Below, piece after piece: positions 1-50,988 of a DNA stretch of 50,988 nt. Location of the stretch: positions 1 to 50,988 of the forward strand of contig CABZLG010000006.1 of NCBI GenBank assembly GCA_902526535.1, in the 5' to 3' direction. The stretch is from an uncultured SAR86 cluster bacterium (lineage in GTDB: Bacteria > Pseudomonadota > Gammaproteobacteria > Magnimaribacterales > TMED112). A program made the position numbers and the translations under genes. Every line of letters begins with the position of its first letter. Position 1 is the first letter of the stretch. The notes below the pieces were generated by a model. It did not search any database, had not been told where the DNA came from, and saw only the letters and a program-made list of their open reading frames with translations.

Positions 1-2
1 CA

Positions 3-1097
3 ACCGATAAAAAAGACCTAAGATCTGCTATTCATCCTGACACTATTAAATATCTTCTTGATATGGGTATAGAAGTCATTTTTGAAAGTGGAACTGGTAA
101 TGGAATTAGCGCGGCTGACAGCAGATTTGAACAAATTGGAGCTAAAAGTAAAACACGACATGACTGTATTAGATCATCTGATATTTTGCTTTCTCCAGGA
201 AAATTGAATGACGATGAAATCATGGACATGAAAAGTAATTCAATTTTTTTGGGTCTTCTTAATCCCTTTACCAATAAAGAACAGTTTCAACAATTTAAAA
301 AGAGAGGCAATACAGCAATAAGTATGGAATTTATACCAAGAATAACTAGAGCTCAAAAAATGGATGTTTTATCAAGTCAGTCTAATTTGGCCGGATATGT
401 TGCAGTAATTGAGTCTGCAAAATTACTGAATGCTGCATTGCCAATGATGATGACCGCGGCTGGAACATTAAAGCCTGCTAATGTTTTTGTAATAGGTGTA
501 GGTGTTGCTGGTTTGCAAGCTATTGCAACTGCAAAAAGGTTGGGAGCTAAAGTTGAAGCTTTTGATACAAGACCTATTGTTGAGGAGCAAGTAAAATCTT
601 TGGGAGCAAAGTTTGTAAAGATAGAACTTGGCAATACTGGTGAAACTTCGCAAGGCTATGCTCAAGAATTAACAAAAGAACAACTTAAATTACAAAAAAA
701 TCTACAAGCCGATGTTTGTAAGAAATCTGATATCGTAATTACAACAGCACAAATCTTTGGTAAACCTGCTCCAAAATTAATTGATTCAAACACAATAAAA
801 GCAATGAAGGAAGGAAGCGTTGTTTTCGATATGGCAATTGAGACTGGTGGGAATGTAGAAGGTTCAAAGATTGACTCAATAGAAAATGTCAATGGTATAA
901 ATATTGTTGGGTTTAGTAACTTGCCATCTTATGTTTCAAGTCATGCATCCTTTGCTTTGAGCAATAACTTTATTAATTTCATTTCAGATTTTTATGATAA
1001 TGAAAAAAAATCTTTTAATTTAAATCTAGAGGACGAAATTTTACAAAGTGCTACTGTTGTAAGTGCCGGAAAAATTCTTAAAAAGGAGTTTGATTAA
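3..1097 (+). CDS. pntA: NAD(P) transhydrogenase alpha subunit part 1, 5'-truncated by window edge
   Basis: Frame stays open to the window edge (TDKKDLRSAIHPDTIKYLLDMG...); Rossmann motif VIGVGVAGLQAIATAKRLGAKVEAFDTRP; followed by pntA2 and pntB. Confidence 0.93.
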   Translation, partial: TDKKDLRSAIHPDTIKYLLDMGIEVIFESGTGNGISAADSRFEQIGAKSKTRHDCIRSSDILLSPGKLNDDEIMDMKSNSIFLGLLNPFTNKEQFQQFKKRGNTAISMEFIPRITRAQKMDVLSSQSNLAGYVAVIESAKLLNAALPMMMTAAGTLKPANVFVIGVGVAGLQAIATAKRLGAKVEAFDTRPIVEEQVKSLGAKFVKIELGNTGETSQGYAQELTKEQLKLQKNLQADVCKKSDIVITTAQIFGKPAPKLIDSNTIKAMKEGSVVFDMAIETGGNVEGSKIDSIENVNGINIVGFSNLPSYVSSHASFALSNNFINFISDFYDNEKKSFNLNLEDEILQSATVVSAGKILKKEFD

Positions 1098-1369
1098 TGG
1101 AAATAATGTTATTACTACTTTTTATATTAGTCTTGGCAGTTTTTTTAGGTTTAGAGTTAATTTCAAAAATACCAAGTACTCTCCATACACCTCTTATGTC
1201 TGGTGCAAACGCAATAAGTGGAATTACACTTGTGGGTGCACTTACACTCGAAACTGGCAACACACTTCAAGTAGTTTTAGCATTTTGCTCTATTACATTT
1301 GCATCAATAAATGTAGTTGGAGGTTATCTTGTCACAAATAGAATGTTGAGGATGTTTAAGAAAAAATGA
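1097..1369 (+). CDS. pntA2: NAD(P) transhydrogenase alpha subunit part 2 (membrane)
   Basis: Small membrane protein with TPLMSGANAISGITLVGAL motif, between pntA and pntB. Confidence 0.92.
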   Translation: MEIMLLLLFILVLAVFLGLELISKIPSTLHTPLMSGANAISGITLVGALTLETGNTLQVVLAFCSITFASINVVGGYLVTNRMLRMFKKK

Positions 1370-2760
1370 TGGATTTTAATTATATTTTCTTACAAGAATT
1401 TGGTTACATATTAGCAGCTATTTTATTTATTTTTGGGCTAAAAATGTTGGGTCGAGAAAGCTCCGCAGCCAGAGGTAATCTTGTATCTTCTGTAGGCATG
1501 TTTTTAGCTATTTTAGTTACTGTCACTAATATTATTAATCCAATACTAGTTTTAGTTGCAATCTTGCTTGGCGGTAGTATTGGTGCCCTGTTTGCATTAA
1601 AAGTAAAAATGACCTCAATCCCAGAAATGGTTGCATTATTTAATGGTTTTGGAGGTTTATCCTCTTTCTTTTTGGCATGGTCTGAATTTACATCAACCTC
1701 TGAAGTAAATGTTTTAATATTAATCACCTCTTTAACTGTATTTATTGGTGCTGTAACTTTCTCAGGAAGTGTAATTGCATTTTTAAAGTTATCTGAGAGT
1801 TTAAAATCATCTCCTGCATTTTTAGATAAATTTTCGAGGGTGTTTCTTATTGCATCATTAATTTATCTCGGATTTTTTACAGTAACAGTATTAATGGATT
1901 TATTTAATATTGGATCAAGTCTTTTTGCTGTAAGTGATGGATTTATAGTCTTACTTATTGTCTCAATTCTTGCTGGAATATTTTTTGTATTGCCAATAGG
2001 TGGCGGAGATATGCCAGTAGTAATTTCATTGTTAAATTCATTATCTGGTGTCGCAGCTGCTTTTGCAGGAATTGTTATTTCTAATACTGCATTAATTGTT
2101 GCTGGATGCTTAGTTGGAGCCTCTGGACTTGTCCTAACATTAATCATGGCAAAATCTATGAATAGATCTTTATATAATATTTTCTTTGTTGGATATGCAA
2201 CTTCTAAAGGCGATGCTCAAGAAGTATCCGGAGAAGTTAAGCCTATTAGTGCTGAGGATAGTTTTTTAATTTTAGAATCAGCAAGTTCAGTATTAGTTGT
2301 ACCAGGATATGGAATGGCGGTTGCTCAAGCACAACATGTTGTAAAGGAACTTGGGGATCTTCTTGAGGAGAATGGATGTGAGATAAACTTCGGTATACAT
2401 CCTGTAGCTGGCAGAATGCCTGGACATATGAATGTGCTTTTAGCTGAGGCAAATGTTCCTTACGATAACTTACTTGAACCAAAAGATATAAATCCGAAAA
2501 TGAGTACCGTTGACGTAGTTTTAGTGATTGGAGCTAATGATGTTGTTAATCCTTCTGCGACTGAACAACCTAGTAGTCCAATTTATGGAATGCCAATAAT
2601 AGAAGTTCACAAAGCAAAGACAGTTATTGTTTTAAAAAGATCAATGTCATCTGGTTTCGCAGGGGTACAAAACCCTTTATTCTTCAAGGAAAACAGCAGA
2701 ATGCTTTTTGGTGATGCGAAGGAAAGTATCTCGAAATTAGTGGCTGAATTTAAAGATTAG
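1366..2760 (+). CDS. pntB: NAD(P) transhydrogenase beta subunit
   Basis: C-terminal NADP domain VPGYGMAVAQAQHVVKEL, GIHPVAGRMPGHMNVLLAEANVPYD; multi-TM N-terminus. Confidence 0.96.
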   Translation: MMDFNYIFLQEFGYILAAILFIFGLKMLGRESSAARGNLVSSVGMFLAILVTVTNIINPILVLVAILLGGSIGALFALKVKMTSIPEMVALFNGFGGLSSFFLAWSEFTSTSEVNVLILITSLTVFIGAVTFSGSVIAFLKLSESLKSSPAFLDKFSRVFLIASLIYLGFFTVTVLMDLFNIGSSLFAVSDGFIVLLIVSILAGIFFVLPIGGGDMPVVISLLNSLSGVAAAFAGIVISNTALIVAGCLVGASGLVLTLIMAKSMNRSLYNIFFVGYATSKGDAQEVSGEVKPISAEDSFLILESASSVLVVPGYGMAVAQAQHVVKELGDLLEENGCEINFGIHPVAGRMPGHMNVLLAEANVPYDNLLEPKDINPKMSTVDVVLVIGANDVVNPSATEQPSSPIYGMPIIEVHKAKTVIVLKRSMSSGFAGVQNPLFFKENSRMLFGDAKESISKLVAEFKD

Positions 2761-2787
2761 TACAAGCTATTATGATAAAATTACAAC

Positions 2788-5328
2788 GTGCAAGATTTTG
2801 CTAAAGAAGTCCTTTCTATAGACGTTAAAGACGAGTTAAAAAAGTCATATCTTGACTACGCTATGAGCGTCATTGTCGGTCGTGCATTACCTGATGCTAG
2901 AGATGGAATGAAACCTGTTCACAGGAGAATTTTGTATGCCATGCATAAGCTTTCAAATACATTTAATAAGCCATATAAAAAGTCAGCAAGAGTGGTTGGA
3001 GAGGTAATTGGAAAATATCATCCGCATGGCGATACTGCTGTTTACGATGCAATTGTTAGGATGGCTCAAAATTTTTCACTTCGTTATCCACTGGTGGAAG
3101 GTCAAGGGAACTTTGGAAGTATTGATGGTGATTCAGCTGCAGCCATGAGATACACAGAAATAAGAATGCAGAAAATTACTGATCAAATTCTTGCAGATAT
3201 AGAAAAGGAGACAGTCAGCTACTCTCCTAACTATGATGGTACAGAGGATATACCCGATGTTTTACCTACAAGAGTCCCAAATCTTTTAATCAATGGGTCT
3301 TCTGGAATCGCTGTTGGTATGGCAACTAATATTCCACCACATAATGCCACAGAAGTCCTAAACGCATGTATTCACATCTTAGATAATCCTAGTTGCACAA
3401 TTGAGGACCTGATTAAAATTGTGAAAGGTCCGGATTTTCCTTTAGGTGGAATCATTACTGGTATAGACGGAATTGAACAAGCATATAGAACAGGCCAAGG
3501 AAAGGTTTATACAAGAGCAAAAACTTCAATCGAACAAATAAAAGGTGGTAAAGAAGCAATTGTAATTAATGAAATACCATTTATGGTGAATAAGGCGCGT
3601 ATGCTCGAAAGAATAGCTGAACTGGTAAAAGAGAAAAAGCTTGAGGGCATAGGTGAAATAAGAGACGAATCAGACAAGGATGGAATTAGAGCTGTAATTG
3701 AATTAAAAAAAGGCGAGGTTCCAGAGGTTGTTCTCAACAATTTATTTAAAAATTCACAATTAGAACAAGTTTTTGGAATAAATAATGTTGTTCTTGTAGA
3801 CGGTAGGCCAAAATTGTGCAACCTAGAAGAGCTTCTAAAGATTTTTCTTGAACATAGAAAAACAGTCGTTACAAACAGATCGTTATTTGAATTAAGACAA
3901 GCAAAAGAGAGAGGGCATGTTGTAGAGGGGTTAATTGTTGCAATTGCAAATATAGATGAAGTTATTGATATCATTAAAAGATCTGAAAATGTTAAGGTTG
4001 CTTCTGAAAAGTTATGTGATAGAGACTGGTCAGCTGATACGATTAAACCTCTACTTGATAAGGTGGCTGATCCTGACATATGTAAACCTGAGGGACTCGA
4101 GAAAGGTTTTGGACTAAACGGAAAAAAATATAAATTGTCTGTTGTTCAAGCTAAAGCAATTCTAGAACTAAGATTAAGTCGATTAACTGCTCTTGAAACT
4201 GATAAGTTGAAAGAGGAATATGAAGAACTTATTAAGGAAATCAAAAGACTTCAAGAGATTCTCTCTACAGAATCAGTCCTTGTTAAACTTGTAAAAGAAG
4301 AACTAGAGGAAATTAAATCAAATTTTGGTGACGAAAGAAGAACTGAAATTATCGAAAAACGACTAACAATTGATGATGCTGATCTGATACCAGAGGAGGA
4401 AAGAGTCTTTACTATATCTAATAATGGGTTTGTAAAAACACAACAACTTGCAGAATACAGATCTCAGAGAAGGGGTGGAGTGGGAAAAACAGCATCAGCT
4501 CTAAGAGATGAAGATTTCATTAAACAAGTATTAGTTCTTAACACACATGTGCAAGTTCTTTGTTTTACAACTAAAGGTAAAGTTCATTGGCTTGAAATCT
4601 ATAAATTGCCCATAATGTCACGTACTGCTAAAGGTAGACCCATTTCAAATGTGCTTCCTTTAGAAGATGATGAAAAAGTAACTTCTTTTTTACCAGTAGA
4701 TGAATATAAAGATGGACACTATATCTTAATGGCTACAAGAAATGGAATAGTGAAGAAGACAGTTTTAAAAGCTTTTGAAAAAAAATATGCCCCAGGACTT
4801 AGAGCAATAAATTTAGATGATGGTGATAAGCTAATTGGCACAGTTATTACAAATGGTTCTGACGAAATATGTTTGGCTTCTGAGTCTGGAAAAGCAATTA
4901 GGTTTAATGAAACTGATGCAAGGCCAATGGGAAGATCTACAAGAGGTGTAAAGGGAATGAATATTCACAAAGAAGATAAGGTAATTTCTATCATGAAAGT
5001 TATTCCCGAGGCTAAACTTTTAACCATTAGTCAGAATGGTTATGGAAAACGAACAAATATTTCAGAATTTAGCGGGCAAAAAAGGGGTGGGAAAGGTGTT
5101 ATTGCGTTAAATACTTCACAGAGAAATGGAAAAATGATTGCAGCAGTTCAGGTAATTGATGGAGATGAGGTTATGTTAATAGGAAACCGTGGAACGTTGA
5201 TAAGAACTCAGGTAGACCAAATTAGCGTTATTGGAAGAAATACACAAGGAGTAAAAGTTGTATCAACTCGAGATGAAGAGAGTCTTGTTGATGCAGTAGG
5301 ATTTAAAGAAACTCTTGATGAAGAGTAA
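2788..5328 (+). CDS. gyrA: DNA gyrase subunit A
   Basis: [54 protein letters not shown] start. Confidence 0.98.
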
Positions 5329-6400
5329 GATTGCAAATTTCAGCGCTGGGCCTGCAGCAATTCCTCAAGAAGTTTTACAAGAAGTTAAAGATGAGTTACT
5401 AGATTATAAAAATATTGGTTCATCTATTATTGAAATTAGTCATAGAGATAAAATTTTTGTAGATATAGCAAACCAAGCAAAAATTGATGTCATAGATTTG
5501 CTTAATATACCAAAAGATTATGAGGTCATTTTTCTTCAAGGTGGGGCTACTTTGCAGTTCTCAATGATTCCTTTAAATTTTTCATATCTTGGTAAAGTTG
5601 CAAACTTTGCTCAAATTGGATCGTGGTCATCAAAAGCTATTAAGGAGGCAAGCAATATTTGTGAGGTGAATATATGCACCTCATCAAAAAATAATAATTT
5701 CACAAAAATAGAAAATTTTGATGAATGGAATATAGTTGAAGATACTTCGATCGTCCATTATTGCAAAAATGAGACTATACAGGGAATAAGGGTAAATTAT
5801 GATGTAGAGACCAATCATCCACTTTTTGTAGATATGTCATCATGTCTTTTTTCAGAAATTATTGATATTAAAAAATATGATTTTATATATGCATGTGCAC
5901 AAAAAAACTTTGGGCCATCTGGGATCACATTAGTTATCTTAAAAAAAGAATTACTTGAAAAATCAAATACAAATCTTCCAAATATTCTTAAATACGATGC
6001 TCATGCAAAAGAGAATTCGATGTTAAATACTCCGAATACTTTTGGTTTGTATGTAGCTGGTAAAATATTCACTTGGTATAAGAAAAATGGAGGAGTAAGG
6101 GAAATGGAAAAAAATAGTATTAAAAAAACAAATCATCTATATGAAATAATCGATAATTCTGATTTTTATATAAATCCTGTATTCAAAGAGCAGAGATCAA
6201 TATGTAATGTTGTTTTCACACTTCAAAATAATGAATTAGATAGCAAGTTCCTGTCAGGTGCTGAAGAAAATGGTTTGTTCTATCTTAAAGGTCACAGAAG
6301 TGTTGGCGGAATGAGAGCAAGTATTTATAATCCACTTGAATTTGAGTGTGTGGAGCGCTTAGGTCAGTATATGCTTGATTTTGAAAAAAAATATGGATGA
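5318..6400 (+). CDS. serC: Phosphoserine aminotransferase
   Basis: [28 protein letters not shown] at 5318 (the ORF track's 5315 is an upstream TTG). Confidence 0.95.
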
Positions 6401-6656
6401 AACTGATTTAGCATTACTGAGGGAGGAGATAGATTCTATTGATATGGAGATTGTGAGCTTATTAGAATCTAGGTTGGTTATTTCAACTGAGATAGGAAAA
6501 TTCAAAAAAAATAATGATAGAGGTTTTTTTGATCAAAAAAGACATGATCAAATTATGGAAAAATTATCATTACTAAAAACAAATTATCCAGTTGAAGATT
6601 TACAGGCTGTCTTTAATTTAATTTTAAAAACGTCTTTAAAACAGCAAGAGAAATGA
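6393..6656 (+). CDS. Chorismate mutase (AroQ type), stand-alone
   Basis: LREEIDSIDMEIVSLLESRLVISTEIGKFK; no prephenate dehydratase domain; ATG at 6393 is likelier than TTG at 6375. Confidence 0.88.
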   Translation: MDETDLALLREEIDSIDMEIVSLLESRLVISTEIGKFKKNNDRGFFDQKRHDQIMEKLSLLKTNYPVEDLQAVFNLILKTSLKQQEK

Positions 6657-7375
6657 AAAATATTTTAATCATTGGCTCGGGGTTTATGGGCACCTCAATT
6701 GCTTTAGCTGTTGGTAATAAAATGACTTCTTGTGTAGAGGAATACTTACCATTTAAAGATTTTTTAATAAAGCAAAATATTTATAAAAATATATACAATT
6801 CTTTCGATGAAGTAGAAGATAGACATTTTGATTTAATAATTATTTGTTCTCGACAAAAGTCAATTCCTGATAAAATTAACGAGGCTTCAAAAAAATACCC
6901 CAGCTCAATAATTACTGAAATTTCAAGCTCAAAGAACTTTTTAAAAAAACATAATATGCCAGAAAATTTTATTTCTTCTCACCCAATTTGTGGGAGTCAT
7001 AATAGCGGTCCTAAATACTCCGATGGTGAAATTTTTAAGAATAAAGAAGTTATTGTTATATCAAATTCTAATAAATTTTTATCAGAAAAAATTAAACTAT
7101 TCTGGAATTCAATTGGAGCAAAAGTCACATACATGGATATAGAGGAACATAATAAAACATATGCATTTTTAAGTCATTTTCCTCATTATTTCAGTTTTAT
7201 TTATAAAAAAATTCTTGAGGAAGAAAAAATAGATTACAAACGTTTATCAGGTGAAAGTTTAAAAGAAATTTTACGTTTATCAGAGTCAGATAAAGATTTG
7301 TGGAATGAAATTTTTTCAGACAATAAAAAAAATCTTGATTTGTTGATAGAAAAAGTAAATAAATATTTGAAGTGA
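6653..7375 (+). CDS. tyrA: Prephenate dehydrogenase
   Basis: N-terminal GSGFMGTSIA Rossmann; SSHPICGSHNSGP; AFLSHFPHYFSF; upstream of aroA. Confidence 0.85.
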   Translation: MKNILIIGSGFMGTSIALAVGNKMTSCVEEYLPFKDFLIKQNIYKNIYNSFDEVEDRHFDLIIICSRQKSIPDKINEASKKYPSSIITEISSSKNFLKKHNMPENFISSHPICGSHNSGPKYSDGEIFKNKEVIVISNSNKFLSEKIKLFWNSIGAKVTYMDIEEHNKTYAFLSHFPHYFSFIYKKILEEEKIDYKRLSGESLKEILRLSESDKDLWNEIFSDNKKNLDLLIEKVNKYLK

Positions 7376-8553
7376 TTGAATTACCCTTAGATAAATCAAT
7401 AGCACAGAGATGTGCAATCCTTGGTCTAGATTTTAATAAAGATACAATTGGTGAGGATATAAAGAGCACTTTAAGAGCTGCAAAAGAATTTTCACAGAGC
7501 AATGGGAAAATAGTCCTAGATCTTGGAAATTCAGGTACGGGAATGAGATTATTGGCTGGATACATCGTAGGAACAGGCAAGGAATGTATTTTGAAGGGCG
7601 ATGCCTCACTTTCATCAAGACCTATGGACAGAATTGCAGGACCACTCAACAGAATGGGAGCAAATATTAAATTGAGTGCAGATAGATTTGCACCAATTGA
7701 TATTTCCAAGTCCTCTTTGAAGGATAATTTTGAATTCACTTTAAATATCCCCAGTGCACAAATAAAATCATGCATGCTGTTGGCAGCCTTAACCTCTCAA
7801 TCAAAAATTGAAATTACAGAGATAATTCCTTCAAGAGATCATACAGAGAGAATTCTTAAAGAATGTGGAGCAGATATTACGAGAAAAGAAAATAAAATAA
7901 TTTTCGATGGTAGAAAAAAAATTCAAAAGAAATTCATTGATATCCCAAGAGATTTTTCGTCAGCAGCCTATTTACTTGCAGCAAATCTGCTTACAAATAA
8001 ATCAATAATTTTAGAAAATGTAGGCGTAAATCCAACCAGAATTGCCTTTTTGAATACACTTGAAGAAATGGGAGCAACAGTCTCCTTAAAAAATAAATCA
8101 TCAAAATCAAATGAACCCAGAGCTGATATTATAGTTAAGAGCAAGCAAGAACTTAAGGGTGTTGAAATTTTTGGAGATAAAATACCAAATCTGATTGATG
8201 AAATCCCTCTTATAAGCACAATAGCCATGTTTGCAACGGGAAAAACAACAATAAGAGACGCTAAAGAACTAAGGTATAAGGAATCGGATAGGATAAGTCT
8301 ATTGCTATCAAACATTAAAAAATTCAATCCAAATACAACTATCAATGAGTATGATGACGGATTTGATATAATTCCTGAGTTGGATGAAAGTAATAGTTTT
8401 GTTGAAATCGAGACTCAAGGAGATCACAGAATCGCAATGAGCTTTATGATAGCCTCTCTTAAAGATAAGAAAAAAATTTACATTGATAATAGAAAATGTG
8501 TAGAAACTTCTTTTCCAAATTTTTTTGAATTAATAGAAAAATGGTACCAATAG
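7372..8553 (+). CDS. aroA: 3-phosphoshikimate 1-carboxyvinyltransferase (EPSP synthase)
   Basis: LDLGNSGTGMRLLAG; RYKESDRIS; GDHRIAMSF; GTG start overlapping tyrA stop. Confidence 0.95.
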   Translation: MIELPLDKSIAQRCAILGLDFNKDTIGEDIKSTLRAAKEFSQSNGKIVLDLGNSGTGMRLLAGYIVGTGKECILKGDASLSSRPMDRIAGPLNRMGANIKLSADRFAPIDISKSSLKDNFEFTLNIPSAQIKSCMLLAALTSQSKIEITEIIPSRDHTERILKECGADITRKENKIIFDGRKKIQKKFIDIPRDFSSAAYLLAANLLTNKSIILENVGVNPTRIAFLNTLEEMGATVSLKNKSSKSNEPRADIIVKSKQELKGVEIFGDKIPNLIDEIPLISTIAMFATGKTTIRDAKELRYKESDRISLLLSNIKKFNPNTTINEYDDGFDIIPELDESNSFVEIETQGDHRIAMSFMIASLKDKKKIYIDNRKCVETSFPNFFELIEKWYQ

Positions 8554-9182
8554 TAACAATAGATGGTCCCTCAGGTTCAGGTAAAGGAGCGCTATCAAGA
8601 ACTTTAGCCAAAAAAAAGAAATGGAATTATTTGGATAGTGGTCTCATATACAGATGTTTTGCTTACTTATCATCTGAAGGTTTTGAGAATATAGAAGAAG
8701 AGATAAATAATATCGAACATTCCTATGATGAAAATTTTGAGGAAATTAATTTTAATGGAAATAAAATTACAAATATTATCAGAGGCCCTGATATATCCAT
8801 TCTTTCATCTGAATTGTCTCAAAAAATTGATGTGAGGGAGCGTTTGTTACTAATACAAAAATCTTATCTTAGGGAGCCAGGTCTAGTTGCTGAGGGTAGA
8901 GATATGTCTACAAGAGTTTTTCCAGATTCAAAAGTAAAAATTTTCCTTACTGCCAATATTGATGAAAGAGTTAATAGAAGAGCAAACCAGTTGAGAAATG
9001 CAGGACAAAAGGTTAATATCTCAAAACTTAAAAGTGAGATTGAGGCAAGAGACTTTAAAGATAGCAATCGAGAAGTTTCACCTTTAAAAGAGTCAAAAGA
9101 TTCTTTTCACATAGATAATACTTCCAAAAGCGTTGAGGAAACCTTAGAAGTTATAGAAGAATTAATAAATGAAAGATACTGA
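8541..9182 (+). CDS. cmk: Cytidylate kinase
   Basis: VTIDGPSGSGKGALSRTLAKK; VAEGRDMSTRVFPDSKVKIFLTA; between aroA and rpsA. Confidence 0.96.
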   Translation: MVPIVTIDGPSGSGKGALSRTLAKKKKWNYLDSGLIYRCFAYLSSEGFENIEEEINNIEHSYDENFEEINFNGNKITNIIRGPDISILSSELSQKIDVRERLLLIQKSYLREPGLVAEGRDMSTRVFPDSKVKIFLTANIDERVNRRANQLRNAGQKVNISKLKSEIEARDFKDSNREVSPLKESKDSFHIDNTSKSVEETLEVIEELINERY

Positions 9183-10482
9183 AAAAGTTTTAAAAGATTT
9201 AATTGATAAAAGTTTTAGTGAGTTCGATTTAGTTCAAGGCTCACTTGTAAAAGCCAGCGTTTTAGAAATTGGAAAAAAATGGGTAACACTTGATGTTGGT
9301 TTCAAATCTGATGGGCTCGTTCCTCTCGAAGAATTTCAAGATCTTAAAAATGGTATTGAAATCGAAGTAGGAGATCAAACAGAAGTCATTCTTGATGCTC
9401 TTGACGATGGATTTGGAGAAATTAGGCTCTCACGTGAAAAAGCAAGAAAACAGGAAACTTGGGATAAGCTTGAGAAGGCTCATGCTGAAGGCGAATATGT
9501 CGAAGCAAAAGTCACTAATAAGGTAAAAGGAGGTTTTACTGTATTTGTTGATTTAGTGAAAGCCTTTTTACCTGGATCTCTTATAGATCCTAAAGGTGGA
9601 AAAGATTATCCAGATTTGAGTGGTCAAACTCTTGAATTTAAAGTAATGAAATTCGATAAGAAAAGAACAAATATTGTCCTTTCAAGAAAAGCAGTTCTAC
9701 AAGAGCAGAACTCTGAAGAAAGAGAAAGGCTCCTTAAGACAATAAAAGAGGGAGAAAAAATTGAGGGAATAGTTAAGAATCTTACAGATTATGGAGCGTT
9801 TGTTGATCTAGGAGGTATGGACGGTCTTTTACATGTCACTGATTTGTCGTGGAAACGTGTTGCTCAACCAAAAGATGTTTTGAAAGTTGGCGACAAAATG
9901 GAATTTTTAGTCTTATCTTTCGACAAAGAAAAAATGAGAGTTTCTCTGGGGTTGAAACAACTAACAGGAGATCCGTGGAAAGAATTAGAATCAAAGTATC
10001 ATGTAGGCCAAGTTATTGAAGGAGAGGTAACACTTACTACTGATTATGGATGCTTTGTAAAACTTGAAGAACATATTGAAGGATTAGTACATATTACAGA
10101 CTTAGATTGGAAAAATAAGAATATTGACCCATCTTCTATATTAAACAAGGGCGACAAAATCGAAGTGAAAATTATGGAAATTGATATGGAAGAAAGAAAA
10201 ATATCTTTGAGTAAAAAACATACTCTTGAAAATCCATGGAAAGCCTTTGAAGATAAGCATAATAACGGTGATGTTCTAGAAGGCTTAAAGATTAAGTCAG
10301 TTACAGATTTTGGAATATTTGTTGATCTAGAAGGGGGGATAGATGGCCTTATTCATCATTCTGAAATCGATACTGGCACACAATCAATAGAAGAAGTCTA
10401 TCAAGAGGGGCAGCCTATAAATGTCTCAATTAGTGGAATGGATTCGGAGAGGGAGAGAATTTCATTAACTCTTCTTTCCTAG
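9169..10482 (+). CDS. rpsA: 30S ribosomal protein S1, short form with five recognisable S1 repeats
   Basis: Repeated S1 motifs (VKNLTDYGAFVDLGGMDGLLHVTDLSW, TLTTDYGCFVKLEEHIEGLVHITDLDW, KSVTDFGIFVDLEGGIDGLIHHSEID); follows cmk. Confidence 0.95.
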   Translation: MKDTEKVLKDLIDKSFSEFDLVQGSLVKASVLEIGKKWVTLDVGFKSDGLVPLEEFQDLKNGIEIEVGDQTEVILDALDDGFGEIRLSREKARKQETWDKLEKAHAEGEYVEAKVTNKVKGGFTVFVDLVKAFLPGSLIDPKGGKDYPDLSGQTLEFKVMKFDKKRTNIVLSRKAVLQEQNSEERERLLKTIKEGEKIEGIVKNLTDYGAFVDLGGMDGLLHVTDLSWKRVAQPKDVLKVGDKMEFLVLSFDKEKMRVSLGLKQLTGDPWKELESKYHVGQVIEGEVTLTTDYGCFVKLEEHIEGLVHITDLDWKNKNIDPSSILNKGDKIEVKIMEIDMEERKISLSKKHTLENPWKAFEDKHNNGDVLEGLKIKSVTDFGIFVDLEGGIDGLIHHSEIDTGTQSIEEVYQEGQPINVSISGMDSERERISLTLLS

Positions 10483-10515
10483 ATTTCAAAGCCTCTTTAA
10501 AATACAATTTTTCTT

Positions 10516-11169
10516 ATGATTTCTAAAAGGCTGATAATTGCTTTAGATACTGATGACTTAAATCTCGTGAAGAAATTAAGTGGTTTTTTCAATCCAAATT
10601 TATGCTTAATGAAAGTAGGTCTTCAGTTATACATAGCACATGGAAAAAAAGTCCTAGACTATTTAAGCGAGCAAGGTTTTGAAATTTTTTTAGATTTAAA
10701 ACTACATGATATTCCAAATACTATCGCTAAAGCCATTAAAGAAATTCAGCAATTTAACATAAAGATGACAACAATTCATTCTCAGGGTGGAGTAGAAATG
10801 ATAAACGCAGCCCTTGATCAGTCAAATGATATTAAGATTCTTGCTGTAAGTATTTTAACAAGTTTGGATAAGCAAGATATTTATAAACTGTATGATAATG
10901 ATTTTGAAAAACAATTCGAAATGCTTCTTAAGGTTATAACAGATACAAATACTCATGGAATAGTGTGTAGTTCTCATGAGCTCGATAAAATTAGAGAAGA
11001 AAACCTTATTAAAGTTGTTCCCGGAATAAGAAATATGCATGTTTCAGATGATCAAAAAAGAATAATGTCGTCTAATGAAGCATATGCAAACGGAGCTGAT
11101 TTTATAGTTGTGGGAAGACCAATAATCAACTCTGAAAATCCGTCAGAAGAATACAAAAAATATTTATGA
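10516..11169 (+). CDS. pyrF: Orotidine 5'-phosphate decarboxylase
   Basis: LIIALDTDD; FLDLKLHDIPNTIAKA; VVPGIR; ADFIVVGRPI. Confidence 0.96.
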   Translation: MISKRLIIALDTDDLNLVKKLSGFFNPNLCLMKVGLQLYIAHGKKVLDYLSEQGFEIFLDLKLHDIPNTIAKAIKEIQQFNIKMTTIHSQGGVEMINAALDQSNDIKILAVSILTSLDKQDIYKLYDNDFEKQFEMLLKVITDTNTHGIVCSSHELDKIREENLIKVVPGIRNMHVSDDQKRIMSSNEAYANGADFIVVGRPIINSENPSEEYKKYL

Positions 11170-12428
11170 TTATTTTAAATAATTCGAATAAATTCAAAAA
11201 AGGTAAATTTGAAAATTTAGAAATTGAATTTAATCTTGAAGAGAATTTAACTTTTAACAACAACTCATTAGTCAAAAAATTTAATCAGATATATGATGGT
11301 TCAATTTGTAATTTCACTGAAAATAAAACCGCATCACATTTTAATTACAAAAAGCGAACTGAACAGGAGTTTTTAAAACACCATAAGGATTTATTAAATT
11401 TTTCCGAAGATATTGGTAAATCTGGGAAAAATGTATATTTTTTTGGAATTGGCGGATCAAATATATCGCCTAAAATTTTTTATGATCTTTACAAAGAGAA
11501 AAGTCTTAATAAATTTTATTTTATTACTGGTAGTGACCCAGAGGAATTGAAAAGTATTACAGTTTCAGAAAGTGATATAGCTATTATTGCTTCAAAATCC
11601 TTTTCAACATTGGAAACTTTAGACTCATACAAAAGGGTATGTGGAAAAAAAGTATTAAAAAACACGTTTGCAATTACATCTAATGTCAATGCAGCTACTA
11701 ATTTTGGAATTCCTAAAAATAATGTTTTAAAACTTAATAGTGATACAGGCGGAAGGTTTTCAGCATGGAGTCCAGTGAATATAGTTTTACCAATTTTAAC
11801 AGGGGAGGAGGGTTTTAATTCATTTTTGGATGGTGGTTTAAAAATGGACAAATTTTGTTTAGAAAATGAAAATAATCCGGCTTTATTACTTAGCATAAGT
11901 GATGTTCTCATTAGAAAGTTTTGTAACTCTCTGGTAGTTTTAAATTATGATTTCAGGCTAAGAAACTTTTTTGAGTTTGCTCAGCAAATTGAGATGGAGT
12001 CTAATGGAAAATCTTTCAATATTAATAATGAGTTGTTAAATAATCATACTTACTTATTATTCGGTGGATATGGACCAAGATGTCAGCACTCTTTCTTTCA
12101 GAGTCTTTTTCAAGGGTCTGAAAATATCAACACTTATTTTATAGCAGAAAAAACAAGTAACCTTAACTATAAACAAATGAAAGCCCAAGTTCATTCACTT
12201 AGAAATCCAGAAATAGAAATTTCAAATAATGCAGAAAATCCACATTTAACAACTAGAAAACAGCCAGTGACTGTAATTGAATTGGATGATCTCACACCCT
12301 ATAGTATTGGACAACTTTTTGCACTTTGGGAGAATAAGTCAATTTTTAATAGCCTTCACTACAGGACTAACGCTTTTGATCAGTTTGGAGTTGAACTTGG
12401 CAAAAAAAATACTAAGAAGTTCTTATAA
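11166..12428 (+). CDS. pgi: Glucose-6-phosphate isomerase (short form)
   Basis: FGIGGSNISPKIFYDL; SKSFSTLETL; GGRFSAWSPVNIVLPIL; QIEMESNGKS. Confidence 0.9.
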   Translation: MIILNNSNKFKKGKFENLEIEFNLEENLTFNNNSLVKKFNQIYDGSICNFTENKTASHFNYKKRTEQEFLKHHKDLLNFSEDIGKSGKNVYFFGIGGSNISPKIFYDLYKEKSLNKFYFITGSDPEELKSITVSESDIAIIASKSFSTLETLDSYKRVCGKKVLKNTFAITSNVNAATNFGIPKNNVLKLNSDTGGRFSAWSPVNIVLPILTGEEGFNSFLDGGLKMDKFCLENENNPALLLSISDVLIRKFCNSLVVLNYDFRLRNFFEFAQQIEMESNGKSFNINNELLNNHTYLLFGGYGPRCQHSFFQSLFQGSENINTYFIAEKTSNLNYKQMKAQVHSLRNPEIEISNNAENPHLTTRKQPVTVIELDDLTPYSIGQLFALWENKSIFNSLHYRTNAFDQFGVELGKKNTKKFL

Positions 12429-14179
12429 TGAATAATTTAAGTCAAAAAGCAGCTGAATTTCCGGACTCTCCTGGTGTCTATAGATTTTTTAAAGATAAAA
12501 AGATTCTGTATATAGGTAAAGCGAAATCACTAAAAAAAAGGGTAAAGACTTACTTTGGAAAATCATTGAAGGAATTCAAAACACAAAAACTTGTAAATCA
12601 GATAACTGGAATGGATTTTATTGAGACAAATAATGAGACAGAAGCATTATTGCTTGAGCAAAATTTAATAAAAACTGAACAACCGCCGTTTAACATACTT
12701 TTGAGAGATGATAAAACATTTCCCTATATAGAGCTGACAGAAAAACATGATTTCCCTGGAATTTTTTTTAAAAGAACAAGAAAATCTGAAAAAAATCTTT
12801 TTGGTCCCTTTACTAGCGCTAGTGCAACAAGGTTAGCTATAAGCGAAATACAAAAAATATTTAATCTACGAACATGCAATGATGTATTTTTCTCCAATAG
12901 ATCCAGGGCATGTCTTCAATATCAAATTGGAAAATGTTCTGGTCCTTGTGTTGGTTTAATACAGAAACTTGATTATGAACAAGATGTGTTTGGTGCAAAA
13001 GAGACACTTAGAGGAAATTTTTCAAAGATTATTTCAAAGTTAAGATCTGAAATGAATTTTTACTCGCAAATAGAAAATTTTGAAAAAGCTGGAGAAATTA
13101 AAAGGAAAATTGAAGCGCTAAGAAGAGTAGAAGAAACTCAAATAATTTTTTCTGGAGGTGATCAAATAAAGGTGATAGGAATGGCTTGTGAGGGTGATGA
13201 GGTTTCATTTGTTGTAATTGACGTAATAAAAAACTCTTTTTCAAATATCAAAAAATACTCATTTAAAAATAAACTCGAAAAAAATTCAAATGAAATTACT
13301 GAGGAATTCATAAGTCGTTTAGTTTTATCAAACCCACAAATAAAAGAAATTGTTTTTGCAGGAGACGAAATTAATTCCCCATTTTTTCCACATATAACTT
13401 TCACTAAACCTTCAGGTGGCAAAAAAATTAAGTGGGCCGAAATGGCAAATAGAAATGCCCGCAATCTGCTAAGCTTAAGATTACAAAGAGGTTTAAAATA
13501 TGAATCTTCATTAGAGTTTATAAAAAATAACTTAAATCTTGATACAAACAATATTGGGATAGTGGGCTTTGATGTAAGTGGTGGAGCAGGAGACATACAG
13601 ACTGTATCCTGCGTATTTTTTGATTCCTCTGGCCCCAATAAATCGAAGTATAGATTTTTTAGGGTACCAATAAAAAATTCTGAATCAGATCTTGAGGCTT
13701 TGTTATTCGGGATTAAGAGGTACCTAAAAAATAATTTCGAAGTGAGCCTAATTTTGATAGATGGTGGTAAAACGCATTTAAATTATATCAAGAAGAATTT
13801 AAAAAATGTTAAGGCTAAATTTGTATCGGTTGGAAAAGGTGAAAAAAGAAAATATGGCATCGAAAATTTATTCTATGAGGATAAGAGAATTGAGTTTAGA
13901 ACTAACAATTCAATTTCAAAGATTTTTCTTGATGTAAGAGACGAAGCTCATAGATTTGCTCTCAAAAACTTCAGATCAGTAAAAAGAAAAAATCTTACCA
14001 AACATTTTTTACAAGACATTGATGGAATAGGGCCTAAAACAATTGATAAGATTTATAAAAACTATGTGAGCCTTGAAAATTTAGCGAAATATTCAGCTAA
14101 AGAAGTATCTGAAGAGTTAGGCCTCAATATAAATATCGCAAAAAAAATACAAACTTCCTTAGAAGAAATCTATAATTAA
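12428..14179 (+). CDS. uvrC: UvrABC excinuclease subunit C
   Basis: PDSPGVYRFFKDKKILYIGKAKSLKKRV GIY-YIG domain; CLQYQIGKCSGPC; C-terminal HhH. Confidence 0.97.
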   Translation: MNNLSQKAAEFPDSPGVYRFFKDKKILYIGKAKSLKKRVKTYFGKSLKEFKTQKLVNQITGMDFIETNNETEALLLEQNLIKTEQPPFNILLRDDKTFPYIELTEKHDFPGIFFKRTRKSEKNLFGPFTSASATRLAISEIQKIFNLRTCNDVFFSNRSRACLQYQIGKCSGPCVGLIQKLDYEQDVFGAKETLRGNFSKIISKLRSEMNFYSQIENFEKAGEIKRKIEALRRVEETQIIFSGGDQIKVIGMACEGDEVSFVVIDVIKNSFSNIKKYSFKNKLEKNSNEITEEFISRLVLSNPQIKEIVFAGDEINSPFFPHITFTKPSGGKKIKWAEMANRNARNLLSLRLQRGLKYESSLEFIKNNLNLDTNNIGIVGFDVSGGAGDIQTVSCVFFDSSGPNKSKYRFFRVPIKNSESDLEALLFGIKRYLKNNFEVSLILIDGGKTHLNYIKKNLKNVKAKFVSVGKGEKRKYGIENLFYEDKRIEFRTNNSISKIFLDVRDEAHRFALKNFRSVKRKNLTKHFLQDIDGIGPKTIDKIYKNYVSLENLAKYSAKEVSEELGLNINIAKKIQTSLEEIYN

Positions 14180-14181
14180 CT

Positions 14182-14616
14182 ATGAGCGCAAGATTTCATT
14201 TAGCAATAGCTGTAAATTCCATAGAAGAGGCTAGGTTATTTTACTGTGACTTTCTTGGATGTGAATCAGGAAATTTTGAGGAAGGTAAATGGCTAGACAT
14301 AAATTTTTGGGGAAATGAACTTACATTGCATGAAGCTCAACATCAAGATGAAATAAAATCTACCAACAGACATCACGTTGATATGGGAGAAGTATGTGTT
14401 CCACATTTCGGAATTCATCTTTCTCGAGATGCTTTTGATGAGGTTAAAAAAAGAATTGATTCAACTGATAAGCATACTTACCTTGATAAGCCTTATCTAA
14501 GATTTAAGGATGATGATAGAGAGCAAGAAACCTTCTTTATTAGAGATCCAAGCGGCAACGCCTTAGAGATCAAAACAATGAAAGTTCCTGAGTCGCTTTG
14601 GGAAATCAGCTCTTGA
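14182..14616 (+). CDS. VOC/glyoxalase-dioxygenase superfamily protein
   Basis: HLAIAVNSIEEARLFYCDFLGC ... ETFFIRDPSGNALEIKTM. Confidence 0.85.
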   Translation: MSARFHLAIAVNSIEEARLFYCDFLGCESGNFEEGKWLDINFWGNELTLHEAQHQDEIKSTNRHHVDMGEVCVPHFGIHLSRDAFDEVKKRIDSTDKHTYLDKPYLRFKDDDREQETFFIRDPSGNALEIKTMKVPESLWEISS

Positions 14617-14702
14617 TAAAATTATTTAATCAGTTAATATCACATCTCTATGAAATTTGAATTAAATTTTTCCAATTGCTAATCAGCATGCATTCAATCT
14701 TT

Positions 14703-14708
14703 TATAAT
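14703..14708 (+). promoter_or_regulatory. Putative -10 element upstream of infC
   Basis: TATAAT; 11 nt to TTG at 14720 and 8 nt to ATT at 14717. Confidence 0.5.
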
Positions 14709-14719
14709 CTAAAACAATT

Positions 14720-15256
14720 TTGAGACCACAAAGAAGAAGAAAGCCACCACCAGCGCCTGTAAATCAGTTTATTAGGGCTAATAAATTAACAGTCATTTCA
14801 AGTTCAGGTGAAAACTTGGGCATTTATAGTAAAGATGAGGCAATTAACCTTGCCAAAAATGAGGGATTAGATCTTTTACAGATTACGTTTGATAAAGAGC
14901 CATGCATTGCAAAAATAATTGATTATGGAAAGTATAAGTTTGATCAAAAGAAGAAACAGTCAGCGGCTAAAAAAAATCAGAAGAGAATCGAACAAAAAGA
15001 GATAAAAATGCGTCCTAATATCGATAAAGGAGATATAGATGTGAAACTTAAAAAAATCTTAGGTTTTCTAGAAAAAAGAGCTAATGTAAAAATATCTGTA
15101 GTATTCAGAGGAAGAGAGCTTGGAAATACTTCTTTTGGTAAGAGTTTACTTGACAGTATCATTAAAGAAACCGAAGATATTGCAACTGTCTTAGTAGAGC
15201 CAAAGTTTGAAAATAGGACATATAGTGCTTTACTGACGTCAAAAAAAATAAAATGA
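14720..15256 (+). CDS. infC: Translation initiation factor IF-3
   Basis: [54 protein letters not shown]; no in-frame ATG near the N-terminus; start is TTG 14720 or ATT 14717. Confidence 0.96.
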
Positions 15257-15444
15257 CAAAATTAAAGAATCATTCGGGTGCAAAAAAAAGGTTTAAAGCG
15301 ACCGGCTCAGGTCTCAAGTCGCGCTCGTCCGGAAGGAATCATATTTTGTCCAAACACTCAACTAAGAAAAAAAGGCATGCTAGAGGAACATCTAATTTAG
15401 AGGGTGCAAATCTTAAAGTCGTGAATAAACTATTGGAGGCATAA
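15253..15444 (+). CDS. rpmI: 50S ribosomal protein L35
   Basis: [18 protein letters not shown]; position between infC and rplT. Confidence 0.97.
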
Positions 15445-15791
15445 TGCCAAGAACAACAAAAGGAAACTTAGCATCAAAGAAACATAAAGCTGTTTTGGCT
15501 AGAACAAAAGGGCATTATGGTGCAAGATCTAGACTCTTTAAGACAGCCAAGCAATCTCTAATAAAATCTATGCAATATGCCTATAGAGACAGAAAAAATA
15601 GAAAAAGAGATTTTAGAAGACTTTGGATTACTCGAATCAATGCAGAAGTGAGAAACTTAGGATATACATATTCAAAATTCATAGATGGATTGAATAAAAA
15701 GGGCATAGAACTTGACAGAAAGATGCTCTCAGAGTTAGCTATACAGGATAAAGCAACTTTTGAAAAAGTTGTAAAAACTGCTATAGATTAA
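15444..15791 (+). CDS. rplT: 50S ribosomal protein L20
   Basis: [35 protein letters not shown]. Confidence 0.98.
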
Positions 15792-16513
15792 TGTCAGAAC
15801 CAAAAGATATTTTTATACCAACTTTAGATAGAGAATTAGGCTCTATCCACCCGATAAATCAAGTAAAGTTTGAACTTATTAAATTACTTACCTCATTTGG
15901 CTTTGAAGTTGCTGAAGGACCTGAAATAGAAAGTGAAAAAAACAATTTCGATATGCTTAATATACCTGCCACACATCCTGCTAGAGAAATGCATGATACC
16001 TTTTACGTTGGTAATAAAAAAAATGTTTTAAGAACTCATACTTCTCCTGTGCAAGTGAGATGTATGTTAAGAAACAAACCTCCAATATCATTCATATCGC
16101 CTGGCAAAGTATATAGAAAAGATGATGACTCTACTCATTTGCCAATGTTCCATCAAATTGAAGGTATTTATATTGACCAAGGAGTGAGTTTTGCTCATTT
16201 AAAAGACCTCATTTATAAAATTTGCTCATCTTTATTTGGAGAAAAAATAAAAATACGATTTAGACCCTCTTACTTTCCATTCACTGAACCATCGGCTGAA
16301 GTGGATATACTTTTTGGAAAAAAATGGCTTGAGATTTTAGGTTGTGGGGTTGTAAATCCAAAAGTTCTTAGTAATTGTAAAATAGATTCAAAAAAATTCT
16401 CTGGTTTGGCATTTGGTTTGGGCATTGAAAGGATTGCTATGCTTAAATATGGCGTTAAAGATATCCGAGAGTTTTACAAATCTAACTTAGATTTTTTAAG
16501 GCAATTTAAATGA
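15791..16513 (+). CDS. pheS: Phenylalanyl-tRNA synthetase alpha subunit, lacking the N-terminal coiled-coil
   Basis: GFEVAEGPEIESEKNNFDMLNIPATHPAREMHDTFYV; RTHTSPVQVR; GLGIERIAMLKYGVKDIREFY; 240 aa. Confidence 0.96.
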   Translation: MSEPKDIFIPTLDRELGSIHPINQVKFELIKLLTSFGFEVAEGPEIESEKNNFDMLNIPATHPAREMHDTFYVGNKKNVLRTHTSPVQVRCMLRNKPPISFISPGKVYRKDDDSTHLPMFHQIEGIYIDQGVSFAHLKDLIYKICSSLFGEKIKIRFRPSYFPFTEPSAEVDILFGKKWLEILGCGVVNPKVLSNCKIDSKKFSGLAFGLGIERIAMLKYGVKDIREFYKSNLDFLRQFK

Positions 16514-18447
16514 AAATTATTGCTCAACAGCTTTTAGAGTATTTTAAAAATAAACCGAAAATATCAGAATTATCAGAGAGGCTTTTTCAGCTAGGCCATG
16601 AACATGAACTTAATAAAGGTATTTTAGATTTTGAAATCACTCCAAATAGGGGAGATTGTCTTTCCTTAAAAGGTTTAGCAAGAGATTTAAATTATTTTTA
16701 CAAGGCAGAAATTGAAAAACCAATTTTTACAAAAAAAATTAAGAAACTAAATTTAAATTTTAAAAATAAAACAAAAGATCTTTGTCCAAATATCTCTTTT
16801 TTAGAAGTTGAAATAGTAGGTAAAACAAAACCTTATAAAAATTACTTAGAAAAATACTTTAAAAATTTGAAAATAAATAAGAATAATTTTTTTACAGATA
16901 TTTCAAACTACCTTGCTTATGAAAGTGGACAACCTACACATTGCTTTGATGCAGAAAAAATGAATGGGATATTTATTTTAGAAAAAAACAAAAAGAAATC
17001 TAAGTTTTTAACATTACTGAATGAAGAAATCGAAATAGAAAAAAATGACTTAGTTTTTACTCTTGATCGTGAAGTAATAAGCCTTGCAGGAGTAATGGGA
17101 GGCGCAAGTACAGCTTGTGGCAAAAACACACATAAAGTTCTTATAGAATGTGCGTATTTTAAACCAGAAGAAATTTTAGGTCAGGCTAGAAAATATAACC
17201 TTAATTCTGAAGCAGCTTATAAATTTGAAAGAGGTGTTGATTTTTTAGGACAAGAAAATGTTTTGAGAAGATTTATCAAAATAATCGATGATCATGCTGA
17301 AATTAAATCACTTAAATTTATTTCCGAAAATAAAAAAAATAATACCAAAAGTGTAGCTTATGATTCAAAGAAACTTAATGAGATTATTGGTTGCGATATA
17401 AATGAAAAAGAACAAAAGGCCATTCTTAGTTCACTAGGATTTACTAATGGAAAAAAAGTAGCTGTTCCTGCTCACAGATCTGACATTGACGAAATTAATG
17501 ATTTAGCTGAAGAAATCACTAGAGTGGTTGGGTACAACAATATACCTTCCAAAGCTTTAAAGCTTCCAGTGAAAGCAAAAAATTTAAATAGAAGTTTTGA
17601 ATTAATTTGCAGGAACTATCTTGTTAATAATGGATTCTTTGAGGTAATAAATTTTCCATTCAATGATAATAATGATGAATCAGCAATTGTTGTAGATAAT
17701 CCATTAGATAAGCAAAGAGCAAAGATGCGCGTATGCTTAACAAAATCTTTGAAAGATAATCTCGTTTATAATCAAAACAGACAAAAGGATTCGATAAAAT
17801 TTTTTGAATTCTCTGATATTTACACAAAATCAGGAGTATCTAGAAAGCTAAGTCTTATTGTTTCAGGACGAATTTATAAAAATCATAAAGAATTCAACTC
17901 AATGTTGGATTATGGTTATCTTAAAGGACTTTTAAAAACAATTTTTAGTGAAACAATGAATGTTGCACTAACATTCTCTTCATCCTCGTCTGAAAATTAT
18001 GATTTCCGAGAAACAATTATCTTTAAAGGAACAAATATAGGAAGGATAGGTAAACTATCAAAAAATTTCTTAAAATCAAAAGTTAAAACCCCAGTTTATT
18101 CTTTTGAAATTGATATTGATTCTCTTTCAGTACCTTCTCAAAGATATGTAGGCATTTCTGATCATCCAGCTTCATATAGAGACATGTCATATAGTTTAGA
18201 AAATTTAAATATTTTAAAAAATCTTGAGAAAAAAATTGAAAAAAATGTGCAATGTTTCAAATTACTTCAGGAAGCATTTGTTTTTGATTATTTTGATAAC
18301 AAAAAAATAAATATTCTTAAAGTGGGTTATAGGTTTAAATTTCAATCATCAACTAAAAGTCCAACAGATAGAGAAATTGATGAAATAATGAAAAAGATAA
18401 ATAAAGACACGCTTTCAATAAAAGGTATAAAAATTGAGGGTCTTTAA
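16510..18447 (+). CDS. pheT: Phenylalanyl-tRNA synthetase beta subunit, lacking the N-terminal tRNA-binding OB domain
   Basis: ITPNRGDCLSLKGLARDLN; SNYLAYESGQPTHCFD; LAGVMGG; LIECAYF; FERGVD; C-terminal FDX-ACB-like domain present. Confidence 0.95.
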   Translation: MKIIAQQLLEYFKNKPKISELSERLFQLGHEHELNKGILDFEITPNRGDCLSLKGLARDLNYFYKAEIEKPIFTKKIKKLNLNFKNKTKDLCPNISFLEVEIVGKTKPYKNYLEKYFKNLKINKNNFFTDISNYLAYESGQPTHCFDAEKMNGIFILEKNKKKSKFLTLLNEEIEIEKNDLVFTLDREVISLAGVMGGASTACGKNTHKVLIECAYFKPEEILGQARKYNLNSEAAYKFERGVDFLGQENVLRRFIKIIDDHAEIKSLKFISENKKNNTKSVAYDSKKLNEIIGCDINEKEQKAILSSLGFTNGKKVAVPAHRSDIDEINDLAEEITRVVGYNNIPSKALKLPVKAKNLNRSFELICRNYLVNNGFFEVINFPFNDNNDESAIVVDNPLDKQRAKMRVCLTKSLKDNLVYNQNRQKDSIKFFEFSDIYTKSGVSRKLSLIVSGRIYKNHKEFNSMLDYGYLKGLLKTIFSETMNVALTFSSSSSENYDFRETIIFKGTNIGRIGKLSKNFLKSKVKTPVYSFEIDIDSLSVPSQRYVGISDHPASYRDMSYSLENLNILKNLEKKIEKNVQCFKLLQEAFVFDYFDNKKINILKVGYRFKFQSSTKSPTDREIDEIMKKINKDTLSIKGIKIEGL

Positions 18448-19568
18448 TGTCATATATTTTTACATCTGAATCTGTTTCTGAGGGACATCCAGATAAAATC
18501 TGTGATCAAATTTCAGATGCAATTTTAGATGAATGTATAAAACAAGATAAATACTCCAGAGTTGCCTGTGAAACTATGATTAAAAATAATCATGTCATAG
18601 TTGGAGGTGAAATTACTTCAAAAGCTGATATTAATTATAAAGAGGTTGCTGAATCAGTAATTAAAGATATTGGATATAACAATAAAGAAATGGGATTTAG
18701 TCATGAGTCAATTAATTTTAAAAATCTAATTGGTAAACAAAGTGAAGATATTCATGAGGGAATATCAAAAGGTGATATTTTGGGCTCAGGTGATCAGGGA
18801 TTAATGTTTGGCTATGCTTGTAAGGAAACAAAAGAATTAATGCCACTTCCAATTTCGTTAGCACATAAACTGATGCAAAAACATAAAACTATTAGGAATA
18901 TAAATAATAAACTTTGGCCAGATGCTAAATCTCAAGTCTCGGTACAATACTCGGATAATTATGAACCTGAGAGGATTTCCGCAATTGTATTTTCAGCACA
19001 ACATTGCCCAAGCTTTGATCTAAATAACTTGAGAGAATTTATTTTAGAAGAAATAATTAAGAAAGTTATCCCTTACGAGTTAATTGATGATGATACTAAA
19101 TTCTTAATAAATCCTGCTGGAAAATTTACCATCGGCGGTCCAGTTGGAGATTGCGGCATGACAGGAAGAAAAATTATAGTTGATAGTTATGGTGGAATGG
19201 CAAGACATGGAGGGGGAGCATTTTCTGGAAAAGACCCTTCAAAAGTAGATAGATCTGCAGCGTATGCAATGCGACAAGTCGCAAAAACATTAGTCAATGA
19301 AAATTTATGTGATTATTGTGAAGTTCAAGTTTCATATGCAATTGGAGTTGAAAATCCAATATCTATTTACACAAATACCTTTGAGAGTGAAAAAATTCCA
19401 CTTGAAGAAATTAATAAAATAATAAACAAAAACTTTGATCTTACACCTCAAGGAATCATTTCTAATTTAAGTCTTTTAAATCCAATATATCTTAATACTG
19501 CAAAATATGGTCATTTTGGAAGAGAAGATCAAAATTTTAGTTGGGAAAAAACCAGAAACATAAAATGA
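18447..19568 (+). CDS. metK: S-adenosylmethionine synthetase
   Basis: FTSESVSEGHPDKICDQISDAILD; GSGDQGLMFGYA; GGGAFSGKDPSKVDRSAAY. Confidence 0.98.
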   Translation: MSYIFTSESVSEGHPDKICDQISDAILDECIKQDKYSRVACETMIKNNHVIVGGEITSKADINYKEVAESVIKDIGYNNKEMGFSHESINFKNLIGKQSEDIHEGISKGDILGSGDQGLMFGYACKETKELMPLPISLAHKLMQKHKTIRNINNKLWPDAKSQVSVQYSDNYEPERISAIVFSAQHCPSFDLNNLREFILEEIIKKVIPYELIDDDTKFLINPAGKFTIGGPVGDCGMTGRKIIVDSYGGMARHGGGAFSGKDPSKVDRSAAYAMRQVAKTLVNENLCDYCEVQVSYAIGVENPISIYTNTFESEKIPLEEINKIINKNFDLTPQGIISNLSLLNPIYLNTAKYGHFGREDQNFSWEKTRNIK

Positions 19569-20341
19569 AAATATCTGTTGCTAGTGGTGGCTTTGATCCT
19601 GTTCATTCTGGCCACATTGAATATTTAAAAGCTGCAAAAAATATTGGTGATTATTTAATAGTGGCATTAAATTCAGATAATTGGCTTAAATTGAAAAAAG
19701 GGAAGCCGTTTATGCCATACCAAGAAAGAATGAGTGTATTGAGTTCCTTAAGTTTTGTTGATGAGGTAGTCTCCTTTGAAGATGATGAGCTTGGAAGCTG
19801 CATTAATGCACTTGAACAAATAAAATTAAAATTCCCTAAAGATGAGATAATTTTTTGTAATGGTGGTGATAGAAATTCAGACAATATTCCTGAAATGCAG
19901 GTTAAGGATATATCATTAAAGTTTGGTGTTGGTGGTGAAAGTAAAATCAATTCGAGTAGTAAAATTCTAAAGCAATGGAAAGGATTATCTGAAGAAAGGA
20001 TTTGGGGTGAGTTCTTTAATTTATATCAAGATAAAAAAATAAAATTAAAGGAACTCGTTATTAAACCTGGAAAAGGAATGAGTCTACAGAAACACTTCAA
20101 AAGAAATGAAATTTGGTTTGTTTCAGAGGGAAAATGTTGTGTAAATTTTCACAAAAATAATCATTCCAAAGTTGATGAAATACCACTTAATACATTTGAT
20201 ACATTCAGTGTAAAAAAAGAAGAGTGGCATCAATTGTTTAATCCTTACAAAGAAGAATGTAGAATTATTGAAATTCAATTTGGTGAAGAAAACTCAGAGG
20301 AAGATATTGAAAGAATAAAGTACTATGACGGAAATGAATAA
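19565..20341 (+). CDS. HxGH nucleotidyltransferase (cytidylyltransferase-like) fused to a cupin domain
   Basis: [32 protein letters not shown] then cupin [35 protein letters not shown] 19565 preferred to TTG 19541. Confidence 0.82.
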
Positions 20342-21692
20342 AGACTATAAAGTTAAAGACATAAATTTAGCGGAGTTCGGCAGACAAGAAATATTGCTTG
20401 CACAAGACGAAATGCCGGCTTTAATGCATCTTAGAGAACAGTACAAAGAAGAACAGCCCCTGCAGGGAGCTAAAATCCTAGGATGTATACATATGACAAT
20501 TCAAACAGCTGTATTAATTGAAACATTAATTGATTTAGGAGCAGAAGTTAGATGGTCATCCTGTAATATTTTTTCGACCCAAGATCATGCTGCTGCGGCA
20601 ATTGCAGATAAAGGTATTCCAGTTTTTGCATGGAAGGGGGAAACAGAAGAAGAATATGATTGGTGTATAGAGCAAACAATACTAAAAAATGGTCAAACGT
20701 GGGATGCAAATATGATTTTAGATGATGGTGGAGATTTAACAGCAAAGATTCATAAAGATTACCCAGAAATGCTTGAGAAAATTCATGGAATTTCTGAAGA
20801 GACTACTACAGGCGTTCATAGACTTAAAGATTTACTAAAAAAAGGAAAATTAGCAGTACCTGCAATAAATGTAAATGACTCAATAACTAAATCAAAAAAC
20901 GATAACAAATATGGGTGCCGTCATAGTTTAGATGATGCTATAAAAAGAAGTACTGATATGCTTCTATCCGGAAAGAAAGCGCTAGTAATTGGATATGGAG
21001 ATGTTGGTAAAGGATCTGCTGATTCATTAAATCAACAAAAAATGATTGTGGATGTAGCTGAAACTGATCCTATTTGTGCAATGCAGGCATGCTTTGATGG
21101 ATTCTCAATTGTTTCAGCATATAAGAATGGAGAAATTAGTAATAATGCTTCTGATATCAATAAGGATTTGCTAAAAAAATATGATCTAGTAGTCACCGCT
21201 ACAGGTAATACTGGAGTTTTAAATGGCTTAATGCTTGATGCATTAAAATCCTCATGTGTGGTTTGCAACATTGGCCATTTTGATAATGAAATAGATGTTA
21301 AATACTTAAAAAAATATGAATGGTACGAAATTAAACCAGGTGTGCACAAAGTTATCAGAGGGGAAGGGAATTACCTTATACTTTTAGCGGAAGGTAGACT
21401 AGCTAATTTAGCACTTGCTACTGGGCATCCCAGTAGAGTAATGGATGGGTCCTTTTGCAACCAAGTGCTTGCACAGATTTTTCTATATAAAGATAAGTTT
21501 GCAGATTTATCAAAAGAAGAAAAATTGAAAAAAGTATCAGTAAAAGTTCTTCCAAAATATTTAGATGAAGAAGTTGCTTCTTTAATGGTAAAAGGTTTTG
21601 GTGGGACTCTAACAAAACTAACAAAAGAACAAGCTGATTACATTGGGGTTGAACAACAAGGACCTTTTAAAGAGGATTCTTATAATTACTAA
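20325..21692 (+). CDS. ahcY: Adenosylhomocysteinase
   Basis: [53 protein letters not shown]-terminal DSYNY. Confidence 0.98.
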
Positions 21693-21697
21693 TTTGC

Positions 21698-21703
21698 TAT
21701 AAT
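21698..21703 (+). promoter_or_regulatory. Putative extended -10 promoter of tRNA-Cys
   Basis: TGCTATAAT, 9 nt before the tRNA 5' end. Confidence 0.6.
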
Positions 21704-21712
21704 CTCTAATCT

Positions 21713-21786
21713 GGCTGAGTGGCAGAGTGGTTATGCAGCGGACTGCAACTCCGTTAACATCGGTTCGATTCCGTTCTCAGCCTCCA
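21713..21786 (+). tRNA. tRNA-Cys (anticodon GCA), CCA encoded
   Basis: Acceptor GGCTGAG/CTCAGCC, anticodon stem GCGGA-CTGCAAC-TCCGT, T arm GGTTCGATTCC, U73 + CCA. Confidence 0.96.
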
Positions 21787-23549
21787 GTAGGTCCAGGGTC
21801 TTTAAAATTCAACATATAGTCAACCGATTTTTCTATTTCTTCATACGAGCAGTCGCCACAACCACCTTTAGCAGGCATTGCCTTATAACCATAAAATGCA
21901 TTGTAGATTAGTTGCTCTCGGCCTCTATATGATAATCTTAAATCCCATTCGGCTTCGTCTTTTAATAAAGGCGATCCAGCAAACCCATTTGTATGACAGG
22001 CAGCACAATATCTTAAGTATATTTCTTTACCACTTCTCGATATTAGGTTTGTTATTTTATCTTCTAATAATTCTTTTTTAGACAATAGAGCAATCGCTGG
22101 AGAGTTTTCTAAAAACATTATGTATTTTCCAATGCTTTTCACATATTTTATATCTCTTATCCTCTCTCCAATTCTTATTTTTACATCCTGCTCAAGTCCA
22201 TATTTATAATCTCCTTTAAAAATGTGTAAAGTGAAATCGTCTAAATCAAATCCCTCATGTGTGTACCCCATAGAGGAGACAATAATTCTTCTTTCATTGT
22301 CATTAAATAAAGTATTTTCTGGAGCAAAAATTACTTCGCTTATACCTATTGAGGGAACATAAAATTTTGCAGGCTCTTTAAAACCATAATCAATATGAGA
22401 CTTGTTAAGTGGAGCTCTAGCATAAAGACTTGAATTGATCTCAGCCCTTCCTAAGCTGTTATGTTCACCATATGATGATACAGGCCAGCCAAAATTTTCA
22501 GGCTCTGATGTCCCCAAATCAATTAAATTAATTTCATCACCACCATATGGACCATGTTCAGTGCTTATAATTGTATTTGAGAGATCGTCTAAAGCTAATC
22601 CTTGTGGATTTCTGTGCCCTTTTGAGATTATTGAATAGTTTTTTGTATCAATATTAATTTTTATGATTTTACCAAAGTAAGAATCATCATTTTGAACTGC
22701 TTCATAATTTCCAAAATCTCCAACTGTTAAAACTAAAAATGTATCATTTAATGAAATAATTCTTCCACCAGCATGATGCATATTATCATCGTAGATTGAC
22801 GTTCTTGTTGTACATTCATCCACTGAAAAAAAATCATTAAAGATAAGTTCTTTATAATCTACCTTCGCCTTGAGTATTGAAATATTAAAGCAATCTTCTT
22901 CCAGTTGCTTCGTGTAAGATACATAAATATTATCATCATTGATGTAAACATCTTTTATTCCTAAAAAGGATTGGGTATAAAACTCTGCATAGTCAATAAA
23001 ACTTTCGATATTGGTTGGTATTGAAGTAATACTCAATTTGTTTGTTTCTAATTGATTAATATTGAAATATCCAACTACTCCATCAGCGGAAACAATCAAT
23101 ACATTTTCATCAATAGTTTCAAGGTATGCTGAAGCCTTGCTAAAAAGTGATTTTCCATTACTAAGAAAATCTATTTTAAATTTTTTTACATTTATAAGTT
23201 CTTCAATATTTTCCTCGGATTGAAGGGGCGCATATATGTTACTTACAGACGAGGTCCTTAAAATTTGCGAAATATTTGTATATAAAGTTATATTTTCTTG
23301 CGCAGTAAGAAGTTTTTCTTTTTCTAAAACTTCTATTTTGCTTTCTAAAGCCGACTTTGCAAAGAGAGTTTCTTTCAAAAAGTTTTTCATGCTCTCTGGA
23401 ATGAGCCTAGAAATTTGATAAGTGAGACCTGTCTCTTCTTTACTTCTAATTTCCTTGTCTGCTAGAAAAAATAATACTCCTAGAGAAATTAAAATTAAAA
23501 GTGATATCAACAGAATTCTAAATTTTTGCATATTCTTCCAATCGCCCAT
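21777..23549 (-). CDS. Membrane-anchored sorbosone/glucose dehydrogenase-like beta-propeller with C-terminal cytochrome c
   Basis: N-terminal TM; NPQGLALDDLSNTIISTEHGPYGGDEINLI; CAACHTNGFAGSPLL heme motif. Start possibly 23531. Confidence 0.82.
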   Translation of the reverse strand: MGDWKNMQKFRILLISLLILISLGVLFFLADKEIRSKEETGLTYQISRLIPESMKNFLKETLFAKSALESKIEVLEKEKLLTAQENITLYTNISQILRTSSVSNIYAPLQSEENIEELINVKKFKIDFLSNGKSLFSKASAYLETIDENVLIVSADGVVGYFNINQLETNKLSITSIPTNIESFIDYAEFYTQSFLGIKDVYINDDNIYVSYTKQLEEDCFNISILKAKVDYKELIFNDFFSVDECTTRTSIYDDNMHHAGGRIISLNDTFLVLTVGDFGNYEAVQNDDSYFGKIIKINIDTKNYSIISKGHRNPQGLALDDLSNTIISTEHGPYGGDEINLIDLGTSEPENFGWPVSSYGEHNSLGRAEINSSLYARAPLNKSHIDYGFKEPAKFYVPSIGISEVIFAPENTLFNDNERRIIVSSMGYTHEGFDLDDFTLHIFKGDYKYGLEQDVKIRIGERIRDIKYVKSIGKYIMFLENSPAIALLSKKELLEDKITNLISRSGKEIYLRYCAACHTNGFAGSPLLKDEAEWDLRLSYRGREQLIYNAFYGYKAMPAKGGCGDCSYEEIEKSVDYMLNFKDPGPTGG

Positions 23550-23603
23550 ATTTTAACAATAAAATTTCAAAAAGAGAGAAAAAGGGATTAAAATACACGA
23601 TTC

Positions 23604-24473
23604 ATGAATAAGATAGGCATTATAGGAAAAGGGTTTGTGGGGACAGCTGTAGCTCAGGGTTTCTCTCCACACTCTGGGTATGAGTCAGAGGTAAAAATCT
23701 TCGATAAGGACCCCACTCGCACAATAAACACTCTTGATGAAGTTGTAAATGATTCGAAATTTGTATTTATTTCAGTCCCAACCCCAAGTAATGAAGATGG
23801 TTCAATAAACCTTGATATGGTTTTAGATTGTATTGCGAGTATTGATAATCAAATTAATGAGAATTCAGCAAAAAATACAATATTTCTCTTGAGATCAACA
23901 ATTGTTCCGGGAACATCAAGAATGATTCAAGACAAATTCCCAAAACTAAGATTTGTATTTAATCCTGAATTTTTGACTGAAAGAAGTGCATCGTTTGATT
24001 TTATAACTCAAAGCAGATATGTCTTAGGAGGTGCTGAAAAAGATACAAAAGAGGTGGCTGAACTCTACCGAGACAGGTTTGGACAATCTGTCTCTATCAT
24101 AGAAACAAACTATGAAACTGCCGAGTTAATCAAATATGTATGCAATACTTTTTTCGCAACTAAGGTGTCTTTTTTAAACGAAATGAAAAAACTTTCAGAT
24201 GAAGTTGATGCTGACTGGGATACAGTAGTTGAGGGATTTGTGAGAGATGGAAGAGTAGGTCACTCTCATACAAATGTTCCAGGACATGACGGAAAATATG
24301 GCTTTGGTGGAAGCTGTTTTCCTAAAGATATTCAGGCATTAATACATTTTGGCGATATGAAGAATATAGACTTAAATGTTCTCAAAGGTGCATGGAAAAC
24401 CAATTTAGAAGTTAGACCAGAAAAAGATTGGGAAAAACTTCTAGGTAGGGCAGTAGTAAAAGATTCTGAATAA
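23604..24473 (+). CDS. UDP-sugar/GDP-mannose 6-dehydrogenase family, short form
   Basis: IGIIGKGFVGTAVAQGF; NPEFLTERSASFDF; YGFGGSCFPKDIQAL; no C-terminal UDP-binding domain. Confidence 0.85.
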   Translation: MNKIGIIGKGFVGTAVAQGFSPHSGYESEVKIFDKDPTRTINTLDEVVNDSKFVFISVPTPSNEDGSINLDMVLDCIASIDNQINENSAKNTIFLLRSTIVPGTSRMIQDKFPKLRFVFNPEFLTERSASFDFITQSRYVLGGAEKDTKEVAELYRDRFGQSVSIIETNYETAELIKYVCNTFFATKVSFLNEMKKLSDEVDADWDTVVEGFVRDGRVGHSHTNVPGHDGKYGFGGSCFPKDIQALIHFGDMKNIDLNVLKGAWKTNLEVRPEKDWEKLLGRAVVKDSE

Positions 24474-24492
24474 TTTGTCTATATCTTTTTTA

Positions 24493-24579
24493 GCCCAGGT
24501 GGTGAAATTGGTAGACACAAGGGACTTAAAATCCCTCGGAGGCAACTCCGTGCCGGTTCAAGTCCGGCCCTGGGCACCA
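24493..24579 (+). tRNA. tRNA-Leu (anticodon TAA), CCA encoded
   Basis: GCCCAGG/CCTGGGC acceptor, AGGGA-CTTAAAA-TCCCT anticodon arm, long variable arm, GGTTCAAGTCC. Confidence 0.97.
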
Positions 24580-24590
24580 TTTAAAGAATT

Positions 24591-25670
24591 ATGAAAATTT
24601 TAGTGGTTCTACCAAACTTTGAAGGCGGAGGAGCAGAGCGAATTCATGTGAATCTTGCAAATGAGTGGGCTAAATCTGGGCATGAAGTTATCTTTTGTGC
24701 TCTTGAAAAAAAAGGCCCTTTAATTGATTTAATAGACCAAAAAATTAAAGTTATAGATCTTGATTGTAAGAGAATCCTTTTTTCCCTTAACCCTTTAATA
24801 AAAAATATTAGAGCAATTAAACCACAAAAAATAGTCGCAGCAATGTGGCCGGTAACAACAGTGACAATTTTAGCTAAGTTACTTTCAGGCTCACAATCAA
24901 AGATTTTTCTTGTAGAGCATTGTGCATATGAGAAGATTTTTGCCAAATTATTAGGTCATTCTTTATTCTCTATAGGGCTCTCTAAAACACTTTCGTATAT
25001 TTTTGCTAATAAACTGATTTCAGTCTCCAAAGGAGTTGAAAATTCCATAAAAAAAATTACTATCCTCCCAAATAAGAAATTTAAAGTCATTTATAACGGC
25101 ATTCCAATACCTAAAAAACTAAAAAAGAATAAGAAAGCTCTTTTTAAAACTAATAAAAAGGTAATACTTGCAGCTGGAACTTTAAAACAGAGAAAAGACT
25201 TTATTACTATCATTAAAGCTTTATCCATACTTAAGTTGAAGAACTATAAAGATCTCAAATTATTTATTTTGGGAGATGGACCAATGAGAGAAGAAATTAA
25301 TAATGTAATTAAAAAACTCCATATGGAAAAAGATGTTGAACTATTAGGTTTCAAAAAAGATGTTTACCCATACATGGCATCATCAGACTTATTTGTGCAT
25401 TCATCGGAGGTTGAGGGATTTGCACTTGTTATAGCAGAAGCTTTATCTTGTGGTACAAATGTTGTTTCTACAGACACCCCACATGGTCCAAAAGAAATCT
25501 TAAATAATGGAGAATTTGGCAATCTAATTCCAATGGGAGATGAGGAACAAATGGCGAATGCAGTTATTGAAAAAATCCTGAACCCTATTGATAAAGAGGT
25601 GTTAATGAAGAGAGCAAACAAATTCTCTATTGAAAAGTGTGCAAAATTATATTTGGAAGAATTTAAATAA
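24591..25670 (+). CDS. Glycosyltransferase, GT4 family
   Basis: EGGGAERIHVNLANEW; VYNGIPIP-type; LFVHSSEVEGFALVIAEALSCGTNVV. Confidence 0.9.
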   Translation: MKILVVLPNFEGGGAERIHVNLANEWAKSGHEVIFCALEKKGPLIDLIDQKIKVIDLDCKRILFSLNPLIKNIRAIKPQKIVAAMWPVTTVTILAKLLSGSQSKIFLVEHCAYEKIFAKLLGHSLFSIGLSKTLSYIFANKLISVSKGVENSIKKITILPNKKFKVIYNGIPIPKKLKKNKKALFKTNKKVILAAGTLKQRKDFITIIKALSILKLKNYKDLKLFILGDGPMREEINNVIKKLHMEKDVELLGFKKDVYPYMASSDLFVHSSEVEGFALVIAEALSCGTNVVSTDTPHGPKEILNNGEFGNLIPMGDEEQMANAVIEKILNPIDKEVLMKRANKFSIEKCAKLYLEEFK

Positions 25671-25678
25671 TTACTTAC

Positions 25679-25684
25679 TATAAT
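25679..25684 (+). promoter_or_regulatory. Putative -10 element upstream of Wzz-like gene
   Basis: TATAAT; 11 nt to the in-frame ATG at 25696. Confidence 0.45.
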
Positions 25685-25689
25685 CAGTT

Positions 25690-26586
25690 ATGGAAATGGA
25701 TAACTTTCTAAGCAATACCCAGATAGGTAAAATATTAAGTAATTTATTTATTCTTATAAAAGAAAACTACAAATTTGTACTATATTCAACAGCTGGTTTT
25801 TTATTTGTTTCTCTTATTTATTCCTTTTCTCTTTCACCAAAATATCAAATCATCGCTGACGTAAAACTTAAAGATGAAAGTGGAAATGCTTCTTTGCCAA
25901 GCAGCAGTTCAGTTCTTAGTCTTATAACTGGTGGCGGAGCAGGCAATAATTTTTGGGATTTTTATAATATTGTTTTTTCAACTGAAGTCGCAGAGAAATT
26001 ATGGGAAAAAGGATATGACCAGAAAATTTTTGCTTCAAACTTCGATACAAAATCTGAAACATTCAAAAGAAATCCAAAATTGTGGGATGTTATTAAGTCA
26101 TGGATCATTGGATATGATTTAAATAATGAGATTAATTTTGTAGATTTAAGAAACCATATACAATCAGAAGTAGATTTAGAAGATCTGACTGAAGAGCAAA
26201 ATTTATTGCGATTCACAATTTCCACAGGAAATCCTGACTTATATGAGACCTTGTTATCAGATTTAATAAGAGTGACTGATAATAGCATCAAACAGAGAGA
26301 ACGAAGTAAAAATACAAACAAAATTGTTTTTTTATCAGATAAAATTGCAAGTGTTTCAGATGTTGAAATTAAGAATGCAATGATAGGTCTTCTTAAAGAA
26401 CAACTCCTTAATGAGAGTCTTGTGGAGCAAGATAATTTTTACTCTATAGAAGTACTTGAACAGCCAAGAAGATCGAAAAATCCAGACTTCATTAACTTGC
26501 AGTTCATCTATTTAGGCTTTACTTTTATTGGCTTTATGCTTTCAGTGCTAGTTCTGTATATTAAAAAGAGAATTCTAGTCTCTTAA
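25690..26586 (+). CDS. Wzz-like polysaccharide chain-length determinant
   Basis: N- and C-terminal TM segments around a periplasmic region; EVLEQPRRSKNPDFINLQFIYLGFTFIGFMLSVLVLYIKKR; start may be 25696. Confidence 0.75.
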   Translation: MEMDNFLSNTQIGKILSNLFILIKENYKFVLYSTAGFLFVSLIYSFSLSPKYQIIADVKLKDESGNASLPSSSSVLSLITGGGAGNNFWDFYNIVFSTEVAEKLWEKGYDQKIFASNFDTKSETFKRNPKLWDVIKSWIIGYDLNNEINFVDLRNHIQSEVDLEDLTEEQNLLRFTISTGNPDLYETLLSDLIRVTDNSIKQRERSKNTNKIVFLSDKIASVSDVEIKNAMIGLLKEQLLNESLVEQDNFYSIEVLEQPRRSKNPDFINLQFIYLGFTFIGFMLSVLVLYIKKRILVS

Positions 26587-27757
26587 ATGTTCAATACAGG
26601 AAATTCAGAATTTATAAACGAATTTTCAAGCCTTTTTTTTATTTCGGAAATAGCAAATTATCTTTGTGTTGTGGGAATTTTAATTATTCTTACAAGGTTT
26701 AAATTAGTTGAAGAGAAATACTTCATTTTCTGGTGTTTATATTTTCTAACACCTTTCTTTGGCAATTATGTCTTATTTGATCCACTTTATATGCCAGATC
26801 AATATATTTATACAAATACTGTAAATGACATAAGAGCTGACGGACTTCCAGAGATTGGTTTAAGTAATTATGATGCTGTTAGAAATTCAGTAACAAATCT
26901 ATCATCAATATTTTTTTCATTTGTTCCATTATTTTCAAATCTGACTATTACATCTGTAGCTTTTGCAAATCAGATATACACGCTTTTAATTTATATATAC
27001 CTAAGAAATAAGATTAAATCATGGGAAATTTTGGCATTACTTCTTTTGCCAAGTTTCATTCTTTATAGCTCAGTTTCTTTAAGAGAGGTTCTTATAATAT
27101 TTTTTACAGTAATTTCTCTTATATCACTAATTGAAAAGAAATATTTAGTTTCACTATTATGTATTTTTTTAATTTTTATTTTCAAAATTCAAAATAGTAT
27201 CGCACTTCTAATAATGTTTTTCGGCGTTTTAGTTTTTTCGAATAGATAAATCAATCACAGGTTTACTTGTTTTAATTTCTTTAATACTTTTAGGAAGTTT
27301 TATCTTTTTTGATGAATACATACCATTTTTAAATCTTTACAGAAATGCATTTGCTTTAGAGGCTGGAATAGATCGATTTATAGTCAATAGGGGCATTGTG
27401 GCAACAGAATATCTTGATTTTGTGTGGACAACCGCCAAAGCACTTGTTGGTTCACTAGTAAGGCCATTTCCATGGCAAACAGGAGGTTTAGGCGTAATAA
27501 TATTCTTTGAAAATATTTTTATTCTTTTTATAGTTTATAAATTATTTCAAGATATCTTTAAAGGAGACAAGAACAAGGTATTAACCGGGATTTTTCTCCT
27601 TTTAGGCCTTTTGGTAACTCTGAGCTTTTATGCTTATACAATTTCCAATCTTGGAACATTAAGTAGATATAGATTCACAACAATCTATCCATTTCTTTTC
27701 GCCTTTCTTTATATTCAAAATCAACAATTTAGCCAAGAGAATGAAAATTCAAAATAA
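26587..27757 (+). pseudogene. Polysaccharide polymerase (Wzy/EpsG)-like membrane protein split by a 1-nt frameshift (ORFs 26587-27249 and 27398-27757)
   Basis: Downstream frame stays open from 27233 (RIDKSITGLLVLISLILLGSFIFFDEYIPFLNLYRNAF...) into the 27398 ORF; frames join at T6 tract 27233-27238; SLREVLIIFF, LSRYRFTTIYPF. Confidence 0.7.
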
Positions 27758-28838
27758 AATTATATTTGTTATAAATAATTATGAATTTTATTTAACTCAT
27801 AGATTTAACCTTTTAAAACATCTAGCAAAAGAAAATGATATTCATCTGATAACAAATACAGCTGGATTCAAAATTGATTCAAAAAATATTTACCACTTAG
27901 ATATAGGCAGAAAAAGTATGAATATTTTTAAGAATCTGAAGACTTCTTTAGAGCTCAGTTCATTAGTAAAGAAAATTGATCCAACACACATTTTTTTTAT
28001 TTCGTTTAAGCCAATTGCTTTGGGAGTTATTCCCTCTTTGTTTAGCAAGGCAAAAAAATATTTAATTTTTTCAGGCTTGGGATACTCTTTTATCAATAAT
28101 TCTTTTAAAGCAAGGATTGCGAGGATTGCAATAAATATTGCTCTAAGAATTTTTTCAATTCTTGGTTCAAAGTTTATTTTTCAAAATCCTGACGATAAAA
28201 AATTGATTAATAAATCAGGTTTTATTCAAGAAAAAAATATTGAAATTATCTATGGTAATGGAATAGATGAAAACGATTTTAAGATGCGAAAAGTTGACAA
28301 CTTTAGAGATAAATTGAAGTTTATTTTCGTTGGTAGACTTCTAAAAGATAAGGGTATAAATGAATTATGTACTGCAATTCAATCAGTTGGAAACAAAGCA
28401 GAATTTACTATCATTTCACCTGATGATAAAGAAAATATAGCTTCTATCGAAGGAACTACCTTTGAAAATTTAAAAAATATGGATTCTGTAGAGCTAATAA
28501 ATAAATTAAGTCATGAGGAAATTAAAAATATTTACTCAAAATCAGATGTTTTTATTTTACCCTCATATAGAGAAGGGCTACCTAGATCAGCTTTAGAGGC
28601 AATGTGTGCAGGGCTCCCTTTGATCTTATCGGATGTGCCTGGTTGCAGGGAATGTTTAATTAATGGATTAAATGGTTTTTTAATAAAATCAAAGTCTAGT
28701 GAATCTATCGAAAAAGCAATAAATAAATTCATTGAAAAACCTGAAATTATAAAAAAAATGGGAGAGGAGTCAGTTAATTTAATAAGAAAAAAATTTAGTG
28801 ACCAAAAAATTTTCAAAAATTATGAGGGAATTTTGTAA
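27741..28838 (+). CDS. Glycosyltransferase, GT4 family
   Basis: NYEFYLTHRFNLLKHLAKENDIHLIT; FVGRLLKDKGINEL; PSYREGLPRSALEAMCAGLPLILSDVPGCRE. Confidence 0.9.
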   Translation: MKIQNKIIFVINNYEFYLTHRFNLLKHLAKENDIHLITNTAGFKIDSKNIYHLDIGRKSMNIFKNLKTSLELSSLVKKIDPTHIFFISFKPIALGVIPSLFSKAKKYLIFSGLGYSFINNSFKARIARIAINIALRIFSILGSKFIFQNPDDKKLINKSGFIQEKNIEIIYGNGIDENDFKMRKVDNFRDKLKFIFVGRLLKDKGINELCTAIQSVGNKAEFTIISPDDKENIASIEGTTFENLKNMDSVELINKLSHEEIKNIYSKSDVFILPSYREGLPRSALEAMCAGLPLILSDVPGCRECLINGLNGFLIKSKSSESIEKAINKFIEKPEIIKKMGEESVNLIRKKFSDQKIFKNYEGIL

Positions 28839-30796
28839 TGTGTGGAATTTATTTCTCTTATTCAGATAGAAGATTTCCTCAATCTGAGCAAGAAGTAAAT
28901 CTTTCAATGCAAAAAATAAAACACAGAGGACCAGATGCTTCTGGAGTTAGTGTTTTCCCTCTTGAAGATGCATTTGTTGCTTTAGGACATAGAAGACTTT
29001 CAATCTTAGATTTAAATGAGAGATCTAATCAACCATTTCATTCAGAAAGATATGCATTAACTTATAATGGCGAGATCTATAATCATCTGGAGCTCAGGGA
29101 AAATTTTTTAAAAGATTTTAGTTTTAAAACTACTTCTGATACTGAAACTCTTATCTGCATGATTGATAAATTTGGGTTAGATGAAACACTTAAAAATCTT
29201 AACGGCATGTTTAGTTTTTCAATTTACGACAAATTGAATAATGAAATTCATTTAGCTAGAGATAGAGCTGGTGAAAAGCCGCTTTATATATGCTGTTTTG
29301 AAGGAGTATTTGCTGCCTCTTCAGATCTTATTACTTTTGAGGATATTAGTTCATCTCAAAAAATTATTTGTGAAAAAGCACTGATGGAGTTTTTAAATTT
29401 TGGCTATGTACCCGCACCTAAAACAATATTTAAAAATATTTTCAAAGTACCTCCTGCAACTTCAATCAGCATAAAACTGGACCAATTAAAATTAAAGAAT
29501 TTTGATACTTTTAGTGATTTTTCTGAACAAGATTCAGTTTCTCTGAAAGAGTTTTGGACTTTACACGAAACAAAAACATTAGATGTAGGCATTAAATACG
29601 CAGATGTTAAACAAACCTTAAATCAAAAGCTTACTAATGCAATAAAAATGCAACAATTGTCTGATGTGCCATTAGGATGTTTTCTATCTGGAGGCATAGA
29701 TTCAACCTTAATTGCATCATTAATGTCAAAAGCTAACAAAGATACAAAAACATTTACTATAGGCTTCGAATTTAGTGAATATGACGAGTCTATTCATGCT
29801 GAAAAGATTGCTAAATATCTTAAAACTGATCACAAAACAGTAATTTGCTCTACAAAAGAGACGCAAGAAATAATTAAATCATTAAGTAAAGCTTATACTG
29901 AGCCTTTTGCCGATAGCTCACAAATTCCAACAATGATGATTTCAAAAATTGCTAGTCAGGATGTAAAAGTTGTACTTACAGGAGATTGTGGAGATGAACT
30001 TTTTGGCGGTTATAACAGATATATAATTGCTAGTAGGTATTTAAAAATCTTTTACTTGCTTCCTCATGCAATTAGAAAAGTATTATTAAGTGTATTAACT
30101 AGTGGCGGTAAACAACTTTTTGAACTTGTTTTCTCAACGATTCTAAAAGGCTTCTTCTCGGGTAATCATTCACAAAGAGCTGATAAAGCATTTGAAAAAA
30201 TAAAACATATTGATTCTCAATATAACTATTACAGCTCAATGGTAAGAGAATGGAAAAGTGATGACGAAATTTTAGTTAATAATCAACCTGATTGTCATTA
30301 TGAAGACATTTTCAACGAATTTGGTACTAAAGGTTTCATTGAGAAAATGATGTATACCGATTTTAAAACATATATGGTTGACGATATTTTATGCAAAGTT
30401 GATAGAGCAGCAATGTTTCACAGTTTAGAAACAAGAGTTCCTTTTTTAGATAAAGATGTAATTGAATATGCGTATTCAATTCCAGAAAAATTCAAAATAA
30501 AAGGTAGTAATTCTAAAATTATTTTAAAAGACCTAATTTCTAATTATCTTCCAAGAGAATTAATTGAAAGGCCTAAACAAGGATTTGGAGTGCCAATCTC
30601 AAAATGGATGCAAACAGATTTAAATAAATGGACGAAAGAAATGTTATCAAAAGACATAAATGATACCCATGGTTTTTTTAATCAACAGGTTGTAGAAAAA
30701 TTTCTAAGTGAGCACTTAGATGGTAAGAAAAATCATGAACACAAGTTGTGGAGCTTAATTCAATTTAATTCTTGGTATGTTGAAAGATACAAATAA
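28838..30796 (+). CDS. asnB: Asparagine synthase (glutamine-hydrolysing)
   Basis: MCGIYF N-terminus; HRGPDASG; LTYNGEIYNHLELR; FLSGGIDSTLIASLMS; DCGDELFGGYNRY. Confidence 0.94.
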   Translation: MCGIYFSYSDRRFPQSEQEVNLSMQKIKHRGPDASGVSVFPLEDAFVALGHRRLSILDLNERSNQPFHSERYALTYNGEIYNHLELRENFLKDFSFKTTSDTETLICMIDKFGLDETLKNLNGMFSFSIYDKLNNEIHLARDRAGEKPLYICCFEGVFAASSDLITFEDISSSQKIICEKALMEFLNFGYVPAPKTIFKNIFKVPPATSISIKLDQLKLKNFDTFSDFSEQDSVSLKEFWTLHETKTLDVGIKYADVKQTLNQKLTNAIKMQQLSDVPLGCFLSGGIDSTLIASLMSKANKDTKTFTIGFEFSEYDESIHAEKIAKYLKTDHKTVICSTKETQEIIKSLSKAYTEPFADSSQIPTMMISKIASQDVKVVLTGDCGDELFGGYNRYIIASRYLKIFYLLPHAIRKVLLSVLTSGGKQLFELVFSTILKGFFSGNHSQRADKAFEKIKHIDSQYNYYSSMVREWKSDDEILVNNQPDCHYEDIFNEFGTKGFIEKMMYTDFKTYMVDDILCKVDRAAMFHSLETRVPFLDKDVIEYAYSIPEKFKIKGSNSKIILKDLISNYLPRELIERPKQGFGVPISKWMQTDLNKWTKEMLSKDINDTHGFFNQQVVEKFLSEHLDGKKNHEHKLWSLIQFNSWYVERYK

Positions 30797-31974
30797 AAAA
30801 ATACTTTATTTGTCCTATGACGGTGTTTTAGAGCCTTTAGGGTCATCACAAGTCCTCAATTATGTTTTAGGACTTGCAAAAAGCCATAACTTTATTCTTT
30901 ATTCATTCGAAAAACCACATGATCTTAAAGACACTAAAAGAGTATCAGCAGTTTCAAAAATAATAAAAAAATCAGGAATTAAATGGATAAAAAGTATTTA
31001 CCATAAAAGTCCAACTACATTAGCAACTCTTTATGACTTATTTATTTTGTTAAGCAATCTAATTCTGATTCTATCTTTTAATAAAATTGGAATTATTCAT
31101 TTAAGAGGTTACTTATTGGGGATTCCATTATTAATTTTAAAAAAAATCTTTAAATTTAAATTAATTTTCGATATGAGAGGCTTCTGGGCTGACGAAAAAG
31201 CTGATAGAGCAGGATGGAATAGATCTGAATACAAGTATATTTTCTTTAAAACCATTGAAAAAGAACTTTTGAAAAGTGCAGATAAAATAATAACCTTAAC
31301 AGATCATTCGCGAGAATTTTTAGTAAAAGAGCATAAGGTAAGTCAAAAAGTCATCACAACAATCAGAACATGTGCTGATGAGAGTGTATTTAAAAAAATA
31401 AAAAAAGATGAGGATCAAACTATAAGATTCGGGTATTTGGGAACTCTCGATACAGCATACAATTTTCAAAAAGTTTTTAAATTTTTTCAATTTGTTCTCT
31501 CTAAAACATAAAAATGCTTACCTAGATATATATTCTTCAACCCCTGAATCTAAGATAATTAATATAGCTAGAGAAGTTGGATTCAAAGATCTTGAAAAGC
31601 TTTCAATTAAATTTATAAGAGATAAGAAAGAGCTAGTTAGTCAAATTAATAACTTTAATGCATGTATATTTTATTTGAATGAAAACTTTTCAGTTAAAGC
31701 CTCTATGCCTACAAAAATAGGCGAGGTTCTTATGTGCGGAGTCCCAATTATATGCAATGGGTTTAACAATGATATTGAGTACTTAGCTAATCAAGGATGT
31801 GGAATTATTACAAATTTTGCTAAGGATGACATAGATAAAGTTTTCGAATTTGTAAATCCAAATAATAATAAAGAGAAATTGAATTTAAAGTGTATTGAAA
31901 TTGGCAAAAAAGAATTTTCATTAAAGTCAGGATTAAAGTTATATACTTCAATTTATGAGGAGCTTTCAAAATGA
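30777..31974 (+). pseudogene. Glycosyltransferase split by a 1-nt frameshift (ORFs 30777-31511 and 31492-31974)
   Basis: N-part LSYDGVLEPLGSSQVLNYVLGLAKSHN...FGYLGTLDTAYN; C-part KNAYLDIYSSTPESK...KASMPTKIGEVLMCGVPIICN; different frames overlapping at 31492-31511. Confidence 0.75.
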
Positions 31975-34163
31975 AAAAACCTTTCGTTAGCGTTGTTGTA
32001 GCAAGTTATAACAGAAAGTACATAATCAATGAAAGTATTCAATCTATTCTTTCGCAAAATTATCCAGAGAATTCATTTGAGGTAATTGTTGTAGACAATA
32101 ACTCTAATGATGGAACAGTATCTGAAATTAAAAAAATATTTTCTAGGGAAATAGATAATAAAAAAATAAAACTTCTAGATTTAAAATTAAATTCTGGTTC
32201 ATCAGGTTCATATATTGAAGCCTTAAAGGTTATTCATGAGGATTGGAAATACATGCTAAAAATGGATGAAGATGTAGTACTTGATAAAGATTGTGTTGCT
32301 GAGCTAGTTAATGAAGCAGAAAAATCAGAAAAACATACTTTTGTAGGTGGAAAAGTATTTTATTTTCAAAATAAGAATACATTACATGCTATTGGTGCCG
32401 ACTTAAAACCTTACTATGCAATAGCAAAAGGTATTGGTGTTAATGAAACTAATCACGAAAAATTCTCTGAAGCTAGAACACTTGATGCTCTAAATGGATG
32501 TATGGTGTTAATTTCCAGAAAAATAGAAAAAGAAATTGGTTGGTTTGATAAAGATTACTTTCTCTATTACGACGATCATGATCTGATGTACAGATCTATA
32601 AAAGCAAAAAATATTCATCGTTTTACTCCGAAAGCTATTGGTTATCACGATACTAAAACAGGCAGCAAAAATAAATATGCAAATAAACAATGGTTATATT
32701 ACTCAACAAGAGGATCATTATTATTTCTTAAAAAGAACTTCAAATCACTATCGGTTGGGTGGTTTTTATACTTGCTCGCTCATAATATAAAGTTTACCGC
32801 AGGCTTATTTTTTTTATTCATTCATTCTAACTATCACAATTTTCTTATAAATCTTCGTTATTTTTTCAAAGGATATCTTCATGGCATTCAAGGAAAAAAA
32901 GGATTTTACGATATTAATCAAAATGGTTTGAATGTAGTTGTATTTTCAGGAGGAAGGGGTTCGATAAACTTATGTGATGGACTTAGAGAGTTTTCAAAAG
33001 TAAATGATGTTAATTTAAATTTAACAAATATTATTAATGCTTATGATGATGGCCTCTCAACTGGTGCAATAAGAGCTTTTTTTGATTATAAAATTTTAGG
33101 ACCTTCTGATTTAAGAAAAGTCCAAGAGACTCAATATGAATTTTATTATCCAGAAGGAGAGGGGCTCGATTTTTTTAAAAGCCGTACATCATGTGACTTC
33201 CTAGATTTTAAAAATGATATTTCTAAGCTTATAGATAATCAAAATTATAAATCAAAGTTTTTCCCTTATTACCAAAAAATGAATTATCAAATGCAAGAGA
33301 TAATTAGTGATTCACTTTCACATTTTAAAAAAATTTCTGAAGAGCAAAATAAATCATTAAAAATCCAAGATTTTGCCTTATCTAATATTATTTATGGTTC
33401 TCTAGAGCATGAATATGGAGATATAAAGAAAGTTGAACTTATGGTGAGAGATGCTTTCAATTTGCCAAATGAGGTTTTCCTTAATTCATCAGAGACTGGT
33501 TATCTTTTCGGTCTTACAGAGGATGGAAAGCTTCTGAAAGACGAGTCAGAAATTGTAGGTTATGAGGGAAAAACACCAATTTTTGAAATTTTTTATAAAA
33601 AATATCCATTATCAAAAGAAGAGGAGAAGCAATTTAAGTCTTTATCAGGGCTTATTAAGAAAAAACAGTATCTCGAAAATGTGTCATCATCATTTCCTGA
33701 CCTAAGCCAAGACACTTCTTTAGCAGTTCGTAAAGCCGACATTATAATATATGGTCCTGGTACTCAATACAGCAGTTTGTACCCAACTTATTGGACAAAA
33801 GGATTAACTGAAGAGATCTCAAAATCTTCAGCACAAAAGTTTTTTATAACAAATATTGATCATGACAATGAAACCCCAGAATTCACTGCTGCAGATCAAA
33901 TTAAGCAGGCAAGGTTTTATTTAAACCAAAAAGGAAAACTTAATTTTAGGATACCTGAACTTTTTGATGTAATTATTTCAAATTCTCCATCAAAACAAGA
34001 TTCTAGGTACATAAGGTTGAATATGAGCGAATTATATCAACTTGATCTTAAGGAAATCCTAGCTGAAGATTTTGAATCTATTGACTCAGGAAAACATGAT
34101 AATTTAAAAATTTCATCATTAATAATGGGTGCAAATAGCTCAAAATGGAGATCAGATTCTTGA
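31971..34163 (+). CDS. Fusion: GT2 glycosyltransferase + YvcK/CofD-like domain
   Basis: N-term SVVVASYNRKYIINESIQSILSQNYPENSFEVIVVDNNSNDGT; C-term VVVFSGGRGSINLCDGLREF, NAYDDGLSTGAIR, GPSDLRK, IIIYGPGTQYSSLYPTYWTKGL, FITNIDHDNETPEFTAADQI. Confidence 0.82.
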   Translation: MKKPFVSVVVASYNRKYIINESIQSILSQNYPENSFEVIVVDNNSNDGTVSEIKKIFSREIDNKKIKLLDLKLNSGSSGSYIEALKVIHEDWKYMLKMDEDVVLDKDCVAELVNEAEKSEKHTFVGGKVFYFQNKNTLHAIGADLKPYYAIAKGIGVNETNHEKFSEARTLDALNGCMVLISRKIEKEIGWFDKDYFLYYDDHDLMYRSIKAKNIHRFTPKAIGYHDTKTGSKNKYANKQWLYYSTRGSLLFLKKNFKSLSVGWFLYLLAHNIKFTAGLFFLFIHSNYHNFLINLRYFFKGYLHGIQGKKGFYDINQNGLNVVVFSGGRGSINLCDGLREFSKVNDVNLNLTNIINAYDDGLSTGAIRAFFDYKILGPSDLRKVQETQYEFYYPEGEGLDFFKSRTSCDFLDFKNDISKLIDNQNYKSKFFPYYQKMNYQMQEIISDSLSHFKKISEEQNKSLKIQDFALSNIIYGSLEHEYGDIKKVELMVRDAFNLPNEVFLNSSETGYLFGLTEDGKLLKDESEIVGYEGKTPIFEIFYKKYPLSKEEEKQFKSLSGLIKKKQYLENVSSSFPDLSQDTSLAVRKADIIIYGPGTQYSSLYPTYWTKGLTEEISKSSAQKFFITNIDHDNETPEFTAADQIKQARFYLNQKGKLNFRIPELFDVIISNSPSKQDSRYIRLNMSELYQLDLKEILAEDFESIDSGKHDNLKISSLIMGANSSKWRSDS

Positions 34164-34882
34164 GAAAAATTATTATTCCATGTGCTGGAAAATCATCAAG
34201 AATGAATTCATCAGTACCTAAGCAACTACTTAAAATTAAAGGGAGAGCAGCTATAAATTACCTTTTAGAAGAGGTTGATAAGTATTTTGAAACAATAATT
34301 ATACCGATACCTAATGACAAATCTTCAAAAGAGTTATTTAAGAAAAATATTGAGAATCATTTTTTATCAAAGATTAATTTTATTGAAAGTGAGGCAGGTT
34401 CAGGAGATGGACAAGCAGTTTTAGACGGATTAAGTAGTTTTAAAGCAAAGGGCAATTTAATATTTGTTTGCTGGGGGGATACCTTTATCATTGATTCACC
34501 ACTAGCGTTTGAAAAGCATTTAAATATTTCTGATGATGCTGATATTTTTGTACCTGTGATATTTGATAAAAAACCATATGTGAAATATATGCTTAAAGAA
34601 AATTCTGAATTTATTGAGAATATTTATCTCTCAATTGATGAAAATAAAGAGATCAATTGGGAGGAAGGATTAGCAGACCAGAGTATATTTATTATTAAAG
34701 ATTCCATAATCCAACAATTGCAAGACTATAAAAATGATTTAAATGGGAGTCCACTTAATTTCTTAAGGTTTATGAATTTATTTTCAAAAAGCTTGAAGAT
34801 AAAAGCATTAAAAATGCCAAAAAGAATTTCAAAATCTTACAATATTGCATCAGAATTTCTTGATATAAAGAGTTTTATCTAA
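34145..34882 (+). CDS. Nucleotidyltransferase (sugar NTP transferase-like)
   Basis: KIIIPCAGKSSRMNSSVPKQLLKIKGRAAINYLLEEV; LIFVCWGDTFI. Confidence 0.8.
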   Translation: MEIRFLRKIIIPCAGKSSRMNSSVPKQLLKIKGRAAINYLLEEVDKYFETIIIPIPNDKSSKELFKKNIENHFLSKINFIESEAGSGDGQAVLDGLSSFKAKGNLIFVCWGDTFIIDSPLAFEKHLNISDDADIFVPVIFDKKPYVKYMLKENSEFIENIYLSIDENKEINWEEGLADQSIFIIKDSIIQQLQDYKNDLNGSPLNFLRFMNLFSKSLKIKALKMPKRISKSYNIASEFLDIKSFI

Positions 34883-36041
34883 ATTTTGAAATTAAAGAAC
34901 CTATTATGTAACCTGGAGCTTTAATAATATCCAACATTAACCCAATAGTGCCAATAAATAACCACCTAACAGGAAGAAGATAATTTAATTTAACTTTGTT
35001 GCTTATTGGTTTAAAAAGTCCCCTAACCAATATAGAGGAAACCAAAACTAAAACCACAAAAATTTTCGTGATATGTGGAATATAAAAAACGGTATCTTCT
35101 ACCCAGTCAGCTACTACTGAGTTCCAATTAAATACAGAAAGAAAGATAAAAAGAAAAACTGTGTATTTAAGAGTAATAAATGGAAGTCTATTTTCTACCT
35201 GCTTAGGAAAAAATCTCGATGCAATTAAAAAACTCAAAAAAATTACAAGTAGTGATAAAAAGTATTTTTTAGTTACATCTGCAATATAGAGCGGATTCTC
35301 ATCCCAGCCTTCAAGAAAAAAATTCCATCTTGGTATGACTAATGCAGATAAGATTATAAAAATTGATAAATACAGATCTTTTGCATCTTTTTGAACATTT
35401 ACAATTGCAGTATAAAAGCTATAAATAAAGTATTTTTTTGCAGCATCTAAGAATGAATTTGGAAATTCTCCGTACTCTATTTCAATTTCATTACCTATAG
35501 ATGTTTTCAAAAGAGTTTTTTGTCTCTCCCTCCACTCAATATCATATGAAGACCTTACATTTTCGATGAAAAACATTTTTTTGCTGAATTTACTTCGCTT
35601 AAATATAGTTCCAGGAACTGTTTCATGAGACGCGTCACCATATGAAAGAATTCTTAGTATTTTTTGAAATTTATTTTTTGAGAAGAATTTTGTATTTCCA
35701 AAAATCAAATCTGAGTTATCCCCTTCCAATTGTGCTATATATTTTTCTATCCATGTATCATTTGGAATTGTTTTAGTATCAAGCAAACCAATAAACTTTT
35801 GTGTTGCAAGAGACATTCCAACATTTGTACTTTTTCCTGCAAAAGAGCCATCAATTTTTTTGTAAATAAGATTAATCAGCTTAAATTTTTGTTTTTGTAG
35901 AAAGTTTTTTATCGAATTATCAGTACTGGAATCAACAATAATGATTTCCTTTGGCAATACAGTTTGATTTTTTATTGCGTTAATAGTTTTTTGAAAAACT
36001 TTAATGTCATCATTTCTAGATGGAATTACTATACTTATCAT
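34875..36041 (-). CDS. GT2 glycosyltransferase with C-terminal membrane domain
   Basis: ISIVIPSRNDDIKVFQKTINAIKNQTVLPKEIIIVDSSTDNS; several C-terminal TM stretches. Confidence 0.85.
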   Translation of the reverse strand: MISIVIPSRNDDIKVFQKTINAIKNQTVLPKEIIIVDSSTDNSIKNFLQKQKFKLINLIYKKIDGSFAGKSTNVGMSLATQKFIGLLDTKTIPNDTWIEKYIAQLEGDNSDLIFGNTKFFSKNKFQKILRILSYGDASHETVPGTIFKRSKFSKKMFFIENVRSSYDIEWRERQKTLLKTSIGNEIEIEYGEFPNSFLDAAKKYFIYSFYTAIVNVQKDAKDLYLSIFIILSALVIPRWNFFLEGWDENPLYIADVTKKYFLSLLVIFLSFLIASRFFPKQVENRLPFITLKYTVFLFIFLSVFNWNSVVADWVEDTVFYIPHITKIFVVLVLVSSILVRGLFKPISNKVKLNYLLPVRWLFIGTIGLMLDIIKAPGYIIGSLISKFR

Positions 36042-36057
36042 GTAAAATCTACCATTA

Positions 36058-36792
36058 ATGCAGAGTAATAGTATAGCAATAATCCCTGCAAGGGGAGGCT
36101 CTAAGGGGCTTGAGAAAAAGAATTTAAGAGAATTCTTGGGTCATCCTTTAATTGCATGGCCAATCGAGGCAGCTAAGAGATCCAAAAAACTTTCAAAAAT
36201 AGTTGTTTCTACAGATGATAAAGACATAAGAGAGGTCGCTTTAAAATATGGTGCTGAAGTTCCCTTTTTACGAACTAGTAATGTTTCAGGTGACTTAACA
36301 ACCACCGAGGAGACTTTAAAGTATTCTTTATTAGAGTCCGAAAAAATATTTAAACAAAGCTTCGATATATGTGTTTTTTTAACATGTACAGATTTATTTA
36401 GAAGAGATGGATGGATAGATCATGCTATAGATGCACTTGAAGAAAATAATGAATTGGAGAGTGTATTTGTCACTAATGAAACCCACAAAAACTTTTGGGA
36501 GGTAATTGATAATAATCCAATACGTCTTAAAGAGTGGATGAGTGTTTATGAGAGTAGACAAGTTAGAAGAAAATCATACAGGGAAGATACTGGGTTAGCT
36601 TGTGCATCTCGTTCAAACCTTTGGAGGAATGGCCGTAGAATTGGTGACAATGTTCAGCTGATAACAGATAATAGAAGCTTTTCAGCATTAGACATACATA
36701 ATGATTTTGATTTATTTTTAGCTAATAAGGCAGCCGAATGGATCAAAGAGAATGATTTTGAAAATTTACCTCCGGTACCAGAGAAAATATGA
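36058..36792 (+). CDS. Acylneuraminate cytidylyltransferase-like (CMP-sugar synthetase)
   Basis: IAIIPARGGSKGLEKKNLREFLGHPLIAWPIEAAKRS; IVVSTDDKDIREVALKYGAEVPFLRT. Confidence 0.88.
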   Translation: MQSNSIAIIPARGGSKGLEKKNLREFLGHPLIAWPIEAAKRSKKLSKIVVSTDDKDIREVALKYGAEVPFLRTSNVSGDLTTTEETLKYSLLESEKIFKQSFDICVFLTCTDLFRRDGWIDHAIDALEENNELESVFVTNETHKNFWEVIDNNPIRLKEWMSVYESRQVRRKSYREDTGLACASRSNLWRNGRRIGDNVQLITDNRSFSALDIHNDFDLFLANKAAEWIKENDFENLPPVPEKI

Positions 36793-38114
36793 TGAAAAAA
36801 GCTTCCATAATAATTAGAACGAAGAATGAAGAAAAATGGATTTCTATTTGTTTGAATGCAATTTTCAAACAAGATTACAAAAATTTTGAGGTGATTATTG
36901 TAGATAATTGTTCTACAGACAAGACTGTTGAAAAAGCAAAAGAATGGAATGTAAAAGTAGTTACCCTCAAAGAATTTAAACCAGGAAACGCAATAAATTT
37001 TGGAATTGAAAACTCTTCAGGAGATTATCTGATATGTTTGTCTGCTCACTGTATTCCTAAAGAGAAAGATTGGCTTAAAAATTTAGTAAGTGATTTAGAA
37101 GATGAAAAAATTGCGGGTGTTTATGGAAAGCAAGTGCCCACAAGTTCATCACACTATCTCGATAAAAGGGATTTATTTCTGACATTTGGAAATGATAAGA
37201 GAGTTCAGGAAAAGGATTCTTTTTTTCACAATGCCAACTCAGCATTTACGAGAAAAACCTGGGAGAAATTTCGTTTTGATGACGAAGTGACTAATATTGA
37301 GGACAGAATTTGGGGAAAAGAAGTTATAAAGAATAAACTCAAGATTGTATATGAGCCAGATGCAGTAGTTTTTCATCATCATGGTATACATCAGGAAGCA
37401 GATAAAAAAAGAGCTAAAAAAATTGTTCAAATAATGGAAGCAGACGAATTTAAGAGTGAAAATCTTTGTGAATATAAAGGAAAAACAAAAGACATACTTA
37501 TTATTTTTGATCGAGAAAAATATGACGACTTTCGTCTTGGTCTTTTGCGAAAAGTTATAAGTGATGCAAAAAAAAGTTCGGTTTTTGAAGACATAGTATT
37601 TTGTGGAATTGATAAAAGGGCTTTGAAGCAAGCAGAAGAATCTGGACTCGATATTTTTGATAGAAGTACAAAAGACTATGACACCTCCTTAAATGATGTA
37701 TTAAAAGATTGCCTTTTAGATTTTGAAAATCAAAAATATATACCTAATTCTATTACTCTTTCTTCTGTTAACTACCCTTTTAGAGATCAGAGTAGTTTTA
37801 AAAATTTGGTAGATAGTTTTTACGAATCAGCATTTCTACCAACACTTTATAGTCATGAAGAAAAAAGAATATGTTTTACAAGAGGAGAGGAAAGCGAAAT
37901 AGCAATAAACAATCAGCTATTGCCAAGAGAATTAGAAGAATCATCAGTGATGATTTGTCCATTTGGTTTTGGGTGCACACTTAATGCCTCAGATTTAAGG
38001 AATGGGAACTTTTTACAAAAAAGAGTAAATCTTATCCCCCAACTTAATCAAGCTGATATGATTGAAATAAGCACTGAAGAAGAAATGAGTAAATTTGAGG
38101 TGAAATTTGAGTAA
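36789..38114 (+). CDS. GT2 glycosyltransferase fused to a C-terminal domain resembling a degenerate NeuA-type cytidylyltransferase
   Basis: N-term ASIIIRTKNEEKWISICLNAIFKQDYKNFEVIIVDNCSTDKT; C-term DILIIFDREKYDDFRLGLLRKVISDAKKSSVFEDIVFCG ... SITLSSVNYPFRDQSSFKNLVDSF. Confidence 0.75.
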   Translation: MMKKASIIIRTKNEEKWISICLNAIFKQDYKNFEVIIVDNCSTDKTVEKAKEWNVKVVTLKEFKPGNAINFGIENSSGDYLICLSAHCIPKEKDWLKNLVSDLEDEKIAGVYGKQVPTSSSHYLDKRDLFLTFGNDKRVQEKDSFFHNANSAFTRKTWEKFRFDDEVTNIEDRIWGKEVIKNKLKIVYEPDAVVFHHHGIHQEADKKRAKKIVQIMEADEFKSENLCEYKGKTKDILIIFDREKYDDFRLGLLRKVISDAKKSSVFEDIVFCGIDKRALKQAEESGLDIFDRSTKDYDTSLNDVLKDCLLDFENQKYIPNSITLSSVNYPFRDQSSFKNLVDSFYESAFLPTLYSHEEKRICFTRGEESEIAINNQLLPRELEESSVMICPFGFGCTLNASDLRNGNFLQKRVNLIPQLNQADMIEISTEEEMSKFEVKFE

Positions 38115-39168
38115 ATTAAAGCTAGCTTTCATAGGTTTAGGGCGTGCAGCTCAACATTATACTGAAGTCATTAAAGAAAATTTATCTGATGAATATATCT
38201 TTTCTGTAGGTGTAGATCAGTATGCAGAATCAAGGAGCAAATGGGAAAAAGAGAATTCAGGTAAGACTTTTTCTTCAATAGATGAGGTAAGTAAAGATGA
38301 TGTTGATATTGCAATAATTACCACTCCATCAGGTAGTCATGCTGATAACTCAAAAGTGCTTTTACAAAATGGAGTTAATGTTCTGTGTGAAAAACCTATA
38401 GGTCTTAACGTAGGGGATGTTGTTGCAAATATGGCACTTGCTAAAGAAAAAAATGTTCTTTACGGAGGTGTATTTCAAAACAGACTAAATAAACCAATTA
38501 AATATATTGAAAAACTCTTTTCACAAAATGATTTTGGAAAAATCATTTCAGCAAGTGTTAAATTACAGTGGTGCCGGCTTCAAGATTATTACAATGATGA
38601 ATGGCACGGCAGATGGAAAACAGATGGTGGAGTAATTAGCCAGCAAGCAATACACCATATTGATGCTCTATTTTATTTATTTGGTCCTCCGCAATTTTTA
38701 TCTGGTTTCTCTGGAAATATCAATAATAAACTTGAAGCAGAGGATACTTTTGTTGCATCTGGAACACTTTTGAAGGGCGGATTTTTTACAATTGAAGCAA
38801 CGACCGCTGTAAGACCTGAAGATTTTTCAGCATCATTGGAAGTGGTGACTGATAAATATCAAATTTCAGTTGGAGGCATCGCTTTAAATGAGCTAACAAG
38901 AGTTAAGCTTGATGGAGTGGAACTGTCAAATGAACTTAAAGAGAACTCAGAAACTGTAAAAAATGGTTATGGTAACGGTCATTTACATATGCTCAAAGAA
39001 ATTAGTAAAAATTTTAATGAATCCGGAAAAATTATTTTTCCTACAAGTGCAGAATCAAGTTTAGATTCAATAAAATATATTCATGCTTTATATTCGTCTG
39101 TGGAGAATAATTCAATAATTTCATTTTCTGATGATGTTAGATCAGCTAAACTAGGGCAAGATGTATAA
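38107..39168 (+). CDS. Gfo/Idh/MocA-family oxidoreductase
   Basis: LKLAFIGLGRAAQHYTEVI; TPSGSHADNSKVLLQNGVNVLCEKPIGLN; GGVISQQAIHHIDALFYLFG. Confidence 0.92.
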   Translation: MSKLKLAFIGLGRAAQHYTEVIKENLSDEYIFSVGVDQYAESRSKWEKENSGKTFSSIDEVSKDDVDIAIITTPSGSHADNSKVLLQNGVNVLCEKPIGLNVGDVVANMALAKEKNVLYGGVFQNRLNKPIKYIEKLFSQNDFGKIISASVKLQWCRLQDYYNDEWHGRWKTDGGVISQQAIHHIDALFYLFGPPQFLSGFSGNINNKLEAEDTFVASGTLLKGGFFTIEATTAVRPEDFSASLEVVTDKYQISVGGIALNELTRVKLDGVELSNELKENSETVKNGYGNGHLHMLKEISKNFNESGKIIFPTSAESSLDSIKYIHALYSSVENNSIISFSDDVRSAKLGQDV

Positions 39169-40036
39169 CAAGTTTCCTGGAAAAGATATAACTGAAGAGG
39201 ATATAAAGTCTAAAATACCTTTAGTAGCTAATTTTTCAAAAGAACCTTTCGAAATAGCAGGTGTTGTTTTTAATGGTAAAAAAATTCCTGTTATGGCAGG
39301 TCCAAACATGGTTGAGTCAGAGGAACTCATCATAGAAACTGCAAAGTCAGTAAAAGCTTCAGGTGCTAGTTTTCTAAGAGGTGGAGCTTTCAAACCTTTA
39401 AGTTTTCCATATAGAAATGAGAAATATACAGAAACAGGCTTAGATGGTCTTAAGTGGTTAAAGTCAGCTAGAGAGGAGGCTGAAATACCTGTTATAACTG
39501 AAGTTATGGAAGAAAAACATTTAGATGCAGTATGCGATGCTACGGATATCTTGCAGATTGGATCTAGAAACATGCAAAATTATCCTTTAATAGTAGAATC
39601 AGCAAAGACAGGTTTCCCTATCATGCTTAAACGACATTATGGTGCCTCATTAAGAGATTGGTTGGGAGCAGCTGAGTACGCTCTTAAGGAAGGCTGTACA
39701 AAATTAATTTTATGTGAGAGAGGAATGTCAATTCCACATACTCATAGAGCAACTTCTAGATTTTCATTGGATTTGCAAGTTCTTCCAGCAACACAAGAAA
39801 TAACAAATATTCCAGTTGCTACTGACCCCTCCCATGCAACCTTCTGGCGTGATTGGGTTGAACCAATGACACTTGCATCAATTGCATCTGGAGCCGATTC
39901 AATAATGTTAGAGGTTCATCCAGATCCAGAAAATTCTGCAGTTGATCCTTTGCAACCAATCAACTTCGATACGTTTGATTCTCTCATGAAAAAAATGGAT
40001 AACGTTGCAAAAGCTGTTGCTAAACAAGTAATTTGA
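39161..40036 (+). CDS. DAHP synthase family (type I beta-like) with divergent substrate and metal motifs
   Basis: VMAGPNMVESEELI; LRGGAFKPLSFPYRNE; DILQIGSRNMQNYPLI; ILCERGMSIPHTHRATSRFSLDLQVLP; TDPSHAT; MLEVHPDPENSAVDPLQP. Confidence 0.85.
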   Translation: MYNKFPGKDITEEDIKSKIPLVANFSKEPFEIAGVVFNGKKIPVMAGPNMVESEELIIETAKSVKASGASFLRGGAFKPLSFPYRNEKYTETGLDGLKWLKSAREEAEIPVITEVMEEKHLDAVCDATDILQIGSRNMQNYPLIVESAKTGFPIMLKRHYGASLRDWLGAAEYALKEGCTKLILCERGMSIPHTHRATSRFSLDLQVLPATQEITNIPVATDPSHATFWRDWVEPMTLASIASGADSIMLEVHPDPENSAVDPLQPINFDTFDSLMKKMDNVAKAVAKQVI

Positions 40037-40050
40037 AGATGAAAAGGGCG

Positions 40051-40869
40051 GTAATAATAGGGAAAGATGTTTCAAAGGGTGCTCGTTCTCCTATATTATG
40101 GAATGCTGCTTTTAACGCACTCGATATAGATGCAGAAATGACAACTGTAGATATAGAGCATGAAAGTGATGCAATAGAATTCTTAGATTCAGAAACATCA
40201 AAACCTGATTTTATTGGTGGAGCGGTAGCAGCACCACTTAAAGAAGTTGTCGCTGATTATTTTGCAAATAATAGTGGAAGTTTTATTGAGCCAAAAAATT
40301 GTTTCTTTAATTCTGAAGGCAGGTTTACAGCAGCTAATACTGATACCTTAGCTTTACTCGAATCAATTAGTTCTGTAAAAAAAGATTTAGATATTAAAAG
40401 GGTATGCATTCTTGGAACAGGAGGAGTTTCAAAATCATTGTGCTATCAACTTTCTAATCAAAATAAAAATTTTGATATAGATGTTTATGGAAGAAATCAG
40501 GAAATTTCTAGTTTATTTACTGATTTTGGGATGAATTTTAAAGATTATGGTTCGCTTAATCTTGATATAGAAAACTATGATGTTCTTATAAATTGCACTT
40601 CTATAGGTAAAGATGGAAATAATGAAGATTCTATTCTTTCAACTAGTCAATTAAGTTTAATTAATAAAGAAGCTCTGTTATTCGATGTTAATTATATAAA
40701 CAGTCCTTCAAAACTATTAAGAGATGCAAGCTCTCTTTCTCTAAATTGTATTGATGGCTCACGAATGAATCTTATGCAAGCAGTCATAGGTTTTTGTTTA
40801 GCAAATGATCTGGTAGGAAAAGAAGATGTTGTTCATCAACACATGCTTGAAGCAATTAAAGAGATTTAA
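40051..40869 (+). CDS. Shikimate dehydrogenase (AroE)-like, divergent substrate pocket
   Basis: AVIIGKDVSKGARSPILWNAAF; GGAVAAPLKEVVADYF; AANTDTLALL; RVCILGTGGVSKSLCYQL; GSRMNLMQAVIGF. Start approximate (track 40033). Confidence 0.82.
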   Translation, partial: VIIGKDVSKGARSPILWNAAFNALDIDAEMTTVDIEHESDAIEFLDSETSKPDFIGGAVAAPLKEVVADYFANNSGSFIEPKNCFFNSEGRFTAANTDTLALLESISSVKKDLDIKRVCILGTGGVSKSLCYQLSNQNKNFDIDVYGRNQEISSLFTDFGMNFKDYGSLNLDIENYDVLINCTSIGKDGNNEDSILSTSQLSLINKEALLFDVNYINSPSKLLRDASSLSLNCIDGSRMNLMQAVIGFCLANDLVGKEDVVHQHMLEAIKEI

Positions 40870-41734
40870 CTTTAAAGTCTGTTTTCCAGATATTATCTAA
40901 AATAGGTATAGAAAAGGAAAAATATATGATGTTCCTTTTATCTCCTTTAAATTTCTTAACACTATGATAAGCATCATTTGAGTTTATAAATAAAACAGTT
41001 CTTCCCGCCTTAGGTTTAATACTCATTAAAAGTTTGGAATTGTTAATATCTTCTTTATCTGGATATCTTTTTTGATTTTCAAGGTTTGAAAGACCTTCGG
41101 AGCTCCAAAACTCTGTTTCTCCATCACTATCATTTTTTGTTGTATTTAAATAAATAATTCCAGCCATGAGTTTAAATCTGCTATCAGTATGCATTCCAAC
41201 TTCATAACCCATTGCAGATTGTGCAACATCAATAGTAGGAGCTACGTCTCCAAAAATAGACAAACTTAATCTCTCAAATAAGTTTCCAAAAAAGGGAATT
41301 CGAAACAGAACAAAGCGAAGCTTATTAAGCGCCCACAAGATAGAGAATTTTTTAGCAAACCTCAAAGAGTCATAGGAATTTTGATTGAATTTTGGAATTT
41401 TAATTTTTAATCCTTTTTTATTGAATGCTTCAGTCGAATTTTCAATACATTTTTTAAAGAATTCCTCAGACTTAATATATTCACAAATTTTGTTGATAGA
41501 TTTTGACGATTTAACAATTTCCTCATATCTAGATCCTCTTGAAGATAGATTTTTTCGTGTTTCTCCAAAACTAAGAAAATCAACCTCAGATGATTTTTTT
41601 ATAAACTCTTCAAAATCAGTATTTGCTTTTCTAATAAATTCTTCATTAAAAAAGTCCTCTAAAACTACTACACTTGGTGTGCCTTGTTTTTGTACGGGAA
41701 ATTGAATATTTTTTTTACTATCTTTACCTAACAT
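40856..41734 (-). CDS. 2-oxoglutarate/Fe(II)-dependent oxygenase-like
   Basis: GYEVGMHTDSRFKLMAGIIYLNTT; GETEFWSS; KAGRTVLFINSNDAYHSVKKFKGDKRNIIYFSF (HxD...H...R). Confidence 0.8.
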   Translation of the reverse strand: MLGKDSKKNIQFPVQKQGTPSVVVLEDFFNEEFIRKANTDFEEFIKKSSEVDFLSFGETRKNLSSRGSRYEEIVKSSKSINKICEYIKSEEFFKKCIENSTEAFNKKGLKIKIPKFNQNSYDSLRFAKKFSILWALNKLRFVLFRIPFFGNLFERLSLSIFGDVAPTIDVAQSAMGYEVGMHTDSRFKLMAGIIYLNTTKNDSDGETEFWSSEGLSNLENQKRYPDKEDINNSKLLMSIKPKAGRTVLFINSNDAYHSVKKFKGDKRNIIYFSFSIPILDNIWKTDFKVKSL

Positions 41735-41740
41735 TTCGAT

Positions 41741-42610
41741 TTAATTGCTTTTCTTAAATTCTTTATATTGATTTTTAAACTTGTCGTATTCAGATTTATT
41801 AAATCTATTAAATAAATCAATAAATGAAATTTTTATTTTTTTGTTAAGATCAAAAACTATCCCTGATTTTTCTGTAAATACCTCAATTTCATTACTTAAG
41901 GCTAATTTATTAACAAAATCCTCACTTCCATTTGGACAATTTATAACGGTAATATTCTCATTAAGTAATTCTAGTATTCTCTCATCTTCTCTGGGGTGGG
42001 GGATGTATAGATCAGGGCATAGTTTATTTATTTTTAAAGCTGCTTCATTTATTTTCTTCTCTATGATTTTTGGTTTTTTCAAAAGATCTTCTCTATGACT
42101 AAAAACCCAATTGCTACTTACTCCAAAGAATATCTTTGTAATCTTTTTCGTAATTTTTTTCTTCTTAAGAAACGTAGTCGATTTAATAGGATGATTAAAA
42201 ATTTTTGGATCGAAAAACGAATAGTGTTTATCACTTTTCTCTAAGAGTTTTCCAAATGGTAATGGAAAGCCGCAAATTTTATTCAAAAAATAAAACCTTT
42301 TTTGATTTTCTAAAGAGAAAATCTTGGAATAATATTTATCATTTTCGTCAATATTTCTTTGACCCTCATCAAAGGTAATAAATTTATCGAAATGTAAAAA
42401 TTTATAAAGTAGCTGGAATTTAAAATCATCAACATTGCAGCCAACTAGAAAATCATATTTCTTCTTTTTGGAAATAGTATTTAATGAAAAATTTTCTGGA
42501 TAAACTATTTCAATTTCACAATTTTTCTTTTCACTTTTAAATAAATCATCTGCTATTAGATCAATCTTCCACTTATAGTATTTTTTTTGAATGTAACAGA
42601 GGGCTTTCAT
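41741..42610 (-). CDS. Putative glycosyltransferase, GT52/sialyltransferase-like
   Basis: FITFDEGQRNID resembling the D-D/E-G motif and LYIPHPREDERILELL resembling the HP motif. Confidence 0.5.
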   Translation of the reverse strand: MKALCYIQKKYYKWKIDLIADDLFKSEKKNCEIEIVYPENFSLNTISKKKKYDFLVGCNVDDFKFQLLYKFLHFDKFITFDEGQRNIDENDKYYSKIFSLENQKRFYFLNKICGFPLPFGKLLEKSDKHYSFFDPKIFNHPIKSTTFLKKKKITKKITKIFFGVSSNWVFSHREDLLKKPKIIEKKINEAALKINKLCPDLYIPHPREDERILELLNENITVINCPNGSEDFVNKLALSNEIEVFTEKSGIVFDLNKKIKISFIDLFNRFNKSEYDKFKNQYKEFKKSN

Positions 42611-44355
42611 TATTTTTTACTTTTACTTATGTCTTCATAGTTATATTTTTCGCTAATTCTTCCATTACTTATTTCATAAATTTCATCACAGTGCTGTAGC
42701 GTTGTAAGTCTATGGGCTATTACTACCATAGTAACTTTACCTTTTAGCTTTCTTATTTCATCAATTATTTCTTTTTCTGTATTATTATCCAAAGCACTAG
42801 TTGCCTCATCCATAATAAGAACTTCTCTTTTATTGTAGAGTGCTCGAGCTATAGCAATTCTTTGTTTTTGACCTCCAGAAAGCTTTACTCCTCTTTCTCC
42901 AATATTTGTATTAATTCCCTCAGGGAGATTATTGATAACCTCTTTAAGTCTTGATCTCAACACTACATCTTCTAATAAAACATCATCAATAACTTCATCC
43001 CTACCAGTTAAAGTTATATTGTTTTTTACCGAGTCGTTAATTATGAAAATATCTTGTGGAATATATGCCACTAAATTTCTAAATTCTTTATTATTTTTTA
43101 CAACTTTGTTGTTTAAATGAATCTCGCCTTTACTTGGCTCAAGTAGACCTAACATGACGTCAACAAGAGTTGTTTTTCCTGATCCAGATTGCCCAAAAAG
43201 ACCTATCGATTTATTTTTATCAACCTGCAATGAAATACCATTTAATTGATGCTCTTTATCATTTTTATATGAGAAAAATAAATTTTTCAATAGCATGGAG
43301 GTGAAGCCATCTTTTAAGATATTTGCTTTGTAATCATCTTCTTCAAGGTCTTGTTTTGTAGTCATGTCTTCAAAAAGAAGGGTAGTGGGATAGTAGCCTA
43401 TTCTAAGAACATTTACAGAAGCAAGCATTTGGTTAAGAGTAGGCATTAACCTAATTGCAGCAAAGAGAAATACTCCAAGTGTGGGTATTAAACTCTGAAA
43501 ATCGTTTTGTAGTGGAGTAAAGAACACTACTGCCAAAGTAAAAGCAATTACAAATATCAACTCAATAATGTGTTTTGGCTGTGTTCTTATTAGATCAGCA
43601 TAAATATTATTTTTTGCATAAATGTCTACATTTTCCTTAAGAATATCTTCAAAAAAGTTTTGCTTTCCAAGAATCTTTATTTCTTTAAGACCTTGGATTG
43701 ATTCATTTACTGTTTTTGTGACTTGCACACTAGAGTCAGTAATAGCTCTACTTTGGCTATCTAAAAGTTTTTTAAAAAAGATGTCATATATTAAAAGAAG
43801 AACTATCATCATTCCGCCGACATAAATTAAAAGTGGGCCTTCAACAATAGCTAAAACAATTACTATCGAAAGAAAAATAAGACCATCTGAAAGAAGTCTT
43901 AGAAATCCTTGTAAAACTTTAATGAATTGCATACTCATTGTTTGAATCATCTGAATGTATCTGGCACTATTTCCTTCTATATACTTTCTGTAATGCATAT
44001 TAAGGTATTTGTGTAGTAGAGATGTCTTAATTTTTGCTTGTCTATTGTAGGTTATTCTTAAAATGGCCCAGTTCACCAAGATTGAAGCAAGAGCTTTAAT
44101 AATAAATAGTGAAACAAGGGTAATACCTAAGAATGTAATAATTTCCGATTTTGAAGTAAGGTTTATGCTCTCAAAAAACCATCCATAACTAGATTGAAAA
44201 TCCTGAAAATTCACTAGTATTTGTATAAATGGAAATAAAATCGCTAGGCTTAACGCATCAAAAAATGAAGTAAGTAAAAACAGTACAAGCAGTAATGGAA
44301 GTCTTTTTTTATCTTCATAAAGTAATGAGTAAATACGTATTAAATATTCTTTCAT
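42610..44355 (-). CDS. ABC transporter ATP-binding/permease (MsbA/PglK-like exporter or flippase)
   Basis: GLFGQSGSGKTTLVDVMLGLLEPSKGEI; LSGGQKQRIAIARALYNKREVLIMDEATSALD; N-terminal TM domain. Confidence 0.93.
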   Translation of the reverse strand: MKEYLIRIYSLLYEDKKRLPLLLVLFLLTSFFDALSLAILFPFIQILVNFQDFQSSYGWFFESINLTSKSEIITFLGITLVSLFIIKALASILVNWAILRITYNRQAKIKTSLLHKYLNMHYRKYIEGNSARYIQMIQTMSMQFIKVLQGFLRLLSDGLIFLSIVIVLAIVEGPLLIYVGGMMIVLLLIYDIFFKKLLDSQSRAITDSSVQVTKTVNESIQGLKEIKILGKQNFFEDILKENVDIYAKNNIYADLIRTQPKHIIELIFVIAFTLAVVFFTPLQNDFQSLIPTLGVFLFAAIRLMPTLNQMLASVNVLRIGYYPTTLLFEDMTTKQDLEEDDYKANILKDGFTSMLLKNLFFSYKNDKEHQLNGISLQVDKNKSIGLFGQSGSGKTTLVDVMLGLLEPSKGEIHLNNKVVKNNKEFRNLVAYIPQDIFIINDSVKNNITLTGRDEVIDDVLLEDVVLRSRLKEVINNLPEGINTNIGERGVKLSGGQKQRIAIARALYNKREVLIMDEATSALDNNTEKEIIDEIRKLKGKVTMVVIAHRLTTLQHCDEIYEISNGRISEKYNYEDISKSKK

Positions 44356-45320
44356 TTGAACAATTCTAATTTAATTAATCTTCTTAGTACTTTAGTAAAA
44401 AAGTTTGATTTAGAGCTATAAAGTTTCGAATCTATAATTTTATTAGATTCAGGCAATACCAATTGTTTAATATCTGAGAAATTTTCATAAAAATATATGT
44501 TTTTATTTTGATTTTGCCATTCTGTTCCTGCCTTTTCTCCTCGCCAAGAAATTTTTTGATAAATACTGCTGGGACTTGGTAACAATGCTTTACTAATTAC
44601 AAAATTTTGCATAATTTTGTATTGAAAAGAATCTTTCGAATAATAAAGTACCTCAGAATTCATATTTAATTCATCTAGATATTTACTATTTGCTAGACAA
44701 GATATTGGATTAATATGTGGGGAAAAATCAAAAATATTCTTTGAACATGCTTCAAAAAAATTAAGAATATTTTTATAGCTACCACCAAAATAAAAGTCCG
44801 CAATTTGATACATATAATTTTCAAAAAATATTCCAGGAACTATGATTTTTTTTGGGTTTTCTAATATAAATTCCTTTAATTTTTGAATATTAATTTCTTG
44901 ATCAGTCCTTACTCTTATAACAAAATCAATATTCTCTAATTTCAATAATCCCAACTTACATCCTGTGTACTGATTTAAATTATTATTTACATTCATAATG
45001 GAACTCATCTCTTTACTCCATGAAGATGGCACTTTTAATTTTGGCAGCTCTGGAACATCGCTTTTGGAAAATTGATAGATTTCAACATTATTTTTAGACT
45101 TTATATATTCTGATAATTTTTTGGAGATCGTTTCATCTTTCCAAGTAGAAATAATTATTTTCTCGAACAAATTTCCATAGTTTTCAATGTTAGAAATTAT
45201 TGTTTCATCACATTGGTGTCTAATGATTTCGTCTTCGCTTGTTTCTGCCTTTTTTTTATACGAATTTACACCTCTACCTATTGATAATAGAGGGCCTTGG
45301 ATAATTAGACCAAATTTCAC
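44352..45320 (-). CDS. WavE-like LPS/glycan synthesis protein (putative glycosyltransferase)
   Basis: FGLIIQGPLL; KIIISTWKDE; DFVIRVRTDQEINIQKLKEFI; GTG start. Confidence 0.6.
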   Translation of the reverse strand: MKFGLIIQGPLLSIGRGVNSYKKKAETSEDEIIRHQCDETIISNIENYGNLFEKIIISTWKDETISKKLSEYIKSKNNVEIYQFSKSDVPELPKLKVPSSWSKEMSSIMNVNNNLNQYTGCKLGLLKLENIDFVIRVRTDQEINIQKLKEFILENPKKIIVPGIFFENYMYQIADFYFGGSYKNILNFFEACSKNIFDFSPHINPISCLANSKYLDELNMNSEVLYYSKDSFQYKIMQNFVISKALLPSPSSIYQKISWRGEKAGTEWQNQNKNIYFYENFSDIKQLVLPESNKIIDSKLYSSKSNFFTKVLRRLIKLELFK

Positions 45321-45331
45321 GATAGTCGAAT

Positions 45332-45337
45332 ATTATA
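45332..45337 (-). promoter_or_regulatory. Putative -10 element for the WavE-like gene
   Basis: TATAAT on - strand, 11 nt from GTG start at 45320. Confidence 0.45.
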
Positions 45338-45377
45338 TGTTAAGTTCTAATTAAATTGTATTAATCAGAAAGTTCAA

Positions 45378-45383
45378 TATAAT
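45378..45383 (+). promoter_or_regulatory. Putative -10 element for the HAD-NTP transferase gene
   Basis: TTGTAT-N16-TATAAT, 11 nt from ATG at 45395. Confidence 0.55.
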
Positions 45384-45394
45384 TACCAAATTCT

Positions 45395-46765
45395 ATGAAA
45401 AACCAAGATATATTAGTTATTTTCGACCTTGATGGCGTTCTAATGGAGTCTAAAATGCTTCATTTTGAAGCACTTAATAAATCATTAGCTAAATTTAATA
45501 TATCTATCACTTATGAGGAGCATCTTGATAAATATGATGGACTCCCAACTAAAAGAAAGCTTGAGATCCTTAATGAAGAAAAAGGCTTAGATAAAAAGTT
45601 TTTTAAAGAAATATGGGAAGAGAAGCAAACAAGAACTATTGAAGTACTTGATGAGATTGATATAAGAATTGAGGGCATTACAGAGCTCGTTAAGGAAGTT
45701 TCGAAGGATTATATGGTAATGGTCGCAAGCAATAGCATTCGATCAACAGTAGAAAAAATGCTTCAGAAAATTGATGTAATAAATGAAGTCGATTATTTTG
45801 TAAGTAATGATGACGTAAAATTCCCAAAACCTTATCCTGAGATGTATTGGCAGTGCATGCTAAAGGCAGGAGTTACCCCCAAACAAACAATAATAATAGA
45901 GGATTCCTTTGTTGGAAGAAAAGGGGCATTAGATTCTGGAGCAAATCTATTTGCCGTCAAAAACCCTAGAGATCTTGTCGAGAAGAATCTACCAAATTAT
46001 CTTAAAAAGTTTGATAATAGCAGCATGAACCAAATTTGGACTGATCCTAACATAAATGTTCTTATTCCATGTGCTGGTGCTGGCTCAAGGTTTGCACAAG
46101 CAGGATATACATTTCCTAAACCATTAATAGAAGTCTTTGGTAAACCAATGATACAAACTGTTGTTGAGTCGTTAGCTATAGAGGGTAGATTCATATTCAT
46201 TATTCAGAAAGAACATAATGAAAAATATAATATGAAGTCATTTTTGAAAGCCATAAGACCTAATTGTGAGGTAATTGAAATAAGCGGAGTTACTGAGGGT
46301 GCAGCTTGCACAACACTATTAGCTAAAGAATTTATAAACAATGACAATCCATTAGTTATAGCTAATTCTGATCAGTATATAAAATGGAATGCTTCAAACA
46401 CCATGTATAACATGTCTGAAAGCAAAGTAGACGGAGGAATCTTAACTTTTAAGGCAACTCATCCAAAATGGTCTTATGCAAAATCAGGTGACGACGGATT
46501 TGTAACTGAAGTTGCAGAAAAGGAAGTGATTTCTGAAGATGCAACTGTTGGGGTCTATTATTGGGGTAAAGGAACTGATTATGTGAAATATGCTGAAGAT
46601 ATGATACAAAAGGACATACGTGTAAATAACGAATTCTATGTTTGCCCTGTCTTTAATCAAGCTATTGAAGATAAGAAAAAGATAAAAGTTTATGATGTTG
46701 AAGAAATGTGGGGCTTAGGTACACCTGAAGATTTAGATTTTTATCATAATCACTTTAAAAATTGA
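45395..46765 (+). CDS. Fusion: HAD phosphatase (beta-PGM-like) + sugar nucleotidyltransferase
   Basis: ILVIFDLDGVLMESKMLHFEAL ... TIIIEDSFVGRKGALDSGANLFAV then NVLIPCAGAGSRFAQAGYTFPKPLIEVFGKPMIQ. Confidence 0.9.
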   Translation: MKNQDILVIFDLDGVLMESKMLHFEALNKSLAKFNISITYEEHLDKYDGLPTKRKLEILNEEKGLDKKFFKEIWEEKQTRTIEVLDEIDIRIEGITELVKEVSKDYMVMVASNSIRSTVEKMLQKIDVINEVDYFVSNDDVKFPKPYPEMYWQCMLKAGVTPKQTIIIEDSFVGRKGALDSGANLFAVKNPRDLVEKNLPNYLKKFDNSSMNQIWTDPNINVLIPCAGAGSRFAQAGYTFPKPLIEVFGKPMIQTVVESLAIEGRFIFIIQKEHNEKYNMKSFLKAIRPNCEVIEISGVTEGAACTTLLAKEFINNDNPLVIANSDQYIKWNASNTMYNMSESKVDGGILTFKATHPKWSYAKSGDDGFVTEVAEKEVISEDATVGVYYWGKGTDYVKYAEDMIQKDIRVNNEFYVCPVFNQAIEDKKKIKVYDVEEMWGLGTPEDLDFYHNHFKN

Positions 46766-47226
46766 AATTCATAGCTCATCGGGGTTTGTTTCAAGGACCT
46801 GACAAAGATAAAGAAAATAATCCTGATCAAATCTGTGAAGCTTTAGAAAAAGGTTTCGATGTTGAAATTGATCTAAGATGTGATGAGAATAATAACCTTT
46901 TCTTGGGACATGATTATAATCAATATCCAATATTAAAAGACTTTTTACTTGATAGCATCGATAGGTTTTGGATTCATTGCAAAAATTTAGAGGCGCTAAA
47001 CCATATCAACTTATTTCAAGATGCAAATTATTTCTGGCATCAAGAAGATGACTACACACTAACTTCTAAGAATTTTGTGTGGGTTTATCCTGGAAAAAAA
47101 CTTCTGAAAAACTCGATCTTGGTAATGCCTGAGTGGGATATTGAAGTTTCAAAAATAAAATTAGATGAAGAAATTTTTGGTGTTTGCAGTGATTATGTTT
47201 TGGAATTAAGAGAATCTAATTCTTAG
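46762..47226 (+). CDS. Small phosphodiesterase-like protein (GDPD/PI-PLC-like TIM barrel, short)
   Basis: FIAHRGLFQGPDKDKENNPDQICEALEKGFDVEIDLRCDENNNLFLGHD; TTG start. Confidence 0.7.
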   Translation: MKFIAHRGLFQGPDKDKENNPDQICEALEKGFDVEIDLRCDENNNLFLGHDYNQYPILKDFLLDSIDRFWIHCKNLEALNHINLFQDANYFWHQEDDYTLTSKNFVWVYPGKKLLKNSILVMPEWDIEVSKIKLDEEIFGVCSDYVLELRESNS

Positions 47227-48094
47227 AATCCTCTATTTCGTGAATTATTTCTAATACTCCTTGGCCAATATCTATAAATTTTTTAGGAACAAGTTTCTTT
47301 GATTCTTTAGGTTGAAAGCTATATGGGCTAATTTTGTAATGAGAAACAACTTTTGATTCTTTTGATAAATTAATCTTTTCGTCAAGTTGCAGTACCTCAA
47401 AGATTAATTTAAATAAATCCAAGGTGCTTATAACTTGATGGCCTGTAATATTCACAGCAATATTTTTTTCTTCACTCTCTAAAAGACTTGCCGTCATAAT
47501 TGCAGCATCTTTCACATGAATATACTCTCTCTTTTCCTCACCGTTTCCTGAGAAATCTATTTGTTTATTTTTTATAATTTCTGATATATATTTTTTTAAA
47601 CCGTTCCATTCTTGTGCTCTAGGACCATATAAAGAGCCATATCTAACATGAATATAGTCGAGGTTAAACTCATTTTGATATTCCTCAATCAGTAATTCAC
47701 AGGCCTGTTTGGATTTTCCATAAAAGGAACCATATTTGCTGAAAACATAGACAGATGAAGCAAAAATAAATTTTTCAATTTTATTTTTTCTACATCCTTC
47801 AAGAAGATTTGCTGTTCCAATAATATTTGTTTCGATAGTTTCAAGCGGTTTTTCTTTTGATTCTCCAATATCCGCAATACCTGCAAAATGAATGACAAAG
47901 TTAAATCCTTCTAGACTTTTAATTACATGTTCTCTGTCGAGTAAGTCGCTTTCTATAAATTTTTGATTATCATTTATCCAGGTTGATTTTTTCTGATCGA
48001 ATATAGTTACTTCATAACCTTTCTCAGTAAGTTCATCTGCAACATGGCTTCCTAAGAAACCTGAGCCACCTACAACTAATGCCTTTTTTGCCAT
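47216..48094 (-). CDS. NAD-dependent epimerase/dehydratase (SDR)
   Basis: ALVVGGSGFLGSHVADELTEKGYEVTIFD; FASSVYVF; YGKSKQACE; YGPR. Confidence 0.92.
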   Translation of the reverse strand: MAKKALVVGGSGFLGSHVADELTEKGYEVTIFDQKKSTWINDNQKFIESDLLDREHVIKSLEGFNFVIHFAGIADIGESKEKPLETIETNIIGTANLLEGCRKNKIEKFIFASSVYVFSKYGSFYGKSKQACELLIEEYQNEFNLDYIHVRYGSLYGPRAQEWNGLKKYISEIIKNKQIDFSGNGEEKREYIHVKDAAIMTASLLESEEKNIAVNITGHQVISTLDLFKLIFEVLQLDEKINLSKESKVVSHYKISPYSFQPKESKKLVPKKFIDIGQGVLEIIHEIEDSKN

Positions 48095-48095
48095 T

Positions 48096-48845
48096 TTATT
48101 TATACCTTAAATAATAACTATCATTGACCATAAGCTTTTCTACATCTTCCAAATCTTTAGGCGTATCAACTCCTATTGTTTTAGATTCACATAAAAGCAT
48201 TTTAATTGGAATGTTATATTCAATGAATCTTAACATATCGATACTTTCTGCACGTTCTAAAGGACCCTCAGCCATATTGGCATATTCATAAAGAAGAGAC
48301 TTCTTGAAAGCTACAACTCCTATATGTTTAAAGAACTTTTCACCATGACCTTTAAGGGATCCTGGTATTGCAGCTCTAGAAAAGAATGCAGCATAATTAT
48401 ATAGATCAACTACTACTTTTGGATTATTTAAATCTTCAGCTTGTTCTTCTGAGATCTCATCCATAAGAGTAACTGTTCTGTCAGTATTATTAGAAATGTA
48501 ATTTGCAAGCGTTTTTAAAATCTCAGGAGAAAATAAAGGCTCATCTCCTTGATAAAGCACAACATTTTCAAAAGAATCATCAATTTTTGTAATTGCTTCA
48601 GCTATTCTTTCGGTACATCTTGTATGGGTATCTTTGGTATCTATAGATTTGCAACCAATAGATTTACTAAAATCATGGATCTCTTGATCTGGAGTAGCTA
48701 TGTAGATATCGGAAAAGCATTCTGCTAACTTTGCTCTTATAAAGCAATGATGAAGCATTTCAATACCACAAATCTTTTCTAAAGCTTTCCCAGGGAATCT
48801 TGAAGAGCCCATCCTAGCAGGAATTATACAGATTGTGTTATTCAT
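48096..48845 (-). CDS. 3-deoxy-manno-octulosonate cytidylyltransferase-like (KdsB family)
   Basis: CIIPARMGSSRFPGKALEKICGIEMLHHCFIRA; YQGDEPLFSPEIL; HIGVVAFKKSLLYEYANMAEGPLERAESIDMLRF. Confidence 0.88.
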   Translation of the reverse strand: MNNTICIIPARMGSSRFPGKALEKICGIEMLHHCFIRAKLAECFSDIYIATPDQEIHDFSKSIGCKSIDTKDTHTRCTERIAEAITKIDDSFENVVLYQGDEPLFSPEILKTLANYISNNTDRTVTLMDEISEEQAEDLNNPKVVVDLYNYAAFFSRAAIPGSLKGHGEKFFKHIGVVAFKKSLLYEYANMAEGPLERAESIDMLRFIEYNIPIKMLLCESKTIGVDTPKDLEDVEKLMVNDSYYLRYK

Positions 48846-48856
48846 AAATTCTGAAC

Positions 48857-48862
48857 ATTATA
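48857..48862 (-). promoter_or_regulatory. Putative -10 element for the KdsB-like gene
   Basis: TATAAT on - strand, 11 nt from ATG at 48845. Confidence 0.45.
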
Positions 48863-48884
48863 CTCCAGTTGCAATATACCTAAG

Positions 48885-49517
48885 CTATAAAAAATTCTCT
48901 ACTTGATGAATATTCTCATCAATTATCAAGTGTTTATTGTATTCATTCTTGATAAAAAGAAACTTCATATTAAAGTGATTAGCACATTGAAGATCTGATT
49001 TTGAATCACCGATGAATAGGCAGTTATTTAAATTTATATCTTTTGATTCGATAAAATCTTCAACACACTCAATTTTTGTTTTTGGTGAGCCATAAACTTT
49101 ATTGAAGAATTTACTTATTTCAATTTTTTCAATAATTCTTTCAATTTCATCCTGTGGTGTGGCAGTAATTAATATCGATTTATCTAACTCACTCAATATT
49201 TCAAGCACCCCCTCAACCCAATCTGAATTGATCACACCATCGAATACTAATTCCGAAAATCTATTAAGATATGATTGAACATTTTTCTCTTTTGTCTCTA
49301 TACCTAAATATTCCATGTAATACGGAATTTTTTTAAATCTTGATAACCCCTGATTATTAATATGATGGTTGAGAATATACTCTTTTTGCTCTTTTTTAAT
49401 ATCTTCAAATAAATTGAAGAAAGCATCATTTTTTACTTGATTTGATTTTTTAATTACTCCATCAAAGTCCCAAAAGATGATTTTTGATCTAAAAATTAAT
49501 TCTTTAATCTCACTCAT
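48885..49517 (-). CDS. HAD-superfamily hydrolase (beta-PGM-like)
   Basis: IIFWDFDGVIKKSNQVKNDAFFNLF; ILITATPQDEIERIIEK; CLFIGDSKSDLQCA. Confidence 0.88.
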   Translation of the reverse strand: MSEIKELIFRSKIIFWDFDGVIKKSNQVKNDAFFNLFEDIKKEQKEYILNHHINNQGLSRFKKIPYYMEYLGIETKEKNVQSYLNRFSELVFDGVINSDWVEGVLEILSELDKSILITATPQDEIERIIEKIEISKFFNKVYGSPKTKIECVEDFIESKDINLNNCLFIGDSKSDLQCANHFNMKFLFIKNEYNKHLIIDENIHQVENFL

Positions 49518-50436
49518 CCAATAAACTAATTAAATTTTCGCAAGCCTTTCGTTCCATTTGGTCTCGAACATACTCTGTTGACGATGCTACATGTGGTGTT
49601 GCAATTAGATTTTTACAATCCAAAAGCTTTCCCTCATAAGGTTCAGTTGCAAATACGTCTAAAGCTGCACCTTTAATAAGATTTGAATTTAAAGCTTCGT
49701 ATAAATCTTCCTCGTTAATCAATCCACCTCTGCTAACATTTATTAAATATGAGTTTTTACCCATAACTAAAAGTTCTTTTTTAGAAATCATATTTTTATT
49801 TTTCTCATTCATAGGCACATGTAGGGAAACAATATCAGAATTGCTGAGACACTCTTCAAATCCACAAATAGATATACTTTCATGTTTCCAGTCTGGGTCA
49901 GTGCTTAAATCAAGTATGTCAAAAACTTTTATTTTTTTGACTCCCGCAGATAATAAAAATTTACTAACATTTTTTGCAACTCTTCCACCTCCTATTAATG
50001 AAATAGTTGCTTCATTTAGGGATTTACCTAATGTTCTCTCCCAATTGCCTTGATTTAAATTTAGTTGATGCGAAGAAATTTCCCTCAACAAATTTAATAT
50101 AAATGCTAGTGTAAGTTCAGCAACTCCTTTTGCCGGCTCTTCAGGAGTATTAAAAATTTTTATATTATTTTTTGCTGCAATATCTAAATTAATATTATCT
50201 ATCCCAATGCCAACTCTTGATATACCTTTTAAATTCACTAACTTGCTTAGTAATTCTTGATCATATTTTTCAGTTCCAGCAATAACATAATCTGCTTTGT
50301 GAACTTGTTCATAAACTTCTTCATTCTTAATTTTTCTTCCAAGAGGATTTATTGTCACATCAAATGATTTTTCAAGAAAAGCCAAGTTGTCTTTATTAAA
50401 TGGAAGGGTAGTTATATGAACTTTTAATTTAGTCAT
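49510..50436 (-). CDS. D-isomer-specific 2-hydroxyacid dehydrogenase
   Basis: GISRVGIGIDNINLDIAAKNNIKIFNTPEEPAKGVAELTLAFILNLLR; LINVSRGGLINEEDLYEAL; ATPHVASST. Confidence 0.9.
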   Translation of the reverse strand: MTKLKVHITTLPFNKDNLAFLEKSFDVTINPLGRKIKNEEVYEQVHKADYVIAGTEKYDQELLSKLVNLKGISRVGIGIDNINLDIAAKNNIKIFNTPEEPAKGVAELTLAFILNLLREISSHQLNLNQGNWERTLGKSLNEATISLIGGGRVAKNVSKFLLSAGVKKIKVFDILDLSTDPDWKHESISICGFEECLSNSDIVSLHVPMNEKNKNMISKKELLVMGKNSYLINVSRGGLINEEDLYEALNSNLIKGAALDVFATEPYEGKLLDCKNLIATPHVASSTEYVRDQMERKACENLISLLDE

Positions 50437-50986
50437 TTACACAATACATTATATTAAGTTCCCCATTATAACTATTTATAAGCTTGCCGATTGGTAAATT
50501 AATAACCTCTTCAGATTTGCTTTCAATTTTATTTATCAGATCATATTTATTCTTGCCTTTAGCAATAAAAAGAATCTCTTTAGTTTTCTTAATATATTTT
50601 TCTGAAAGAGTAATCCTATATTCAAAACTATCACCAATTTTTGCAGAAATTATTTTCAAATTATTACTTTCATCATTTTCAATAACTTCGGTTGAGGGAA
50701 ATATTGATGCATAGTGGCCATCATCACCTAATCCAAGTAAGGCAATATCTGGATGTTTGATCTTGTTCAAAGCATTAGAGATTTTGCTTAATGAAATATT
50801 TTTATAATTACTAATTGGAAAATCACATAACTTAAAAATACTGGAATTTGTTAAAGAAGATATTGTAAGAAAATTACTTCTCTCCCTATCATTTGTAATC
50901 CTTTCATCACTTAAAATCAATTGGTTAAATATTTTTTCGTTAAAAAATTTTTTGAATAAAAAAAGAGGTGTTGTACCTCCAGGAAC
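50429..50986 (-). CDS. 6-phosphogluconolactonase-like (sugar isomerase/lactonase family), 5'-truncated by window edge
   Basis: Frame open to the window edge: VPGGTTPLFLFKKFFNEKIFNQLILSDERITNDRERSNF; DIALLGLGDDGHYASIFP. Confidence 0.85.
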   Translation of the reverse strand, partial: VPGGTTPLFLFKKFFNEKIFNQLILSDERITNDRERSNFLTISSLTNSSIFKLCDFPISNYKNISLSKISNALNKIKHPDIALLGLGDDGHYASIFPSTEVIENDESNNLKIISAKIGDSFEYRITLSEKYIKKTKEILFIAKGKNKYDLINKIESKSEEVINLPIGKLINSYNGELNIMYCVND

Positions 50987-50988
50987 TA

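Follow-up and report, generated by a model that had tools for sequence, protein, structure and literature searches.

A five-gene arrangement in an incomplete SAR86 genome raises the question of what a DAHP synthase (DAHPS)-like and an AroE-like gene, which sequence similarity alone would label as shikimate enzymes, are doing beside a CMP-sugar synthetase and a glycosyltransferase. The window, i.e. the whole stretch of DNA analysed, spans 50,988 nucleotides and contains five same-strand ORFs at 36058–40869 (+) with overlaps of 4, 8, 8 and 4 bp. In order, these encode a NeuA/PseF-like CMP-sugar synthetase (36058..36792), a GT2 glycosyltransferase fused to a degenerate CMP-ulosonic-acid-synthetase-like domain (36789..38114), a Gfo/Idh/MocA-family dehydrogenase (38107..39168), a DAHPS-like PEP-condensing synthase (39161..40036) and an AroE-like dehydrogenase (40033..40869), the last two belonging to separate clades. 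The EPSP synthase gene (aroA, 7372–8553) lies among core genes, ~28 kb from the cassette. The original prediction had described five same-strand genes with overlapping or nearly abutting ends, aroA ~30 kb away among core genes, and changes in the substrate-recognition motifs of both the DAHPS-like and the AroE-like proteins; all three claims held, with coordinates and overlaps confirmed. We consider it likely that the five genes form a dedicated pathway for a CMP-activated 3-deoxy-2-ulosonic acid displayed on surface glycans, although every reaction is inferred and no biochemical or glycan data exist.

The arrangement is far beyond chance, because the DAHPS-like gene was found again at 25 other loci, where its partners are almost always the same. 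Gene order is kept in a second SAR86 family at 44–72% identity and with unrelated flanks, and in SAR11 and other Alphaproteobacteria the cassette recurs with its genes rearranged. At the SAR86 and SAR11 loci (n = 21), the DAHPS-like gene is accompanied by the AroE-like gene at 20, by the Gfo/Idh gene at 19 and by the NeuA-like gene at nearly all where the contig allows; cassette partners are also present at four of five other alphaproteobacterial loci. The DAHPS-like clade is found in 19 of 396 SAR11 genomes and the AroE-like clade in 18 of 396, all 18 being among those 19 (p ~3e-30, uncorrected for relatedness). Co-occurrence of the DAHPS-like/AroE-like/NeuA-like trio, proposed originally as a check, is nearly perfect. 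The distance matrices of the DAHPS-like, AroE-like and Gfo/Idh proteins correlate (r 0.75–0.85; 0/2000 permutations), while NeuA tracks the other cassette proteins less tightly (r 0.50–0.63). The cassette is a real module, and its gene content, conservation and association are shown.

Because several of the SAR11 loci contain NeuB genes as well, some of the NeuA copies may belong to nonulosonic acid synthesis. Leaving aside loci truncated by a contig end, the Gfo/Idh gene was found throughout, with L119 as the one exception: no close counterpart was identified there, and the DAHPS-like gene is the only cassette member on the stretch read. The neighbourhood of L119 includes a TPR-GT41 protein, and that of L120 a flagellin gene. 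A scan of genome contigs yielded two named carriers, SAR86 AG-907-K13 and Pelagibacteraceae AH-326-E21; phosphonate-type neighbours on the latter contig (L039) were left out of the evidence because the contig looks chimeric at the DAHPS start, where a truncated decarboxylase-like ORF runs antisense into the DAHPS gene. A single-protein query of viral contigs gave no DAHPS-like match, and the matches to an alignment query were only canonical DAHPS (GPC/KPRT) or had a broken frame (L124). In plasmid and phage collections, no enzyme matched at more than 44% identity.

Carriers of the cassette hold canonical enzymes separately. Canonical DAHPS is present in carriers whose genomes are complete enough, and canonical AroE in nearly all of these: a closed SAR86 relative (G013) holds AroG, KdsA and a separate AroE, type II DAHPS was found in 10/10 alphaproteobacterial carriers tested, and a second, canonical AroE in 16 of 18 SAR11 carriers. 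A KdsA-type gene separate from the DAHPS-like gene is present in the genome itself and in related genomes. The refuting conditions of the prediction that sequence can address did not hold: the two proteins are not sole copies in the carriers examined, and the DAHPS-like proteins form a clade of their own.

Indeed, all 26 DAHPS-like proteins fall in that single clade (support 100/100, stem 1.35) and are not scattered among the canonical type I-beta enzymes. The protein is called as DAHP_synth_1 (1.2e-49), with the NeuB family at only 7.7e-5, and its best models are PRK08673 and TIGR01361 (type I-beta DAHPS), yet it does not reach the TIGR01361 equivalog cut-off (256.6 vs 267.75 bits) and falls far below that of KdsA (87.6 vs 314). 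The active-site changes are shown. Using the residue roles described in PMC6362186, the PEP-binding residues R73, K78, R136, K157 and R187 are kept in 26/26 proteins, whereas the metal-ligand Cys is replaced by Asn (Asn49) in all 26, the remaining His, Glu and Asp ligands being kept, and the E4P-binding Arg by Leu (Leu80) in all 26, giving KPL[TS]F in place of the KPR[TS] of 29/29 canonical DAHPS. The aligned Arg is kept in 7/7 local KdsA proteins; the DAHPS-like clade has Leu at the Arg of the KdsA KANRSS-type motif. The clade also shows a Ser to Phe change and insertions at Arg85, a new invariant Arg, and at His193-Thr-His195.

Asn in place of Cys marks the non-metal KDO8P synthases (PMC3052366), and the inference that the DAHPS-like enzyme is metal-independent is finely balanced. 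With the E4P-binding Arg replaced by Leu in 26/26 proteins, an aldose phosphate, as originally assumed, becomes less likely; use of an unphosphorylated aldose is also inferred, and we would not place it firmly on either side. It is possible that Arg85 or the His193-Thr-His195 insertion binds a phosphate. No recurring HAD phosphatase was found with three local queries and a Pfam tally of neighbours, and since HAD detection was limited, it cannot be ruled out that the substrate is phosphorylated and that a housekeeping phosphatase serves the pathway.

The AroE-like protein, called as Shikimate_dh_N, scores 97 against a TIGR00507 cut-off of 200; local canonical SAR86 AroE proteins also fall below it (~132–144). 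The catalytic Lys and Asp (Lys65 and Asp102 of AroE) are present as K70 and D104 in 24/24 AroE-like proteins, and an Asn and a Gln are also invariant. The Ser14/Ser16 carboxylate pair is broken: 23/23 proteins have Ala or Pro at the Ser14 position, while Ser16 is kept as Ser19 and the residue between the paired positions is Arg, so that ARSP..W, with new invariant Arg18 and Trp23, replaces S-x-S-P..H. Its third-best PDB match is 5-ketofructose reductase, a solved AroE-family enzyme acting on a neutral ketose. The neighbouring dehydrogenase is assigned to Gfo/Idh/MocA by PF01408 (6.2e-19).

The NeuA-like protein qualifies as a NeuA/PseF-type CMP-sugar synthetase (CTP_transf_3, PF02348, 2.7e-25) with an intact PARGGSKGLEKKN loop; its best NCBIfam model is PseF (1.4e-34, below cut-off) and its closest solved structure is 9ftb, a CMP-Pse5Ac7Ac synthetase. 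The GT2 fusion (GT2 2.4e-30) carries in its C-terminal ~210 aa a cytidylyltransferase-type domain (hhalign 99.9% vs the NeuA set) without the RGGSKG loop; the AlphaFold model of this domain (pLDDT 79) first matches CMP-Pse, CMP-Neu and CMP-Kdn synthetases. The NeuA partner and the NeuA-like domain on the GT2 indicate CMP activation, an inference from sequence and predicted structure with no assay or glycan data. The fusion is missing from a 52%-identity sub-clade. The GT52-like gene (41741..42610, − strand), originally proposed as the CMP-sugar user, kept its family assignment (PF07922, 6.1e-8), but it is conserved only in near-identical SAR86 loci, outside the recurring set, and remains only a possible alternative; the GT2-cytidylyltransferase fusion is the better candidate, the user of the product being unproven.

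These data have led us to propose a model in which the DAHPS-like enzyme would join PEP to an aldehyde sugar, yielding a 3-deoxy-ulosonic acid; the sugar would be one other than E4P and A5P and would probably carry no phosphate, and the reaction would probably need no metal ion. The Gfo/Idh and AroE-like enzymes would then catalyse two redox reactions on this acid, in the simplest form oxidising one ring hydroxyl and re-reducing it; in its pyranose form such an acid is similar to dehydroshikimate, being a six-membered ring with a carboxylate, a CH2 and adjacent hydroxyls. Inversion of one hydroxyl in this way is a possibility inferred from the gene set. The NeuA-like enzyme would use CTP to form the CMP-sugar, and the sugar would be added to a surface glycan or, in some Alphaproteobacteria, to flagellin, either by the GT2-cytidylyltransferase fusion or by a different transferase encoded nearby. 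The product is inferred to be a ulosonic acid other than DAHP or Kdo, which we consider likely, with substrate and sugar length undetermined. The original inference of a non-shikimate 3-deoxy-ulosonic acid, modified by redox steps, activated with CMP and added to the surface glycan, is supported by sequence, while its aldose phosphate, cyclisation and transferase are unproven. No account of this gene set was found in the literature searched, which did not cover subscription papers.

Of the alternatives, the one that survives best is a variant not exclusive of the model, in which the Gfo/Idh and AroE-like enzymes would act first, making an unusual aldehyde that the DAHPS-like enzyme condenses to the final ulosonic acid. 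This is possible: the gene set is unchanged, and the match of the AroE-like protein to 5-ketofructose reductase favours a neutral ketose, but a pocket that keeps Ser19 and gains invariant Arg18 suits an acid substrate. A Kdo variant route, in which the DAHPS-like enzyme takes the place of KdsA and supplies Kdo, or an isomer of it, for capsule, is unlikely. It is favoured by Asn for Cys, as in non-metal KdsA, and by a KdsB-like gene within the window (48096–48845); against it, this and related genomes have a separate KdsA-type gene, the Arg kept in local KdsA is Leu in the cassette synthase, and the activating enzyme is PseF/NeuA-like, not KdsB. Extra shikimate isozymes sitting by chance in a glycan island are very unlikely. 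Fold and closest sequence relatives are those of type I-beta DAHPS and AroE, and PEP and catalytic residues are kept, but the E4P Arg and metal Cys are uniformly replaced, as is Ser14 of the AroE carboxylate pocket, carriers already hold canonical enzymes, and the constant partners are NeuA and Gfo/Idh, neither aroB nor aroD being among the recurring neighbours. AHBA clusters (rif genes) also combine DAHPS, an AroE-like and a Gfo/Idh-like protein, but a C7-cyclitol/aminoshikimate-type pathway to a carbocyclic product is very unlikely, as neither a sugar-phosphate cyclase (DHQ-synthase-like) nor a constant aminotransferase was among the recurring neighbour families (rare occurrence is not excluded) and a CMP-sugar synthetase is the partner that stays constant.

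If the dedicated ulosonic acid pathway is correct, it would bring to light a sugar acid and a route to CMP-activated sugars that are both new, reaching ~5% of the SAR11 genomes sampled (19/396) and some SAR86, whose surface glycans are inferred to be likely phage receptors. Metal-independence is, to our knowledge, not known in DAHPS, while metal dependence varies within KdsA; the cassette, whose enzymes are predicted to be small and soluble, offers a natural test within the DAHPS lineage. A bolder reading is that DAHPS and AroE were recruited together from aromatic metabolism to build a CMP-activated sugar acid not described before. The synthase would then be the first enzyme of the DAHPS lineage known to work without a metal and on an unphosphorylated aldose, and the sugar would be carried on the surface of some of the most abundant bacteria in the ocean and on flagellin in others; as a joint claim, this falls a little short of probable.

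The proposed pathway resembles the nonulosonic acid pathways (Pse, Leg, Neu; NeuB/PseI/LegI then NeuA/PseF) in PEP–sugar condensation, CMP activation and transfer to surface polysaccharide or flagellin, with the NeuA-like enzyme nearest CMP-Pse synthetase, but its synthase is of the DAHPS and not the NeuB lineage, and AroE-like and Gfo/Idh enzymes stand in place of UDP-GlcNAc-derived hexose enzymes. With the Kdo pathway (KdsA, KdsC, KdsB) it shares the aldolase superfamily, an Asn at the metal-Cys position, which is also seen in non-metal KdsA, and CMP activation; it differs in the loss to Leu of an Arg common to KdsA and DAHPS and in a separate KdsA, and no KdsC-type phosphatase was found to recur. 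Compared with type I-beta DAHPS, the fold (TM 0.80–0.83), ~38% identity and all PEP residues are retained, whereas Cys to Asn, Arg to Leu and Ser to Phe changes, insertions, a clade of its own and other partners set the synthase apart. The AroE-like protein shares the catalytic Lys/Asp, Asn and Gln with AroE and 5-ketofructose reductase but has Ser14 changed to Ala/Pro, invariant Arg18 and Trp23, and at best reaches roughly half of an equivalog cut-off that local canonical SAR86 AroE proteins also miss. Finally, unlike AHBA/aminoshikimate clusters, the cassette has no recurring cyclase or AHBA synthase and carries a CMP-sugar synthetase instead.

The window corresponds to contig C6 in a 771-kb SAR86 genome (70.9% complete) to which SAR86 AG-907-K13 is closely related. 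Its cassette comprises five genes at 36058-40869 (+), overlapping by 4, 8, 8 and 4 bp, with Pfam and NCBIfam calls of NeuA/PseF-like, GT2, Gfo/Idh, DAHPS I-beta-like and AroE-like; the NCBIfam scores of the DAHPS-, AroE- and PseF-type proteins each fall below the curated equivalog cut-off. The GT2 protein has a C-terminal region, blank in Pfam, that aligns to the NeuA set by hhalign with 99.9% probability; the RGGSKG nucleotide loop is missing from it. The AlphaFold model of this region (pLDDT 79) has CMP-Pse, CMP-Kdn and CMP-Neu synthetases as its top matches. At one locus (L121), GT2 and NeuA-like proteins are encoded separately by adjoining genes.

A genome from another family of the same order (G149) carries all five genes in identical order (56, 52, 49, 72 and 44% identity), with one additional gene inside the cassette and flanks unrelated to those of the window. 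The five-gene cassette is a conserved module, found in just 3 of about 20 same-genus genomes. The DAHPS-like protein is present in 19 of 396 SAR11 genomes (51-70% identity) and, by class search, in 5 more genomes of 2.6-6 Mb (59-72%). Among 21 SAR86/SAR11 loci, it is accompanied by the AroE-like gene in 20, Gfo/Idh in 19 and the NeuA-like gene in nearly all, five of the latter being methyltransferase fusions; where partners are missing, the contigs are short or cut. Since gene order is shuffled among loci, this linkage is not mere inheritance of one segment. An AroE-like-clade profile split the 396 SAR11 genomes cleanly (18 at ≥267 bits, the remainder at about 190 or less), and all 18 fall within the 19 DAHPS-like genomes (hypergeometric p 3e-30, uncorrected for relatedness). 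Pairwise distances correlate at 0.75-0.85 among DAHPS-like, AroE-like and Gfo proteins and at 0.50-0.63 between NeuA and these three.

Gene content indicates that the DAHPS-like and AroE-like proteins are distinct from the housekeeping enzymes. A closed SAR86 relative (G013) also encodes a 365-aa AroG-type type I DAHPS, KdsA and another AroE; type II DAHPS is present in 10/10 alphaproteobacterial carriers tested, and a second, canonical AroE in 16 of 18 SAR11 carriers. The window's own incomplete genome yielded KdsA and a separate AroE-type gene, and no other DAHPS was found there.

The DAHPS-like proteins form a monophyletic clade (support 100/100, stem 1.35). Using published residue roles (PMC6362186), the PEP residues and the His/Glu/Asp metal ligands are retained in all 26. 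These 26 proteins also all carry Asn in place of the metal Cys and Leu in place of the E4P Arg; 29/29 canonical I-beta proteins have Cys and Arg. Arg85 is an insertion, and His193-Thr-His195 is invariant (22 aligned). Among KDO8P synthases, Asn at the Cys position is the mark of metal-independent enzymes, although good activity also requires further loop changes (PMC3052366). The predicted structure (pLDDT 86) has the DAHPS barrel fold and, besides the N-terminus, is least certain in the altered substrate loops (residues 80-83 and 194-196). The AroE-like clade retains Lys70, Asp104, Asn89, Gln249 and Ser19, with Ser14 altered and invariant Arg18 and Trp23 new.

Other genes were observed in these neighborhoods. 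A second candidate CMP-sugar module (window 47216-50920 (-); L104 13441-17446; L122 10245-14111) encodes an SDR, a KdsB-like CTP transferase, a HAD protein, a D-2-hydroxyacid dehydrogenase and a glucosamine-6-phosphate-isomerase-like protein; four of these recur in SAR11 locus L104 with an HpcH/HpaI aldolase. At window 31971-34163, a 730-aa fusion protein joins a GT2 domain with one resembling CofD (2-phospho-lactate transferase family), and the CofD-like part stands alone, without GT2, at L041 17645-18859. NeuA-like proteins of about 580 aa occur at L095, L096, L098, L099 and L101, with a fused SAM methyltransferase domain in the single one scanned. An FMN-dependent hydroxy-acid dehydrogenase recurs near the SAR11 cassette (L095 7170, L098 5948, L099 14112, L107 12862, L108 12347, L109 6206, L110 5574). 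Close to the cassette, proteins of ~380 aa with no or weak Pfam match (L095 8198, L098 7002, L099 16608, L110 1696, L041 8159) could be CMP-sugar transferases. On a single-cell contig, a truncated antisense decarboxylase-like ORF running into the DAHPS-like gene start (L039 1882-2439) is likely a chimeric junction. G013 has a second, incomplete copy of the GT52-like gene in tandem (L040 7583-7810).

Because PEP chemistry is kept, the aldose site is altered, the partner is a CMP-sugar synthetase and the context is glycan, the pathway would produce a 3-deoxy-ulosonic acid and then activate it with CMP. Loss of the E4P-binding Arg, together with the lack of a recurring phosphatase among the locus neighbors searched, suggests by inference that the aldose is unphosphorylated, as it is in the reactions of NeuB. 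The simplest role for the Gfo/Idh and AroE-like dehydrogenases, which is only a guess, would be inversion of one ring hydroxyl. The additional FMN-dependent hydroxy-acid dehydrogenase or methyltransferase domain at some SAR11 loci suggests variants of the sugar. A flagellin gene lies about 3 kb from one cassette (L120), and a TPR-GT41 protein neighbors another (L119); the latter parallels by analogy, without demonstrated homology, the TPR-type transferase FlmG, which places pseudaminic acid on flagellin (PMC7591256). The gene set was undescribed in the full-text literature searched, where coverage of subscription papers was poor. The cassette resembles the nonulosonic acid and Kdo pathways in its way of working but fails defining features of each; we infer, from sequence alone and without biochemistry, that it represents a variant of CMP-ulosonic-acid biosynthesis.
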